From positions 3,410,001 to 3,474,000 of the forward strand of contig NZ_CP030053.1 in NCBI RefSeq assembly GCF_004114955.1: a stretch of 64,000 nucleotides of DNA. Reading direction: 5' to 3'. The translations under genes and the position numbers were made by a program. Below the pieces are notes generated by a model. The model was not told the DNA's origin. It worked only from the letters and a program-made list of their open reading frames with translations, and made no database searches. The stretch comes from Bradyrhizobium guangzhouense. Lineage in GTDB: Bacteria; Pseudomonadota; Alphaproteobacteria; Rhizobiales; Xanthobacteraceae. This document shows, piece after piece, positions 1-64,000 of this stretch. Numbering within the stretch: position 1 is the stretch's first letter; every line of letters begins with the position of its first letter.

Positions 1-45
1 GCCAATCCGGCCACAATTGACCCCGAATCATGGGATTATCGAGCG

Positions 46-1326
46 ATGGATGAAACCATGACCGAAACCGTCCAAACTGCGCCGTTCGCACCCTTCGAGT
101 GGATGCTGTCGGCCCGCTATCTGCGGGCGCGGCGCAAGGAGGGATTCATCTCGGTCATTGCCGGGTTCTCCTTCCTCGGCATCATGCTGGGCGTCGCCAC
201 GCTGATCATCGTGATGGCGGTGATGAACGGTTTCCGGAAGGAACTGCTCGACAAGATCCTCGGGCTGAACGGCCACATTCTGGTCCAGCCGCTGGAATCG
301 CCGCTGACCGACTGGAAGGACGTCGCCGAGCGCATCAGCCAGGTCCAGGGCATCCGGCTAGCTGCCCCCGTGGTCGACGGCCAGGCGCTGGCGTCCTCGC
401 CCTGGAACGCCTCGGGCGTGCTGGTGCGCGGCATCCGCTCCGACGACCTCAACAACCTCACCTCGATCGCCAAGAACATCAAGCAGGGCTCGCTCGAGGG
501 CTTTGACGACGGGCAGGGCGTCGCGATCGGCCGCCGGCTCGCCGACCAGCTGTCGCTGCATGCCGGCGACAGCGTGACGCTGGTGGCGCCGAAAGGCGCG
601 GTGACGCCGATGGGCACGACGCCGCGCATCAAGCCTTACAAGATCGTCGCCGTGTTCGAGATCGGCATGTCCGAATACGACCTCGGGTTCGTCTTCATGC
701 CGCTCGCCGAGGCGCAGGCCTATTTCAACCGCAGCAACGACGTCACCTCGATCGAGGTTTTCACCAACAACCCCGACAAGATCGACGCCTTCCGCAAATC
801 GGTGACGGAGGCCGCGGGACGGCCGGTGTTCCTGGTCGACTGGCGGCAGCGCAACTCGACCTTCTTCAACGCGCTCCAGGTCGAGCGCAACGTGATGTTC
901 CTGATCCTGACCATGATCGTGCTGGTCGCCGCGCTCAACATCGTCTCCGGCCTGATCATGCTGGTGAAGGACAAGGGCAGCGACATCGCGATCCTGAGAA
1001 CGATGGGGGCCTCGCAAGGTTCGATCATGCGGATCTTCCTGATCACGGGCGCCTCGATCGGCGTGGTCGGCACGCTGGTCGGCTTCCTGGTTGGCCTCGT
1101 GATCTGCCTCAACATCGAATCCATCAGGCAATTCCTGTCCTGGCTGACCAGTACCGAGCTGTTCTCGCCGGAGCTCTACTTCCTGTCGAAACTGCCCGCC
1201 GAGATCGACGTCGGCGAGACCACGGCCGTCGTCATCATGGCGCTGACGCTGTCGTTCCTGGCGACGCTGTACCCGTCGTGGCGCGCCGCGCGCCTCGATC
1301 CGGTCGAAGCGCTGCGCTACGAGTGA
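46..1326 (+). CDS. lolC: LolC/LolE-family lipoprotein-releasing ABC permease
   Basis: Inner-membrane permease of the LolCDE complex, which uses ATP from LolD to extract outer-membrane-destined lipoproteins from the inner membrane and pass them to LolA. The 426-residue protein has the family layout: a first membrane span around residues 25-50 ([20 protein letters not shown]), a large periplasmic MacB-like domain, and three C-terminal spans of the FtsX type ending in the typical [15 protein letters not shown] tail. Length matches the family. The start could be the ATG at 46 or the in-frame ATG at 58. Its stop lies 7 bases before lolD, so the two are one operon. Alphaproteobacteria usually carry one LolC/E hybrid gene, so C versus E is not resolvable. 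Confidence 0.93.
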
Positions 1327-1333
1327 GGGGCTG

Positions 1334-2038
1334 ATGGAGCAGCAGCAGGGGGCTGAGGATGTACCGGTCATTTATCTCCACGAGATAAGGCGGCAGTACC
1401 TCCAGGGTGAAGCGGCGCTGACGATCCTCGACAACGCCAAGCTGGCGCTGTGGGCGGGGCAGTCGGTCGCGCTGGTCGCGCCATCAGGGTCGGGCAAGTC
1501 GACGCTGCTGCACATTGCGGGGCTGCTCGAGGCGCCCGATTCCGGCGAGGTCTATGTCAACGGCGCGCCGACCTCGCAGCTGCCCGACATCGAGCGCACC
1601 CAGCTCCGCCGCAGCGACATCGGCTTCGTCTACCAGTCGCACCGGCTGCTGCCGGAATTCTCGGCGCTGGAGAACGTCATGCTGCCGCAGATGATCCGCG
1701 GCCTGAAGAAGTCCGAGAGCGTCAAGCGCGCCAAGGAGATCCTCGGCTATCTCGGCCTCGGCGACCGCATCACGCATCGCCCGGCGGAGCTGTCGGGCGG
1801 CGAGCAGCAGCGCGTCGCGATCGCGCGCGCGGTCGCCAATGCGCCGCGCGTGCTGCTGGCGGACGAGCCGACCGGCAATCTCGATCCGCACACCGCCGAC
1901 CACGTGTTCCAGGCGCTGATGCAGCTGGTCAAGGCGACCAAGGTCTCGATGCTGATCGCGACCCACAACATGGAGCTCGCCGGCCGCATGGACCGGCGCG
2001 TGTCGCTGGCGAACGGCCAGGTCATCGAGCTCGAATAA
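1334..2038 (+). CDS. lolD: Lipoprotein-releasing ABC transporter ATP-binding protein LolD
   Basis: ATPase subunit that powers lipoprotein release by the LolCDE complex on the cytoplasmic face of the inner membrane. The 234-residue protein shows Walker A ([11 protein letters not shown]), Q-loop ([14 protein letters not shown]), ABC signature ([14 protein letters not shown]), Walker B with the following glutamate ([12 protein letters not shown]) and the switch histidine (IATHN). The VYQ..RLLPEF.ALENV pattern is that of the MacB/LolD/FtsE subfamily. It follows the permease by 7 bases and shares its promoter. A frame shadow in +1 is open but has no domain logic. Confidence 0.95.
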
Positions 2039-2422
2039 GCAAAAGTCGAAAACAACCCCATGCACAGTAGACGGCCGCGGCCGGCTACATCAGGGGTGAG
2101 GCGACGCAGGCCCCTGATCAATCAGGCCGATCCGCCGCGACGGCGCTAGGACCTATGGAGCGAACTTCGTAGGTGAAGTTCATGGTTCTGCAGAAATCGT
2201 GCGACACGCGCTCACTGCGCTGGATCAATCTTCCGTGGACGCTAACTCGGTGACGGGGCGGTTCCGAGCGCATTCGCGCGACCTTGGAAAGAACAACCGA
2301 CGACGCTCGCACAGCAAATGCGCGCAGCCGAATAGCCATGGATTTCATACGTCGATCTTGCAGCTGCAAGACACCTGGTATTATCCTAGCACTCCCAAGC
2401 CCTCCGTCCGCAGGACCACTCC
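2039..2422. other. Intergenic region lolD to XRE regulator
   Basis: This 384-base stretch has no convincing gene. Short open frames exist on both strands but lack a ribosome binding site or recognisable protein. It contains one clean inverted repeat at 2162-2181 (GAACTTC, 6-base loop, GAAGTTC). The promoter of the downstream XRE-family gene must lie in its right half, which is relatively A/T-rich near 2340-2395. Confidence 0.5.
2162..2181. repeat. Perfect 7-bp inverted repeat (hairpin or operator-like)
   Basis: GAACTTC and GAAGTTC are separated by GTAGGT. The repeat is perfect but lies about 240 bases before the nearest start codon, so a role as an operator of the XRE gene is only a guess. 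It is not an SOS box, because the GAAC/GTTC elements are inverted rather than direct. Confidence 0.35.
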
Positions 2423-3196
2423 ATGGCCGACCCCCGCCGCGTCGAATTCGGTGATTTCCTCCGTTCCCGCCGCGAAAAGCTGTCGCCGAAGAACGTGGGC
2501 CTTCCCGCGGGCCAGAGGCGGCGCACCGCGGGGCTGCGGCGCGAGGAGGTGGCGCAGCTCGCCGGCATCGGGGTCGACTGGTACATCCGCCTCGAGCAGG
2601 GGCGCACCGTCAGCCCGTCGGTCACGACGGTCGATGCGCTGGCGCGCGCGTTGCGGCTGAGCAAGACCGAGCATGCGCATCTCAAGGACCTCGCGCGCGA
2701 TGGCGATCGGCGTCCCTTTGTCCGGGAAGTGGTGCCGCCGGCCATTCGGCGCCTGGTCGAGAGCCTGCCGCATCCGGCCTACATCACGGGCAGGCGCTGG
2801 GACGTGCTGGCCTGGAACGAGGCCGCCGAGGAGATCTTCGCGTTCGGCCGGCTGCCGGAAGAGGATCGCAACACGCTGCTGTTGATGATGACCAACAAGA
2901 AGACCCGGAAATCCTACGGGGCAGGCTGGGCTGACGTCGCCAAGCGCATGGTCGCGATGTTTCGCGCCAGCCACGACGTCTGGGCCGGCGATCCCGCCTT
3001 TGCCGAATTGCTGACGCGCCTGCGCGCAGGTAGTCCCGAGTTCGTCAAATGGTGGGGCGCGCACGAGGTGCACGGCACCTTGTCGGGCCGCAAGACCATG
3101 ACCCATCCGACCAAGGGCGTGCTGCATTTCGAGCACGCCAGCTTTCAGGCCAATGACGATCCGGCACTGAAGCTCGTGATCTACACGCCGGTGTGA
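2423..3196 (+). CDS. XRE-family regulator with MmyB-like ligand-binding domain
   Basis: Probable DNA-binding transcription factor. Residues about 8-70 form the helix-turn-helix typical of this group (FLRSRREKLSP, GLRREEVAQLAGIGVDWYIRLEQG, LARALRL). Residues about 100-257 match the MmyB-like ligand-binding domain (RPAI..LVESLPHPAYITGRRWDVLAWNEAA, then GW.D...RMVAMFRA and the FVKWW....V.G..SG.K...HP..G.L.FEH pattern). The domain is known to bind small hydrophobic ligands in homologues; the ligand here is unknown. Members often repress a neighbouring oxidoreductase gene; none is adjacent here, so the target is not evident. Confidence 0.88.
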   Translation: MADPRRVEFGDFLRSRREKLSPKNVGLPAGQRRRTAGLRREEVAQLAGIGVDWYIRLEQGRTVSPSVTTVDALARALRLSKTEHAHLKDLARDGDRRPFVREVVPPAIRRLVESLPHPAYITGRRWDVLAWNEAAEEIFAFGRLPEEDRNTLLLMMTNKKTRKSYGAGWADVAKRMVAMFRASHDVWAGDPAFAELLTRLRAGSPEFVKWWGAHEVHGTLSGRKTMTHPTKGVLHFEHASFQANDDPALKLVIYTPV

Positions 3197-3217
3197 GTCC
3201 GGCAACCAAGGTTTAAC

Positions 3218-4009
3218 TCACTGCGCGAAATCTTGCAGGCCGCCGAGGGCTTCCTTGCAACGTGCCGCGAACGCCATCAGGTAGCCGCCAATCTCCTTGG
3301 CAAGATCGTCGCCGGGCTCGAGGTCCTGCAGGCTCATGTTGATGGCATAGACCGGCAGGCTCTCGACGACGATCGGCGTGGCGACGGCGAGCACGCCTGG
3401 CTGCCAGGAGGCGGCACAATAGCCTTCGCGTCTGACGGCGCGAATTGACTTCTGCACGTCGGCGACCAGCGCCCTGGTTGCGGCGGCACTGCGTCGCCTG
3501 AACTGCGCGATCAGCCTGTCGCGTTCGCTGTCCGGGATGCCTGCGAGATAGGCGCGGCCCAGCGAGGTCAGCTCCATCGGAACCTGCTGGCCGGCGACGA
3601 TGCTGCGCAACGTCGGGCGCGGATTGTAGCGAATGGATTCCAGGTAGACCATCATTGCGCGGTCGGCGGTCGCGAGACCGACGTTCAACTTGCGCCGCGT
3701 CGATTCAGCCCGCATCAGGGGACCGAGGACTTTGAGCGCCGGAGAGCCCATGCGAACGGCGTGGCCAAGGCTGAGAACCGCGGCCGCCAGCCGATAATTC
3801 CGCTCCGCTCGGATCTCGTCGAGCATGCCGAAAGCGACCAGCGTCTTGGTTAGGCGGCTGACGGTGGAGCGGGGTAGGCCGGTGCGTTCGGCGATCTCGC
3901 CGTTGCCGAGCGTGTCGACGCCGGGCCGGAAGGCGCGCAGGATTTCGATGCCTCTTTCCAGCGACCTGTTGCCGTTCGCGCCGCCGGAATACTGCCGTGG
4001 CAAGGCCAT
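3218..4009 (-). CDS. IclR-family transcriptional regulator
   Basis: 263-residue regulator with an N-terminal winged helix (RSLERGIEILRAFRPG, then GNGEIAERTGLPRSTVSRLTKTL) and a C-terminal IclR effector domain (residues about 95-255, with SLGRAYLAGIPDSERD and the GYCAASWQPGVLAVATPIV stretch). The start has a good upstream GAGGAG. It is divergent from the crotonase / acyl-CoA ligase / permease cluster, the usual arrangement for an IclR protein controlling a catabolic operon, often with the substrate or a CoA intermediate as effector. A 15-bp palindrome at 4028-4042 just upstream of its start is a candidate operator. Target assignment is inference from position. Confidence 0.9.
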   Translation of the reverse strand: MALPRQYSGGANGNRSLERGIEILRAFRPGVDTLGNGEIAERTGLPRSTVSRLTKTLVAFGMLDEIRAERNYRLAAAVLSLGHAVRMGSPALKVLGPLMRAESTRRKLNVGLATADRAMMVYLESIRYNPRPTLRSIVAGQQVPMELTSLGRAYLAGIPDSERDRLIAQFRRRSAAATRALVADVQKSIRAVRREGYCAASWQPGVLAVATPIVVESLPVYAINMSLQDLEPGDDLAKEIGGYLMAFAARCKEALGGLQDFAQ

Positions 4010-4027
4010 GTCGGCTCCTCAAGCTCA

Positions 4028-4042
4028 TTCCATCCAGTGGAA
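4028..4042. promoter_or_regulatory. Candidate IclR operator (TTCCA-N5-TGGAA)
   Basis: A perfect dyad TTCCA-N5-TGGAA begins 18 bases upstream of the IclR-family start codon. Its arms match those known for IclR-type sites (E. coli IclR sites carry TGGAA...TTCCA arms), though in the opposite order. Position suits autoregulation; control of the divergent operon is also possible. No binding data can be inferred. Confidence 0.45.
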
Positions 4043-4185
4043 ATGACCGATATTCGCTTTTATGGCAGTCCGGTATAGAGGCAAGCAATAAATCAGAACC
4101 AAGTCCCGTCGGGAGTACGAAACGCAATGTCTGAAGACCCGCTGAGGTAACCGTCCGGCGCGATCCGCTCCGCGGCTTCGACAAG

Positions 4186-4201
4186 CCAGACTTCGGTCTG
4201 G
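4186..4201. promoter_or_regulatory. 6-bp hairpin with TTCG tetraloop in the IclR/crotonase divergent region
   Basis: CCAGAC-TTCG-GTCTGG is a perfect stem closed by a C(UUCG)G loop, which is exceptionally stable as RNA. There is no T-run after it, so it is not a standard terminator. It lies about 130 bases before the crotonase start and could be an operator dyad or a leader hairpin. Confidence 0.4.
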
Positions 4202-4329
4202 AACGAAATCTCGCTTATCCCCCAGGCGCTACGCGCCGAGACACCCGGGTCGGTATCTGCCGACACGGCCGAAATGACGCGTCCTTCGTGATGAACATTG
4301 GGCGCCCCGGTGCAGAACAAGGCTCGTAC

Positions 4330-5121
4330 ATGACTTATCAACTGATCGAATTCTCCGTTGCGTCAGGCGTTGCCACGATCGTGCTGGACAGGCCTGATCG
4401 CCGCAACGCCATGAGCGACGAGATGCGCTCCGAATTCGTGGATGCGCTGCAGCGCGTTGCCGCCGATGGTGCGATCCGGGCGCTGGTCCTGACTGGACGC
4501 GGCAGCGCGTTTTGCGCTGGCGGTGATATCAGCGGGATGAAGCGGCGCCTGGACGCACCGCAAGGTGAGGTCGCGTTCAACGGTTGGAGCAGGCAACAAG
4601 GCGTGCACCGCGCACAAACCCTGTTGCTCAACCTTCCCAAGCCCACCATCGCGGCGGTGAACGGAGCCGCGGCTGGTCTTGGCGCCGATACCGCCCTCGC
4701 GTGCGATTTCCTGATCGGCTCGGAGCGCTCGAAACTCACTTGGTCCTACATCAGGCGCGGATTGATCCCGGATGGCGGCGGCCTGTACTTTCTGCCGCGG
4801 AGGGTCGGCCTTGCGAAGGCGAAGGAGCTGATCTTCACGGGCCGTATGGTCGAAGCCGAGGAAGCGCTTGCGCTTGGCATTCTCGATCGCAAGGTGGCTG
4901 CCAGCGAGCTGCTTCCCGCTGCACAAGCCTGGGCCGCAGAGCTGGCACTGGCGTCACCGACGGCGCTGGCGTTGGGCAAGGGTATTCTCAACCAGACGTT
5001 CGAGCGATCGGCCCACGAGATCTTCGGTCTCGGCAGTCAGGCGCAAGCGATCTGCTATACCAGCGCCGAGCACCGTGATGCGGTGGTGGCGTTCCTGTCC
5101 AAATCCTCTGGAAAGGAATGA
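4330..5121 (+). CDS. Enoyl-CoA hydratase/isomerase family protein
   Basis: 263-residue crotonase-fold protein acting on an acyl-CoA. Oxyanion-hole segments are visible (SAFCAGGDISGM; TIAAVNGAAAGLGAD). At the two usual hydratase glutamates the sequence has Asp (GADTALACD) and Tyr (SYIRRGLIPDGGG). It instead has the PDGGG aspartate at the place where PaaG-type isomerases have a catalytic Asp, so an isomerase or related reaction is as likely as hydration. The start chosen is the ATG at 4330, where family homology begins; an upstream in-frame ATG at 4288 lacks support. Four bases separate it from the acyl-CoA ligase gene, so they are co-transcribed. Confidence 0.88.
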   Translation: MTYQLIEFSVASGVATIVLDRPDRRNAMSDEMRSEFVDALQRVAADGAIRALVLTGRGSAFCAGGDISGMKRRLDAPQGEVAFNGWSRQQGVHRAQTLLLNLPKPTIAAVNGAAAGLGADTALACDFLIGSERSKLTWSYIRRGLIPDGGGLYFLPRRVGLAKAKELIFTGRMVEAEEALALGILDRKVAASELLPAAQAWAAELALASPTALALGKGILNQTFERSAHEIFGLGSQAQAICYTSAEHRDAVVAFLSKSSGKE

Positions 5122-5125
5122 TGTC

Positions 5126-7225
5126 ATGAACGCGATCGCCCGCCTCATTCGTCCGCGGAGCGTTGCGGTGATCGGCGCGTCCGCCGACCCCGCAAAGACG
5201 TCGGGACGACCGGTGTCGTTCCTGCAAAAGCATGGCTTTGCCGGCGCGATATATCCCGTCAACCCAAAGGTTGAACGTATCGCCGGACTCATGTGCTATC
5301 CGGAGGTCGCCGCGCTTCCTGCCGTGCCCGATGTCGGCATCGTTCTCTTGGGGGCGGAACGCGCGCATCTTGCCGTGCGAGAGCTCTCCCAGCGCGGCGC
5401 TGCCGCCGCGATCGTTCTTGCCAGCGGCTACACCGAAACCGGCGCAGAGGGGGCGCTGCGCCAGAGGCAGCTCATCGAGGCTGCCGGTGCGATGCGGCTC
5501 CTCGGCCCCAATACCATCGGGCTCGTCAACCTGACCGACAACATCGTCCTCTCTGCCTCGGGCGCGTTGGCGATGGATCATTTCACCGCCGGCTCGATCG
5601 GAGTGGTGTCGCAAAGCGGAGGAATCCTCGGGGCGCTGCTCTCGCGCGCCGCCGCGCGCGGGATCGGGCTGTCGAAGCTGGTATCAACCAGCAACGAGGC
5701 TGATCTGGAGCTTTCGGACTTCATTGAATTTCTTGCGGCGGACGAGGCGACCCGCGTGATCGCGCTCTACATCGAGGCGATCCGTCATCCGCTCCGCTTC
5801 CGCGAAGCGGTGCGCAAGGCACGGCAGGCAGGCAAGCCTGTTGTGGCATTCAAGATCGGTCGCTCGGAAGCCGGCGCGAAGGCAGCCGTGTCGCACACTG
5901 GCGCTCTCGCCGGATCGGACCGGATGTACGACGCCCTGTTCCGTCAGCTCGGCGTGCTCAGGGCGCAGACGTTTGAGGAACTGCTCGATATTCCGGCGGC
6001 CCTTGCCGCCGGCAGGATGCTCACCGGCAAGCGCGTGGCGATCCTCACATCGACCGGGGGTGCCGGGACGATCGTCTCCGACAGCCTCGGCGTCGCCGGG
6101 TTCGAGACGCCTGCGCCCGACGGCGAGACCGCGGCCCAGCTCAGATCGCTGCAATCCGGGTCCCACGCCAATCTCGACCGCAACCCGGTCGACCTGACCC
6201 TGGCTGGCCTCGAACCGGACGTGCTGCGAGGAGCCATCCGTGCCCTGCTGGCCAGCCCGTCCTATGATGCGCTGACTGTCATTGCGGGGTCGTCGGCAGT
6301 CGGCTCACCCGCGCTGCTTGCCGATGCCATCCGTGATTGTCTGCCGATGTCCGGCAAGCCGATCATCGCCTATGTCAGTCCGCACGCGCCGAATGTCGGG
6401 TCGGCTCTCACGGCGCAAGGTGTGCCGGCCTACACATCGGCGGAAAGCTGTGCGTCCGCGCTCTCCGGCCTGCTGAGGGCATCGCAGCCGTTGCAGAGCG
6501 ACGTCGTCGTGGGCGCTGCAAACCATGTCGATGTCAGCGATATCCCCGCGGGCTCGCTCGACGAGGCCGCTGCAAAGGCGCTCTTTGCCAGGTTCGGCAT
6601 TCCCACGGTCGCAGAGCGGGTCGTCCAGACGCCGGCCGAGGCGGAGGCGGCGGCGCGCGAGCTCGGCGGCAAGGTCGTGCTCAAAATCCTCTCCGGCGAG
6701 ATCACGCACAAGAGCGACGTGGGTGGCGTCGCCCTCAATCTCACGCCCGAAACCATCGGTCGTCGGCTGGCGCGCATGGCTGAAGATGTGGAAGCCGCGA
6801 CCGGCCAGCGGCCGCAACGCTTCCTCGTGCAGGAAATGGTCTCTGGTGGCACCGAGTTGATTCTGGGGTTGCACCGCGATCCGCTAGGAACGGCCGTTCT
6901 GCTCGGCATGGGCGGTGTCACCGCGGAGCTGTTCCAGGATACGACCATGCGCCTCCTGCCGGCGCAGGGCGGATTGAGCCGCGAGGATGCGCGCTCAATG
7001 CTGCGTGAGCTCAAGACCAGGCCGCTGCTGGACGGATTCAGAGGACGACCAAAAGCCGACGTCGAGGCTGTTGTCTCGACCGTCGTGGCCTTCTCGGAGA
7101 TGGCGGCAGCGCTCGGCGGGCGCCTGATCGAGGCCGAGATCAATCCGGTGTTCGCCTTGGCGGCCGGACAGGGCGTGCGGGCCGCTGATGGCGTTGCGGT
7201 GCTTGGACCAGCCGGGCCGGTCTGA
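5126..7225 (+). CDS. NDP-forming acyl-CoA synthetase (acetate-CoA ligase family)
   Basis: 699-residue fused alpha-beta acyl-CoA synthetase of the ADP-forming acetyl-CoA synthetase / succinyl-CoA ligase superfamily, which makes an acyl-CoA from the free acid with NTP. The N-terminal CoA-binding Rossmann domain is clear (LIRPRSVAVIGASADPAKTSGR). Next come the succinyl-CoA-ligase-like part with the phospho-histidine segment (AVSHTGALAGSD) and a C-terminal ATP-grasp domain (residues about 480-690: KVVLKILSGEITHKSDVGGV, QEMVSGGTELILG, EINPVFA). The start follows the crotonase stop by 4 bases with GGAATG just before. The same frame stays open upstream through the crotonase gene, but that part is shadow. 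Substrate is unknown; neighbours suggest a carboxylate imported by the next gene. Confidence 0.9.
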   Translation: MNAIARLIRPRSVAVIGASADPAKTSGRPVSFLQKHGFAGAIYPVNPKVERIAGLMCYPEVAALPAVPDVGIVLLGAERAHLAVRELSQRGAAAAIVLASGYTETGAEGALRQRQLIEAAGAMRLLGPNTIGLVNLTDNIVLSASGALAMDHFTAGSIGVVSQSGGILGALLSRAAARGIGLSKLVSTSNEADLELSDFIEFLAADEATRVIALYIEAIRHPLRFREAVRKARQAGKPVVAFKIGRSEAGAKAAVSHTGALAGSDRMYDALFRQLGVLRAQTFEELLDIPAALAAGRMLTGKRVAILTSTGGAGTIVSDSLGVAGFETPAPDGETAAQLRSLQSGSHANLDRNPVDLTLAGLEPDVLRGAIRALLASPSYDALTVIAGSSAVGSPALLADAIRDCLPMSGKPIIAYVSPHAPNVGSALTAQGVPAYTSAESCASALSGLLRASQPLQSDVVVGAANHVDVSDIPAGSLDEAAAKALFARFGIPTVAERVVQTPAEAEAAARELGGKVVLKILSGEITHKSDVGGVALNLTPETIGRRLARMAEDVEAATGQRPQRFLVQEMVSGGTELILGLHRDPLGTAVLLGMGGVTAELFQDTTMRLLPAQGGLSREDARSMLRELKTRPLLDGFRGRPKADVEAVVSTVVAFSEMAAALGGRLIEAEINPVFALAAGQGVRAADGVAVLGPAGPV

Positions 7226-7270
7226 TCAAGCCCGGCGCTCGCCGATATCGAAAAAACATGGAGGATATGC

Positions 7271-8767
7271 ATGTCGACACTGGTTCATGCCGGGTCCGCG
7301 ACGACCGAGGTCAGCGCCAGGAAATTGCTGAGCGTTCTGATCGGCCTTGCGATCATGACCGCCATCATCATGGCGCCGTCGCCCGCCGGTCTTTCGCTTG
7401 CCGGGCAGCGTGTCATCGCCGTGATGGTCTTCGTGGTGCTGATGTGGATCACCGAGGCCATTCCGTACGGCGTCAGCGCGGTTGCGCTTGTGCTTCTGCT
7501 GATACTGGCTCTCGGGTTTTCACCTGCCGCGAACGGGGTTGGGCCAATCCTTGGAACGGCAAAGGCCATCCCGCTTGCGCTGAGTGGGTTCTCGAACGGC
7601 GGCTGGCTGTTCGTCGCGGCAGGGCTTGCAATGGCCGCAGCAATTACGAGCACGGGTCTCGAGAAGCGCGTTGCCTATCTGATCCTGAAGCTGGTCGGTG
7701 CAAAGACCCATGCGATCATGCTCGGGATCATCCTGACCGCATTTGCACTCACCTTCTTCATTCCATCGGTGATTGCGCGCGCTGCAACGCTGGTTCCGAT
7801 CGTAATCGGATTGACGGAGGCTTTTGGTCTGCCGCGCAGCAGCCAGATCGGCAAGGCAATGTTGCTGCTGGCGGGCATTCTGCCATCCGTGACCGGGGTC
7901 GGTGTCCTCACGGGCGCGGCGCCCAATCCGGTGATGGTCAACTTCCTCACCGGCGCCGGCCAAATCCAGGTCAGTTATGTCGACTGGTTGATCTACCTTT
8001 TCCCGTACACTGTGGTGTTTTCCGGTGCGCTCTATGTTCTGGTGACCCGGCTTTTCAAATTTGAATTCACAGAATTGCCGGGAGGGAGCGACTACGTCTC
8101 CGCGCGGATCGCGGAATTAGGGCCGATGTCGAGCCTTGAAAAGAGAGCGTCAGCGATCATGGTGGTGACGATCCTGCTCTGGGCGACTGACAAGATACAC
8201 CACGTCGAGGCGTCCGCCATTTCGGTTTTCTGCGTGCTGCTGCTCGTTTTGCCAGGCGTCGGCGTTACCACCTGCAATGACCTCTACAAGCGGATCGACT
8301 GGAATTCGATCCTGTTGTTCGGCGCGGGCATCTCGATGGCCGAGATGCTGTCCAAGACCGGAGGGGCGGCCTGGTTGGCGAAGGTCGCGTTCGTCGAGTC
8401 GGGGATGGGGGAGTTGTCGGTTACAGCGCTCGCGATCATGATCTTCGTCGTCGTGTTCTTCGTTCGCTTTTGCTTTACCAGCATCACGTCGTGTCTCACC
8501 GCGATCACACCTGCGATCATCGGCTTTCTGGTATCTCTGAATAATCCCGCGCTGCCAATCGTCGGTATCGTGCTCGGTGTCGCCCTGATCGCGCAGTGCC
8601 TCTCGATCATTCCCGTGACCTCGGCCCCAGCCATGATCGCTTATGGCGCGGGCGGTTTCACGACGCGGGACATGATGCGCCTGGGCCTGCCGCTCGCGGC
8701 CATCATGTATGGCTTGATCGTGCTGTTCATGTTCACCTATTGGCCGCTCGTCGGTCTTTGGACGTGA
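7271..8767 (+). CDS. SLC13/DASS-family anion permease (sodium:carboxylate symporter type)
   Basis: 498-residue integral membrane protein with about 12 predicted spans. Family marks include the N-terminal MWITEAIPYGVSAVALVLLL segment, the SVIARAATLVPIV region, the LLFGAGISMAEMLSKTG stretch and the C-terminal SIIPVTSAPAMIAYGAGGF segment. DASS members move di- or tricarboxylates, sulfate or arsenite-like anions with sodium. It is the third gene behind the crotonase and acyl-CoA ligase, 45 bases downstream with a GGAGG-like site (catggaggatatgc), so it likely imports the acid that the ligase activates. A shorter start at a downstream ATG is unlikely given the first span. Confidence 0.88.
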   Translation: MSTLVHAGSATTEVSARKLLSVLIGLAIMTAIIMAPSPAGLSLAGQRVIAVMVFVVLMWITEAIPYGVSAVALVLLLILALGFSPAANGVGPILGTAKAIPLALSGFSNGGWLFVAAGLAMAAAITSTGLEKRVAYLILKLVGAKTHAIMLGIILTAFALTFFIPSVIARAATLVPIVIGLTEAFGLPRSSQIGKAMLLLAGILPSVTGVGVLTGAAPNPVMVNFLTGAGQIQVSYVDWLIYLFPYTVVFSGALYVLVTRLFKFEFTELPGGSDYVSARIAELGPMSSLEKRASAIMVVTILLWATDKIHHVEASAISVFCVLLLVLPGVGVTTCNDLYKRIDWNSILLFGAGISMAEMLSKTGGAAWLAKVAFVESGMGELSVTALAIMIFVVVFFVRFCFTSITSCLTAITPAIIGFLVSLNNPALPIVGIVLGVALIAQCLSIIPVTSAPAMIAYGAGGFTTRDMMRLGLPLAAIMYGLIVLFMFTYWPLVGLWT

Positions 8768-8821
8768 ACACGCCGGTGTAGGACGTCGCCTCGTCCAAAT
8801 TAGGTGCCACGAACTTGCGTC

Positions 8822-10585
8822 CTACGCCGGCAGGCGGGTAAATCCGTCCGCGCTCCAGCCTTCGGTGCCGACGCCATGATGCACAAAGAACAGTCCATCC
8901 GGATCGTAGCGCCGCTTGATGTCCAGCAGCCGTTGATAGTTCGGGCCCCACAACGCATTCTGCCAGTCTGATTGAAAATAATCGCACTCGTTGACATACA
9001 CGCCGGCGTTCGGCGCCGCGGTGCGCAGCGCCTGCATCGCGGCGTTCACGCGGTCTCGATGCACCTTGGCGAGATCGGGATCGGGCGTGGCAAGGCCGCC
9101 GAAAGTGGTCGGGCCGGCGGCTGCGATGATGGCAAGAGCGAACGCGTCGAACGCGTCCGGATGCGTCGCCGTATTTCTTGCTTTTGCGATCACATCAGGC
9201 GATGCACCGAACAAGCCCTTGTTGAAATGCAGGCCGACCGTCCAGTGCCGGCTTGCGCCGAACAACGCGTCGACGAGGAGAGTTCGGCTTTGCTGGCTGA
9301 GGAGCGAACTTGGCAACCAGGCCGATGTGTAGGCGTGCCAGAAGGCGCCGACCTGCTCACCATCGCCCTTCCACCAATAATCGGTCCACGGCGCGCCAGA
9401 ACGTCCATCGAAGTTGGCCGCGGAGCGGGCGAACAGGCGATAAAGCCAACCGTTCCAGAAATAGCGGGCGGGCACGCCCACGACTTCAATCGAGTCCTTG
9501 CCGCCGAAATCGTCAGGGTTGGCCGCAACGAAATCGAGCAGGGGCTTGAAAGCTGCACGCGCTTCGTCCGTTGTCAGTCCCTGGAAGACCATGCGAATTT
9601 CGAGACGGTTGTCGGGATACAATCGAACCTGTTCGCCCCAATGCGGATTGCACAGGCTCGTCGCGCAAAACGCGACGAAGCGGGCCAAGAGCTTGCGGTA
9701 GGCGTCGTCGGAGCGTGCGCGTAAGGTGACGTTGACCGCACCGACAGATGTGGGCAGCGGATGGGTCGCGAGCGTCAGCCGCGTGGTGACGCCGAAAGTG
9801 CCGCCGCCTCCGCCCTTCAGCGCCCAGAACAATTCAGGCTCGCGCGCTTCGTTGACCACACGAATTTCGCCGTCGGCCGTCACGATCTCGGCCTCGAGCA
9901 GGCTCGCCGCCGCCGTACCAAATCCCTTGGAAAAGTTGCCAAATCCGCCGCCCTGCACCAGACCCGCGACACCAACGGTGGTGCAGCCGCCACCTTGAAC
10001 GTATCGCCCGGCGCCGGTGGCCGCCTGGTAGGCGTGAAGCCACATGCAACCGGCGCCCGCTGTGATAGCCGGAACCGGCTTGGAGCTTGAGCCTTGGGGA
10101 ATGAAACCGTCATGAACGGTGATGGCGTCCATCTTGCGGGTCCACAACATCAGCGAATCCGGCGCACAGGAGGCGCCAAAATAGCTGTGACCGCGGCCTT
10201 TCACGACGAGGCGCAAATTGTGCACCTTGGCGAAGCGCACAGCCGCGACGACGTCCGCCGAGCTTTCCGCCGCGACCATGTAGGCGCTGGGCTCGGAGCG
10301 CCAGGCCTCGAACCAGCCGGAACTTTCCGTCAGACCGGGTTGATCGCCGATGTAGAACGGATTCGCCAGGAGCTGTTTCGCCTCAGCCGGGGCGAGTTTC
10401 GGCGGTGTCACGCGCGTGAGGCGTCCCGACGTTGCTCGGTTCAACGCCGACCAGTCCGCATCCGAAGGCCAGCCCACCTGGCCCGGCCGCGGGCGGCTTG
10501 TGGCGGCCATGTCCGCTTGCGGCGCGCCAAGGGCCGGGCTCGCGGCCAGGGAGAGAGCAGTAGCTAGAAAGTGGCGACGATTCAT
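8822..10585 (-). CDS. Tat-exported FAD-linked oxidase, berberine-bridge type
   Basis: 587-residue oxidoreductase. The chosen start gives a clear twin-arginine signal (MNRRHFLATALSLAASPALG). The PCMH-type FAD domain follows (VVKGRGHSYFGAS, then YVQGGGCTTVGVAGLVQGGG). The BBE domain is at the C-terminus (NECDYFQSDWQNALWGPNYQ, LLDIKRRYDPDGLF). The His of GHSYFG and the Cys of GGGCTTVG are at the positions used for bicovalent FAD attachment in BBE enzymes. Substrates in the family are sugars, alcohols or aromatic compounds; none can be assigned. It is divergent from the DHDPS-family gene. An upstream in-frame ATG at 10669 would bury the signal and is rejected. Confidence 0.87.
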   Translation of the reverse strand: MNRRHFLATALSLAASPALGAPQADMAATSRPRPGQVGWPSDADWSALNRATSGRLTRVTPPKLAPAEAKQLLANPFYIGDQPGLTESSGWFEAWRSEPSAYMVAAESSADVVAAVRFAKVHNLRLVVKGRGHSYFGASCAPDSLMLWTRKMDAITVHDGFIPQGSSSKPVPAITAGAGCMWLHAYQAATGAGRYVQGGGCTTVGVAGLVQGGGFGNFSKGFGTAAASLLEAEIVTADGEIRVVNEAREPELFWALKGGGGGTFGVTTRLTLATHPLPTSVGAVNVTLRARSDDAYRKLLARFVAFCATSLCNPHWGEQVRLYPDNRLEIRMVFQGLTTDEARAAFKPLLDFVAANPDDFGGKDSIEVVGVPARYFWNGWLYRLFARSAANFDGRSGAPWTDYWWKGDGEQVGAFWHAYTSAWLPSSLLSQQSRTLLVDALFGASRHWTVGLHFNKGLFGASPDVIAKARNTATHPDAFDAFALAIIAAAGPTTFGGLATPDPDLAKVHRDRVNAAMQALRTAAPNAGVYVNECDYFQSDWQNALWGPNYQRLLDIKRRYDPDGLFFVHHGVGTEGWSADGFTRLPA

Positions 10586-10821
10586 TCCCGATCTCCAGGC
10601 GGTGCTCGACCGATGTCTCGGCGAAGCTGCGCCGTAAAGCGAGCCGGCAGGGATGAATGGAGCGTGCAACGTGATGAAGATGAGCGACCGGTGACGAATG
10701 GCGATGCAGGAGGGACGAATAGCGCGACAGGGTCATCCCATTGGTCCGCCGAACCTCTTTGCGAAACGATGAGGATTCGAAGTAGGTTCCAGTGACATTA
10801 GCCACTCGTTGGAGCTTGCCT

Positions 10822-11754
10822 GTGCCCATCGCCCTCAAAGGCATCATTCCCGTGATGCTGACGCCGTTCACCGAAGCGAACACGATCGATTATTCCGGCC
10901 TCGAACGGCTGATCGAATGGTATATCGCAGGCGGTGCCGACGCGCTGTTCGCGGTGGCCCAGTCGAGCGAGATGCAGTTCTTGACGCTGGACGAACGCGT
11001 CGCGCTGGCGCGCTTCGTTGCCAAAACCGCGGCCGGCCGTCTTCCGGTCATCGCCTCCGGCCATGTCAGCGATTCCAGGGAAGACCAGCTCACGGAGCTC
11101 TCGTCGATCGCGAAGACTGGCGTCGACGGATTGGTGCTGGTGACGAACCGGCTTGCCTCGCGCGATCCGGCGGGGACTGATTTCACCGACAATCTCACCT
11201 GGCTGCTCGACCGACTCCCCAAGGACATGACGCTCGGCCTCTATGAGTGCCCGGCGCCGTTCCGCCGGCTGCTCTCCGACGACGAGCTGGCCTTTTGCGC
11301 CGACAGCGGCCGCTTTGCGATTCTGAAGGACGTCTCGTGCGATCTGCCGACCGTGCAGCGCCGGGTCAGGCTGACCAGCGGCTCGCCGCTGACCATCGTC
11401 AACGCCAACGCGGCGATCGCCTTCGACGCGATGAAGTCGGGTGCTCTCGGCTTCACCGGCGTGTTCACGAACTTCCACCCCGATCTCTACAAATGGCTGC
11501 TGACACGGCACCAGAAGCATGCGCAGCTTGCGAACGAGCTTTCGGTGTATCTGGCGCTTGCCGCGATGGCGGAGCCGATGGGCTATCCGAAATTGGCAAA
11601 ACTCTATCACCAGCGGCTCGGCACCTTTTCCTGCATCGCGAGCCGGGCGGTCGACTTCGACATCAGCGAGCGGTTCTGGGCGCTGGATGCGCTGATCGAC
11701 AAGATCGTCGAGGGACAGGAGTCGTTCCGCGCGAGGATCGCGGCGGCGAGCTGA
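10822..11754 (+). CDS. Dihydrodipicolinate synthase family lyase
   Basis: 310-residue TIM-barrel aldolase/lyase of the DapA/NanA superfamily. The Schiff-base lysine is visible in FAILKDVSCD and the proton-relay tyrosine in LGLYECPAPFRR. The N-terminal GIIPVMLTPFTEANTIDYSGL is typical. It is not a standard DapA: the GTTGE/AQSSEM-type loop reads AQSSEMQFL, so the substrate is probably another 2-keto acid. The GTG at 10822 is preceded by GGAG with 7-base spacing and is preferred to the GTG at 10792. It stands alone, divergent from the FAD oxidase. Confidence 0.86.
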   Translation: MPIALKGIIPVMLTPFTEANTIDYSGLERLIEWYIAGGADALFAVAQSSEMQFLTLDERVALARFVAKTAAGRLPVIASGHVSDSREDQLTELSSIAKTGVDGLVLVTNRLASRDPAGTDFTDNLTWLLDRLPKDMTLGLYECPAPFRRLLSDDELAFCADSGRFAILKDVSCDLPTVQRRVRLTSGSPLTIVNANAAIAFDAMKSGALGFTGVFTNFHPDLYKWLLTRHQKHAQLANELSVYLALAAMAEPMGYPKLAKLYHQRLGTFSCIASRAVDFDISERFWALDALIDKIVEGQESFRARIAAAS

Positions 11755-11779
11755 GCGCGAAGCACAGGGACGCGCCGGC

Positions 11780-13015
11780 TTAGCTGCCGCGACCTGGCGG
11801 CGGAACCGATGGCCAGGGGCTCTTTGGGGCGGCCGTCGGCGGCGGGCATAATTCCTCGAGCTGCGTCCAGGCCGACGGCAGGCCCGTGGTGTCGATGTCG
11901 AACTTTGCCGTGTCTGCGGTGTCATCCGGCTTCTGCGTGGTCTCCCGGACGTGCAGCGCGCGGGACGCCATGATCGCCCTGAACTTGCCGAAATCGAGCG
12001 AGCCGCTCCAGACTTCGTATTTGCCTGAAAGCACCGGACGTCCTCCGGCTTCCTCGGTGGGGGCAGCGTCCGCCGCCATCACGATGGTGTGCTGCCCGGT
12101 CGCCGCTTCGTCGATCTCGGCCGCGAACATCAGCGGCACGCGGTTCTTGATGTCGCAATACAGACGCCATTCCATGGTTCGGAACGATGGGCCGTTCTCG
12201 CCTCTGAGCGCTGCGACCTTTCTGATGTATGGCCGGGTTGCTTTCTCCAGCCGCCACAGGGTCTCGGCGACGGGACGCGTGTCGATGCCGAACCTGTAGA
12301 GCTCGGCGCGCGTCAGCAGATGGAGGTCTTCGAACTTCACGGTGCGGATCAGACCGTCAAGTTCGCGGCTGATCCCCATCGCCGCGATATAGGCCGTCCG
12401 CTCGCGGTCGGCGCTTGCGGTCCGACGCCGCTTGAATTCTGCGAGCAGTGCCTCGGGCGGATGGCCGTGAATCGCGAAGACGAGCCTGGAATCATGCACC
12501 GCCAGCGCGGCATCAGGGGCCACTTCGCGCGACGTCGCACCGAGAAACAGGTAGCCGCAGGCCGAGTTGCACATCGCACGATAGGTGGTGAGCTCGGCCT
12601 CGATCTCGCCGCCCGCGTTCTTCGCCTTCAGGCAGGCGGCGTCGATCTGCGTGCCCGCGGCACACGCTGATGCAATCGTCTGGCCGACGCGGGCGACCGC
12701 CTTGCGGCTGCGCAGGAGCCGCCCGATGACATAGGATTGCTCGACGTTGCCGCCGGGCGAATGCAGGTAGATCGGACGCTGCGTGTCCTTGACGCCGGCG
12801 AGGAAGCGGCGAACGCGCGAGGCCGCATTTCCGTCGATCTCGCCTTCGATGGCGATCCAGCGGTCGCAGCCCGGCCCGCACGCGCCGGGTGCCCCTTTGG
12901 CAAGATAGATCGTCAGATTGGAGGCAAATCCGGCTTTCTCGGCCGCCGTCTGCTCTGCGCGCAATGCGCTGGGGATCGTCAGGCAGGCCAATAGGAGCAG
13001 AACGCGGGCAAGCAT
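11780..13015 (-). CDS. Exported ClpP/crotonase-fold hypothetical protein
   Basis: 411-residue protein with a signal peptide (MLARVLLLLACLTIPSALRAE). Residues about 45-200 look like a ClpP/SppA-type serine-protease fold: IEGEID, the oxyanion glycines in YLHSPGGNVEQS, a probable nucleophile in MCNSACGYLFLGA and a histidine in ALAVHDSRL. It resembles the group of predicted periplasmic proteins COG3904. The second half (about 230-411) has no recognised domain but carries cysteine and tryptophan positions suggesting a folded periplasmic module. Pairs of cysteines (CGPGCDRW, ACAAG..IDAACL) could form disulfides. Substrate and role are unknown. No co-directional neighbour. Confidence 0.8.
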   Translation of the reverse strand: MLARVLLLLACLTIPSALRAEQTAAEKAGFASNLTIYLAKGAPGACGPGCDRWIAIEGEIDGNAASRVRRFLAGVKDTQRPIYLHSPGGNVEQSYVIGRLLRSRKAVARVGQTIASACAAGTQIDAACLKAKNAGGEIEAELTTYRAMCNSACGYLFLGATSREVAPDAALAVHDSRLVFAIHGHPPEALLAEFKRRRTASADRERTAYIAAMGISRELDGLIRTVKFEDLHLLTRAELYRFGIDTRPVAETLWRLEKATRPYIRKVAALRGENGPSFRTMEWRLYCDIKNRVPLMFAAEIDEAATGQHTIVMAADAAPTEEAGGRPVLSGKYEVWSGSLDFGKFRAIMASRALHVRETTQKPDDTADTAKFDIDTTGLPSAWTQLEELCPPPTAAPKSPWPSVPPPGRGS

Positions 13016-13144
13016 GGAATAAGTGAGCCGATGTGATGACCGATGTGAACCGACGTTACAGGACGATCAGGTCCGCTACAACTTTTAGTGGCACGTCGGA
13101 GCGCCGCAAGCTTATTGTGCCGCGTTCTGGACAGGCTCCGATGA

Positions 13145-13959
13145 GTGAACTTTGCGATGCTCGACGATTACGCCAGCCACAGCACGCTCAGCGATCCCCG
13201 TGCTCATGTGAAGTCGATCAGCGCCTTGCCGCCGGACATTCCGGCGCTGTGCCGCATCTTGCAGGGGCTGCTGATCCACGAGGCCTGGATCGAGAGACAG
13301 GGATTCGACACCGCCGCGTTCTCCGGTCAGAGCCGTGCCACGTTGCCGGTGTCCGAACGTCTGGATCAGCTTCTGGCGATCGATCCGCGGCCGCTGACAC
13401 ATGCGAGGGCAGGCGAGTGCCGCGCCTTGGCGACGTGCCGGGACTTTGCGCTGATGTTGTGCGCGGTGCTGCGCCAGCATGGCGTGCCCGCCCGCGTCCG
13501 CTGCGGTTTCGCAACGTACTTTGCCGGCCACCCCTATCACGATCACTGGGTGTGCGAATATTGGGCGCGGGATCAGCAGCGCTGGGTCCTGGTCGATGCC
13601 GAGATCGACGAGCCGCATCGCGAGGGTCTCGGAATCGATTTCGAGCCAATCGACGTGCCGCGCACGGCGTTCGTCACCGGCATCGAGGCCTGGAGGCGGT
13701 GCCGATCCGGCGCGATGGATCCTGCGCATCTAGGTCACGGGTCGGGGACCGGTCTGTTCTTGCGCGCGTCAACCTTGCGCGCGATCTGCTCGCGCTCGCC
13801 AAGCGCGAGACCTCGCCATGGGATACCTGGCGCACCGCGCGCGATCCGCATCTTCGGTTGGATGAAGCCGCCTTGTCGCTCTGTGATGATCTGACGCAAC
13901 GCGGTGAGGAGAGGGCGGCTCTGATTGCGCCGTCCTTGAATGTTCCACCTTGGCAATAA
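13145..13959 (+). pseudogene. Transglutaminase-like protein, frameshifted near the C-terminus
   Basis: The first ~205 residues form a transglutaminase-like cysteine-protease-fold domain: Cys in LATCRDFALMLC, His in HDHWVCEYW, Asp in VLVDAEID. The frame used to about 13765 ends in low-complexity sequence and stops at 13894. The +2 neighbouring frame then gives family-like sequence (VNLARDLLALAKRETSPWDTW, LCDDLTQRG) up to a stop at 13959. One missing base in the GCGCGCG run at about 13762-13768 would join them. The catalytic core is intact, so a truncated active protein or a sequencing error are both possible. The start may be GTG 13145 or ATG 13157; neither has a strong ribosome site. Confidence 0.7.
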
Positions 13960-14306
13960 GAGAATCGCATCACGCCCCGCGCTTGCGTGAAGCAAACGCA
14001 AATGTGGCGATCGCGGGTGAGAATGTGGCGGCAATGCGGAGGGAAAACGCTCGGCTGTTTTTCAATCACAGAATCGTGCGTGTGGCGTCGTTGCACAGGT
14101 TCCCGATGCCATGCGCGCGGCCGATGCTGAAATCGCGGAAAACTCTTGTTTCAAAGGGTTTCCGCGCACGCGGTGCTCAACACTCGTGAATGAAGCGGGA
14201 CCCTTTGGAGCGAACTGTTGCGTCGGAGTTACAGCAATTCCGTTGATCGCTGTTATGACGGCGCCACGGCCCGGGGGCCTAACGACGAAACTGGAACGGG
14301 ATTCAA
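13960..14306. other. Intergenic region upstream of the porin gene
   Basis: 347 bases with no supportable gene; a short plus-strand open frame from 13950 has no ribosome site or known similarity. The right part must hold the porin promoter and leader, and a purine-rich ggaacgggattcaa precedes the porin ATG. No clear terminator for the transglutaminase gene was found. Confidence 0.45.
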
Positions 14307-15032
14307 ATGAACAAGAATTTGTTGCTCGCTGCTGTGAGCCTCGTCGCGATCAGCGCGACTGCGCCGGCGCTGGCTGCTGACCTCGCTGCGCGTCCTTACA
14401 CCAAGGCGCCGGCGATGATCGCCACGGTCTATGACTGGAGCGGCTTCTACATCGGCATCAACGGCGGCGGCGCTTCCGCTCATTCGAGCTGGGATCAGAC
14501 CGCTCCGCTGGTTGGCGGCGAAGGTTCCCACAACGCCACGGGCGGCACCGTCGGTGGTCAGGTCGGCTATCGCGTGCAGTCCGGCCAGTGGGTGTTCGGC
14601 CTCGAAGGTCAGGGCAACTGGGCCGACTTCACCGGCGACAACACCAGCGCTCTGCTCGCTCAGCGCAACCGCACCAAGATCGACTCGTTCGGTCTGATCA
14701 CCGGTCAGGTCGGTTACGCCTGGAACAACGTTCTCGTTTACGCCAAGGGCGGTGCGGCCGTCGTCGGCGTCAAGAACGAAGTGTTCAGCACCGCGACCGG
14801 AGCTTCGCTCGGTTCGAACAGCGACACCCGCTGGGGCGGCACGGTTGGCGCCGGCCTCGAATTCGGCTTCGCTCCGAACTGGTCGGTTGGCGTCGAGTAC
14901 AACCACATCTTCCTGTCGGACAAGGACGTCACCTTCGCCGGCCTGAAGACCGATCGCATCCGTCAGGACGTCGACATGGGCCTCGTCCGCCTGAACTACA
15001 AGTTCGGCGGCCCTGTGATCGCCAAGTACTGA
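14307..15032 (+). CDS. Omp25/RopB-like outer-membrane beta-barrel protein
   Basis: 241-residue outer-membrane protein with a cleavable signal (MNKNLLLAAVSLVAISATAP, cleavage after ALAA) and an eight-strand barrel. The barrel starts with YDWSGFYIGINGGGASAHSS and ends with the aromatic-rich MGLVRLNYKFGGPVIAKY. This is the porin-like family abundant in Bradyrhizobium and Brucella (Omp25/Omp31). Internal segments VGGQVGYRVQSGQWVFGLEG, TGQVGYAWNNVLVYAKGG and VGAGLEFGFAPNWSVGVEY are alternating-residue strands. Codon use is strongly biased to the favoured set (aacaac, cgc, gtc), suggesting high expression. It is followed by a strong terminator and is monocistronic. Confidence 0.9.
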   Translation: MNKNLLLAAVSLVAISATAPALAADLAARPYTKAPAMIATVYDWSGFYIGINGGGASAHSSWDQTAPLVGGEGSHNATGGTVGGQVGYRVQSGQWVFGLEGQGNWADFTGDNTSALLAQRNRTKIDSFGLITGQVGYAWNNVLVYAKGGAAVVGVKNEVFSTATGASLGSNSDTRWGGTVGAGLEFGFAPNWSVGVEYNHIFLSDKDVTFAGLKTDRIRQDVDMGLVRLNYKFGGPVIAKY

Positions 15033-15076
15033 GCAAGGTACCGAGAAGAGTCGCTTCGGGAAGAGCGACTGACGAG

Positions 15077-15103
15077 AGCCCCGGCCTTGCGCCGGGGCTT
15101 TTT
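15077..15103 (+). terminator. Rho-independent terminator of the porin gene
   Basis: An 8-bp perfect stem (AGCCCCGG and CCGGGGCT) with a 7-base loop is followed by five T residues. It ends 71 bases after the porin stop codon. Confidence 0.92.
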
Positions 15104-15122
15104 GTTGCGCGAATTCAGCGAG

Positions 15123-15130
15123 TTAACCAT
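15123..15130 (+). promoter_or_regulatory. CtrA-like 8-mer TTAACCAT
   Basis: TTAACCAT matches a CtrA recognition sequence described in Caulobacter. It lies 26 bases upstream of the -35 hexamer of the SOS-type promoter at 15156. An 8-mer occurs by chance reasonably often, so this is weak evidence. Confidence 0.3.
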
Positions 15131-15155
15131 TTCATTTTGAAGCGGCCGAGTTTGC

Positions 15156-15184
15156 TTGACTCCCGAGAACGAAATGAGAACAAT
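15156..15184 (+). promoter_or_regulatory. Promoter of the SOS-type microprotein / dnaE region
   Basis: -35 TTGACT (15156-15161), 17-base spacer and -10 AACAAT (15179-15184). The first LexA-type box covers the spacer and enters the -10, and the second lies just downstream, as expected for a repressible promoter. Confidence 0.6.
15167..15181 (+). promoter_or_regulatory. LexA (SOS) box 1, GAAC-N7-GAAC
   Basis: Perfect direct repeat GAAC-N7-GAAC, the reverse complement of the alphaproteobacterial SOS box GTTC-N7-GTTC, overlapping the spacer and -10 of the promoter. The same motif occurs in front of lexA in this window. Confidence 0.75.
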
Positions 15185-15199
15185 GTTCCTCATACGTTC
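15185..15199 (+). promoter_or_regulatory. LexA (SOS) box 2, GTTC-N7-GTTC
   Basis: Perfect GTTC-N7-GTTC, three bases after box 1 and immediately downstream of the -10, where LexA would block initiation. Having two exact boxes side by side strongly argues against chance. Confidence 0.75.
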
Positions 15200-15216
15200 T
15201 GGTGATGGAGCAAGCC

Positions 15217-15315
15217 ATGTTCAGGATTTTCGTCGAAGAAGCCGCTGCACTGACGTCGATCGCGCTGTTCGTCGGGATGATCGCAATCTGGGCCCAGGTC
15301 ATTCCGCAGCTTTAG
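15217..15315 (+). CDS. 32-residue single-span membrane microprotein, probably SOS-induced
   Basis: A short gene with GGAG at 15207-15210, 6 bases before the ATG. The product starts MFRIFVEEAAA, with charges only at R3, E7 and E8. A hydrophobic stretch (LTSIALFVGMIAIWAQVIP, about residues 12-30) follows, ending in the tail QL. It is therefore a one-pass inner-membrane peptide. It lies directly behind a promoter with two LexA boxes. Size, topology and regulation recall SidA, the 29-residue SOS-induced division inhibitor of Caulobacter that acts on FtsW/FtsN, but I claim no sequence homology. From memory, similar short frames occur before dnaE in Bradyrhizobium; this needs a search. dnaE follows after 180 bases. 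Confidence 0.72.
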   Translation: MFRIFVEEAAALTSIALFVGMIAIWAQVIPQL

Positions 15316-15495
15316 TGCCCACCCCCTTGGGGAAAAGCGGGATGAGGCGGCGGATCGGCCCCTCTGGCGTGGACTCTGGCGCGGCGAGCCCCCACCATTG
15401 CGAGGCGAGTCGGCAAGGGCACTCCAATGGCGATTGGATGATGATCCGACGCCGGCGACCGCCCCAACCCATCTGCAAGAGGCCGTTACGCGACC

Positions 15496-18400
15496 ATGCC
15501 GAGCGCCGGATTTGTCCACCTTCACGTTCACTCGGCCTATTCGCTGCTCAAGGGCTCGATCAAGATCGCCAAGCTCGGCGAGCTCGCGAAGAAAGACCAC
15601 CAGCCTGCGCTGGCGCTGACCGACACCGACAATCTGTTCGGTGCGCTCGAATTCTCCGACAAGATGGCCGGGTACGGCATCCAGCCGATCGTCGGCCTGG
15701 AGCTCGCGGTCGATTTCGGCGACCAGGATCCCAACGCGCGCAACGCGCTGCCGCCTTCGCGCGTGGTGCTGCTGGCAGCCCAGGAGCGCGGCTATCGCAG
15801 CCTGATGCGGCTGAACTCGCGCGCGTTCCTCGAGTCGCCCGATAGCCACGCGCCGTTCATCAAGTTCGACTGGTTCGACGGCGAGACCGAAGGCCTGATC
15901 GCGCTGACCGGCGGCCCTGACGGACCGATCTCGCTCGCGCTGGCCGCGGGGCAGGCCGAGGTCGCAGCCGCGCGCTGCGAGCGTCTCGCCGGCCTGTTCG
16001 GCGATCGCCTCTATGTCGAGATGCAGCGCCACAACATCGACAAGGAACGGCGGATCGAGAGCGGGCTGATCGACATCGCCTATGCCAAAGGCCTGCCGCT
16101 GGTCGCGACCAACGAGCCGTATTTCGCCTCGAACGACGATTACGAGGCGCATGATGCGCTGCTGTGCATCGCCGGCGGCCGGCTGATCGCCGAGACCGAG
16201 CGCGAGCAGTTGACGCCCGATCACCGCTTCAAGACACGCGCCGAGATGGCGGTGCTGTTCGCCGACATTCCGGAGGCGCTGGCCTCGACGGTGGAGATTG
16301 CCGAGCGCTGCTCTTTCCGCCCGATGACGCGCAAGCCGATTCTGCCGTTCTTCACCGTCGGTGCCGCGGCAAGCACGGATGCGGCCGCGGTCGAGGCGGC
16401 CGAACTGAAGCGGCAGGCGGAGGAGGGGCTCGCCAACCGCCTGCGCGTGCACGGCCTGTCGCAGGGCACCACCGAAGAAGATTACGACAAGCGCCTGGCG
16501 TTCGAGCTCGACGTCATCATGCGCATGAAGTACGCGGGCTACTTCCTGATCGTGTCCGACTTCATCAAATGGGCGAAGAGCCAGGGCATCCCGGTCGGGC
16601 CGGGCCGCGGCTCCGGCGCCGGCTCGCTGGTCGCGTGGGCGCTGACCATCACCGACCTCGATCCGATCAAGTTCGGCCTGCTGTTCGAGCGCTTCCTCAA
16701 TCCCGAGCGCGTCTCGATGCCGGACTTCGACATCGACTTCTGCCAGGATCGCCGCGGCGAGGTGATCAGATACGTGCAGGACCGCTACGGCCGCGACCAG
16801 GTCGCGCAGATCATCACCTTCGGTACGCTGCAGGCGCGCGGCGTGCTGCGCGACGTCGGCCGCGTGCTGCAGATGCCCTACGGTCAGGTCGACAAGCTCA
16901 CCAAGCTGGTGCCGCAGAATCCGGCCGCGCCGGTGACGCTGGCGGCCGCGATCGAGAGCGAGCCGAAGCTCCAGGCCTTCCGCGATGAAGATCCGATCGT
17001 GGCGCGCGCCTTCGACATCGCCCAGCGCCTCGAAGGTTTGACCCGGCACGCCTCGACCCACGCGGCCGGCATCGTGATCGGCGATCGTCCCTTGAGCGAA
17101 CTCGTGCCGCTCTACCGCGATCCCAAATCCGACATGCCGGTGACCCAGTTCAACATGAAATGGGTCGAGCCGGCGGGCCTCGTGAAGTTCGACTTCCTCG
17201 GCCTCAAGACGCTGACCGTGCTCGACGTCGCCTGCAAGCTGCTCAAGCCGCGCGACATCCATGTCGATCTCGCCACGCTGCCGATCGACGATACCGAGAG
17301 CTACCAGATGCTGGCGCGCGGCGAGGTGGTCGGCGTGTTCCAGGTTGAAAGCCAGGGCATGCGGCGCGCGCTGGTCGACATGCGGCCGGACCGTTTCGAG
17401 GACATCATCGCGCTGGTCGCGCTGTATCGTCCGGGTCCGATGGCGAACATCCCGACCTATTGCGCGCGCAAGCACGGCGACGAGGAGCCGGAATATCTGC
17501 ACCCCGTGCTCGAGCCGATCCTGAAGGAGACTTTCGGGGTCATCATCTATCAGGAACAGGTGATGCAGATCGCGCAGGTGATGTCGGGCTATTCGCTCGG
17601 CGATGCCGACCTTCTGCGCCGCGCCATGGGCAAGAAGATCCGCGCCGAGATGGACAAGCAGCGCGACATCTTCGTCGCGGGCGCGGTGAAGAACGGCGTG
17701 CCGAAGGGGCAGGCCGAGACCATCTTCGAATTGCTCGCCAAGTTCGCCGACTACGGCTTCAACAAGAGCCACGCGGCGGCTTACGCCCTGGTGTCCTATC
17801 ACACCGCCTATATGAAGGCGCATTATCCGGTGGAGTTCATCGCAGCGTCGATGACGCTCGATCTCAACAATACCGACAAGCTGTCGGAATTCCGCTCCGA
17901 GGCGCAGCGCCTCGGCATCAAGGTCGAGCCGCCGAACATCAACCGCTCCGGCGCGACCTTCGAGGTCGGCGACAAGGTCATCTATTACGCGCTCGCCGCG
18001 CTCAAGGGCGTCGGCATCCAGGCGATCGAGCAGATCATCGAGGAGCGGACCAAGCGGGGCCTCTTCACCTCGCTCGCCGACTTTGCCGCGCGCGTCAATC
18101 CGCGCGCGATCAACAAGCGCATCATCGAGAGTCTGGCCGCGGCCGGCGCCTTCGACACGCTGGAGCCGAACCGCGCTCGCGTCTTTGCCGGTGCGGATTC
18201 GATCCTGGCCGCTTGCCAGCGCGCGCATCAGGCCGAGACCATCGGCCAGAACGACATGTTCGGCATGTCCGCGGACGCGCCGACCATCATGCTGCCGCAG
18301 ATCGAGCCGTGGCTGCCGGCCGAAAAACTCCGCCGCGAATACGACGCCGTCGGCTTCTTCCTGTCGGGCCATCCGCTCGACGATTACGCCACCGTCTTGA

Positions 18401-18999
18401 AGCGGCTGCGGGTGCAGAGCTGGGCGGAATTCTCGCGCGCCGTGAAAACCGGCGCCACCGCCGGCAAGGTCGCGGCGACAGTGGTGTCGCGCATGGAGCG
18501 GCGCACCAAGACCGGCAACAAGATGGGCATCATGGGGCTGTCCGACCCCACGGGTCATTTCGAGGCGGTGCTGTTCTCCGAAGGCCTTGCGCAATATCGC
18601 GACGTGCTGGAGCCGGGCGCGGCCGTGCTGCTCCAGCTCGGTGCCGAATTGCAGGGCGAGGACGTCCGCGCCCGCGTACTGCATGCCGAGCCGCTCGACG
18701 ACGCCGCCGCCAAGACACAGAAGGGCCTGCGCATCTTCGTGCGCGACACCAAGCCGCTCGACTCCATCGCCAAGCGTCTGGCCGGCCCCGAGGCCGCGGC
18801 TGCGAATGGCGCCGCACCGAAGATCGGCAGCCCCGGCATCGCGCCGCGCTCCAATGGCGACGGCGAGGTCTCGCTGGTGATGATGCTCGACCTCGAGACC
18901 GAGGTGGAGATGAAGCTGCCCGGCCGCTTCAAGGTCTCGCCGCAGATCGCCGGCGCGATCAAGGCGGTGGCCGGCGTGGTGGACGTGCAGCAGATCTAG
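15496..18999 (+). CDS. dnaE: DNA polymerase III subunit alpha
   Basis: Replicative polymerase alpha subunit, 1167 residues, the normal size for DnaE1. The N-terminal PHP domain is present (FVHLHVHSAYSLLKGS). The polymerase catalytic aspartates are in MPDFDIDFCQDRRGEV (D410, D412), preceded by the glycine-rich GPGRGSGAGSLVAWAL. The FNKSHAAAYALVSYHTAYMK segment and a C-terminal OB fold (TKTGNKMGIMGLSDPTGHFE) are clear. It is much longer than a DnaE2 assignment would need to exclude, and the context (single gene, no imuA/imuB) favours DnaE1. It starts 180 bases after the SOS-type microprotein, so readthrough from that promoter is possible. A minus-strand open frame covering the whole gene is a codon-bias shadow. 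Confidence 0.97.
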   Translation: MPSAGFVHLHVHSAYSLLKGSIKIAKLGELAKKDHQPALALTDTDNLFGALEFSDKMAGYGIQPIVGLELAVDFGDQDPNARNALPPSRVVLLAAQERGYRSLMRLNSRAFLESPDSHAPFIKFDWFDGETEGLIALTGGPDGPISLALAAGQAEVAAARCERLAGLFGDRLYVEMQRHNIDKERRIESGLIDIAYAKGLPLVATNEPYFASNDDYEAHDALLCIAGGRLIAETEREQLTPDHRFKTRAEMAVLFADIPEALASTVEIAERCSFRPMTRKPILPFFTVGAAASTDAAAVEAAELKRQAEEGLANRLRVHGLSQGTTEEDYDKRLAFELDVIMRMKYAGYFLIVSDFIKWAKSQGIPVGPGRGSGAGSLVAWALTITDLDPIKFGLLFERFLNPERVSMPDFDIDFCQDRRGEVIRYVQDRYGRDQVAQIITFGTLQARGVLRDVGRVLQMPYGQVDKLTKLVPQNPAAPVTLAAAIESEPKLQAFRDEDPIVARAFDIAQRLEGLTRHASTHAAGIVIGDRPLSELVPLYRDPKSDMPVTQFNMKWVEPAGLVKFDFLGLKTLTVLDVACKLLKPRDIHVDLATLPIDDTESYQMLARGEVVGVFQVESQGMRRALVDMRPDRFEDIIALVALYRPGPMANIPTYCARKHGDEEPEYLHPVLEPILKETFGVIIYQEQVMQIAQVMSGYSLGDADLLRRAMGKKIRAEMDKQRDIFVAGAVKNGVPKGQAETIFELLAKFADYGFNKSHAAAYALVSYHTAYMKAHYPVEFIAASMTLDLNNTDKLSEFRSEAQRLGIKVEPPNINRSGATFEVGDKVIYYALAALKGVGIQAIEQIIEERTKRGLFTSLADFAARVNPRAINKRIIESLAAAGAFDTLEPNRARVFAGADSILAACQRAHQAETIGQNDMFGMSADAPTIMLPQIEPWLPAEKLRREYDAVGFFLSGHPLDDYATVLKRLRVQSWAEFSRAVKTGATAGKVAATVVSRMERRTKTGNKMGIMGLSDPTGHFEAVLFSEGLAQYRDVLEPGAAVLLQLGAELQGEDVRARVLHAEPLDDAAAKTQKGLRIFVRDTKPLDSIAKRLAGPEAAAANGAAPKIGSPGIAPRSNGDGEVSLVMMLDLETEVEMKLPGRFKVSPQIAGAIKAVAGVVDVQQI

Positions 19000-19110
19000 C
19001 AACACGCACGATGTTGCGGCCGATTGCATGTTTTGCACGGTAGACGTGCCGGGCTTGTTGCAACCTGCCGCTGATGTCAGCTAGTCTGCTCCCGGGGAAT
19101 ATTCGGGGGC

Positions 19111-19632
19111 GTGATGTTACTGCGTGGGCTGGTGTTGCTCATGGCTGCAGCGTTGCTGTGCGGCTGTGAGACGGCGAGGAGTGGGCTCGATTATTCGGAG
19201 ACGGTGCGCAGGATCGGGCCGCCCAAGGCCGGGCAGGCGCGCGTCGTCGTGTTTCGCGAGAAGGGATATGGCGGCATTGGCGATCCCGACTGGGCGTTTT
19301 CCCTGGACGGCACGCCGGTCAAGGGCTTGAAGACCGGGACATACGTCTATGTCGATCGTCCGGCGGGCCAACACCAGTTCATGGCGGAAGAGGCGGCGCT
19401 CGGCGTCACGCGGGTGGATTTCTCCGCTCAATCCGGTCAGACCGTATTCTTCGTGACGCGGATGAGCGAGCGCAAGAGTGCCATGATCGCGAACGCGAGT
19501 ACCGGCTTGCTCGGTTGGGGCCTCACGCTGGCGATGACGTCCGGTTACAAGAATCAAGGGCCGCTGGATTTCTTGCCGCTGGACGAACAGGCAGCAAGGA
19601 CGACCATCGCGGAGCTCAAGTTGGCCGAGTAG
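19111..19632 (+). CDS. DUF2846-type lipoprotein
   Basis: 173-residue probable lipoprotein. A short hydrophobic signal ends in a lipobox (ALLCGCETA), so the mature protein would start at a lipidated cysteine. The rest matches the DUF2846 pattern: RVVVFREKGYGGIGDPDWAFSLDG, the KTGTYVYVDRPAGQHQF strand pair, then FSAQSGQTVFFV. The family has no assigned function. Starts at GTG 19111 or ATG 19114 differ by one residue. It stands alone between dnaE and the carbonic anhydrase gene, with 111 bases on the dnaE side. Confidence 0.8.
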   Translation: MMLLRGLVLLMAAALLCGCETARSGLDYSETVRRIGPPKAGQARVVVFREKGYGGIGDPDWAFSLDGTPVKGLKTGTYVYVDRPAGQHQFMAEEAALGVTRVDFSAQSGQTVFFVTRMSERKSAMIANASTGLLGWGLTLAMTSGYKNQGPLDFLPLDEQAARTTIAELKLAE

Positions 19633-19763
19633 GCAGGCGCTGACCGCGCGCGATGGCTGGTGCGCTGCGGACGATCCTGTGGTCTCGTCACGACATTGCG
19701 GGTATGATCGTTGCGATGCGGCGCGCTTGCGAAGACGCGTTCGTTGCGCCGGGAGGGAACGTG

Positions 19764-20504
19764 ATGTGTGACAGGTGCTCTGAATCCGCGCATGAGAGAA
19801 ACCCGCCATCGCGACGATCCGCGATGCTGCTTGCCGCCTCCGCCTTGAGCCTCGTCTTCGCCGATCGTGCGATCGCCAAGGAGCACAAGGCGCCGCCCAA
19901 GCCGCAGAACGTGCTGTCGCCGGACGCGGCGCTGAAGCGGCTCATGCAGGGCAATGCGCGCTACGTCGACGGCGTCACGCGGCGTCACGATTTCAAGCAC
20001 GAGCGAGAGGCGCTGGCGGGCGGGCAGAATCCGTTTGCGGCGGTGCTGAGCTGCGCCGACTCGCGCATTGCGCCGGAATACGCCTTCGACACCGGCCGCG
20101 GCGATCTCTTCGTCTGTCGTGTCGCCGGCAATTTTGCCGGCACCGAGACCATCGCCAGCTTGGAATACGCGGTCGCGGTGCTCAACACGCCGCTGATCCT
20201 CGTGCTCGGCCATGACGCTTGCGGTGCGGTCGATGCGACGCTGAAGGCAATCAAGGACGACAAGCCGCCGCCGGGACATATCCCCTCGCTGGTCGATGCG
20301 ATTGCGCCATCTGCGAAGGCCGCGATGCAGCAGGGCGGAGAAGTGCTCGACAAGGCGATCCGCCAGAACGTGATCGACAATGTCGCGAAGCTGAAGGCGG
20401 CGGCGCCGATCCTCAACGCGGCCGTGGAGCAGGGCAAGCTGAAGATAGCAGGCGGCATCTACCGGCTCTCGACGGGAACAGTAGATTTGATCGCGCAAGG
20501 CTAG
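19764..20504 (+). CDS. Exported beta-class carbonic anhydrase
   Basis: 246-residue beta-carbonic anhydrase, interconverting CO2 and bicarbonate. Zinc and catalytic residues are visible: Cys-Asp-Ser-Arg in VLSCADSRIAPE, and His and Cys in LGHDACGAVDA. The N-terminus carries an arginine pair and hydrophobic stretch (SRRSAMLLAASALSLVFADR, ending AIAKE) that looks like a Tat or Sec signal, so the enzyme is probably periplasmic. ATG 19764 has GGGAGGG 6 bases upstream and is preferred to the in-frame frame opening at 19653. An RC-rich leader (MCDRCSESAHERNP) precedes the signal. Confidence 0.88.
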   Translation: MCDRCSESAHERNPPSRRSAMLLAASALSLVFADRAIAKEHKAPPKPQNVLSPDAALKRLMQGNARYVDGVTRRHDFKHEREALAGGQNPFAAVLSCADSRIAPEYAFDTGRGDLFVCRVAGNFAGTETIASLEYAVAVLNTPLILVLGHDACGAVDATLKAIKDDKPPPGHIPSLVDAIAPSAKAAMQQGGEVLDKAIRQNVIDNVAKLKAAAPILNAAVEQGKLKIAGGIYRLSTGTVDLIAQG

Positions 20505-20657
20505 GGCTGAGGCAAAGGCGGAAGCTTACGCTCAGCTGACGCGATCTGTTGAGATCGGCTGGTGCCATGCCGCTGCCTCAATCCGAGCCTTTCGTTCAAG
20601 TGCCGTTCAGCCGGCCGCGCGTCTCATGCGTGGTGGACACTCAACAACAATACAATA

Positions 20658-23108
20658 ATGAGCAAGCAAGCCATGCGCGGGACACACAAGGTCTTCCTCT
20701 GCTTCCTTCTGCCGATCCTGCTCGTTGCAGGCGTGGTTGAGCCTGCGCGCGCGCAGCAGCAGGAAAAGCGCATCGCCCTCGTGGTCGGCAACGGCGCCTA
20801 TTCCAAGTCGCCGCTGGCGACCACCGCCAACGATGCCGGCCTGATCGCGCAGACGCTGCAGGCCGCGGGCTTCGACGTGGTCGGCGCGCGCGATCTCGAC
20901 GGTGACACGCTGCGCAAGAGCCTGCGCGACTTCATCCAGAAGGCGCAGGCTTCGGGACCCGGCACCGTCGCGATGATCTACCTGTCCGGCTATGGCGTGC
21001 AGCTGGCCGGCGAGAACTATTTCATCCCGGTCGATTCCAACATCACCCGGGACACCGACATTCCGACCGAGGCGCTGCGCGTCAGCGACTATGCGCGCCA
21101 GCTTGCCGCCATCCCGCTCAAGGCCAACATCATCGTGCTCGACGCCGCGCGCGCGCAGCCCTTCGTCGAGGGCGGACAGCAGCCGATCGCGAGCGGGCTG
21201 GCGCTGGTCGAGCCTGATCCCAACATGCTGATCGCCTTCAATGCGGCGCCCGGCACGGTGGCTCCCGAGGAGCCGGGGCCCTACGGCATCTATGCGCAGT
21301 CGCTCGCCGAGATGATCCGCACCGGCGGCCTGTCGTTGCCGGAGGTGTTCGATCGCGTCCGCCTGCGCGTCAACGAGTCCTCGAAAGGCGCGCAGGTGCC
21401 GTGGGACGACCAGAAGATCTCCGCGCAGTTCAGCTTCTTCGATCGCGCCCCCGATGCCCCGCCGCCGGCGGCTGCGCCCGATCAGGTTGCCGCGATCCGC
21501 AACAAGCCGATCCGCGATCTCGGCGTGCAGGATGCCTACGCCGCGGCGCTCGAGCGCGACACGCTGCCGGCCTATGAGGATTTTCTCGCAGCCTATCCCG
21601 GCGATCCCCTGGCCAAGCGCGTGATGGCGATCGTCGCGGCGCGCCGCGAGGCGATCACCTGGCGGCGGACCTATCGCGCCGACACGCCTGATGCCTATTG
21701 GTCGTATCTGCGCCGCTATCCGCGCGGGCCGCATGCGGGCGATGCACGGCGCAGGCTCGCGATCCTGACCGCACCGCTCGAGCCGCCGCCGACCTTCGCG
21801 ATGATGGACTATGACGTGCCGCCACCGCCGCCGGAGGAGGTGGTCTATGTCGACCGTCCGGTGCTCTATTTCAGCGACCCCGATTTTGGCTTCGTCCCGC
21901 CGCCACCGCCGCCGGTCTATTTCTGCCCGCCGCCGCCGCCTGACTTCGTGGTGCTGCCGCCGCCGCTCCCCGTGGTCGGCCTGTTCGTGCTGCCGCAGCC
22001 GGTCTTCGTGCCGATCCCGGCATTCTACAATCCGCCGGTCTATGTCGCGCCGCCGCCGAACAACATCATCGTGAACAACATCCATAACACCACGGTCATC
22101 AACACCGTGATCAACCAGCCGCCGGCCGCGCTGCCGGCCGGCAATACAGCCGCAGCGGCAGCTGTTGCCGCGAACGGACCCGGAAAGCCGAGCGGGTTGA
22201 CGCAGGTGCCGACGGCCGTGAAGCAGCAGGCGCAACAGATCCAGGCCAATCCGACCCAGCCGCTCAAGCCGAGCCAGCAGGCGCTCGTCAGCAACCCCAC
22301 GGCAAAGCCGGCGGCGATGAAGGTGATGCAGGTTCACGCGACGCCGGCTACGGCCACCCAGCCGGCAGCGCCGACGGCGCCCGGCCATGCGCTGCCGGGC
22401 TTCCAGAACGGGCCGGCCGCACCTGCCGGTGCACCCCAGGCCCCCAACGGCAAGCTGGCGCCCACGGCAAATGCGCCCGCCAGTGGCCAGCCGCCGGCCC
22501 ATCCCGCTACGGCGACCGCGCCCACCACCACGACCGCGCCGGCCAACGCCACAACAACGCCGGCCTCCAAGCCGCCCGTGGCGCAAACACCGCCGACGGG
22601 CAGGCCGGATCCGCACGCCAAATCACTGGCGCATGAGCCGCCAGTCACGCCGCCGACCACGACTCCGGCGGGCAAGCCGGCTGCGACCGCGACAAACCCG
22701 CCTGTGACCACGACGAACGTGACCAACGGGAAGCCGACGTCGCCTCCTTCGCCGCCAGTCGCGGCGCGGGAGCCGATCAAGCCGCAAGGTCTGCGGCCTG
22801 CAACGCCAGCGCCCGCGCAGGTCACGAGGACGCCGCCGGTGCCGCCACGCCCGCAGGCAGTCGCAAGGCCGGCGCCTCCGCCTCCGCCGCGGGTCGCTCC
22901 GCCGCCTCCGCCGCGGGCGGCTGCGCCGCCACCCCCACGCCCGCCGGTCGCCGCGGCTCCTCGACCCGCGCCGCCGCCAGTGGCCCGGCCGGCGCCGCCA
23001 CCGCCGCCCCGGGTGGCCGTCGCCCCGCCGCCGCGTCCGGCCCCGCCGCCACCGCGCCCTGCGGCTCCGGCGCCGAAAAAATGCCCACCCAATCAGCCCA
23101 AGTGCTAG
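20658..23108 (+). CDS. Caspase-fold (C14) pseudoenzyme with proline-rich C-terminus
   Basis: 816-residue exported protein: signal (KVFLCFLLPILLVAGVVEPA, then RAQ), caspase-like p20 fold (KRIALVVGNGAYSKSPLATT...), then after about residue 260 a tetratricopeptide-like spacer and a very long Pro/Ala/Thr-rich tail. The tail contains PPPPP runs and PPPPPRVAPPPPPRA-type repeats. Bacterial caspase homologues have His in a SGHGxQ motif and Cys in DACR. Here these read LSGYGVQ (Tyr112) and LDAARAQP (Ala164), so both catalytic residues are replaced. It is therefore a likely inactive structural or scaffolding protein. ATG 20673 is an alternative start. It ends before a strong hairpin. Confidence 0.85.
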   Translation: MSKQAMRGTHKVFLCFLLPILLVAGVVEPARAQQQEKRIALVVGNGAYSKSPLATTANDAGLIAQTLQAAGFDVVGARDLDGDTLRKSLRDFIQKAQASGPGTVAMIYLSGYGVQLAGENYFIPVDSNITRDTDIPTEALRVSDYARQLAAIPLKANIIVLDAARAQPFVEGGQQPIASGLALVEPDPNMLIAFNAAPGTVAPEEPGPYGIYAQSLAEMIRTGGLSLPEVFDRVRLRVNESSKGAQVPWDDQKISAQFSFFDRAPDAPPPAAAPDQVAAIRNKPIRDLGVQDAYAAALERDTLPAYEDFLAAYPGDPLAKRVMAIVAARREAITWRRTYRADTPDAYWSYLRRYPRGPHAGDARRRLAILTAPLEPPPTFAMMDYDVPPPPPEEVVYVDRPVLYFSDPDFGFVPPPPPPVYFCPPPPPDFVVLPPPLPVVGLFVLPQPVFVPIPAFYNPPVYVAPPPNNIIVNNIHNTTVINTVINQPPAALPAGNTAAAAAVAANGPGKPSGLTQVPTAVKQQAQQIQANPTQPLKPSQQALVSNPTAKPAAMKVMQVHATPATATQPAAPTAPGHALPGFQNGPAAPAGAPQAPNGKLAPTANAPASGQPPAHPATATAPTTTTAPANATTTPASKPPVAQTPPTGRPDPHAKSLAHEPPVTPPTTTPAGKPAATATNPPVTTTNVTNGKPTSPPSPPVAAREPIKPQGLRPATPAPAQVTRTPPVPPRPQAVARPAPPPPPRVAPPPPPRAAAPPPPRPPVAAAPRPAPPPVARPAPPPPPRVAVAPPPRPAPPPPRPAAPAPKKCPPNQPKC

Positions 23109-23130
23109 CGGGCAGGGCGGAAATCGCGGA

Positions 23131-23170
23131 AAGGGCCTTTCGGGGGCGGTAAAAGCCCCGAAAGGCCCTT
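23131..23170 (+). terminator. 15-bp perfect inverted repeat, probable terminator before rpsB
   Basis: AAGGGCCTTTCGGGG and its exact complement flank a 10-base loop, 22 bases after the caspase-like gene stop. The trailing sequence (ATTTCC) has only a weak T-run, but the stem is very stable. Confidence 0.7.
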
Positions 23171-23176
23171 ATTTCC

Positions 23177-23204
23177 TTGCTTCTGGCCGAAATGGCGCTA
23201 TATA
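23177..23204 (+). promoter_or_regulatory. Probable rpsB-tsf promoter
   Basis: -35 TTGCTT (23177-23182), 16-base spacer, -10 TATATA (23199-23204). The -10 is the core of a perfect 14-bp palindrome GCGCTATATAGCGC (23195-23208), which could also be a protein-binding site. GC-rich bases just after the -10 are typical of stringent-controlled ribosomal promoters. Confidence 0.55.
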
Positions 23205-23317
23205 GCGCGCCATCTCACACGGAAGCATGGCTCACAAGGCCGTCCGGTGGCAGCCGGGGCGACATCGCTCTGTTTTGCTCACACGCTTCCGGAGGAACCA
23301 ACCGGAGAATTGAAACG

Positions 23318-24307
23318 ATGGCACTACCCGATTTCACTATGCGTCAGCTGCTCGAAGCTGGCGTGCACTTTGGTCACCAGTCGCACCGCTGGAATCCGAA
23401 AATGGCTCCGTTCATTTTCGGCACCCGTAACAACATCCACATCGTCGACCTCGCCCAGACCGTGCCGTTGCTGCACAGCGCCCTTCAGGCCGTCAGCGAC
23501 ACGGTTGCCAAGGGCGGCCGCATCCTGTTCGTCGGCACCAAGCGCCAGGCGCAGGACGGCGTCGCCGACGCTGCCAAGCGTTGCGCGCAGTATTTCGTCA
23601 ATTCGCGCTGGCTCGGCGGCACGCTGACCAACTGGAAGACGATCTCGGCCTCGATCAAGCGCCTGCGTCATCTCGACGAAGTGCTGGCCAGCGGCGATGC
23701 CAGTTCCTACACCAAGAAGGAGCGCCTGACGCTCCAGCGCGAGCGCGACAAGCTCGATCGCTCGCTTGGTGGCATCAAGGACATGGGCGGTCTGCCCGAC
23801 ATGATCTTCGTGATCGACACCAACAAGGAAGACATCGCGATCCAGGAAGCCCAGCGGCTCAACATCCCGGTCGCCGCGATCGTCGACACCAATTCGGATC
23901 CGAAGGGCATCACCTATGTGGTGCCGGGCAATGACGACGCCGGCCGCGCGATCTCGCTCTATTGCGACCTGATCGCGCGTGCCGCAATCGACGGCATCGG
24001 ACGTGCCCAGGGCGATTCCGGCATCGACGTCGGTGCTTCGGTTCGTCCGGTCACCGAAGAGCTGCCCTCGACGGCTGGCTTCCAGGGCCTTGCCGGTCCG
24101 CGCGGCACCGCCGACGACCTCAAGAAGCTCCCGGGCGTGTCGGGTGCGATCGAGAAGAAGTTCAACGACCTCGGCATCTTCCACTACTGGCAGCTGGCCG
24201 AGCTCGACCACGACACCGCGCACACGATCGGCGAAGAAGTCGGTCTGCCGAGCCGTGCCGATGCCTGGGTGGCCAAGGCCAAGGCGCTGACCGCGGAAGC
24301 GGAATAG
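23318..24307 (+). CDS. rpsB: 30S ribosomal protein S2
   Basis: Ribosomal protein S2, which binds the head-body junction of the small subunit. Start [20 protein letters not shown] is the classical N-terminus; the frame open upstream from 23177 is leader. The S2 core is standard ([53 protein letters not shown]). At 329 residues it is about 85 longer than E. coli S2, as usual in Rhizobiales. The extra C-terminus from about residue 265 ([20 protein letters not shown], then [12 protein letters not shown]) resembles a helix-hairpin-helix-like module. First gene of the translation/envelope cluster. Confidence 0.97.
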
Positions 24308-24322
24308 TCAAAACGGCTGGGT

Positions 24323-24343
24323 TGGCCGGACCGGATCCGGCCA
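24323..24343 (+). promoter_or_regulatory. Intercistronic hairpin rpsB-tsf
   Basis: TGGCCGG and CCGGCCA form a 7-bp perfect stem with a 7-base loop in the 133-base gap between rpsB and tsf. No T-run follows beyond CCATTTCATT, so attenuation or transcript processing is more likely than full termination. Confidence 0.45.
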
Positions 24344-24440
24344 CCATTTCATTCAGTTGACGCGAATTCCTGAGATGGACCGCGGCGGGGCAATTGGAGC
24401 CACGCCGCGGCAAACCGGCAGGCAAGAAGGATTTTCAACG

Positions 24441-25364
24441 ATGGCAACGATCACTGCTGCGATGGTCAAGGATCTGCGCGAGTCCACCGGCGCAGGCATG
24501 ATGGACTGCAAGGCCGCGCTGACCGAGAACGACGGCAACATGGAAGCGGCGCAGGACTGGCTGCGCAAGAAGGGCCTGTCCAAGGCCGCCAAGAAGTCGG
24601 GCCGCGTCGCGGCCGAGGGCCTCATCGGCGCGCTCACCAAGGGCAACAAGGGTGTCGTGGTCGAGGTCAACTCCGAGACCGACTTCGTTGCGCGTAACGG
24701 CCAGTTCCAGGGCCTGGTCAAGATGATCGCCCAGGTCGCGTTCGACACCGGCGCCGACGTCGAGAAGATCAAGGCCGCCAAGGTCGGCGACGTCACGGTG
24801 GAAGCCGCGATCAACGACGCGATCGCAACCATCGGCGAGAACATGACGCTGCGCCGCGCGGCCTCCCTCGAAGTGAGCCAGGGCGTGGTGTCGAGCTATG
24901 TCCATGGCGCGGTCGTCGACGGCGCCGGCAAGATGGGCGTGATCGTCGCGCTGGAATCGCCCGGCAAGGCCGACGAGCTCGCAAGCCTCGGCCGCCAGAT
25001 CGCGATGCATGTCGCGGCCGCCAACCCGCTTGCGCTCGACCCGTCCGGTCTCGATCCGGCCGTCGTCAAGCGCGAGAAGGACGTGCTCGCCGACAAGTAT
25101 CGCCAGCAGGGCAAGCCGGAGAACGTGATCGAGAAGATCGTCGAGTCCGGCCTGAAGACCTACTACAAGGAAGTCTGCCTGCTCGAGCAGGCCTTCATCC
25201 ACGACACCGGCAAGTCGGTGGCGCAGGCGGTGAAGGAAGCCGAAGGCAAGGTCGGCGGCGCCGTGAAGATCGCGGGCTTCGTGCGTTATGCTCTCGGTGA
25301 GGGAATCGAGAAGCAGGAATCGGACTTCGCGGCTGAGGTCGCGGCGGCCAGCGGCAAGAAGTAA
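24441..25364 (+). CDS. tsf: Elongation factor Ts
   Basis: Guanine-nucleotide exchange factor for EF-Tu, 307 residues. The N-terminal UBA-like domain is [20 protein letters not shown] with DCKAALTE following, and the hallmark motif [12 protein letters not shown] is present. The C-terminal module contains [20 protein letters not shown]. The start at 24441 is the family start; the open frame further upstream to 24357 is untranslated leader. Same order and orientation after rpsB as in most bacteria. Confidence 0.97.
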
Positions 25365-25365
25365 G

Positions 25366-25387
25366 CGCCGGAACGTTCCTTCCGGCG
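25366..25387 (+). promoter_or_regulatory. Intercistronic hairpin tsf-pyrH
   Basis: CGCCGGAA and TTCCGGCG, 8 bp perfect, 6-base loop, starting 2 bases after the tsf stop. Lacks a T-run; could set relative expression of tsf and pyrH. Confidence 0.45.
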
Positions 25388-25424
25388 TGCCGCCGGAAGC
25401 GGCGCCCGGACGAGGAAAGTGCTC

Positions 25425-26141
25425 ATGACTGATCCGGTCTATCGTCGCGTCGTGATCAAGCTGTCCGGCGAATATCTCGCAGGACAGCAAGGCTTTGGCA
25501 TCGATCAGCCGACCATGGACCGGGTTGCCGACGATCTGATCGCGGCCCGCCAGCTCGGATGCGAGGTGGCGGTCGTGATCGGCGGCGGCAATATCTTTCG
25601 CGGCGTCGAGGTCTCCTCGCGCGGCGTGTCGCGCACGACCGGCGACACCATGGGCATGCTTGCCACCATGATGAACTGCCTCGCGCTGGAGGCGACCATC
25701 GAGCGCAAGGGCACGCCGGCGCGGACGCTGTCGGCGTTTGTGATGCCCGAGATTTCCGAGCTGTTCACGCGCACCGCGGCGCACAAATACCTCGCGGAGG
25801 GTCGAATCATCGTGCTCGGTGGCGGCACCGGCAATCCGTACTTCACCACGGACACGACCGCCGTGCTGCGCGCCGCCGAGATCGGCGCCGAGGCGGTGCT
25901 GAAGGCCACCAATGTCGACGGGGTCTACTCGGCCGATCCGAAGCAGGATCCCTCGGCCAAGCGGTTCGACCGGTTGACACATTCGCAGGCGATCGAGGGC
26001 GGCTACAAGGTGATGGATGCGACTGCCTTCGCACTTGCCCGCGAGACGTCGCTGCCTATCATCGTATTTTCGATCGCGGAGCCCGGTTCGATCGGCGCGA
26101 TTCTGCGCGGCATCGGCCACGGGACTGTCGTCGCCGGCTGA
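25425..26141 (+). CDS. pyrH: UMP kinase
   Basis: Phosphorylates UMP to UDP; 238 residues, an amino-acid-kinase-fold enzyme. Motifs: [20 protein letters not shown] at the N-terminus, the glycine loop [11 protein letters not shown], and the [20 protein letters not shown] and [12 protein letters not shown] segments that bind UMP and ATP. The ATG at 25425 is chosen over a GTG six bases earlier because family proteins start close to this point. Member of the rpsB-tsf-pyrH-frr block. Confidence 0.96.
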
Positions 26142-26207
26142 CGGCCCGTCTGGGCGCTCCGAAGCAGGGGCGCGATGGGGGCGCCGGACTATTGAAGGAG
26201 AAACGTG

Positions 26208-26771
26208 ATGGCCACGGGTAATTTCGACCTCAACGAAGTGAAGCGCCGCATGCAGGGCGCGGTCGCATCGCTCAAGCACGAACTTGGCGGCCTTCGGACG
26301 GGCCGTGCATCGGCCTCGATGCTCGATCCGGTGCAGGTCGACGCCTATGGCAGCCACATGCCCCTCAATCAGCTCGCCACCGTCAGCGTGCCCGAGCCGC
26401 GCCTGATCTCGGTGCAGGTCTGGGACAAGTCGATGGTCAAGGCCGTCGAGAAGGCGATCGTCGATTCCAATCTCGGCCTGTCGCCGGCAACCGAAGGCCA
26501 GGTGCTGCGCCTGCGCATCCCCGAACTCAACGAGGAGCGTCGCAAGGAACTCGTCAAGGTCGCGCACAAATACGCCGAGGCCGCCAAGGTCGCCGCGCGC
26601 CATGTCCGCCGCGACGGCCTCGATGTCCTCAAGAAGCTCGAGAAGAATCACGAGATGTCGGAGGACGACCAGAAGCGTCACGCCGACGAGGTGCAGAAGG
26701 CCACCGACGGCACCATCACCGAGATCGACCAGCTGCTGGCCGCCAAGGAAAAAGAAATCCTCACCGTTTAA
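26208..26771 (+). CDS. frr: Ribosome recycling factor
   Basis: Splits post-termination ribosomes together with EF-G. 187 residues, normal length. Family sequence includes [40 protein letters not shown] and the [13 protein letters not shown] helix ([20 protein letters not shown]). AAGGAG lies 7 bases before ATG 26208 but only 4 before GTG 26205, so the ATG is preferred. It is 11 bases from uppS. Confidence 0.97.
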
Positions 26772-26782
26772 GGCCTTTTTCC

Positions 26783-27541
26783 ATGTCCAACGCCGCCGCG
26801 CCCGCAACGGACGGACCTGATCGGTCCGATGTGCCCGCGCATGTCGCCATCATCATGGATGGCAACGGGCGTTGGGCCGCCGCGCGCGGCCTGCCGCGGG
26901 CCGAGGGCCATCGCCGCGGCGTCGAAGCGCTGCGGCGTGTGGTGCGGGCCTCACACGAGCTCGGCATCCGCTATCTCACCATCTTCTCGTTCTCGTCCGA
27001 GAACTGGTCGCGCCCGGCAAGCGAGATCGGCGATCTCTTCGGTCTGCTCAAGCGTTTCATCCGCAACGATCTCGCGAGCCTGCATCGCGACGGCGTCAAG
27101 GTGCGCATCATCGGTGAGCGCGCCGGGCTCGAGGGCGACATCTGCGCGCTCCTGAACGAGGCCGAGGAATTGACGCGCGACAACACCCGCCTCACGCTCG
27201 TCGTCGCGTTCAATTACGGCTCGCGGCAGGAGATCGCGAAGGCCGCGCAGAAGCTCGCCCGCGAAGTCGCGGACGGCACGCGCGATCCTGCTACGATCGA
27301 CGCCGATGCTCTCGGCGCCCATCTCGATGCGCCCGACATTCCGGATCCCGATCTCATCATCCGCACCAGCGGCGAGCAGCGCCTCTCCAATTTCCTGATG
27401 TGGCAGGCCGCCTATAGCGAGCTCGTCTTCGTGCCGGTCCACTGGCCGGATTTCGACAAGGCGGCGCTCGAAAGCGCGGTCGCCGAATTCGCCAGGCGCG
27501 AGCGCCGTTTTGGCGGCCTGGTCGCGAAATCAGCCTCGTGA
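26783..27541 (+). CDS. uppS: Isoprenyl transferase (undecaprenyl diphosphate synthase type)
   Basis: Cis-prenyltransferase making the undecaprenyl diphosphate carrier for peptidoglycan and O-antigen. 252 residues. Motifs: the catalytic-Asp region [20 protein letters not shown], the [11 protein letters not shown] helix, [11 protein letters not shown], and the C-terminal [20 protein letters not shown] with the SELVF..VHWPDF segment. Its stop overlaps the cdsA start by 4 bases (GTGA), showing translational coupling. Confidence 0.96.
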
Positions 27542-28380
27542 GCGAACCCGACGCCGCACCGGCGGGCACGACGCCGGCCTCGAACAATCTGGTGATGCGA
27601 GTTCTCGCCGCGCTGGTGCTGGCGCCGATCACGCTCGCGCTCGCCTATGCCGGCGGCTGGCTGTGGGCGCTGCTCGTCACCCTGGTGTCGATCGGGTTGT
27701 TCACGGAATGGCTGATGGTGGTGGGCGCAGCCTCGACCGCTCTGACCGGGGTAGGGACCATCGTCGTCGCGATGATGGGCTTGTGCGTTGCCGCCGGCGC
27801 GCTCAAGACCGCCGTCATCGTCGGCTGTGTCGGCGGCGCGATCGTGACGCTGATCGCACGCGGCAAGTTCGTCTGGGCCGCGACCGGATTTGCCTATTCA
27901 TCCGCGGCGCTGCTGGCCTCGATCCTGGTGCGGAAGGACCTCGTGCACGGCTTCGCCGCGCTGATGTTCGTGCTGCTCGTGGTGTGGGCGACCGATATCG
28001 GCGGCTATTTTGCCGGCCGCGGTATCGGCGGACCGAAGCTCTGGCCGCGCGTCAGCCCGAAGAAAACCTGGGCCGGCGCGGTCGGCGGCTTTGCGGCGAG
28101 CCTCGCCGTTGCCGGCGGCTTTGCGGCCTTCGGCATCGGAAAGGCGGTTCCACTGCTCGCAGTCAGTGCCGTCCTGTCGGTGGTCTCGCAAGGGGGCGAC
28201 CTGTTCGAATCCGCGGTGAAAAGGCGCTTCGGCGTCAAGGATTCCAGTCACTTAATTCCGGGCCATGGCGGGCTGTTGGACCGTCTGGACGGCTTTGTCG
28301 CCGCCATCCTGGTGGCATGGATTATCGGCTTCCTCCGCCATGGTGTGCATAGCGCCGGAAGCGGTCTTATGGTTTGGTGA
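27538..28380 (+). CDS. cdsA: Phosphatidate cytidylyltransferase
   Basis: Makes CDP-diacylglycerol from phosphatidate and CTP in the inner membrane, the branch point of phospholipid synthesis. 280 residues with about eight spans. The C-terminal CdsA signature is present: [20 protein letters not shown], then [20 protein letters not shown] with [19 protein letters not shown] following. GTG start at 27538 overlaps the uppS stop. dxr begins 4 bases after its stop. Confidence 0.95.
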
Positions 28381-28384
28381 GGAT

Positions 28385-29608
28385 ATGAGCGCAGTCCCAT
28401 TGCGTAACAACAGGCTTGCTGCGACCGACATCCGCAGCGTCACCGTTCTCGGCGCCACCGGCTCGATCGGCGACAGCACGATGGATCTGCTGCGCGCTTC
28501 GCCTGAGCGCTATCGCGTCGAGGCGCTGACGGCGAACAGCAATGTCGAAGCGCTTGCCAAGCTCGCGAAGGAATTCTCCGCCCGCTTCGTTGCGATCGCA
28601 GACAGCACCAAGCTCGCCGATCTGAAGGCCGCACTCGCCGGCACGAGCACGGAATGCGGGGCCGGCGAAAGCGCGGTCATCGAGGCCGGCGCGCGCCCGG
28701 CCGATTGGGTGATGGCCGCGGTGAGCGGCGCAGCGGGACTGAAGCCGGCGCTGGCCGCGGTCGATCGCGGCGCCCATGTTGCGCTCGCCAACAAGGAATG
28801 CCTCGTCTGCGCCGGTGATTTCTTCATGCAGCGCGCGGCAAAGGCCGGCGCCTGCATCCTGCCGGCTGATTCCGAGCACAATGCGCTGTTTCAGGCGCTG
28901 GCGTCGGGCAATCGCGACGAGCTGGTCCGCGTCATCATCACGGCATCGGGCGGCCCGTTCCGGACCTGGAAGCCCGCCGACATCGAGCAGGCGACGCTCG
29001 AGCAGGCCCTGAAGCATCCGAACTGGAGCATGGGCCAGAAGATCACGATCGATTCCGCCTCGATGATGAACAAGGGCCTCGAGGTGATCGAGGCATCCTA
29101 TCTATTTGCACTCTCGCCTGATGAGATCGACGTCCTGGTGCATCCGCAGTCGATCATCCACGGCATGGTCGAGTTTTCGGACCGCTCGGTGATGGCCCAA
29201 CTCGGCTCGCCCGACATGCGGACGCCGATCGCCCATTGCCTCGGCTGGCCGGACCGGATCAAGGGACCTGCGGCCAAGCTCGACCTGGCCAAGATCGGCC
29301 AGCTCACCTTCGAGGCTCCTGACTTCGAGCGGTTCCCCGGGCTTCGCCTGGCCTTTGATTCGCTCCGGACCGGGAAGGGGGCCACTACCGTCTACAATGC
29401 CGCCAACGAGGTCGCGGTCGCGGCCTTCATCGCCGGCAAAATCCGCTTTGGCGCCATTGCCCGCCTGGTCGAGGCGACGCTGGAAGACTGGATCCGGGGC
29501 GGGAACCAGGGCCCGATGACGTCAGCGGATGATGCAATAAACGTTGACCATGTTGCGCGAAATAAAGCTGCCGCCCTATTGCCTCAAATTGCCTTAAAGG
29601 CATCCTAG
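28385..29608 (+). CDS. dxr: 1-deoxy-D-xylulose-5-phosphate reductoisomerase
   Basis: NADPH-dependent enzyme of the non-mevalonate isoprenoid pathway, 407 residues. NADPH motif [20 protein letters not shown], substrate and metal-binding sequences ([50 protein letters not shown]) are all present. The frame is open to 28265 inside cdsA, but the ATG at 28385 preceded by GAGGAT is the proper start. Provides precursor that UppS, encoded just upstream, elongates. Confidence 0.96.
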
Positions 29609-29652
29609 ACAATTCGGGGCCAGGGCCTTGCGGCGCTGGATGAGGGAATTCG

Positions 29653-30804
29653 ATGATCGACTTTTTTACCCATAGTTTCAATACGTTGAGCCATGGGCTC
29701 CTCGGCTACGTCGTTCCCTTCCTCTTCGTCCTGACCATCGTGGTGTTCTTCCATGAGCTCGGCCATTTCCTGGTCGCGCGCTGGGCCGGCGTTCGGGTGT
29801 TAACCTTCTCGCTCGGCTTTGGACCCGAGCTCGTCGGTTTCAACGACCGCCATGGCACGCGCTGGAAGATCTCGGCGATCCCGCTCGGCGGCTACGTCAA
29901 GTTCTTCGGTGACGAGAGCGAGGCCTCGACGCCGTCGGCCGCGACGCTGGAGGCCATGACGGCGGAGGAGCGCGCCGGCAGCTTCCACCACAAGAAGGTC
30001 GGCCCGCGCGCCGCCATCGTCGCCGCCGGACCGATCGCCAATTTCATTCTGGGCGCCCTGATTTTCGCGGGCATGGCGCTCTATTACGGCAAGCCGAGCA
30101 CGATCGCGCGCGTGGACGGGGTCGTCGCCGACGGTGCGGCGGCTGTCGCGGGCTTCAAGATCGGCGACGTCGTCGTGCAGATCGATGGCAAGCCGATCGA
30201 GAGCTTTGCCGACATGCAGCGGATTGTGGCGACGAGCGCGGGTTCAGCCCTGGTTTTCCAGGTGAAGCGGGACGGCGGGCTGGTGTCCCTGACGGCGACG
30301 CCGGCGCTGCTCGATCGCAAGGATCCGTTCGGCAACAGTCACAAGGTCGGTGTGCTCGGTGTCGAACACAAGTCGCAGGCGGGTGAGGCCTCGACCTCGC
30401 CGGTCGGTGTCGGCGAGGCGCTCAAGATCGGGGTCGAGCAGGTCTGGTTCATCATCAGCAGCACCTTCAAGTTCCTGGGCTCATTGTTCGTCGGGCAGGG
30501 CAATCCGAACGAGGTCAGCGGCGTCCTCGGCATTGCCAAGATGTCGGGGCAGGCGGCGAGCGCCGGGTTCCAGTTCGTGATCAATCTGTGCGCGGTGCTG
30601 TCGGTCTCGATCGGCTTGCTGAACCTGTTCCCGATTCCGCTGCTCGATGGCGGTCACCTTCTGTTCTACACGGCCGAGATCATCCGTGGCCGTCCGCTGT
30701 CCGAGCGGACCCAGGAGATGGGGTTCCGAATCGGGCTCGGTCTGGTGCTGATGCTGATGGTGTTTGCCACCTACAACGACATCCTGCGGATGGCCGCATC
30801 CTGA
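29653..30804 (+). CDS. rseP: RIP zinc metalloprotease RseP/MmpA type
   Basis: Intramembrane site-2 protease, 383 residues. The HExxH zinc site is in VVFFHELGHFLVARWAGV; the third ligand lies in NLFPIPLLDGGHLLFY. One PDZ domain covers about residues 150-230. Four membrane spans are expected. It cleaves membrane-bound anti-sigma or regulatory proteins and clears signal peptides; in Caulobacter the orthologue MmpA processes PodJ. Placed between dxr and bamA as in most proteobacteria. Confidence 0.95.
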   Translation: MIDFFTHSFNTLSHGLLGYVVPFLFVLTIVVFFHELGHFLVARWAGVRVLTFSLGFGPELVGFNDRHGTRWKISAIPLGGYVKFFGDESEASTPSAATLEAMTAEERAGSFHHKKVGPRAAIVAAGPIANFILGALIFAGMALYYGKPSTIARVDGVVADGAAAVAGFKIGDVVVQIDGKPIESFADMQRIVATSAGSALVFQVKRDGGLVSLTATPALLDRKDPFGNSHKVGVLGVEHKSQAGEASTSPVGVGEALKIGVEQVWFIISSTFKFLGSLFVGQGNPNEVSGVLGIAKMSGQAASAGFQFVINLCAVLSVSIGLLNLFPIPLLDGGHLLFYTAEIIRGRPLSERTQEMGFRIGLGLVLMLMVFATYNDILRMAAS

Positions 30805-30978
30805 TCAGGGCTTTTTTGTGGCGTTGCTGTTAGGCAACGTCTTGGAATGAAATTGAAATTACCCTGTCAGCTGCCGTTTGCGATGTCGGGGAAATTGGCT
30901 ACAAGCGGCATGAACTTGGGGAATCTCCCAGACCGGCTTTGGGGTTGGGTCTGGTAAGTTGATAAGGGCGCGTTGCGC

Positions 30979-33519
30979 ATGAAGTTTGGACTGCGACTCC
31001 GGGGGGGCTTGCTCGCAACCCTGATCATGTTCGGCGCGCCGGTGGTTGCCCCGGTTGGGGCTGTTTTGGTGTCTTCGTCTGCGCTCGCCCAGACCGTGCA
31101 GTCGATTTCCGTCGAAGGAAATCGCCGCGTCGAGGTGGAGACGATCCGCTCCTATTTCAAGCCTGGCCCCGGTGGGCACCTGGATCAGGGTGCCATCGAT
31201 GATGGCCTCAAGGCGTTGATCGAGACCGGCCTGTTCCAGGACGTGAAGATCAACCGCGGCGCCGGTGGCCAGCTGGTCGTCTCCGTTGTGGAAAACCCGG
31301 TGATCGGGCGCATCGCGTTCGAGGGCAACAAGAAGATCAAGGACGAGCAGCTCACTGCCGAAGTGCAGTCCAAGGCCCGCGGCACCTTCTCCCGTGCCAT
31401 GGTGCAGTCGGACACGCTGCGAATCGCCGAGATCTACCGCCGCTCCGGCCGCTATGACGTGAGCGTCGTCCCTGAAATCATCGAGCAGCCGAACAACCGC
31501 GTCGATCTCGTCTTCACGATCAACGAAGGCGCCAAGACCGGCGTCAAGTCGATCGAATTCGTCGGCAACAATGCGTTCTCGTCCTACCGCCTGCGCGACG
31601 TCATCAAGACGCGCGAAACCAATCTGCTGAGCTTCCTCGGTAGCGGCGACGTCTACGACCCCGATCGCGTCGAGGCCGACCGCGACCTGATTCGCCGCTT
31701 CTACCTGAAGAACGGCTTCGCCGACGTTCAGGTCGTCGCCGCGCTCACCGAATACGATCCGCAGAAGAAGGGCTTCAACGTCACCTTCAAGATCGAGGAA
31801 GGCCAGCAGTACCGCGTCGGCACCGTCGATTTCCGCACCAGCATTCCGAATTTCGACCCCAGCACGTTGCGCTCCTTTTCGCGCGTCAATGTCGGTTCGC
31901 TCTACAATGTCGAAGCGGTCGAGAAGTCGGTCGAGGAGATGCAGATCGAGGCCTCGCGCCGCGGCTATGCCTTCGCGGTGGTGCGTCCGGGCGGCGACCG
32001 CAATTTCGATGCGCACACCGTCGCCGTCGTGTTCAACATCGACGAAGGTCCGCGCACCTATATCGAGCGCATCAACATCCGCGGCAACACCCGTACCCGT
32101 GACTACGTGATCCGCCGCGAGTTCGATATCTCGGAGGGCGACGCCTACAACCGTGCGCTGGTCGACCGCGCCGAGCGCCGCCTGAAGAACCTCGACTACT
32201 TCAAGAGCGTGAAGATCACGACAGAGCCGGGCTCGTCCAGCGACCGCGTGGTCCTGGTCGTCGATCTCGAAGAGAAGTCGACCGGCGACTTCTCGGTCTC
32301 GGGCGGTTACTCCACGACCGACGGTGCGCTGGCCGAAGTCTCGGTCTCGGAGCGCAACCTGCTCGGCCGCGGCCTGTTCGCCAAGGCCTCGGTCACCTAC
32401 GGCCAGTATGCGCGCGGCTATTCGCTGTCGTTCGTCGAACCGTATTTGCTCGACTATCGCGTCGCGCTGGGCCTCGACCTGTATCAGCGCCAGCAGCTGT
32501 CCAACAGCTTCATCTCCTACGGCACCAAGACGCTCGGCTTCTCGCCGCGTCTCGGCTTCGCCTTGCGTGAAGATCTGTCGCTGCAGCTGCGCTACTCGAT
32601 CTATCAGCAGGAAATCACGCTGCCGTCCTATCTGTCGAACTGTAACAACATCATCGGTTCGTCGGCATTCAATCCAAGCCCGGCTTTTGCCGCGACGCAG
32701 ACGCCTCCGATCGACCTGACCTCGACAGGCGGCCTCGGCTGCTACAGCGACGGCGAAGCCTCTCTGCCTGTCCGCAAGGAGCTTGCGAACGGCAAGACGC
32801 TGACCTCGGCGCTCGGCTACACGCTGACCTACAACACGCTCGACAACAACAAGAACCCCAATGACGGTCTGCTCATCGACTTCAAGCAGGACTTTGCCGG
32901 CGTCGGCGGCGACGTCTCCTACCTGAAGACCGCAGCGGACGCGAAGTACTACCAGTCGCTGATCTCGGACATTGTAGGCCTCGTCCATCTCCAGGGCGGT
33001 ATCCTGAACAAGATCGGCAGCAAGGATCTGCGCATGCTGGATCACTTCCAGATGGGTCCGAACCTCGTCCGCGGTTTCGCGCCGAACGGCATCGGTCCGC
33101 GCGACATCAACCCGTACGACACGCAGGACGCGCTCGGTGGCACCAAATATTGGGGTGCTTCGCTCGAATTGCAGATGCCGTTCTGGTTCCTGCCGAAGGA
33201 AGTCGGTCTGAAGGGCGCGGTCTATGCCGACGCCGGTGGTCTCTACGACTATCAGGGTCCGACGACCTGGTCGCTGACGGGCGAAACCACGACGACCAAG
33301 AACTCGAACTGTATCGGGTCGACCATCAATCCGAACAGCACCGGAACCTGTACTGGCCTCGTCTACGACGACAGCAGGGTGATCCGGTCGTCGGTCGGTG
33401 TCGGCTTGATCTGGGCCTCGCCGTTCGGTCCGCTGCGCTTCGACTACGCAGTGCCGCTCACCAAGGGCAAGTATGACCGTACACAGGAATTCCGGTTCGG
33501 CGGCGGCACCTCGTTCTAA
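30979..33519 (+). CDS. bamA: Outer membrane protein assembly factor BamA
   Basis: Core subunit of the BAM complex that folds beta-barrel proteins into the outer membrane. 846 residues: signal peptide (to about residue 35, SSALAQ), five POTRA domains (IRSYFKPGPGGHLDQGAIDD; GVKSIEFVGNNAFSSYRLRD; YIERINIRGNTRTRDYVIRR), then a 16-strand barrel ending in the aromatic tail FRFGGGTSF. ATG 30979 is used; a TTG two codons earlier is possible. A 174-base gap after rseP may hold its own promoter. Confidence 0.96.
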   Translation: MKFGLRLRGGLLATLIMFGAPVVAPVGAVLVSSSALAQTVQSISVEGNRRVEVETIRSYFKPGPGGHLDQGAIDDGLKALIETGLFQDVKINRGAGGQLVVSVVENPVIGRIAFEGNKKIKDEQLTAEVQSKARGTFSRAMVQSDTLRIAEIYRRSGRYDVSVVPEIIEQPNNRVDLVFTINEGAKTGVKSIEFVGNNAFSSYRLRDVIKTRETNLLSFLGSGDVYDPDRVEADRDLIRRFYLKNGFADVQVVAALTEYDPQKKGFNVTFKIEEGQQYRVGTVDFRTSIPNFDPSTLRSFSRVNVGSLYNVEAVEKSVEEMQIEASRRGYAFAVVRPGGDRNFDAHTVAVVFNIDEGPRTYIERINIRGNTRTRDYVIRREFDISEGDAYNRALVDRAERRLKNLDYFKSVKITTEPGSSSDRVVLVVDLEEKSTGDFSVSGGYSTTDGALAEVSVSERNLLGRGLFAKASVTYGQYARGYSLSFVEPYLLDYRVALGLDLYQRQQLSNSFISYGTKTLGFSPRLGFALREDLSLQLRYSIYQQEITLPSYLSNCNNIIGSSAFNPSPAFAATQTPPIDLTSTGGLGCYSDGEASLPVRKELANGKTLTSALGYTLTYNTLDNNKNPNDGLLIDFKQDFAGVGGDVSYLKTAADAKYYQSLISDIVGLVHLQGGILNKIGSKDLRMLDHFQMGPNLVRGFAPNGIGPRDINPYDTQDALGGTKYWGASLELQMPFWFLPKEVGLKGAVYADAGGLYDYQGPTTWSLTGETTTTKNSNCIGSTINPNSTGTCTGLVYDDSRVIRSSVGVGLIWASPFGPLRFDYAVPLTKGKYDRTQEFRFGGGTSF

Positions 33520-33554
33520 TTCGATCAGCAGGGCATGACCCGGCCTCTCGGGAA

Positions 33555-33582
33555 TTCCTTCAGGATTTCCTTCAGGATTTCC
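33555..33582. repeat. 12-bp tandem repeat between bamA and lpxD
   Basis: The unit TTCCTTCAGGAT occurs twice exactly (33555-33566, 33567-33578) and begins a third copy. The unit contains a TCCT...AGGA dyad, so small hairpins can form in register. The copy number could vary between strains. Confidence 0.6.
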
Positions 33583-33679
33583 CTGGGGCCGGCCGCCAAA
33601 AAGACCGTGCTCAATCCGTGAGATAAGGCATGATGCGGCCCGACCGCTTCATGCCGAAGCCGGACCGCGTAGGGGTGGA

Positions 33680-34747
33680 ATGGCGCAGCCGAACTTCTTC
33701 AAGAAACCGCCCGCCACAGCGCTGGCCGAAATCGCCACGCTGACCAAGGCGCAACTGGTCGACCCCAGCAGGGGCGGCCAAGTCATCACGGGTCTCGCTT
33801 CGCTGGACGAAGCCGGTCCGATGCATCTGGCGTTCTTCGACAACCTCAAATACGCCGACGAGCTCAAGGCGACCAAGGCCGGCGCCTGCCTGGTGAGCAC
33901 GCGATTCGAGGCACAGGTGCCCGCGCATACGGCCGTGCTGCGCGTGGCGCAGCCGTTCCGGGCCTTCGTCGGGATCGCCCGAGAATGGCACGCGGACGCA
34001 TTGCGCCCGCAATCCTGGTTCGGCAATGACGGCATTGCGCCGTCGTCCATCATCGATCCGTCGGCTCGGCTGGAAGACGACGTCATCGTCGAGCCGCTCA
34101 CCGTCATCGGTCCTGATGTGGAGATCGGCAGCGGCACCGTGATCGGGGCGGGCGTGGTCCTCGGTCCGGGCGTCAAGATCGGCCGCGATTGCAATGTCGG
34201 CGCACGCACGGCCATCCAGTGTGCACTGATCGGCAACAACGTGCTGATCCATCCCGGCTGCTCGATCGGCCAGGACGGCTACGGCTTCATCTTCTTCGGC
34301 CCTGAGGGCCATCTGAAAGTGCCCCAGACCGGTCGCGTGCTGATCCAGAACAATGTGGAAGTCGGTGCCGGCACCACCATCGATCGCGGCTCCCTGCGCG
34401 ACACCGTGATCGGGGAAGGCACCAAAATCGACAATCAGGTCCAGATCGGCCACAATGTGACGATCGGCCGGAATTGCCTGCTGGCGGCCCAGATCGGGCT
34501 CGCAGGCAGCCTGACCATCGGCGACAACGTGGCGCTGGGAGCGAAGGTTGGTATCAACAATCACCTCAAGATCGGCGATGGAGCCCAGGTGACCGCCATG
34601 AGCGCGGTCAAGGACGATATCCCGCCGGGGGCGCGTTGGGGCGGCCACTTCGCCAAGCCGACCAAACAATGGTTCAAGGAGATCATCGCGGTGGAGCGTC
34701 TGGTGCGCGACAGCAAGACCGATCCGAAGGATGAGGAACGGCAATGA
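33680..34747 (+). CDS. lpxD: UDP-3-O-acyl-glucosamine N-acyltransferase
   Basis: Third step of lipid A synthesis: adds the N-linked hydroxyacyl chain from acyl-ACP. 355 residues: N-terminal uridine-binding domain (residues 1-100) and a left-handed beta-helix of hexapeptide repeats ([66 protein letters not shown]). The catalytic His is in QIGHNV. Its stop overlaps the fabZ start by 4 bases (ATGA). Confidence 0.96.
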
Positions 34748-35205
34748 CGGAGGAATCACCGATCAAGTTTGCGCTGGTGGATATCAATGCGATCCTCCAG
34801 ACCCTGCCGCATCGGTTTCCGATGCTGCTGATCGACCGGGTGATCAACATCCGCGCCGATTACAGCGGCATCGGCATCAAGAACGTCACCTTCAACGAGC
34901 CGGCCTTCCAGGGGCATTTTCCGGAGCGTCCGGTTTATCCCGGCGTCATGATGATCGAGGCGATGGCGCAGACGGCAGGCGTGATCGGCATCAAGTCGGT
35001 CGAGGGCACCGAGAAGCCGCGGGCCGTGTACTTCCTCACCATCGACAAGTGCAAATTCCGCAAGCCCGTGCTTCCAGGCGATACCATCGAGTACCACATG
35101 CGCTCGCTCGGCCGCCGCAAGGCCATGTGGTGGTTTCACGGTGACGCCAAGGTCAACGGCACCGTCGTTGCGGAAGCCGATGTGGGGGCGATGCTGACGG
35201 ATTGA
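34744..35205 (+). CDS. fabZ: 3-hydroxyacyl-ACP dehydratase FabZ
   Basis: Hot-dog-fold dehydratase of fatty-acid elongation, 153 residues. Catalytic His is in [20 protein letters not shown], with the Glu of MMIEAMAQ; the N-terminal motif [13 protein letters not shown] is standard. Competes with LpxA/LpxD for 3-hydroxyacyl-ACP, which explains its place in the lipid A operon. Coupled to lpxD by overlap, but separated from lpxA by a 234-base gap filled by a repetitive palindromic element. Confidence 0.96.
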
Positions 35206-35225
35206 GGCGAATTGAGCTCTCCACC

Positions 35226-35334
35226 CGTCATTCCCAGGCGCGACAAAGTCGCGAGCCCGGAATCGATTGAGCGGCGATGTCGGTGATGGGATGGATTCCG
35301 GGCCTGCGTGCTCTGCACGCATCCGGGAATGACG
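35226..35334. repeat. Cloverleaf-like repetitive extragenic palindrome between fabZ and lpxA
   Basis: A nested dyad. The outer arms are CGTCATTCCC and GGGAATGACG, the inner arms GCCCGGAATC and GATTCCGGGC (10 bp perfect). Between them lie two side hairpins: CGCGAC-AAA-GTCGCG and TGCGTGC-TCT-GCACGCA. The outline matches an abundant REP-type element I know from Bradyrhizobium and Rhodopseudomonas intergenic regions. It sits inside an otherwise tight operon. Confidence 0.75.
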
Positions 35335-35439
35335 AGAAACCTGAAACACGCCGAGATCATACGTCACTGGACAGATCGGGCGCAGTCGCGCTAACAGGCG
35401 GAAAGCCGAGCAAGTTCAACGCATAGTCAGACCTTCTTC

Positions 35440-36231
35440 ATGAGTAAGATCGACCCCACCGCGCGGGTGGAAGACGGCGCCGTGATCGGCGAGGGCACCG
35501 AAATCGGGCCCTTTTGCATGATCGGCCGCAATGCCCGGATCGGGGCCAATTGCAAGCTGATCGGACAGGTCACAATCATCGGCCACACCTCGATCGGCGA
35601 CGGCTGCGTGATCTCGCCGTTCGCGGTGCTCGGTGGCGCGCCGCAGGATCTCAGCTACAAGGGCGAGCCGACCACGCTGGACATCGGTTCCGGCAACATC
35701 ATCCGCGAAGGTGCGACGATGAATGTCGGCACCGTCAAGGGCGGCGGCAAGACGCGCGTCGGCAATGACGGCTACTTCATGAACAACAGCCATGTCGGCC
35801 ACGACTGCGTTGTCGGCAACAACGCGATCTTCGCGACCTCGGCGACGCTCGGCGGGCATTGCGAGATCGGCGACGCCGTCTATATCGGCGGGCTGTCCGC
35901 GGTGCATCAGTTCACCCGCATCGGCCCCTATGTGATGGTCGGCGGCCTCTCCGGCGTGCGCGACGACATCATCCCGTATGGGCTCGCCAACGGCCAGTAT
36001 GCGGTGCTGGAGAGCCTCAATTTGATCGGCATGAAGCGGCGCAAGTTCACCAAGCGGCGGCTTGCGACGGTGCGCGCGTTCTACCAGAAGCTCTTCCACG
36101 GCCCCGGCACCTTCGCCGAGCGGCTTGAGTCCGTGCGGCCCCTCGAGAGCGAAGATGCCGCGATCGCCGAGATCCTCGGCTTCATCGGCAAGGGCAAGCG
36201 CCCGCTCTGTCTTCCGACGATCGAGAAGTGA
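35440..36231 (+). CDS. lpxA: Acyl-ACP-UDP-N-acetylglucosamine O-acyltransferase
   Basis: First step of lipid A synthesis, 263 residues. Left-handed beta-helix repeats (IGEGTEIGPFCMIGRNARIG and onward). The catalytic His is in the NNSHVGHDCVVGNN segment and the acyl-chain ruler region in YIGGLSAVHQFTRIGPYVMV. The C-terminal helical part (FTKRRLATVRAFYQKLF) is complete. lpxI follows by 7 bases. The 5' side lies 106 bases beyond the repeat element, so transcription may depend on readthrough or a local promoter. Confidence 0.96.
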   Translation: MSKIDPTARVEDGAVIGEGTEIGPFCMIGRNARIGANCKLIGQVTIIGHTSIGDGCVISPFAVLGGAPQDLSYKGEPTTLDIGSGNIIREGATMNVGTVKGGGKTRVGNDGYFMNNSHVGHDCVVGNNAIFATSATLGGHCEIGDAVYIGGLSAVHQFTRIGPYVMVGGLSGVRDDIIPYGLANGQYAVLESLNLIGMKRRKFTKRRLATVRAFYQKLFHGPGTFAERLESVRPLESEDAAIAEILGFIGKGKRPLCLPTIEK

Positions 36232-36238
36232 TTTTGGG

Positions 36239-37108
36239 ATGGCCGCGGGCATGACATCGGCGGCTTCGGAGATTTCATCGCCGGTCGGAATCGTCGCAGG
36301 CGGCGGCGCCATGCCGTTCGCGGTCGCCGACTCGCTCGCCGCGCGCGGCATCACGCCGGTGCTGTTTCCATTGCGCGGCGCGTGCGATCCGGTACAGGTC
36401 GAAAAATTCCGCCATCGCTGGATCTCGGTCGGCCAGCTTGGCCGTGCCATGCGGCTGTTCCGCGAGGAGGGCTGCCGCGACCTGATTTTCATCGGCACCT
36501 TGGTGCGGCCCTCGCTCACGGAGATCCGCTTCGACATCAAGACGCTGCGCTTGCTCGGTAACGTCATCCGTGCCTTCCGCGGCGGCGACGATCATCTCTT
36601 GTCCGGAGTCGGGCGGATCCTCGAGCAGGACGGCTTTCGCATGGTCGGGATCAAGGACGTTGCGCCCGACCTCTTGATGCCGGAGGGTTGCATCACCCGT
36701 GCCTGGCCGGCCGACAACGCCAAGGGCGATATCGAGCGCGGGCGCGCGGTGCTCACTGCGCTCGGCCCGTTCGATATCGGTCAGGCCGCGGTCGTGATCG
36801 ACGGCCATGTCGTTGCGGTCGAGGACATCGAGGGCACCGATGCGCTGCTGGCGCGCGTGGCGCGCCTGCGCGAAGAGGGCCGCATCCGCGCGGCCACGGG
36901 GCGCGGCGTGCTGGTGAAGGCGCCGAAGAGCGGCCAGGACCTGCGCTTCGACCTGCCGACGATCGGCCCGCGCACGATCGAGGGCGTCGCCAGGGCCGGC
37001 CTTGCCGGCGTCGCGGTCATCGCCGGCAACACCATCGCCGCCGAGCCGCAGGCGATGATCGCGCTTGCCGACGCCAAATATCTCTTCATCATCGGTCTGC
37101 CAGCGTGA
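36239..37108 (+). CDS. lpxI: UDP-2,3-diacylglucosamine pyrophosphatase LpxI
   Basis: Hydrolyses UDP-2,3-diacylglucosamine to lipid X, in place of LpxH, in alphaproteobacteria. 289 residues. Family marks (old DUF1009): VGIVAGGGAMPFAVADSLAA at the N-terminus, the DIERGRAVLTALGPFDIGQA stretch, VEDIEGTDALL and the C-terminal RFDLPTIGPRTIEGVARAGL. ATG 36239 starts the recognisable domain; the open frame upstream overlaps lpxA and is shadow. Its stop overlaps the lpxB start by one base. Confidence 0.95.
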   Translation: MAAGMTSAASEISSPVGIVAGGGAMPFAVADSLAARGITPVLFPLRGACDPVQVEKFRHRWISVGQLGRAMRLFREEGCRDLIFIGTLVRPSLTEIRFDIKTLRLLGNVIRAFRGGDDHLLSGVGRILEQDGFRMVGIKDVAPDLLMPEGCITRAWPADNAKGDIERGRAVLTALGPFDIGQAAVVIDGHVVAVEDIEGTDALLARVARLREEGRIRAATGRGVLVKAPKSGQDLRFDLPTIGPRTIEGVARAGLAGVAVIAGNTIAAEPQAMIALADAKYLFIIGLPA

Positions 37109-38283
37109 TGCAGGTTCGCGATCCCATCAGGAAGATCTTTCTGATCGCGACGGAGGAATCCGGCGACCGGCTTGGCTCGGCGCTGATGAAGGTGCTGCGC
37201 CAGCGGCTTGGCGACGGCGTGGAGTTCGAAGGCGTCGGCGGCCTCACCATGGCGCGCGAGGGGCTCGAGACCCTGTTTCCGATCGAGGAGCTCTCGATCG
37301 TCGGCCTTGCCGCGGTGGTGCAGCAGCTGCCGAAAATCCTGCGGCTGATCCGCGAGACCGCGGATGCCGTGACCGAGGCCGCGCCCGACGCGCTCGTCAT
37401 CATCGACAGTCCTGATTTCACCCATCGGGTCGCCCGCCGTGTGCGCGCGAAGAATCCATCAATCCCCGTGATCGACTATGTCTCGCCCTCGGTCTGGGCC
37501 TGGCGGCCGGGGCGGGCGCGCGCCATGCTCGGCTATGTCGATCATGTGCTCGGCCTGCTGCCGTTCGAGCCCGAGGAATATCGCAAGCTGGGCGGGCCGC
37601 CCTGCAGCTATGTCGGCCATCCCCTGACGGAGCAATTGGGCTCGTTGCGACCGAACGCCGAGGAGCAGAAGCGCCGCGCCGGCGAGCCGCCGGTGCTGCT
37701 GGTTCTGCCGGGTAGCCGCCGCAGCGAGATCCGGCATCATCTCGACGTGTTCGGCGCGGCCATCGGCCGGTTGCGGTCCGGCGGCGTTGCATTCGAATTG
37801 ATGCTGCCGACCATGCCGCATCTCGAAGCCACCATTCGCGCGGGCGTCGCGAACTGGCCGGTCAAGCCGCAGATCGTCGTCGGCGAAACCGACAAGCGCG
37901 CCGCGTTCCGGATCGCGCGCGCGGCGTTGGCAAAATCCGGTACGGTGACGCTGGAGCTGGCCCTGTCAGGCATCCCGATGGTGACGGCTTATCGCGTCGG
38001 TGCGATGGAGGCCTTCATCCTGCGCCGCGCGATCCAGGTGTCTTCGGTGATCCTCGCCAATCTCGTGATCGGCAAGGATGTGATCCCCGAATTCCTGCAG
38101 GAGGATTGCACACCTTCGAGGCTCGCCGGCGCCCTGTCCGAGGTGCTGACCGACACACCGATGCGCCGCCAGCAGGTCGACGCCTTCGCACAGCTCGACA
38201 CCATCATGTCGACCGGCAACACATCGCCGAGCGTGCTCGCCGCCGATATCGTGCTCGCGACGATGCGGAAGGCGCGGCGATAG
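37108..38283 (+). CDS. lpxB: Lipid-A-disaccharide synthase
   Basis: Joins lipid X and UDP-diacylglucosamine into the lipid A disaccharide at the inner membrane. 391 residues, GT-B family 19. Seen: IFLIATEESGDRLGSALMKV (usual AGExSGD motif, here ATEESGD), YVSPSVWAWRPGRA, VGHPLTE, LLVLPGSRRSEIRHH and KSGTVTLELALSGIPMVTAY. ATG 37108 overlaps the lpxI stop (TGATG); GTG 37105 is the alternative. Last gene of the envelope cluster; a repeat hairpin follows. Confidence 0.95.
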   Translation: MQVRDPIRKIFLIATEESGDRLGSALMKVLRQRLGDGVEFEGVGGLTMAREGLETLFPIEELSIVGLAAVVQQLPKILRLIRETADAVTEAAPDALVIIDSPDFTHRVARRVRAKNPSIPVIDYVSPSVWAWRPGRARAMLGYVDHVLGLLPFEPEEYRKLGGPPCSYVGHPLTEQLGSLRPNAEEQKRRAGEPPVLLVLPGSRRSEIRHHLDVFGAAIGRLRSGGVAFELMLPTMPHLEATIRAGVANWPVKPQIVVGETDKRAAFRIARAALAKSGTVTLELALSGIPMVTAYRVGAMEAFILRRAIQVSSVILANLVIGKDVIPEFLQEDCTPSRLAGALSEVLTDTPMRRQQVDAFAQLDTIMSTGNTSPSVLAADIVLATMRKARR

Positions 38284-38292
38284 GGCGGTCTT

Positions 38293-38323
38293 GTAGGGTG
38301 GGCAAAGCGAAGCGTGCCCACGC
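38293..38323. repeat. Repeat hairpin after lpxB
   Basis: GTGGGCA and TGCCCAC pair around a 10-base loop (38298-38321) within a GTAGGGTGGGCAAAGCG-type sequence that I recognise as a frequent intergenic repeat in Bradyrhizobium. It lies between the convergent lpxB and SDR genes and may act as a terminator for both. Confidence 0.55.
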
Positions 38324-38348
38324 ATTGGTTGCGAGACTTCCCGTGCCG

Positions 38349-39116
38349 TCAGGCCAAGCCACCATCGACCCGAAAACACTGGCAGCTGATGCGCTGGCTG
38401 GCGTCGGAGGCGAGGAACAGCGCCATGTCAGCGATATCGTCCGGCGTCACCGCATCGGGGATGGCCTGGCGTGTGCGCATCTCGGCGATCTGTCGCTCGT
38501 CCGGATACCACAGCTTGCGCTGCCGCTCGGTGATCACCATCCCCGGCGCAATGGCGTTGACGCGGATCCGGTCCGGACCGAACTTGCGGCCGAGCGAATT
38601 GGTGAAACCGACGATCGCCGCCTTGGCACCGGCATAGACCGGCAGCCCCGGTGCGCCGCGCATCCAGGCGATCGAGGACATGTTGATGATCGAGCCGCCG
38701 CCGCGCGCCTGCATCTGCGGCACAACGGCCTGCGCGGCAAAGAAGACGTGCTTGAAATTGACGCCGATCATCCAGTCGAAATCCCCGGGCGTCACGTCTG
38801 CCAGCACCTGGCGCTGGTCGTTGGCTGCGTTGTTGACGAGAACCGCGGCATCGCCAAGCGATGCGTGGACCTTCGCCAGCGCGGCGCGCAAGGCGTCGAT
38901 ATCGAGGAGGTCGCAGGGCACGAACAGCGGTGCTGCACCTGAGGTCTTCGCCACCTCCTGCGCCAGCGCTTCGCCGGCCTGTGTGTCGATGTCGAGGAAA
39001 GCGACACGGGACCCCTGAGCGGCGAACGCGTGCACGAAGGCGGCGCCAATGCCGCTGGCACCTCCTGTTATCACCACCACGCGATTGGCGAGGTCGGCAT
39101 AGGTCGTCTGGGTCAT
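38349..39116 (-). CDS. SDR-family oxidoreductase
   Basis: 255-residue NAD(P)-dependent short-chain dehydrogenase. Cofactor motif VVITGGASGIGAAFVHAFAA with an acidic residue after strand 2 (VAFLDIDTQ) favours NAD. Catalytic Ser, Tyr and Lys are in NMSSIAWMRGAPGLPVYAGA, followed by KAAIVG. It is the last gene of the sugar ABC operon, overlapping the ATPase gene by 4 bases, so it probably oxidises the imported sugar or its lactone/alcohol product. Similar SDRs act as sugar dehydrogenases; the exact substrate is not readable. Confidence 0.88.
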   Translation of the reverse strand: MTQTTYADLANRVVVITGGASGIGAAFVHAFAAQGSRVAFLDIDTQAGEALAQEVAKTSGAAPLFVPCDLLDIDALRAALAKVHASLGDAAVLVNNAANDQRQVLADVTPGDFDWMIGVNFKHVFFAAQAVVPQMQARGGGSIINMSSIAWMRGAPGLPVYAGAKAAIVGFTNSLGRKFGPDRIRVNAIAPGMVITERQRKLWYPDERQIAEMRTRQAIPDAVTPDDIADMALFLASDASQRISCQCFRVDGGLA

Positions 39117-40228
39117 GCGATCAGTCGCTCCGTTTCGGGGTCGAACAGGCAGATGCGCCTGATATCGAGGGCAAAGGAAGTGGTGGCACCCGGCGTCGGG
39201 CGGATGTCCGGCGAGATGCGCGCCTGGGCGGGCTCGCCGCCAAGGCGCAGCAGCACGATGGTCTCGGCGCCCGTGGGCTCGACGAGCTCGACCGGCGCGG
39301 TGACGATGACGGGCGGGCCGGCCGCACCCGAGAACACGCGGTCGCCCTCAGCGATGCATTCGGGCCTGATCCCGAGCACCACCTCGCGGCCGACATAAGA
39401 GGCCGCCGCCTCATAACCCTGCAGGGGGAGACGGACTTCGTCCGGCCGGCCTGCGCCGATCACCACGACAGGGCCGCCAGCGTCGGCCTCGAGCCGGGCC
39501 GACATCGTGTTCATCGGCGGCGAGCCCATGAAACGGGCGACGAAGAGATTGGCGGGGTAGCGGTAGACAGTGTCGGGGTCGGCGAATTGCTGCACCACGC
39601 CGCGATGCATCACGGCAATGCGGGTCGCCATCGTCATCGCCTCGATCTGGTCGTGGGTGACATAGATGATGGTGGCGCCAATGCGCTGGTGCAGCCGCTT
39701 GATCTCCATGCGCATCTCGACGCGCAGCTTGGCGTCGAGATTGGAGAGCGGCTCGTCGAACAGGAAGAGTAGGGGATCGCGCACCAGGGCGCGTCCCATC
39801 GCCACGCGCTGGCGCTGGCCGCCCGACAATTGCGACGGCTTGCGGGCGAGCAGCGGCTCGATCTGGAGCAGTTTTGCGACGTTCGCCAGCGCCTTCTCCT
39901 GCTCGGCTTTGGCGACGCCGCGGCACTCCATGCCGAAGGTGATGTTCTGGCGCACCGTCATCGAGGGATAGAGCGCATAGGACTGGAACACCATCGCGAT
40001 GTCGCGGTCCTTGGGCGGGACGTCGTTGACGACGCGGCCGCCGATCTCGATCGTGCCGTCGGTCGCGCGATCGAGCCCGGCGACGATGTTGAGCAGCGTG
40101 GACTTGCCGCAGCCGGACGGCCCGACGAGCACGGTGAATTCGCCGCTCTCGATGTCGAGGTCGATGCCCTTGAGCACCTCGAGATTGGCGTAGCGCTTCG
40201 ACAGGGCGCGAATGCTCAATGCTGCCAT
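39113..40228 (-). CDS. CUT1-type sugar ABC transporter ATPase (UgpC/MalK-like)
   Basis: 371-residue ATPase: Walker A VGPSGCGKSTLLN, Q-loop MVFQSYALYPSMTV, signature LSGGQRQRVAMGRALVRDP, Walker B LFLFDEPLSNLDAKLR, switch His VTHDQIEAM. The C-terminal third is a TOBE-type regulatory domain (LGIRPECIAEGD). This is the single ATPase that serves both permeases of carbohydrate-uptake (CUT1) transporters. Located between the MalG-like permease and SDR genes. Confidence 0.92.
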   Translation of the reverse strand: MAALSIRALSKRYANLEVLKGIDLDIESGEFTVLVGPSGCGKSTLLNIVAGLDRATDGTIEIGGRVVNDVPPKDRDIAMVFQSYALYPSMTVRQNITFGMECRGVAKAEQEKALANVAKLLQIEPLLARKPSQLSGGQRQRVAMGRALVRDPLLFLFDEPLSNLDAKLRVEMRMEIKRLHQRIGATIIYVTHDQIEAMTMATRIAVMHRGVVQQFADPDTVYRYPANLFVARFMGSPPMNTMSARLEADAGGPVVVIGAGRPDEVRLPLQGYEAAASYVGREVVLGIRPECIAEGDRVFSGAAGPPVIVTAPVELVEPTGAETIVLLRLGGEPAQARISPDIRPTPGATTSFALDIRRICLFDPETERLIA

Positions 40229-40238
40229 GACACATCCA

Positions 40239-41096
40239 TCATTTTACTGCTCCGGCAGTCAGGCCACGAACAAAGTATCTGCCGCCGAAGAGATAGATCA
40301 GCAGCGTGGGCAGCGCCGCGATGATCACCGCGGCGCTCTGCACGCCGTAGTGCGGGATATCTGCGACCGCGGCAGACAGCGCGATGAGCGCGGCCGTCAC
40401 GGGCTGCTGCTGGCCCGTCGTGAAGGTCACGCCATAGAGGAATTCGTTCCAGATATGGGTAAACTGCCAGATCACGGTGACGATCAGGATCGGCGAGGAG
40501 AGCGGCAGGATGATACGCCAGAAAATGCGAAAGAACCCGGCGCCGTCGATGCGCGCGGCCCTGATCAGTTCGTGTGGGATGGCGATGTAGTAGTTGCGGC
40601 AGAACAAAACGGTGAAGGAGAGACCCTGGATCGTGTGAATCAGCACGAGGCCGGTCAACGTGTTGATCAGCCCGATGTCCCGCAGCACGATGGTCCAGGG
40701 CAAGAGGCGCATCTGCTGGGGCAGGAACAGGCCAAGGGTGACGATGCCGTAGATCCAGTTATCACCGCGAAAACGCCAGAGCGACACGGCGTAACCGGCG
40801 ACGGCGCCGAGCAGGGTCGAGAAAATTGTCGCCGGGATCGTGATGAGCGCCGAGTTCAACATGTATGGCCGGATGCCGGAGCAGGTCTCTGCGACACAGA
40901 AGCCGCTCCAGGCCAGGGCGTAATTGCCCCAGGCCATGTGCTGCGGCCAGCCGATCATCGAACTCTGCGCGATCTCTTCATCGGCCCGGAGCGAGTTGAG
41001 CACGACGACGACCAGCGGCGCGAGATAGGCGGCCGCGAACAACGTCACGATGAGATAGATCAGAGCCCTGCTTGGGGCGAAGCTTCGGTCACGCAT
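40239..41096 (-). CDS. Carbohydrate ABC transporter permease (MalG/UgpE type)
   Basis: 285 residues with six predicted spans. The ATPase-coupling EAA loop reads PHELIRAARIDGAGFFRIFW. The chosen ATG (41096) gives MRDRSFAPSRALIYLIVTLF and overlaps the upstream permease gene end by 8 bases; an ATG at 41135 is deeper in that gene and unlikely. Partner of the MalF-like permease. Confidence 0.9.
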   Translation of the reverse strand: MRDRSFAPSRALIYLIVTLFAAAYLAPLVVVVLNSLRADEEIAQSSMIGWPQHMAWGNYALAWSGFCVAETCSGIRPYMLNSALITIPATIFSTLLGAVAGYAVSLWRFRGDNWIYGIVTLGLFLPQQMRLLPWTIVLRDIGLINTLTGLVLIHTIQGLSFTVLFCRNYYIAIPHELIRAARIDGAGFFRIFWRIILPLSSPILIVTVIWQFTHIWNEFLYGVTFTTGQQQPVTAALIALSAAVADIPHYGVQSAAVIIAALPTLLIYLFGGRYFVRGLTAGAVK

Positions 41097-42018
41097 GGGC
41101 AGCCCGCCGTCCCCGGACATAACGCCACGCGGCATAGGGCAGCAGCACCGCCAGCAGGATGAGCAACATCAGCACCGCCGCCGCCGCGCCCCGGCCGAGC
41201 TGGCTGCGTTGGAACATCAGATCGTAGACGACCAGGGCCGGCAGTTGGGTCGCGATGCCCGGTCCGCCGTTGGTGAGTGCGCGGACGAGGTCGAAGGCCG
41301 AAATCGCGAACTGCAACTGGACAACGACGACCGTGACGGTGATCGGCCAAAGCGTCGGCAAAACGACGCGCCAATAAGTTCGGATCGGCCCGGCGCCGTC
41401 GATCTGCGCGGCCCTGATGATGTCGGTGTCGACCGACCGAAGGCCGGCCAGGAAGAGGGCCATGGCGAAGCCCGAGGATTGCCAGATCGCTGCAATGACA
41501 ATCGTCCAGATCGCCATGTCGCGGTCGACCAACCAGTCGAACTTGAAGGTCATCCAGCCGAGGTCATGGACGAGCTTCTCGATCCCGATGCCGGGATTGA
41601 GCAGCCAGCTCCAGACCGTGCCCGTCACGACGAACGACACCGCCAGCGGATAGAGAAAGATGGTCCGCAGCACGTTCTCGCCGCGAATGCGCTGATCGAG
41701 CAGGATCGCGAGCAGGAGGCCGGTGATCAGGCTGAACAACACGAAAGCGGTGCCGAACAGCAGCAGGTTGTCGAAGGCGATCTGCCAGTTCCGCGACGCG
41801 AGGACTGCGGTGTAGTTGCGCAAGCCCACCCATCCCGCAACTGGAATGAGTGTGGAGGGCGTGAATGAAATCCAGATCGTCCAGATCGAAAACGAGATGA
41901 GGTGCGCTGCTGATAACAGCAACGGCACCCAGATCATCAGAAATTCGGGCAGCCGGCGCACCATCTCGGAGGTCGCCGGCCGGCCCGGTCGCACTGCTGT
42001 CGAGACGACGTCGGTCAA
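41089..42018 (-). CDS. Sugar ABC transporter permease (MalF/UgpA type)
   Basis: 309 residues, six spans. The N-terminal region lacks the long periplasmic loop of E. coli MalF, as in UgpA-like proteins. The coupling loop reads DIIRAAQIDGAGPIRTYWRV. The start overlaps the substrate-binding protein stop by 4 bases. Forms the membrane pore with the following permease. Confidence 0.9.
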   Translation of the reverse strand: MTDVVSTAVRPGRPATSEMVRRLPEFLMIWVPLLLSAAHLISFSIWTIWISFTPSTLIPVAGWVGLRNYTAVLASRNWQIAFDNLLLFGTAFVLFSLITGLLLAILLDQRIRGENVLRTIFLYPLAVSFVVTGTVWSWLLNPGIGIEKLVHDLGWMTFKFDWLVDRDMAIWTIVIAAIWQSSGFAMALFLAGLRSVDTDIIRAAQIDGAGPIRTYWRVVLPTLWPITVTVVVVQLQFAISAFDLVRALTNGGPGIATQLPALVVYDLMFQRSQLGRGAAAAVLMLLILLAVLLPYAAWRYVRGRRAAHA

Positions 42019-43301
42019 CGTGCGCTCTCGACGGCGTCGGCGAGGCGGCTGACCGCCTCCTCCGGCTTGATCTTGTTGTTCTTCACGTATTCGGTGATGA
42101 CGTCGATCATCGCTGCGGTCAGGCCGTTCTCCTGCGCCATGTTGTGCGCAAGGCTGAGCACAGCCTGGTTGCTGGCGACAGCGTCTTTCAGCGCGGCGGC
42201 GGTGCGCCGCTGGCCGTCCGACCAGCCTTCACCGGACAGGTCGACATCGGTACGCACGGGGATCGATCCCGTAATTTGCGAGTACATGGTCTGGATCGCC
42301 GGATCCATCACGAGCTGCGCCATCAGCATCTGGCCGGCCTGAAGGTCGGCCTCCTTGCGCTGCCAGAAGATGAAAGCGTCGGCGTTCAACAGGAACACCG
42401 GCTTGCGGTTGTCGCTGGGGCCGGGAACGATGACGTAGTCGTCGAACTTGAAACCAGCATTTTTTAGCACGCCCTGCGCCCAGCCACCCATGATCAACAT
42501 GCCCATGTCGCCGTCGACGAAGCGCTTCAGGTTGGTGGCATAGGGCTGTGCGCCGACATTGGGGTCACACCAGTCGGCGATCTTGCGCGTCTGTGCGAAC
42601 GCCGCCTTGATCTCGGGGCCTTCCAGCGCCTTCTTGTCGAGATTCATCAGGGCGGCGCGATATGCCGTCGGACTGATGCCGGCGAAGGAGGCTTCGAATT
42701 TCTGTCCGTCGTCCGGGCGGGTGCCGCCGTTGGCGATCGGATAGGCCATCCCGGCCGACTTCATCTTCTCGGCAAGTTCGTTGAAGTCAGCCCAGGTGAC
42801 GGGGGGCTTGTCGGCCTTGGCCTTGTCCATCCCGCGCTTGGAGAGAAACAGCATGTTGGTGCTGTAGATTTGTAGCGGCAGCGCGATCCACTTGCCCGCC
42901 GGCTTGTGCAGCTTTGCAAGGTCCGGCGCGACGACCTTCTCGTAGCCGGCAGCCGCGACCACGGCGTCGAGATCGACGGTCGGAGCGATCTTAGACCACG
43001 CCGCGATCTCGGGCCCCTTGAGCTGCGAGCAGGCCGGCGGATCGCCGGCGATGATCTGCGCGCGCAGCTTGTTCATCATCTCGGTGGTGAAGCCGGGAAC
43101 CGGCGAGTGCTGCCAGATGCCGCCCTTCTCCTCGAACTTCTTCCCGAGCGCGGTGATAGCGGCTCCGTCGCTGCCCGCGGACCATTGCGAGATAGCGGTG
43201 AGACGCGGTTTGACCGCGCCTTGCGCGCGGGCAAAGGCCGGCAGCGCGAGTGCGGCAGCAGATCCAGCGAGCAGACGACGCCTTGTTGTTGTGATTGGCA
43301 T
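42015..43301 (-). CDS. Sugar ABC transporter substrate-binding protein, Tat signal
   Basis: 428-residue extracytoplasmic solute-binding protein, family 1. The start at 43301 has GGAGGA 8 bases upstream and opens an arginine-rich signal (TTTRRRLLAGSAAALALPAF) of Tat type. The mature part carries family features (AISQWSAGSDGAAITALGKK, MGMLIMGGWAQGVLKNAGF). Similar proteins bind monosaccharides such as glucose or mannose. First of the five co-directional transport genes. Confidence 0.9.
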   Translation of the reverse strand: MPITTTRRRLLAGSAAALALPAFARAQGAVKPRLTAISQWSAGSDGAAITALGKKFEEKGGIWQHSPVPGFTTEMMNKLRAQIIAGDPPACSQLKGPEIAAWSKIAPTVDLDAVVAAAGYEKVVAPDLAKLHKPAGKWIALPLQIYSTNMLFLSKRGMDKAKADKPPVTWADFNELAEKMKSAGMAYPIANGGTRPDDGQKFEASFAGISPTAYRAALMNLDKKALEGPEIKAAFAQTRKIADWCDPNVGAQPYATNLKRFVDGDMGMLIMGGWAQGVLKNAGFKFDDYVIVPGPSDNRKPVFLLNADAFIFWQRKEADLQAGQMLMAQLVMDPAIQTMYSQITGSIPVRTDVDLSGEGWSDGQRRTAAALKDAVASNQAVLSLAHNMAQENGLTAAMIDVITEYVKNNKIKPEEAVSRLADAVESAR

Positions 43302-43330
43302 GGCAGTTCCTCCCGGGTGTGAAGTGGTTT

Positions 43331-43345
43331 GCGCCATTTTGGCGC
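43331..43345 (-). promoter_or_regulatory. Palindrome GCGCCA-TTT-TGGCGC upstream of the solute-binding protein
   Basis: A 6-bp perfect dyad, 30 bases upstream of the substrate-binding protein start and after the ROK gene. It might be an operator or leader hairpin. A second, 7-bp hairpin (GCGTGCG, 5-base loop) at 43354-43372 lies just after the ROK stop. Confidence 0.4.
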
Positions 43346-43385
43346 GGTTGTTGGCGTGCGCGAGCCGCACGCGGCTTAAGTCATG

Positions 43386-44576
43386 TCAGGCGGCCTCCGT
43401 CGATGCGGTCGGCATGCCGCCGGATCTCGCCAGGCAGAAGGCGGCGAAGGCGAGAGCGGCCTGCGGGTCGTTGCCGGTCGAGGGTGGCACGAAGGCGAGC
43501 GACACCTGCGCCAGCTTGCGGCCGCCGAGCAGACTGGAATCGATGCCGTCGTTCACGGCCTTTCGATCGTCTTCCGCGAGAAGCGATGGCCAGCCGCTGA
43601 CGACAACGCCGCGGCATGGTTTGACGTTCAACGTATTGCCGATGGCGAGACCGAGCCGGAACAGCCGCTGGCGCAATTCCTGGCGCAGCCGCGCCGTGAG
43701 GGGGAGTGTCGTCACCCAGTCAGAGCCAAGCTGGAGCAATTCGGCTTCGGTGATGCGCAGCAGTTCGGCCAGCGCCGGCAGCGACGTGTAGGCTTCGACG
43801 CAGCCATGATGTCCACAGCGACAACGGGGGCCGCCGGTTCCAAACACCATGTGGCCGAGCTCGACCGGCTCGAGTGCGTCGTCCTCAATGGGATCATCGA
43901 TCCAGGCGCCCGCGACACCCTGGCCTACAAAGACGAACAGATGCGCATCGGTGAACGGATAGTTTTCGGTGCGGCAGCGATGAAAGGCGGCGTGCGCCAC
44001 CACCGAGTTGGTGAAAGTGACCGGCACGCCCGCAAATTGCTCGCCGAGCATGTCGTCGAGCTGTGCGATGTCACAGGGGATGATGGGATTGCCGAATTCA
44101 CTGAGACGGCCGAGGCCCGGAACGGTCACGCCAATTTGCGCGAGCCTGATGCGGCGGCGGCGCGTCCAGTCGTGCAGCAAATTCAGAGCTTCGCGGAATA
44201 CCCGGCCAACGGTCTCGACGGTCGGCTTCCGCGGCAGCGGCACGCGCTCGATGTAGCGCAGCTCGCCCGACAAATTGCCGACCCCGACGCTGAGCCATTC
44301 GCCAGTGAGCTCGAGGGCGGCAAGCGCCACCGTGCGATCGAGCGACACCAGACCCGTCGGGCCGCCGACATAAGGGGCAGGGCGCCTGACTTCCTCGATC
44401 AGGCCTTCAGCCTTGAGGTCGAACAGGATGCGCGACAGGCTGGCTTCGGACAGGCGCACGGCTTTTGCCAGCGGCGGCCGGAACGAGCCGCCGGACTGAA
44501 GCAAATGAGTCAAAATGGCAGCACGCGTCTGCCGCCGACTTCTCGGCTGCTCCGGCATTTCCATCCCTGTCGTCAT
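43386..44576 (-). CDS. ROK-family transcriptional regulator
   Basis: 396 residues: winged helix-turn-helix at about 15-75 (RAAILTHLLQSGGSFRPPLA, LSEASLSRILFDLKAEGLI) then a ROK domain. The ROK zinc motif is intact (CRCGHHGCVEAYTS), following LGHMVFGTGG. The ATP-binding DxGxT of active sugar kinases is replaced (ALELTGEWLSVG), so this is a NagC/Mlc-like regulator, not a kinase. It lies directly upstream of the sugar ABC genes in the same orientation and likely senses the sugar. ATGs at 44564 and 44558 are alternative starts. A 21-bp palindrome abuts the start. Confidence 0.88.
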   Translation of the reverse strand: MTTGMEMPEQPRSRRQTRAAILTHLLQSGGSFRPPLAKAVRLSEASLSRILFDLKAEGLIEEVRRPAPYVGGPTGLVSLDRTVALAALELTGEWLSVGVGNLSGELRYIERVPLPRKPTVETVGRVFREALNLLHDWTRRRRIRLAQIGVTVPGLGRLSEFGNPIIPCDIAQLDDMLGEQFAGVPVTFTNSVVAHAAFHRCRTENYPFTDAHLFVFVGQGVAGAWIDDPIEDDALEPVELGHMVFGTGGPRCRCGHHGCVEAYTSLPALAELLRITEAELLQLGSDWVTTLPLTARLRQELRQRLFRLGLAIGNTLNVKPCRGVVVSGWPSLLAEDDRKAVNDGIDSSLLGGRKLAQVSLAFVPPSTGNDPQAALAFAAFCLARSGGMPTASTEAA

Positions 44577-44595
44577 TCTTACTTAGTGTAAGAAT
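44575..44595. promoter_or_regulatory. Candidate ROK operator, ATTCTTAC-N5-GTAAGAAT
   Basis: A perfect 8-bp dyad around TTAGT, starting inside the first ATG of the ROK gene. It is A/T-rich against a GC-rich background, as expected for a NagC/Mlc-like site. If translation starts at the ATG at 44564 or 44558, the site lies wholly in the leader. Confidence 0.55.
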
Positions 44596-44685
44596 TTGCG
44601 CGCGGAGTGTTTGAACTGTCAAGCGCTCGTCGGTGTCATGCGTGGACTTGTTGTTGTGCGGGGCAACACGAGTGCTGGTTCGTGG

Positions 44686-44737
44686 GGTGGATTAGCCCTG
44701 CAGATGCGCAAAGCGCATCTGCTCGGCGTAATCCACC
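44686..44737. repeat. Long hairpin repeat, copy 1
   Basis: Outer arms GGTGGATTA and TAATCCACC (9 bp), inner arms GCAGATGCGC and its complement (10 bp) around AAA. This is the GTGGATTA...TAATCCAC type of intergenic repeat common in Bradyrhizobium. Confidence 0.65.
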
Positions 44738-44763
44738 ACTTCTGTCGCCGCGGAGACTAAGAG

Positions 44764-44814
44764 GTGGGTTACGCCGCGCGGACAGCGCTTCGCGCTGCCG
44801 CGGGACTAACCCAC
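44764..44814. repeat. Long hairpin repeat, copy 2
   Basis: Outer arms GTGGGTTA and TAACCCAC, inner arms CAGCGC-TTC-GCGCTG flanked by CGCGG and CCGCG. Diverged relative of the copy at 44686, in tandem 26 bases apart. Confidence 0.6.
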
Positions 44815-44831
44815 GCTACGGCCCAGCTGCG

Positions 44832-44867
44832 CAAACAAAAACGGCGCCATCGTGAGATGGCGCCGTT
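44832..44867 (-). terminator. Rho-independent terminator of gltA
   Basis: A 12-bp perfect stem (AACGGCGCCATC and complement, loop 4). On the minus strand it is followed by TTTTTGTTTGC. It begins 24 bases after the gltA stop. Confidence 0.92.
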
Positions 44868-44890
44868 CCGAAAGCCGTATCGTCTAACCC

Positions 44891-46195
44891 TTACTTGCGA
44901 TCCTTGATCGCAACGTAATCGCGGCGGGTGACGCCGGTGTAGAGCTGGCGCGGACGGCCGATCTTCTGCTGCGGGTCCTCGATCATCTCGCTCCACTGGC
45001 TGATCCAGCCGACGGTGCGGGCGACGGCGAACAGCACGGTGAACATCGAGACCGGGAAGCCCATCGCCTTCAGCGTGATGCCCGAATAGAAGTCGACGTT
45101 CGGGTACAGCTTGCGGTCGATGAAGTACTGGTCGCTGAGCGCGATCTTCTCGAGCTCGAGCGCCACCTTCAGCATCGGATCGTCGCCATGACCGGTCTCC
45201 TTGAGCACGGCGTGACACATCTTCTGCATGATCTTGGCGCGCGGATCGTAGTTCTTGTAGACGCGGTGACCGAAGCCCATCAGACGGACTTCGGAATTCT
45301 TGTCCTTCACCTTGGCGATGAATTCGGGGATCTTGTCCACGGAGCCGATCTCGGCGAGCATCGCAAGCGCAGCTTCATTGGCGCCGCCATGCGCCGGGCC
45401 CCAGAGGCAAGCGATGCCGGCGGCGATGCAGGCGAACGGATTTGCGCCCGAAGAGCCGGCGATACGCACCGTCGAGGTCGAGGCATTCTGCTCGTGGTCG
45501 GCGTGCAGGATGAAGATCTTGTCCAGCGCGTCGGCGAGCACCGGGTTGATCTTGTACTCCTCGCACGGCACCGCGAAGCACATGTGCAGGAAGTTCTCGG
45601 CGAACTTCAGCGAGTTCTTCGGATACATGAAGGGCTGGCCGATGGTGTACTTGTAGGCCATCGCCGCCAGCGTCGGGATCTTCGCGATCATGCGCATGGA
45701 AGCGATCATGCGCTGCTTCGGATCGTTGATGTCGGTCGAGTCGTGGTAGAACGCGGCAAGCGCGCCAACCGAGGCCACCATGACCGCCATCGGATGGGCG
45801 TCGCGGCGGAAGCCCTGGAAGAAGCGGGCCATCTGCTCGTGCACCATCGTGTGATGGATCACGCGGTCGTCGAAATCCTTCTTCTGCGCGGCGGTCGGCA
45901 GGTTCCCGTAGAGCAGGAGGTAGCAGGTCTCGAGGAAATCGCCGTGCTCGGCGAGCTGCTCGATCGGGTAGCCACGGTACTCCAGCACGCCCGCGTCACC
46001 GTCGATATAGGTGATCTTGGACTGGCAGCTCGCGGTCGAGGTGAAGCCGGGATCATAGGTGAACAGGCCGGACTGGCCGTACAGCTTGCCGATATCGATG
46101 ACATCAGGTCCGACGCTGCCGCTGTGAATCGGGAGATCGTAATTCTTGTTTCCGACCGTCAGCGTGGCGGTCTTTGGGCTTTCTTTGGCGTCCAT
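44891..46195 (-). CDS. gltA: Type II citrate synthase
   Basis: Condenses acetyl-CoA and oxaloacetate, entering the TCA cycle. 434 residues, the hexameric NADH-sensitive type. Active-site residues are seen in [49 protein letters not shown] and the C-terminal [20 protein letters not shown]. The N-terminus ([20 protein letters not shown]) is typical for alphaproteobacteria. The gap of 157 bases to gltX carries its promoter, A/T-rich near 46290. Confidence 0.97.
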
Positions 46196-46352
46196 CAGAG
46201 GTCCCCGATGTGTGGTGAAACGGGCCGGAGCCGGAGGCCCCCAAAGGAGAGATGGGGCAGGCCGGATGTTCCAGAATGTACGGGGAGATGGGTATATTAT
46301 TGCTGTGTGCGCTGCAAGATCATGGCAGCCATGGCCCTACTTACGTCTTAGG

Positions 46353-47780
46353 TCAGTCCTTGGACTGATCCTCAAGCCGGGCCAGGCTTTCCTGGCGTCC
46401 CAGCACGTCCAAAACCTCGAATATGCCGGGCGACGTGGTGCGGCCGGTCAGCGCCGCCCGCAACGGTTGGGCGACCGCGCCGAGCTTGAGACTATTTTCC
46501 TCGGCGAAGGCGCGCAGCGCAGCTTCGGTGGCGGCGCCGCTCCAGGTCTCGACTTTCTCCAGCGCGGAATGAAGCTGGCCAATCAGCTTGCGGTTCTCGG
46601 GCGTCAGCAGGGCCGCCGCCTTCGGGTCGAGCTGCAACGGCCGGTCGGCGAAGATGAAATAGGCGCCATCGATCAGCTCGATCAGCGTCTTGGCGCGCTC
46701 CTTCAGCGCCGGCATGGCCTTGAGCAGTTGGGCGCGCGTGGTGTCGTTTAACTTGACCTTAATCTCGTCACGCGCGGGCACGACGTGGTCGAGCACGTCC
46801 TCGAACATCTTCACGAGCGATTGATCGTCGGCGTGGCGGATGTAGTGGCCGTTGAGGTTCTCCAGCTTGGCGAAGTCGAAGCGGGCGGCGGCGCGGCCGA
46901 CATTGGCGAGGTCGAACGCTGCGATCATCTCCTCGGTTGAGAAGATCTCCTGGTCGCCATGGCTCCAGCCGAGACGGACGAGGTAATTGCGCAGCGCCGC
47001 CGGGAGGTATCCCATGGCGCGATAGGCGTCGACGCCGAGCGCGCCGTGGCGCTTGGACAGTTTTGAGCCGTCGGGGCCGTGGATCAGCGGGATGTGGGAC
47101 ATGTTAGGGAGCGCCCAGCCCATCGCATCGTAGATCTGCTTCTGGCGGGCGGCGTTGATCAGATGGTCGTCGCCGCGGATGACATGGGTGACGCCCATGT
47201 CGTGGTCGTCCACGACCACCGCGAGCATGTAGGTCGGGTTGCCATCGCCGCGCAGCAGGACGAGGTCGTCGAGGTTCTCGTTCTGCCAGACCACGCGGCC
47301 CTGGACCTGGTCCTCGATCACGGTCTCGCCGGTCTGCGGCGCGCGCAGGCGGATGGTCGGCTTGACGTCAGCGGGTGCCGTGGCCGGATCGCGGTCGCGC
47401 CACATACCGTCATAGAGGCGGGTGCGGCCCTCAGCTCGTGCCTTCTCGCGCAGGGCGGCAAGCTCCTCGGCGGTGGCGTAGCAGCGATAGGCCTTGCCGT
47501 CGGCAAGAAGCTGCTCGGCGACCTCGCGGTGACGGGCGGCGCGGCTGAACTGGTAGATGACGTCGCCATCCCAGCCGAGCTCCAGCCATTTCAGCCCGTC
47601 CAGGATCGCGCCGATCGCGGCCTCGGTGGAGCGCTCCCGGTCGGTGTCCTCGATCCGGAGCAGCATCTTGCCGCCGTGCTTCTTCGCATAGAGCCAGTTG
47701 AACAGCGCCGTGCGGGCGCCTCCGATGTGGAGGAAGCCGGTTGGGGAGGGAGCAAAGCGGGTGACGATGGAATCAGTCAT
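46353..47780 (-). CDS. gltX: Glutamate-tRNA ligase
   Basis: Class I synthetase charging tRNA-Glu, 475 residues. HIGH-type motif in [25 protein letters not shown]-type motif in [20 protein letters not shown]. The anticodon-binding C-terminus is complete. Alphaproteobacteria often have a non-discriminating GltX with GatCAB; here a separate glnS is divergent next door, so this enzyme may be discriminating or the cell may have both routes. Confidence 0.96.
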
Positions 47781-47924
47781 TCGTGGCAGGGCCTATGCAT
47801 GGGAGGCGGTGGTATATAACAGGACCAGAGCATAACTAAAGCCCATCGGCGGACAGCCTAAGGCCTTGGCTCAGCCAAGCGAATTTGGCAGAAGGACCGC
47901 TGATTTCCCTACAGGATTTTCGTA

Positions 47925-49601
<1,677 letters not shown>

Positions 49602-49616
49602 GAAGGGCTTGGGGAT

Positions 49617-50003
49617 ATGAGCAGCGAAGCCGACGCCATCGTTTCCGCCATCATCGCGAGATGGTGCGCCGGCTTTGCCACGCTCGATGCGGCTGCGCTG
49701 TCGTCGCTGTATTCGAAGAACGCGTTCTTCTTCGGCTCCAACCCAAAACTCTATCGGGGCAGGGACGGCGTCGCCGATTACTTCAACGGCCTGCCGCGCT
49801 GGCGCAGGCCCAGCGCGACGTTCTCCGAGGTGCGGGCGGCGCAAGCAGGGCCTGATATGATCAACATGGGTGCGTCAATCACGTTCGACCTCGCCGGCGA
49901 ACGGGAGGATCTGATCGTCAAGATGAGCTGGGTCATCATTCGCGAGGATGGCGACTGGAAGATCGTCAATCACCATGCCTCGGCGAAGGCGCCGTTGATC
50001 TGA
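49617..50003 (+). CDS. SnoaL/NTF2-like (DUF4440 type) small protein
   Basis: 128-residue protein of the NTF2-like alpha+beta barrel fold. It begins with helical IVSAIIARWCAGFATLDAAA and continues with LYSKNAFFFGSNPKLYRGRD (the pocket-forming region), and ends MSWVIIREDGDWKIVNHHAS, the classic final strands of SgcJ/DUF4440 proteins. Function in the family ranges from isomerase to ligand binding; none can be assigned. It follows glnS by 15 bases, so they may be co-transcribed. Confidence 0.82.
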   Translation: MSSEADAIVSAIIARWCAGFATLDAAALSSLYSKNAFFFGSNPKLYRGRDGVADYFNGLPRWRRPSATFSEVRAAQAGPDMINMGASITFDLAGEREDLIVKMSWVIIREDGDWKIVNHHASAKAPLI

Positions 50004-50091
50004 CCGGCGCGTCGTCACACGGCATCGTCATTGCGACGAGAGCAACGAACGCGCTCCCTGCGCGTTGTGTGGGTCCAACGAGGATCCCACC

Positions 50092-50325
50092 ATGCAGAAC
50101 ATCGCAGAGCATATGGAAGTCATCGGCGCCGACGGCGTTCATGTCGGTACGGTCGACAAGGTCGAGGGTAACCGTATCAAGCTGACCAGGAAGGACAGCG
50201 GTGAGGGCAGTCACAAGGGCCACCACCATTTCATCGACAAGGGCCTCGTCGCCGGTGTCGAGGGCAACAAGGTCCGCCTGTCGGCCAAGGCGGACGTCGC
50301 CGTGACGATGGAAGAGGAAAAGTAG
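50092..50325 (+). CDS. DUF2171 small protein
   Basis: 77-residue soluble protein with the DUF2171 / PRC-barrel-like pattern (EHMEVIGADGVHVGTVDKVE, IKLTRKDSG, then HFIDKGLVAGVEGNKVRLS). Such proteins are numerous in rhizobia and are often linked to general stress, but their function is unknown. ATG 50092 is preceded by GAGGAT; an earlier frame opening at 50065 is unlikely. Stands alone. Confidence 0.8.
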   Translation: MQNIAEHMEVIGADGVHVGTVDKVEGNRIKLTRKDSGEGSHKGHHHFIDKGLVAGVEGNKVRLSAKADVAVTMEEEK

Positions 50326-50425
50326 GGGCGCGGCCTCTTCGTTCCCGATCCGTACCGCTATTCGGTGGGCTGCACGTTCCGGTAGCCTCCGGCCCCGTCT
50401 AATATCGCAGGGGTTGCCTTAGGGA

Positions 50426-52708
50426 ATGGCGGAGCCGGACCGGCCGCAGCGTTTGTCGCAAGGCATTGCCGGGACTTGGCCGACAGGCCGGGCCCGATCG
50501 GCCGGCGGGTTCGTGCCGGCTGGGTTTGGCGTCTGGCCCGCGATCGGCGGCACGCTGCGCGAATGGGCCAAGGCCGAGGCTGGCGCGGGCCGGCTGTTTC
50601 CCTGGGTGCCCGTTGCCTTCGGCTGCGGCATCGCGCTCTATTTTGCCGCCGATCACGAGCCGGTGCTGTGGGTCACGGTTGCGACAGCGACCGCGCTCAT
50701 GCTCGGCGCGGTCCTGTTGCGGCGAAGCCCTTGGTTTGCGCCCGCGATCATGATCGCGGCGGTCGCGGCCGGTTTTGCCGCAGCGACGTGGAAGACGGCA
50801 CGCATCGCGCATACAGTGCTCGCAAAGCCGCTTTATTCGGTGTCGCTGTCGGGCTTCGTCGAGACCCGCGACATCCGCGAGCGCACCGACCGTTTCGTGC
50901 TGCGCGTCGCCGCGATGGAGGCGCAGCGTAGCGACGTGAAGCTCGAGCGCGTCCGCCTCTCCGTGCGCAAGGGGACTGCGCCCGATGTCGGCAGCTTCGT
51001 GCAGTTGAAGGCGCGGCTGATGCCGCCGCTGTCGCCGCTGCGGCCCGGCAGCTACGATTTCTCGCGCGACATGTTCTTCCAAGGCATCGGTGCCTCGGGT
51101 TTTGCGATGGGGGCGATCACGATCGTGACGCCGCCGGTGTCAGGCGGATTGCAGCTACGCTATGCCGCGATCATGCAAGGCCTGCGCGATGCCATCGACG
51201 CGCGCATCCGCGCCACGCTCGACGGCGACAACCGCGCCATCGCGACCGCGCTGCTCACCGGGCGCCGCGACGCGATCACCACGCCCGTCAACGACGCGAT
51301 GTTCATCTCGGGGCTTGGTCACGTCCTCTCGATTTCGGGCTATCACATGGCCGTCGTCGCGGGGGTCGTCTTCTTCGCGGTCCGCGCGCTGCTCGCGCTC
51401 GTCCCGGGACTGGCGGTGGGCTTTCCCATCAAGAAATGGTCTGCCGCCGCCGCACTGACCGCTTCGGCGTTCTATCTGTTGCTCTCCGGTGCCGAAGTCG
51501 CGACGCAGAGATCGTTCTTCATGACCGCGGTGGTGCTGATCGCTGTCATCGTCGATCGGCGCGCGATCACATTCCGCACCCTGGCCGTGGCGGCACTTAT
51601 CGTGCTCGCGTTCGCGCCGGAAGCGCTGGTGCATCCGAGCTTCCAAATGTCGTTCGCGGCAACGCTCGGGCTCGTCGCCATGGTGCAGATCGGCATGCCG
51701 AGCCTGTTGGCCTCGCCCGATCATTCGGCGACCGCGCGCATCGCGCTGTGGGGCGGCCGCGAGATCGCGATGTTGTTCATGGCCTCGATGATCGCGGGAT
51801 TTGCGACCACTCCTTACTCCGCCTTCCATTTCCACCGCGTCACACCCTATGGCGTGCTCGCCAATCTCGGCGCGATGCCGGTGGTCTCGGCGCTGGTGAT
51901 GCCGGCCGGGCTGCTCGGATTGCTCGCGGCTCCCTTCGGGCTGGACGGCGTGTTCTGGTGGTTGATGGGGATCGGCATCGACTGGATGATTTTGGTCACG
52001 CGCTGGGTGGCCGCATTGCCCGGTGCGATCGGTCACGTCTGCGCCTTCGGCACAGCGCCGCTGATCGCTGCGAGCCTCGGCCTGATCCTGATGGGCCTGC
52101 TGCGCACGCCGCTGCGCTGGTCGGGAGCGGTCGTGCTCGTGGCTGCGACCATCTGGGGTCTTTCTATCAGGCAACCCGACATCCTGATCGCGGGTGACGG
52201 CCAGAACGTCGCGGTGCGAGGCAGGGACGGGCAGCTGCATCTGATCAGGACGAAGAAGGACAATTTCCTGCTGAAGGAGTGGCTTGCGGCGGACGCCGAT
52301 CCGCGCGATGCGGCGAGCACTTCGCTCGGCGACGGCGTGTCGTGCGACGATGCCGGCTGCGTGACGCCGCTTGCCGACGGCCGCATGGTCGCGCTGGCGC
52401 AGCGCATCGACGCGCTGGCCGATGATTGCAGTCGCGCGGCCCTGGTGGTGACGGCAAGGCCTGCGCCGCCGGATTGTGGTGCGATGCTGGTCGACCGGCC
52501 GCGTCTGGTGAGCCAGGGCGCGCTGGCGCTGACACGCCGCGGCGATGGGTTTGCGGTTCAGTCGGTGAGGGCACGGGGCGCAAACCGCCCCTGGTCGCCG
52601 GCGGCGGCCGGCGATGGAGATTTTGAACGGACCCTCGTGCCACGGTCGGCGACTCCGCGCGCGAAGGACGCAACACCGTCCGAGGCCGACCTTCAGGCCG
52701 AGGACTAA
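50426..52708 (+). CDS. comEC: ComEC/Rec2-family DNA-uptake channel protein without nuclease domain
   Basis: 760-residue polytopic protein. After spans near residues 60-120 comes the DUF4131/OB-like region (SLSGFVETRDIRERTDRFVL). The competence domain then spans about 240-560 (AIATALLTGRRDAIT, FISGLGHVLSISGYHMAVVA, HPSFQMSFAATLGLVAM). The C-terminal ~190 residues begin DILIAGDGQNVAVRGRDGQL as in ComEC, but the HxHxDH motif of the metallo-beta-lactamase nuclease is absent, as in many alphaproteobacterial members. Convergent with the small gene beyond it; lexA and moeA lie further right on the other strand. Confidence 0.88.
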   Translation: MAEPDRPQRLSQGIAGTWPTGRARSAGGFVPAGFGVWPAIGGTLREWAKAEAGAGRLFPWVPVAFGCGIALYFAADHEPVLWVTVATATALMLGAVLLRRSPWFAPAIMIAAVAAGFAAATWKTARIAHTVLAKPLYSVSLSGFVETRDIRERTDRFVLRVAAMEAQRSDVKLERVRLSVRKGTAPDVGSFVQLKARLMPPLSPLRPGSYDFSRDMFFQGIGASGFAMGAITIVTPPVSGGLQLRYAAIMQGLRDAIDARIRATLDGDNRAIATALLTGRRDAITTPVNDAMFISGLGHVLSISGYHMAVVAGVVFFAVRALLALVPGLAVGFPIKKWSAAAALTASAFYLLLSGAEVATQRSFFMTAVVLIAVIVDRRAITFRTLAVAALIVLAFAPEALVHPSFQMSFAATLGLVAMVQIGMPSLLASPDHSATARIALWGGREIAMLFMASMIAGFATTPYSAFHFHRVTPYGVLANLGAMPVVSALVMPAGLLGLLAAPFGLDGVFWWLMGIGIDWMILVTRWVAALPGAIGHVCAFGTAPLIAASLGLILMGLLRTPLRWSGAVVLVAATIWGLSIRQPDILIAGDGQNVAVRGRDGQLHLIRTKKDNFLLKEWLAADADPRDAASTSLGDGVSCDDAGCVTPLADGRMVALAQRIDALADDCSRAALVVTARPAPPDCGAMLVDRPRLVSQGALALTRRGDGFAVQSVRARGANRPWSPAAAGDGDFERTLVPRSATPRAKDATPSEADLQAED

Positions 52709-52709
52709 G

Positions 52710-52770
52710 GCCTGATCCGCAAAAGTGTGTAGCGGTTTCCCGGCGCGACAAACGCGAAAACGCGCTTACG
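52710..52770. repeat. Degenerate intergenic repeat after comEC
   Basis: The sequence CTGATCCGCAAAAGTGTG followed by AGCGGTTTCCCGG resembles a very common Rhizobiales intergenic repeat (GATCCGGAAAAGTGTGAAGC type). The match is partial and from memory. Confidence 0.4.
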
Positions 52771-52796
52771 CGGAGGTCATGCCCAAGGATGACGGC

Positions 52797-53231
52797 TCAG
52801 CCGATCGGAAGGCGCGGGGGCGTCGGACTGATGTCGGCAGTCACTTGCGGCTTGTGCTCGCGCTCACCGAGCGGCTGGGCCACCGGCAGTTGCAGCACGG
52901 TCGCGCGCTGGCCTTCGACGAGCTGGGTCACCAGGACGTATTTGCCATCCGGGAATTCGATCGCGTCGTGATGACGATCGGGAATGTGCGGATCGACCTT
53001 GCCGAACTTGCCGACGCGCGAATTGATGGTGCGCGTCCAGATCCAGCGGTTGTCGTAGCGGACGTTGTCGGCGAAGGCGAGCTCCGTCCCCGGCAGCAGG
53101 CAGACCGCGACCGACATGTCGGCTTCGGAGGCGAAGCCGCGCGTCGAGGTGCCGCGGAACGTTGTCGTGACGATCGTCTCGCCGACTTCTGCGGGACGCG
53201 TCGCGACGGCATGCAGGCTATAGTCACACAT
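52797..53231 (-). CDS. Conserved hypothetical protein
   Basis: 144 residues, soluble, starting MCDYSLHAVATRPAEVGETI. The stretch TTFRGTSTRGFASEADMSVA with VCLLPGTELAF resembles a family of rhizobial hypothetical proteins I recognise by its MCDYSL start; no function is known. The second half (DAIEFPDGKYVLVTQLVEGQ) has regular strands. The start is preceded on the minus strand by TGAGGAGCACCCG, a good ribosome site. No link to comEC is evident. Confidence 0.7.
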   Translation of the reverse strand: MCDYSLHAVATRPAEVGETIVTTTFRGTSTRGFASEADMSVAVCLLPGTELAFADNVRYDNRWIWTRTINSRVGKFGKVDPHIPDRHHDAIEFPDGKYVLVTQLVEGQRATVLQLPVAQPLGEREHKPQVTADISPTPPRLPIG

Positions 53232-53422
53232 CGGGTGCTCCTCATCAGCGATAGAGCACCCACGCCTCTTCTGAGGCGCAGGCCTCTATCAGAGTGGAAG
53301 CCTGCGATCATATGCGATGTTGGGGGCAAATCTGCGGCTTGAGTCTGCAGGCTGCCATCACAATATCTTTTTCAGGCACGCGAGGAACAAAGCCTGCTCC
53401 CGTGCATTCGCGAGCCTCTCCG

Positions 53423-53626
53423 TTAGCGGCCGGCAGGTGCCGACCAGCCCGAATATGGCCAGGCTGGCTGCGCCGGCTGCTCGACGGCGTTGCGGGCATT
53501 GCGGAGTTGCCCGCTCGTCGCCTGGGGCGCCTTGCGAATGTGATGCTGCGGCTGCGCAGCGAAGGCTTGCGACGGTGACGTTGCGATCAGTGCCATCGTG
53601 GCGGTGATCAAAAAGAACTTGCGCAT
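53423..53626 (-). CDS. Small exported protein of unknown function
   Basis: 67 residues. MRKFFLITATMALIATSPSQ is a signal peptide with cleavage near AFAA; the mature part is short and rich in Gln, Ala, Pro and His (QPQHHIRKAPQATSG, AQPAWPYSGWSAP). GAGGAG precedes the ATG by about 6 bases. Frame remains open upstream to 53773 but without sense. Similar short exported peptides are frequent in Bradyrhizobium. Confidence 0.6.
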   Translation of the reverse strand: MRKFFLITATMALIATSPSQAFAAQPQHHIRKAPQATSGQLRNARNAVEQPAQPAWPYSGWSAPAGR

Positions 53627-53812
53627 GGCGGTCTCCTCGGTCTCGCAAAGGCGCAACGAAGCGATGCGTGCTTCGTTGTGGCGTGCCGGGGATGTAGCGC
53701 GGGAGAGGGGGCCGGATAATCTGTGCAGAACCAGAAAGACTATCCAGCCGGAGCGGACAACCGCCCGCTCCAATCATGAAGGCACGCTCGCCAGCGGCGG
53801 CGCGCGACGGGT

Positions 53813-54523
53813 TCAGTATTTCCGGTACAGCCCGATCAGCTTGCCCTGGATCTTGACCCGGTTGGGCGGCAGGATCCGGACCTCGTAGGCGGCGTTTGCC
53901 GGCTCGAGCGCAATCGAGGCGCCACGGCGGCGGAAGCGTTTGAGCGTTGCTTCCTCGTCGTCGATCAACGCCACCACGATATCGCCGGTGTCGCAGCTCT
54001 CGTTGCGCTGGATCAGCGCCATGTCGCCGTCGAGAATCCCGGCATCGACCATGGAATCGCCGCGCACTTCGAGCGCGTAGTGCTCGCCCGCGCCGAGCAT
54101 GTCGGGCGGGACGCTGATGGTGTGGCTGCGGGTCTGCAAGGCCTCGATCGGCGTACCGGCCGCGATCCGGCCCATCACGGGAACCGCGACGGGGCGCTCG
54201 CCTTCGTCAGCGGGCGGGCTCGACGTCGTCCGCACCTTGCCGAGATTGCCCTCGATGACGCTCGGCGTGAAGCCGCGGCGGCTGCCGGCAGCCGCCTGGA
54301 GTTCGGGCAGCTTGATCACTTCGATGGCGCGGGCGCGGTTGGGCAGGCGGCGGATGAAGCCACGTTCCTCGAGCGCGGTGATCAGGCGATGGATGCCCGA
54401 CTTGGAGCGCAGGTCGAGCGCGTCCTTCATCTCGTCGAAGGAGGGCGGCACGCCGCTTTCCTTCAATCGCTCGCTGATGAACCGCAGGAGCTCGTATTGT
54501 TTGCGCGTTAACATCTCGACCAA
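53813..54523 (-). CDS. lexA: SOS repressor LexA
   Basis: Repressor of the SOS regulon, cleaved with the help of RecA filaments. 236 residues: winged HTH ([40 protein letters not shown]), Ala-Gly cleavage site in [12 protein letters not shown], catalytic Ser in [14 protein letters not shown] and Lys in [14 protein letters not shown]. The protein is longer than E. coli LexA by a linker typical of alphaproteobacteria. A perfect operator lies at 54615-54629 between the promoter elements, so it is autoregulated. Confidence 0.97.
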
Positions 54524-54607
54524 AATCCCCCTGACGATGTCGTTCGATTCCGAGACGCTGAATTCAGCAATAAGCCGCTACATGCTCGAAACAAATCATG
54601 AACGGAC

Positions 54608-54634
54608 ACTATATGTTCGATACATGTTCCGCAA
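54608..54634 (-). promoter_or_regulatory. lexA promoter
   Basis: On the minus strand a TATAGT -10 (54608-54613) and TTGCGG -35 (54629-54634) are separated by 15 bases, a short spacer; the SOS box lies between them. Confidence 0.5.
54615..54629. promoter_or_regulatory. LexA (SOS) box of lexA, GTTC-N7-GTTC
   Basis: Perfect alphaproteobacterial SOS box, 91 bases upstream of the lexA start. It gives an internal reference for the two boxes at 15167-15199. Confidence 0.9.
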
Positions 54635-54690
54635 CTGCTTAATTTACCGTGAACGCGACAAAGTTCGCGGAACGGTTGCGAACGGTGCGC

Positions 54691-55902
54691 TCACTCGGGC
54701 AATCGCAGCACCTCGCATGGCGTGCCGGCTTCGGCTTTCGGCGCGAACGGCGGACGCACGAGAAGTGCCTGTGCCGCAGCGAGATTCGCAAGCAGCGAGG
54801 AATCCTGGTGATTGACGGGAAGAGCTAGAAGCGTGCCGTCATCGCGCGTCTGCAGACGCGCACGCAGATAATCCTCGCGCTGGTCGTTGGCGCCGACGTC
54901 GCGGCCGAGCACAGCGCGTTCGCGGCGATGATGAATCACCTGACGGCCCGACAGTGCGCGAATCAGCGGCACCAGAAACAGGAAGCCGCAGACGTAGGAT
55001 GACACGGGATTGCCGGGCAGGCCGATCACGCGCATTGGCCCGAGTTGCCCGTTCATCATCGGCTTGCCCGGTCGCATCGCGATCTTCCAGAACGCCATCG
55101 AGATGCCCTCGTCGGTCAGCGCCCGCTGCACCAGGTCGTGGTCACCGACAGAGGCGCCGCCGGTCGTGATCAGGATGTCGGCGCCGGATTCCCGCGCGCG
55201 GCGAATGCCTGATGTGGTGGCGGCAAGCGTGTCGGCGGCAACCCCGAGATCGATGGTGTCGGCCCCCTCGCTGCGGGCGAGGGCGTGCAGGGCGTAGCCG
55301 TTGGAATAGACGATCTGGCCGTGGCCGGGCGTCGAGCCGGGCATCACCAACTCGTCGCCGGTTGCGAGAATCGCGACCTTCGGGCGGCGGCGGACGGCAA
55401 GCTGCGGGTGGTTCATGCCGGCAGCGAGCGCAAGGTCGCGCTCGGTCAGGCGCATCCCCTTGTGCAGGAGCACCTCACCCTCGCGGAAATCGATCCCGGC
55501 GGGGCGGATGTGCCGCCCGGTGACGGCGGCTTCCTTGATCGTGATGTGCTTGCCGTCCGCGACGGTGTCTTCCTGGATCACCACCGCATCCGCGCCGGCG
55601 GGCACGACCCCGCCGGTGAAGATCCGCACGGCTTGGCCAGCGCCGACTGTTCCCGCAAATGGGCGGCCGGCTGCGACCTCGCCGATGACGGTGAGCTGCG
55701 CACCGACCTTCGCCGCATCGGCCGCGCGGACGGCATAGCCATCCATCGCCGACATGTCCTGCGGCGGCTGCGTCCGCCGCGCGGCAACGTCGCGCGCGAG
55801 CACGCGATGGAAGGCCTGATCCAGCGCGATCATTTCCTCAGCCAAAGGCTCTACACCGGCGAGCACGGCGGCAAGCGCATCGGAAACCGGCATGAGGGCC
55901 AC
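54691..55902 (-). CDS. moeA: Molybdopterin molybdenumtransferase
   Basis: Inserts molybdenum into adenylylated molybdopterin. 403 residues. Seen: PPQDMSAMDGYAVRAADAAK, IFTGGVVPAGADAVVIQEDT, VAILATGDELVMPGSTPGHG, ITTGGASVGDHDLVQ, GLPGNPVSSYVCGFLFLVPL, so MPT-binding and MoaB-like domains are intact. GTG 55902 has GGGAG 6 bases upstream; ATG 55893 is the alternative. moaC is about 7.3 kb away on the same strand, with other genes between. Confidence 0.94.
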   Translation of the reverse strand: MALMPVSDALAAVLAGVEPLAEEMIALDQAFHRVLARDVAARRTQPPQDMSAMDGYAVRAADAAKVGAQLTVIGEVAAGRPFAGTVGAGQAVRIFTGGVVPAGADAVVIQEDTVADGKHITIKEAAVTGRHIRPAGIDFREGEVLLHKGMRLTERDLALAAGMNHPQLAVRRRPKVAILATGDELVMPGSTPGHGQIVYSNGYALHALARSEGADTIDLGVAADTLAATTSGIRRARESGADILITTGGASVGDHDLVQRALTDEGISMAFWKIAMRPGKPMMNGQLGPMRVIGLPGNPVSSYVCGFLFLVPLIRALSGRQVIHHRRERAVLGRDVGANDQREDYLRARLQTRDDGTLLALPVNHQDSSLLANLAAAQALLVRPPFAPKAEAGTPCEVLRLPE

Positions 55903-56079
55903 GGTGAACTCCCGCAACAAGATCGAAGGACTCGGTCGGCAAGGTTCTAGCCGAGCGGAGAGGCCGAGGCAAAAGGGGTTATATCGCCGCGAAGCTTACG
56001 CTTGGGGCAGGGCTTGAGTCGCGACATGATCCGGAGGGCGAGGCAAACCGGTATGAGGAGCGGCAGCCTGCGCGCGGCA

Positions 56080-56397
56080 CTACGACCGCGTTATGGGATT
56101 TCCCCTTGCCGCCTCTCCATCTTCGGCGACGTCAGGCGCCTTGGGCCCTTGATCCTTGTCCGGCAACGGATCGGCCTGGGCCTTCAGGTCGGCCGCCTTG
56201 CTCATCAGCTTGGCGGAAAGCTCGGAGTCCGAGGTGGTCTTGGCGAATTTGACGAGCAGCGAGGCCTGCTTGGTGAGGTAGGTTTTGCCCAACACGATGA
56301 TAAGTCCATGTAGAATTCCCAACGGACTGATGAGTCCGGAAGCGGGCATTCGTTCCCGGAACTCTGTATAAAAATGCACAGAGCGACTTGGTTCCAT
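56080..56397 (-). CDS. Small hypothetical protein
   Basis: 105 residues if the ATG at 56397 is used. The plausible conserved part is the helical KTYLTKQASLLVKFAKTTSD and the KAADLKAQADPLPD segment, so a shorter product starting at a GTG (56298, reading VLGKTYL) is quite possible. The function is unknown. It stands alone between moeA and the HAD gene. Confidence 0.5.
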   Translation of the reverse strand: MEPSRSVHFYTEFRERMPASGLISPLGILHGLIIVLGKTYLTKQASLLVKFAKTTSDSELSAKLMSKAADLKAQADPLPDKDQGPKAPDVAEDGEAARGNPITRS

Positions 56398-56437
56398 GCC
56401 CGCGCGCGAAATAGTTCCGGGTCGCGGCGTCTCGCGG

Positions 56438-57061
56438 TCAGATCCCCAGAGCTTTCAGCGCATTCCCGACATCGGTCGGCGAGGTCACATGGACCGCGGT
56501 CAGGCCGCGGGCGCGCGCGCCTTCGATGTTCTCTGCGAGGTCGTCGAAGAACACGATCCGGCTGGCCGGCACGCCCATCGCGGCGACGACATGGTCGAAC
56601 GCTTCAGCATCCGGTTTGCGCAGCCCGATGCTGGAGGACAGGTACAGCTCGCGGAAATGGCCGAGCAGGTCGGCATATTGCTTCGAGAAATAGTCTACAT
56701 GCGGGCGGTTGGTGTTGGAGAAGGCATAGACCGGCATCTGTTTTGCCGCGCGGGGCAGGAGCTCCGTGATATCAGGCATTTCGCCGGCGAAGATCGCGTT
56801 CCACCCCTCCAGGAACTGGTCATCCGAAATGGAGATTCCGAGCGAAGAGCGCAGGGAGGCAAAATAGTCCTCGTCGCTGAGCTTGCCGACCTCGTGCAGC
56901 CGGTAGGCCTCGTCGCGCACATAGCGCCCGACGATGGCTTCGGGCTTGCAGCCGGCATGTCCGGCCCAGCAGGCGATCGCCCTGGAGAAATCGATGTCGA
57001 GCACGACGCGCCCGAGATCGAACAGGAGCGCATCTGCGCTGCCGGGAGAGAGCGAGGTCAT
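56438..57061 (-). CDS. HAD-IA family phosphatase, YihX-like
   Basis: 207-residue haloacid-dehalogenase-superfamily hydrolase. The motif I Asp is in LLFDLGRVVLDIDFSRAIAC. Motif II is YAFSNTNRPHVDYFSKQY, the motif III lysine is in SIGLRKPDAEAF, and motif IV is VFFDDLAENIEGARARG. The whole pattern matches E. coli YihX (glucose-1-phosphatase) and relatives. AAGGA lies 5 bases before ATG 57061; the open frame beyond belongs to the next gene. It follows the 2-hydroxy-acid oxidase by 14 bases, so they are one operon and the pair could form a phosphatase-oxidase step. Confidence 0.88.
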   Translation of the reverse strand: MTSLSPGSADALLFDLGRVVLDIDFSRAIACWAGHAGCKPEAIVGRYVRDEAYRLHEVGKLSDEDYFASLRSSLGISISDDQFLEGWNAIFAGEMPDITELLPRAAKQMPVYAFSNTNRPHVDYFSKQYADLLGHFRELYLSSSIGLRKPDAEAFDHVVAAMGVPASRIVFFDDLAENIEGARARGLTAVHVTSPTDVGNALKALGI

Positions 57062-57075
57062 TGCGTCCTTTCGGG

Positions 57076-58203
57076 TCAGTATCGATAGGGTTCGTGGTCG
57101 AACAGCGGGAACGCGCTGAACACGCTCGGCGCATTGGTCGCGGTGGCCGGGTGCAGACAGGATCTGTTGACCTCGGCGAACGAGGTGGCACCCAACAGAC
57201 CGAGGCAGCGCAGCACCTCGTCTTCCAGCAGTTCCAGCATCCGCGTCACGCCGGTCTCGCCGGCTGCCGCCAGCGCCCAGCATTGCAGCCGGCCGATGCC
57301 GACGAGGTCGGCGCCCGCGGCGATCGCCTTGACGATATCGGTGCCGCGGCAGAAGCCGCCATCGACCATGATCTTGGCGCGGCCCTTCACCGCATCGACG
57401 ATTTCCGGCAGCACATGCATGGCGCCGCGGCCGTGATCAAGCTGGCGGCCGCCATGGTTGGAGACATAGATCCACTCGACGCCGTGATCGACCGCGATCT
57501 GCGCGTCCTCGGCGGTTGCGATGCCCTTGATGATCAGGGGAATCTTGAACTTGTCCTTGATCATCTTCACGGTCCGCCACTCCAGACCCTTCTGGTAGTC
57601 GCCGCCGGTGGCGCGCAGGCGGCTCTCGCGAACGTAGCGCTTGGCGATGTCACGCTCGCGACGGCTGTAATGAGCGGTGTCGACGGTCAGGCAGAAGGCG
57701 GCATAATCGGCCTTCTGCGCACGGCTGACGACGTCGGCGACGAACGCGTCATCGCCGCGGACGTAGAGCTGGTACATGCGCAGCGCATCGGGCGCGGCTT
57801 CGGCCGTCTTTTCCAGGCCGGGCTCGGAGACGGAGCTGAGCATGTGCGACGCACCAAAAGCGCCGGCGGCGCGCGCGACGCTGGCTGCGCCATTGGGGTC
57901 GAAGATCTCGAGCGCGCCGACGGGGGCGAGCACCACAGGCAGTCGCATCTTGCGGCCGAACTGCTCGACCGAGCCGCTGACCTTGCGCATGTCGCGCAGC
58001 ACACGCGGGCGGAACGCGATCTCGTCCAGCGCCATGCGGTTGCGGCGCATCGTGGTCTCGGTCTCGGCCGCGCCGACGATGTAGTCCCAGGCGTTCTGGT
58101 TGAGGTTGGAACGCGCCTTCCGGATGAATTCGTGCAGGTTCTGGAACGGCTCGTTGCTGGCGCCGAGTTCGACGTTCCGTTCCGGCCGGAGTGCTTCGTT
58201 CAT
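57076..58203 (-). CDS. FMN-dependent alpha-hydroxy-acid oxidase/dehydrogenase
   Basis: 375-residue TIM-barrel flavoenzyme of the glycolate oxidase / L-lactate dehydrogenase (LldD) family. Seen: WDYIVGAAETETTMRRNR at the N-terminus, VLAPVGALEIF, the catalytic His in VSNHGGRQLDHGRG, the FMN phosphate site DGGFCRGTDIVKAIAAGADL. Substrate may be lactate, glycolate, mandelate or another 2-hydroxy acid; the GAAETE segment departs from the usual GAxDExT. First gene of a two-gene operon with the HAD phosphatase. Confidence 0.9.
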   Translation of the reverse strand: MNEALRPERNVELGASNEPFQNLHEFIRKARSNLNQNAWDYIVGAAETETTMRRNRMALDEIAFRPRVLRDMRKVSGSVEQFGRKMRLPVVLAPVGALEIFDPNGAASVARAAGAFGASHMLSSVSEPGLEKTAEAAPDALRMYQLYVRGDDAFVADVVSRAQKADYAAFCLTVDTAHYSRRERDIAKRYVRESRLRATGGDYQKGLEWRTVKMIKDKFKIPLIIKGIATAEDAQIAVDHGVEWIYVSNHGGRQLDHGRGAMHVLPEIVDAVKGRAKIMVDGGFCRGTDIVKAIAAGADLVGIGRLQCWALAAAGETGVTRMLELLEDEVLRCLGLLGATSFAEVNRSCLHPATATNAPSVFSAFPLFDHEPYRY

Positions 58204-58509
58204 TGTTATCCTCCCGAGAATTTGAAGTCTTATGCCATCGCCTATCCCGTCCGGCCCTGCAAAACCATCCTAAAATCGCATAGCTGCGAGGCGTCGTCCG
58301 GTCGACTGATTCCCGCCGGGAGCGGGGCCGGTCTACGAACGTTGCCAAATGTTTAGGTTCAGGCGAAGGATTTTTAGCGCGTACCCGCCCGCAAGGCGGG
58401 ACGGCCTTGAAGAAACCTGAATGATATTGTGAGAACCGGGCTGGATCGCCACTTGCATGGCGGCTGCCAAGCCTCAAAAGAACCGCTAAGCGAAAAGGCC
58501 ACCCATTCC
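58204..58509. other. Divergent intergenic region between oxidase and ctpA
   Basis: 306 bases without a gene. It contains a 6-bp hairpin (CCCGCC and GGCGGG) at 58384-58400. It must hold promoters for both divergent genes; none stands out. Confidence 0.45.
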
Positions 58510-59847
58510 ATGCGGAAAACCCTGCTCTTCCCCCTGGGCGCGCTCACCGGAGCGTGCCTGACCCTCCTCGTATCAGGTCCGCAGGGCGGACTATGGGCGG
58601 CACGGGCGGCGGCAAGCGCGGACGACGCGTATTCCCAGCTCAATCTGTTCGGGGAGGTCTTCGAGCGGGTGAAGGCGAGCTACGTCGAGAAACCCGACAA
58701 CGCCAAGCTGATCGAAGGCGCCATCACCGGCATGGTGACCTCGCTCGATCCGCATTCGCGCTACATGAACGCCAAGGCCTGGACCGAGATGCAGGAGACC
58801 ACTTCCGGCGAGTTCGGCGGCCTCGGCATCGAGGTCACGATGGAAGAGGGCCTGGTCAAGGTCGTTTCCCCGATCGACGATACCCCGGCGTCCAAAGCCG
58901 GCATCATGTCCGGCGACCTCATCAGCAAGATCGACGGCGAAAACGTGCAGGGCATGACGCTCGAGCAGGCCGTCAACAAGATGAAGGGCCCGGTCGACAC
59001 CAAGACCAAGCTGACCATCGTGCGCAAGGGCGCCGCCGCCCCGCTCGATGTCGCGATCACGCGCGAGATCATCCATGTCCGTCCGGTCCGCTTCCACGTC
59101 GAGAACGGCGACATCGGCTATATCCGCGTCACCTCGTTCAACGAGCAGACCACCGATGGCCTGAAGAAGGCGATCGCCTCGATCTCCAAGGACGTCCCGC
59201 AAGACAAGCTCGTCGGCTATGTGATGGATCTGCGCAACAATCCGGGCGGCCTGCTCGACCAGGCGGTGTCGGTGTCGAGTGCGTTCCTGCAGCGTGGCGA
59301 AGTCGTCTCGACCCGCGGACGCAATCCGGAGGAAACCCAGCGCTTCACCGCGCATGGCGGCGACCTTACCAAGGGCAAGCCGCTCGTCGTCCTGATCAAC
59401 GGCGGCTCGGCCTCCGCCTCGGAGATCGTCTCCGGCGCCCTGCATGACCACAAGCGCGCGACGCTGATCGGCACCCGCTCGTTCGGCAAGGGCTCGGTGC
59501 AAACCATCATCCCGCTCGGTGCCGGCAACGGCGCGCTGGCGCTGACCACCGCGCGCTACTACACCCCGTCGGGCCGCTCGATCCAGGCCCAGGGCATCGC
59601 GCCGGACATCGAGATCCTCCAGGACGTGCCGGCGGAGCTGAAAGGCCGCGTCGACACCATCGCGGAGTCGCAGATGCGCGGGCATTTGCAGAATACCGAG
59701 GGGAAGGAGCAGACCGGATCGCAGTCCTATGTCCCGCCGGAGGAGAAGGACGACAAGGCGCTGCATGCGGCCTACGACTTCCTCCACGGCGTTACGGTGA
59801 ATGCGGCGGCCGTCAAGCCGGCGCCGAAGGCCACCGTGCCGAACTAA
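58510..59847 (+). CDS. ctpA: C-terminal processing peptidase (S41)
   Basis: Periplasmic serine protease that trims C-terminal ends of envelope proteins. 445 residues. Signal peptide (RKTLLFPLGALTGACLTLLV), N-terminal helical part, PDZ domain (about 95-185, EFGGLGIEVTMEEGLVKVVS), catalytic domain with Ser in VLINGGSASASEIVSGALHD and Lys in GTRSFGKGSVQTIIP. The start at 58510 gives the signal; the frame open to 58429 is leader. Convergent with the GGDEF-EAL gene, with a strong hairpin between. Confidence 0.94.
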   Translation: MRKTLLFPLGALTGACLTLLVSGPQGGLWAARAAASADDAYSQLNLFGEVFERVKASYVEKPDNAKLIEGAITGMVTSLDPHSRYMNAKAWTEMQETTSGEFGGLGIEVTMEEGLVKVVSPIDDTPASKAGIMSGDLISKIDGENVQGMTLEQAVNKMKGPVDTKTKLTIVRKGAAAPLDVAITREIIHVRPVRFHVENGDIGYIRVTSFNEQTTDGLKKAIASISKDVPQDKLVGYVMDLRNNPGGLLDQAVSVSSAFLQRGEVVSTRGRNPEETQRFTAHGGDLTKGKPLVVLINGGSASASEIVSGALHDHKRATLIGTRSFGKGSVQTIIPLGAGNGALALTTARYYTPSGRSIQAQGIAPDIEILQDVPAELKGRVDTIAESQMRGHLQNTEGKEQTGSQSYVPPEEKDDKALHAAYDFLHGVTVNAAAVKPAPKATVPN

Positions 59848-59877
59848 GCTCGATCGGTTCTTTGGGACCTCGGACGT

Positions 59878-59907
59878 CGCCCGGGAGTGGATGGCCACTC
59901 CCGGGCG
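59878..59907. terminator. Bidirectional-type terminator between ctpA and GGDEF-EAL gene
   Basis: CGCCCGGGAGTGG and its complement, 13 bp perfect, loop ATGG; A/T-rich flanks both sides (AATTCATTT) but short T-runs. It lies between convergent genes. Confidence 0.75.
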
Positions 59908-59980
59908 AATTCATTTGGTGCTGTCTCAGTGATCCGCAGTTGGGATGGAGCCCACGCTCTGTCCCGGCGATAATCTCGCT

Positions 59981-62713
59981 CTAGCTGGCCTCGCGGCGGC
60001 GGGCTTCGTCGCCGTTGCGCTGGGCGAGGCGGCTGCGGTGGAGGGCGAACAGCTCCACCACTTTGTCGGCTGGCCTTGCCGCGCTGAACAGGTAGCCCTG
60101 CATCTCGGTGCAGCCGAGCGTGCGCAGCAGGCGCTGCTGCTCCTCGGTCTCGACGCCTTCGGCCGTGGTTGCCATCCGGCGGGCACTGGCGAGATTGACC
60201 ACCGCCTGCACGATGCTGGCGGAGCCGTCGGGCCCCGCGATGTCGTTGACGAAGCAGCGATCGATCTTGATCTTGTCGAACGGAAAGCGGTGCAGATAGC
60301 TCAGCGAGGAGTAGCCGGTGCCGAAATCGTCGAGCGCGATGCGGACGCCGATGGCGCGGAGCTGGTGCAGGATCGCAAGCGCGGTGTCGTCGTCGCGAAT
60401 CAGCACGGCCTCGGTGATCTCGAGTTCGAGCCGGCTCGCCGGCAGATTGGACGCGGCCAGCGCCGCCATGATCTTCAGCGCCAGCGTGCCGCTCTTGAAC
60501 TGCACCGGCGAGACGTTGACCGCGAGGCGGATGTCGTCGGGCCAGGCGGCCGCGTCGCGGCAGGCGGTCGACAGCACCCATTCGCCGATCTCGTTGATCA
60601 GTCCGGTATCCTCCGCGATCGGGATGAATTCTGCCGGGGAGACCATGCCGCGCTCGGGGTGGCGCCAGCGCACCAGCGCTTCGCAACCGGTAATGCGGTC
60701 GTCCTTCAGGCTGAGGCAGGGTTGATAATAGACCTCGAGGCCGCCTTCGCGCCCGCCTTGGGCGATGGCGTGGCGCAGGTCGATCTCGAGCTGGCGCCGC
60801 TCGCGGACCTTGGCGTCCATCTCAGGCTCGAAGAAGCGATAGGTGCGGCGCCCGGCAGATTTGGCGGCATACATCGCCATGTCGGCGTTCTTCAGGATCT
60901 GGTCGAGCGCGTTGCCGTGTCCCGGCGCCAGCGCAATGCCGATGCTGGCGTCGGTGGTGAGGTGATGGCCCATGCAATCGAACGGCGTGCGGATCGCGGC
61001 GAAGACCCGCGCAACGAGCTCGCTGACCTGGTCCTGCGAGGTCACTGCGCTCTGCACGATCGCGAACTCGTCGCCGCCGAGCCGAGCGACGAAATCGGCC
61101 GGGCCGGCGCAGCGGCGCAGGCTCTCCGCCACCGACTTCAGCAGCTCGTCGCCGACGAGATGGCCGAGCGCGTCGTTGACGCCCTTGAACTCGTCGATGT
61201 CGATGTAATGGACCGCGAGCTCTTCGCCGTGGCCGATGCTGGCCAGCTCCTCACGCAGATGTTCGTGGAACTTGGCGCGGTTGGGCAGGTCGGTCAGCGC
61301 GTCGTAGTGGGCGAGGTGGGTGATGCGCTCCTCGGTGCGCCGCCGATCGGTGATGTCCTCATGGGTCGCGACCCAGCCGCCATCGGCGAGCGGCTCGTTG
61401 ACGATCTGGATCGATCGGCCATCGCTGGTGTCGACCACCATGGAGTTGCGCACGTGGATGTCGCGCAGCACGCGCGCGGTATACTGGTTGACGTCACCCG
61501 TGAACGAGCCCGTCTCCTTGCGGTGAGCGATGATGTCGCGGAAACTGTAGCCGGGTTTGACGACGTCGGGCGACAAACCGTACATCTCGATGTAGCGCTG
61601 ATTGCAGATCACGAGCTGCTGCTCGGCGTCGAACAGCAGCAGACCCTGCGTCATGTTGTTGACGGCGCGATCGAGCCGCTGCTTCTCCAGTGTCAACCGC
61701 TCCCGGGACAGGCGGTGCTGCTCCAGGAGCTTGCGCACGATCGCGGTCAGCACGCCCGCGATCGCAAGCGCGGAGGCGCCGGCGACCGAAATCAGGATTC
61801 CGATCTGCTCGCGCCAGTCGGCGAGTGCCGCCGCGCGCGTTGTCGTCGCCATCATCAGGATCGGGAAATGGGGCAAGGCACGCGCCGAGGCCAGCCGGTC
61901 CTCGCCGTCGATCGGGCTCACGATCCGTCCGGCGAAGTGGTCGAGTGCGAAGATCCTCTGCTGCTCGAACGACCCGTTCCTGAAATTGCGTCCCATCATG
62001 TCGCTGGAGGAGGGATAGCGGGCAAGCAGCGTACCGTCCCGATGCAGCATCGAGATCGTCGCGCCTTCGCCGAGCATGACGGTCTCGAAGAATTTCTCGA
62101 AATTGGCCGGTTCGATGCCGCGTCCGACGATGCCCATGAACTCGCCGTGCGGCCCCATGATCCTGCGCACGATCAGGATGGTCCAGGCGCCGGAGATGCG
62201 GCTGTGAACCGGTTCGATCAGCACGTCGGGCGCCTGCGGATCGTATCTGAAGGAGCGGTAGTAGGCGCGATCGGCGACATTGACCTTCGGCGCCGGCCAT
62301 GCCGTCGAGGAATTGATCACGTTGCCGTCGGCATCGATGATGTTGACGCCGCCCATGTAGGGAAGCGCGTCGATCTTGGAGCGCAGCATGCGGTGCACGT
62401 CCTCGCCGGAAAGGCGCTTGCGGAAGTCCGCTGCGGTCGTAATTCCGTTCACGCGCACGTGGTCGACGAAATCCTTCTGGATGACCGCGAAATCCTGCAA
62501 TTGCTGATCGAAATGATGCGCGAGCAGCAGCACGGTGTTTTCCAGCTCGCGGCTGGAGTTGCGCAGCGCGCGCTCGCGGAAATTCTGCGCCATCAGCACC
62601 GCGCCGACGGCGATCGCCGCGATCAGCAATGTTCCGCCCACCACGAGCCAGCGGATCGGTCCGCTGCGCACGAAGGCCTGGTCGAAGAGGCGGCTGCCGT
62701 ATCTTGTCATCAT
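59981..62713 (-). CDS. Membrane GGDEF-EAL protein with Cache-type sensor and PAS
   Basis: 910-residue cyclic-di-GMP enzyme. Layout: span at about 20-45; periplasmic Cache-like sensor about 50-290 (AYYRSFRYDPQAPDVLIEPV, RISGAWTILIVRRI); span about 300-325; PAS about 345-450; GGDEF about 465-625 with intact RLGGDEFAIV; EAL about 640-890 with EALVRW, the ELEITEAVLI, ALDDFGTGYSSLSYL and AEGVETEEQ motifs intact. Both cyclase and phosphodiesterase activity are thus possible. The start at 62713 or 62710 is preferred; the frame is open to 62764. It stands alone and its ligand is unknown. Confidence 0.92.
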   Translation of the reverse strand: MMTRYGSRLFDQAFVRSGPIRWLVVGGTLLIAAIAVGAVLMAQNFRERALRNSSRELENTVLLLAHHFDQQLQDFAVIQKDFVDHVRVNGITTAADFRKRLSGEDVHRMLRSKIDALPYMGGVNIIDADGNVINSSTAWPAPKVNVADRAYYRSFRYDPQAPDVLIEPVHSRISGAWTILIVRRIMGPHGEFMGIVGRGIEPANFEKFFETVMLGEGATISMLHRDGTLLARYPSSSDMMGRNFRNGSFEQQRIFALDHFAGRIVSPIDGEDRLASARALPHFPILMMATTTRAAALADWREQIGILISVAGASALAIAGVLTAIVRKLLEQHRLSRERLTLEKQRLDRAVNNMTQGLLLFDAEQQLVICNQRYIEMYGLSPDVVKPGYSFRDIIAHRKETGSFTGDVNQYTARVLRDIHVRNSMVVDTSDGRSIQIVNEPLADGGWVATHEDITDRRRTEERITHLAHYDALTDLPNRAKFHEHLREELASIGHGEELAVHYIDIDEFKGVNDALGHLVGDELLKSVAESLRRCAGPADFVARLGGDEFAIVQSAVTSQDQVSELVARVFAAIRTPFDCMGHHLTTDASIGIALAPGHGNALDQILKNADMAMYAAKSAGRRTYRFFEPEMDAKVRERRQLEIDLRHAIAQGGREGGLEVYYQPCLSLKDDRITGCEALVRWRHPERGMVSPAEFIPIAEDTGLINEIGEWVLSTACRDAAAWPDDIRLAVNVSPVQFKSGTLALKIMAALAASNLPASRLELEITEAVLIRDDDTALAILHQLRAIGVRIALDDFGTGYSSLSYLHRFPFDKIKIDRCFVNDIAGPDGSASIVQAVVNLASARRMATTAEGVETEEQQRLLRTLGCTEMQGYLFSAARPADKVVELFALHRSRLAQRNGDEARRREAS

Positions 62714-63023
62714 GTCGTTCGTCGCCGTCCACACGTCAGGGTGAGTTCTTGATCCCCGTGACATCCGTCGGTTTACGGGATCGATGTGGAGGCGACGTTA
62801 GGAAGCGCGGTTAACGCGGCTTAAACCGAAACGCACAAATGCGATCGATACGTGGAGCGCGCGGTGTGCAGGTTTTGCCGGCAGGATGGCGATGCCGGTC
62901 AGTTCTTGCCGAACGCGGCGCAATCAACCGACGCTTAACCATCTAACCTGCTGACGATCCTCGATGCCACACTGGCACGCGAATTGCGAGCCCGGTCCGC
63001 AACGACGCAGAGAGGACACGATC
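62714..63023. other. Intergenic region upstream of flp
   Basis: 310 bases without a gene. It carries TTAACCAT at 62935-62942 (CtrA-like) and a TTAA-N6-TTAA near-match at 62811-62824, plus the leader of the Flp pilin gene with GAGAGGA at 63010-63016. Confidence 0.45.
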
Positions 63024-63188
63024 ATGAAAAAGACTTTGAAGAACTTTTGGATCGACGAATCCGGTGCGACCGCGATCGAATATGGCCTGATCGCCGCCGG
63101 TATCGCGCTGGCCATCATCACCGTCGTCAACGGCCTGGGCAGCAAGCTCAACGCCAAGTTCGGATCGATCAGCGCGTCGCTGAAATAG
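63024..63188 (+). CDS. flp: Flp-family type IVb pilin
   Basis: 54-residue pilin precursor. The N-terminus MKKTLKNFWIDESGATAIEY contains the Flp cleavage and assembly region (SGATAIEYGLIAAGIAL): the prepilin peptidase cuts within this region and the following hydrophobic helix packs the fibre core. Tad/Flp pili mediate adhesion. No tad or cpa genes are in the window, so assembly genes are elsewhere. ATG 63024 has GAGAGGA 7 bases upstream. Convergent with moaC. Confidence 0.93.
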   Translation: MKKTLKNFWIDESGATAIEYGLIAAGIALAIITVVNGLGSKLNAKFGSISASLK

Positions 63189-63197
63189 CGACGGGAT

Positions 63198-63743
63198 TCA
63201 GGCGCGGTAATGCCCCGACTTGCCGCCCAGCTTCTCGATGAGACGGATGCCCTCGATGCATACGCCGCGTTCGACCGCCTTGATCATGTCGTAGATGGTG
63301 AGGCAGGCGACCGTAACCGCCGTCAGGGCTTCCATTTCGACGCCGGTCGGGCCGGTCACCTTGACGCTGGCACGGACGACGCAGCCCGGCAGCTTCGCGT
63401 CGGGCTCGATGTCGATCGTGACCTTCGACAGCGCAAGCGGATGACAGAGCGGGATCAGCTCCGAGGTTCGTTTCGCCGCCATGATTCCGGCGATGCGCGC
63501 GGTGCCGAGCACATCGCCCTTCTTGGCATTGCCTGACAGGATCAGGTCGAGTGTCGCCTTCTCCATGACGACACGGCCTTCGGCAATTGCGAGCCGCTCG
63601 GTCGCGGCCTTGTCCGAGACGTCGACCATTCGCGCCTCGCCGGATGCGCCGATATGGGTGAGGGCAGGGCTCACCTGCTTTGAAGGCTTCGTCTTGGTCG
63701 GCTTGCGCGCCAGGATCTTTCGCGCCGGAATCTTGGGCGCCAT
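63198..63743 (-). CDS. moaC: Cyclic pyranopterin monophosphate synthase MoaC
   Basis: Second step of molybdenum cofactor synthesis. 181 residues. Seen: [40 protein letters not shown] with [29 protein letters not shown] with MIKAVERG. A Lys/Arg/Pro-rich extension of about 25 residues precedes the core ([20 protein letters not shown]); the family normally begins near [17 protein letters not shown], so the extension may be non-homologous or a start error. One base separates it from trpC upstream. Confidence 0.94.
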
Positions 63744-63744
63744 G

Positions 63745-64000
63745 TCAGCGCGTGCCCGTGGCGCGGGCCTTGGTCTCGCGCGCCAGCAGTGTGCGCGTAG
63801 CCGCCGTGACGTCGGCCTGCCGCATCAGGCTCTCGCCGACCAGGAAGGTCGACATGCCGACACGCTCCAGCCGCGCGAGGTCGCCAGGGGTGAAGATGCC
63901 GCTCTCGCCGACCATCAGCCGCCCATCGGGGATCAGGGGCGCCAGCATCTCGCTGGTCGCCAGCGTGGTCTCGAAGGTGCGCAGGTTGCGGTTATTGACC
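63745..64000 (-). CDS. trpC: Indole-3-glycerol phosphate synthase, C-terminal part
   Basis: The last ~84 residues of TrpC (tryptophan synthesis), reading into the window from outside on the minus strand. Seen: [20 protein letters not shown] then [20 protein letters not shown] and [19 protein letters not shown], a standard TrpC C-terminus. The start lies beyond the window. trpC-moaC adjacency is typical of alphaproteobacteria. Confidence 0.95.

Follow-up and report, generated by a model that had tools for sequence, protein, structure and literature searches.

The window analysed here, i.e., the whole stretch of 64,000 nucleotides from Bradyrhizobium guangzhouense, carries a small open reading frame of 32 codons upstream of dnaE and on the same strand. 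The encoded peptide comprises 32 residues, MFRIFVEEAAALTSIALFVGMIAIWAQVIPQL. Coordinates of all features are given in the table. The promoter described in an earlier note on this DNA is present, and so are the two further elements named there, a GAAC-N7-GAAC motif over the promoter followed by GTTC-N7-GTTC, and a GGAG sequence in front of the ATG of a single-span peptide. The promoter is the sole promoter-like match between positions 15000 and 15600, where 50 shuffled sequences yielded 0.1 matches on average. Box 2 is inverted with respect to box 1, and their starts are 18 nt apart. With box 1 on the -10 element and box 2 on the expected transcription start, this is, as far as can be judged from the sequence, a layout expected to repress. 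No terminator-like site was detected in the gap between the microprotein ORF and dnaE. In the region 14900-15700 no small RNA or antisense family exceeds its gathering score, and all four Rfam matches therein stay below theirs.

Table. Features of the window around the microprotein gene, lolD and lexA.
Feature	Position	Strand	Remarks
lolC/lolE-like gene	46..1326	+	named by eye from translation
lolD-like gene	1334..2038	+	close to peptide and dnaE in many relatives; approximately 13 kb upstream here
outer-membrane-protein-like gene	14307..15032		named by eye
terminator-like stem-loop with T tail	15083..15099	+	3' of the outer-membrane-protein-like gene; divides it from the microprotein-dnaE unit
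sigma-70-like promoter	15156..15184	+	-35 TTGACT 15156-15161, 17-nt spacer, -10 AACAAT 15179-15184
LexA-type box 1, GAACGAAATGAGAAC (GAAC-N7-GAAC)	15167..15181	+	within the spacer, overlaps the -10
LexA-type box 2, GTTCCTCATACGTTC (GTTC-N7-GTTC)	15185..15199	+	directly 3' of the -10, over the expected transcription start
ribosome-binding site GGAG	15207..15210	+	6 nt 5' of the ATG
SidA-like microprotein gene	15217..15315	+	ATG 15217, 32 codons and TAG 15313-15315
dnaE (DNA polymerase III alpha)	15496..18999	+	same strand, 180 nt downstream of the microprotein ORF
lexA	53813..54523	-	named by eye from translation
LexA-type box upstream of lexA	54615..54629	-	perfect motif match

AlphaFold2 predicts a single helix spanning residues 2-31 of the peptide (mean pLDDT 96.2), and the hydropathy reaches a maximum of 2.13 over 17 residues. 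One predicted helix is as expected for so hydrophobic a peptide. Its conservation among relatives supports, at the level of sequence, the classification as a membrane microprotein that the earlier note had proposed. Pfam holds no family for the peptide at E-values up to 1. The sole match in NCBIfam is the Rv2732c membrane protein with 14 bits against a cut-off of 60, and the SidA equivalog model NF033228 (cut-off 35 bits) did not match even at E-values up to 10. Sequence evidence for a hydrophobic peptide of 32 residues is inherently thin, and the argument below is one of several signals in agreement.

Whole-genome searches (E <= 0.01) matched the peptide in 231 of 296 genomes drawn from its GTDB family. 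We read 70 of these loci, namely the best 30 listed and 40 of the remaining listed ones, picked for spread over genera. Both boxes are present in 66 loci, one box in three, and none in one. The start-to-start spacing in the 66 two-box loci is 18 nt in 64 cases and 16 nt in two. TTGAC occurs at a nearly identical position in most of 40 aligned relatives. In 68 of the 70 loci dnaE lies downstream of the peptide, with a gap of 110-892 nt (median 196). It is absent from the approximately 1 kb read in L031, where lolD (named by eye from translation) is found upstream of the peptide, and likewise in L065. The peptide copy of L065 adjoins an rlmE-like gene, again named by eye, instead of dnaE.

Substitutions in these 70 loci show a bias in frame. 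Summed over all pairs, raw pN/pS is 0.242 in the proposed frame versus 1.09 and 3.15 in the two alternative ones, and if the 18 closest loci are taken by themselves, it drops to 0.109. The three codon positions vary by 0.154, 0.052, and 0.333, respectively; both statistics are uncorrected for relatedness among loci. Judged by this pattern, the ORF encodes a conserved protein. The earlier note had named a conserved frame with synonymous-biased substitutions and conserved boxes as a check of its claim, and this is what the relatives display. From the 65 family genomes that lack a peptide match, 20 were taken up, and the place in front of dnaE was obtained in 17. One of the 17 carries a boxed membrane ORF there, which is no more than in a far-upstream control (1 out of 16), and thus some genera have lost the gene or carry a form diverged past recognition.

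The box motif itself requires caution. Counting both strands, GAACN7GAAC occurs six times in the window against 1.67 expected, and one out of 100 shuffles gets to six. Over the whole genome, there is no enrichment of the motif as such, with 163 copies versus 214 for the pattern read backwards. A single box therefore proves nothing, and the motif alone was rejected as a marker of SOS genes. Evidence for an operator comes from the paired arrangement and its conservation. The conserved pair over the promoter thus supports LexA-type control at sequence level, and the same operator type also precedes lexA in the window, both as the earlier note had it. Further perfect copies at 20594-20608, 33333-33347, and 48345-48359 are probably due to chance, given the genome-wide count.

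Passages of PMC4211646 describe SidA as a 29-aa inner-membrane division inhibitor that interacts with FtsW. The family of the Caulobacteraceae was located with a CtrA sequence, which led to genome G347, the best match among 64 genomes at 88% identity. In this family, dnaE was found in 58 out of 60 genomes, and 47 out of 50 upstream regions contain a peptide of 27-31 residues of the type MARIARETLALASVVGFVWMMCSVAYLAA before dnaE, the exceptions being L172, L174, and L188. The 47 peptides were chosen with a motif pattern, so that the internal similarity of this set is partly selected; independent of this selection is the NCBIfam match of one example member, which scores 59.7 bits with NF033228, "cell division inhibitor SidA", against the cut-off of 35. 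We also used a motif-free definition of a boxed membrane ORF: a perfect box at most 600 nt from dnaE, followed within 120 nt by an ORF of 24-45 codons that starts with ATG and exceeds a 17-residue hydropathy of 1.6. Such ORFs are found in 23 of the 50 Caulobacteraceae regions, and in 41 if up to one box mismatch is allowed; as controls for the latter count, the reverse strand gave two and shuffles no more than one. The same type of peptide precedes dnaE in Caulobacter sp. (L214, L216), Phenylobacterium deserti (L215), and Brevundimonas diminuta (L217), which identifies the family of G347 as Caulobacteraceae. NF033228 is a narrow model, as two dnaE-linked forms of the Caulobacteraceae type, L190 and L211, reach 20.5 and 26.5 bits, below its cut-off. 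The Roseibium peptide scores 16.5 bits with it, and in a mixed alignment of 33 peptides it matches seven.

The position of sidA in C. crescentus can be deduced from locus tags in the literature. Passages of PMC1839093 give dnaE as CC1926, lexA as CC1902, and recN as CC1983. In the newer numbering, lexA is CCNA_01979 (passages of PMC11535069), recN is CCNA_02062 (passages of PMC12700426), sidA is CCNA_02004 (passages of PMC10769358), and CCNA_02005 is an inosine-uridine nucleoside hydrolase (passages of PMC3667746). From the offsets between these tags, dnaE would be CCNA_02003 and thus adjoin sidA. In one genus, 59 of 61 genomes match the Caulobacteraceae-type peptide, and 16 of 30 genus loci were readable for upstream genes. 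In five of these 16 (L307, L311, L314, L315, L317), the peptide is preceded by a nucleoside hydrolase in divergent orientation, and one of these hydrolases was confirmed as PF01156. The arrangement of nucleoside hydrolase, peptide, and dnaE in the genus loci is the same neighbourhood as that of C. crescentus sidA.

Beyond these two families, a profile built from the window's family only (A1, 25 variants) matched its own and one same-genus genome among 387 genomes of the class. Elsewhere in the 387 it yielded no comparable match but weak fragments in 19 genomes, with E-values of 0.0027-0.1. This null result reflects in part a lack of sensitivity, since the profile also missed a peptide of genome G660 that was found by a query of 28 residues. 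Because the profile fails to reach other families, the search for relatives turned to the region in front of dnaE. With the motif-free definition, a boxed membrane ORF is present in 14 out of 70 class representatives, the own locus counted; these are the best 30 and 40 others of 139 genomes with dnaE, some families being represented twice. In a named panel it is present in 22 of 79 records, the panel of 80 being used without L282, in which the dnaE start is missing. Controls with a perfect box gave 0 and 0 on the opposite strand, 0/30 and 0/74 further upstream, and a maximum of 0 in 20 dinucleotide shuffles. When one box mismatch is allowed, the counts become 14 class representatives and 25 named records; the reverse strand then gives 0 and 2, and the shuffles reach 1 at most. 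Named records with such an ORF include Rhizobium tropici, Aureimonas, Ahrensia, Devosia, Ancylobacter, Roseibium, and Bauldia, as well as Maricaulis, Hellea, Aquisalinus, Phenylobacterium, Tardiphaga, and Pseudorhodoplanes. Records without one include those of Rhodobacter, Ruegeria, Roseovarius, and Sulfitobacter, besides three of Mesorhizobium, one of Bartonella, and another of Devosia. A block of mostly Rhodobacterales-type records (L230-L238, L244, L246-L250) shows no boxed membrane ORF before dnaE; the peptide gene may have been lost there or moved elsewhere.

Versions of 26-43 aa precede dnaE in the Rhizobiaceae and other groups. We took the family of G660 as Rhizobiaceae from 84% identity to the N-terminus of R. 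tropici DnaE. A single query of 28 residues matches 73 out of 198 genomes of this family. Of the 30 loci with the best matches, 27 contain a box, and in all 30 dnaE follows at a distance of 118-565 nt. Eight of the 30 (L344, L350, L352, L353, L355, L356, L362, L370) carry two overlapping boxes, GAACN7GAACN7GAAC, whose starts are 11 nt apart and which have one half-site in common, a design unlike the facing boxes of the window's family. The Rhizobiaceae-like loci resemble a situation in S. meliloti, where sORF25 in the 5'-UTR of dnaE1 was seen to be translated by Ribo-seq and considered a possible uORF by the authors (passages of PMC10117765). Both are small ORFs in front of dnaE or dnaE1, the one translated and the other a boxed 28-aa membrane ORF, and sORF25 may be the same gene as the window family. 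The main text of PMC10117765 mentions neither SidA nor LexA.

Homology between the window peptide and SidA was addressed by profile comparison with hhalign, using 200 controls made by permuting the columns that follow the conserved acidic residue. The window family was represented by 58 distinct peptides and SidA by 42, and each was run against the Rhizobiaceae set and against 27 other alphaproteobacterial peptides, the latter set without those of L093 and L104. The window family scores 28.4 with the Rhizobiaceae (largest of 200 controls 17.2) and 29.8 with the 27 other peptides (largest control 21.0). For SidA, the corresponding scores are 25.2 (largest control 18.7) and 32.4 (largest control 24.4). 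The direct comparison of the window family with SidA is weaker, with a score of 22.6 that is reached by one out of 200 controls; in another direct comparison under two schemes, the real score was reached by 1/200 and 0/200 controls. A smaller set of 22 peptides, including the one of Ancylobacter, pointed in the same direction. The recurrent pattern is Asp or Glu, often after Arg, Lys, or Glu, then x-x-A-[LF]-x-S-hydrophobic-x-x-F-[VIL], with exceptions. Homology of the window peptide to SidA is thus supported by sequence comparison via the Rhizobiaceae and the other alphaproteobacterial peptides.

Likeness to SidA of C. crescentus (CCNA_02004, NF033228) extends to length (29 versus 32 aa), to the one hydrophobic helix, to LexA-type boxes, and to a gene immediately 5' of dnaE on the same strand. 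The pattern E-x-x-A-L-x-S-x-x-x-F-V-x-M is common to both. Differences exist as well. The window peptide is 28% and 34% identical to two forms from the genus Caulobacter, and the curated NF033228 model leaves it unmatched, which places it as a homologue outside that equivalog. Operators are a facing pair in the window's family, whereas Caulobacteraceae boxes are mostly of the GAAC type with a single orientation, and many deviate by one letter. Since position, operator, size, and pattern agree, we consider the window peptide to be homologous to SidA in both position and sequence. The earlier note had claimed a functional analogy only; position, regulation, and profile similarity carry its idea further, to homology.

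The neighbourhood may have a longer history. A lolD match is present in the fetched stretch of 29/70 window-family loci, 44/70 class representatives, 15/50 Caulobacteraceae loci, and 42/80 named records, counts that denote presence in stretches of unequal length and not order. Possibly, lolD, microprotein, and dnaE represent an old gene order that was interrupted by an insertion in Bradyrhizobium.

To our knowledge, no named SOS division inhibitor is known from rhizobia, Bradyrhizobium, and relatives. Likewise, the portions of the open-access literature covered by our search contained no such inhibitor, and no earlier report of SidA outside Caulobacter. The main texts of two B. japonicum papers, one on small ORFs and one on start sites, do not mention dnaE, LexA, or SOS. 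YneA, ChiZ, and SosA of Gram-positive bacteria are also small SOS-induced single-span membrane inhibitors of division; they belong to other lineages, some have extra domains, and they are likened here by description and not by sequence. AlphaFold 3 models, according to passages of PMC13396833, place ChiZ, SosA, and SidA on TM7 of FtsW, SidA on the opposite side and without high confidence.

Three other readings of the locus were weighed. A chance ORF within a dnaE promoter or leader RNA that is itself conserved and LexA-controlled would fit the box motif being common and unenriched in the genome, yet the frame-specific synonymous bias over 70 loci, with variation of 0.333 at third versus 0.052 at second codon positions, and the similar peptides that other families have in this position make it hardly credible; pN/pS already contradicts it. 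A leader uORF, whose translation tunes the downstream dnaE and whose peptide has no target, has more in its favour: dnaE follows on the same strand in 68/70 loci and in 30/30 Rhizobiaceae-like loci, the gap contains no detected terminator-like site, and passages of PMC10117765 count sORF25 among the ORFs that could act in this way. We nevertheless consider it unlikely, as the amino-acid sequence is kept along the whole length with a synonymous bias and as the gap of 110-892 nt is unlike translational coupling or attenuation. Moreover, SidA at the equivalent place in Caulobacter is a functional protein (passages of PMC4211646).

The peptide could also act like E. coli TisB or DinQ, i.e., be induced in the SOS response and reduce membrane potential or slow growth from within the membrane without acting on the divisome. 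TisB has the same combination of small size, hydrophobicity, LexA-type box, and single helix that is seen here. Such features are common to these peptides, DinQ among them (PMC3567139). Homology and position link the window peptide to SidA, however, and no sRNA or antisense family around the gene (14900-15700) exceeds its gathering score, which makes a role of the TisB or DinQ kind improbable.

We therefore favour the SidA reading and think it likely that the gene is the Bradyrhizobium member of a dnaE-linked, LexA-repressed family of single-helix peptides that includes SidA and delays division, most likely via FtsW. This draws on promoter and operator layout, conservation as a protein, linkage to dnaE, and homology to SidA, all of them read from sequence. 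In such a scheme, LexA bound to the two facing operators would block the promoter. Upon DNA damage, RecA-stimulated cleavage of LexA would free it, and the 32-residue peptide would be made. It would enter the inner membrane as one helix and delay constriction until repair is complete, most likely by binding a transmembrane face of FtsW or its partners. By homology, the action on FtsW after LexA cleavage should be the same as that of SidA, which would amount to a role as a division checkpoint. dnaE may be co-induced with the microprotein, in analogy to S. meliloti, where sORF25 resides on the dnaE1 transcript, and in view of the long-conserved adjacency and a gap in which no terminator-like site was detected. 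A wider idea, which we put forward tentatively and which could well turn out to be wrong, is that SidA is no speciality of Caulobacter but an ancestral alphaproteobacterial gene, long kept first in a LexA-controlled sidA-dnaE unit, such that one damage-induced transcript would both hold division and supply the polymerase.

If the SidA reading is true, a checkpoint studied in a single genus would become a testable module of much of the class, and natural sequence variation could be used to map the contact between SidA and FtsW. The unexplained translated ORF before dnaE1 in S. meliloti may gain a function. Since the linkage to dnaE is conserved, one may ask whether the replicative polymerase itself belongs to the SOS response; if the sidA-dnaE unit holds true, this polymerase would be supplied for repair and restart.
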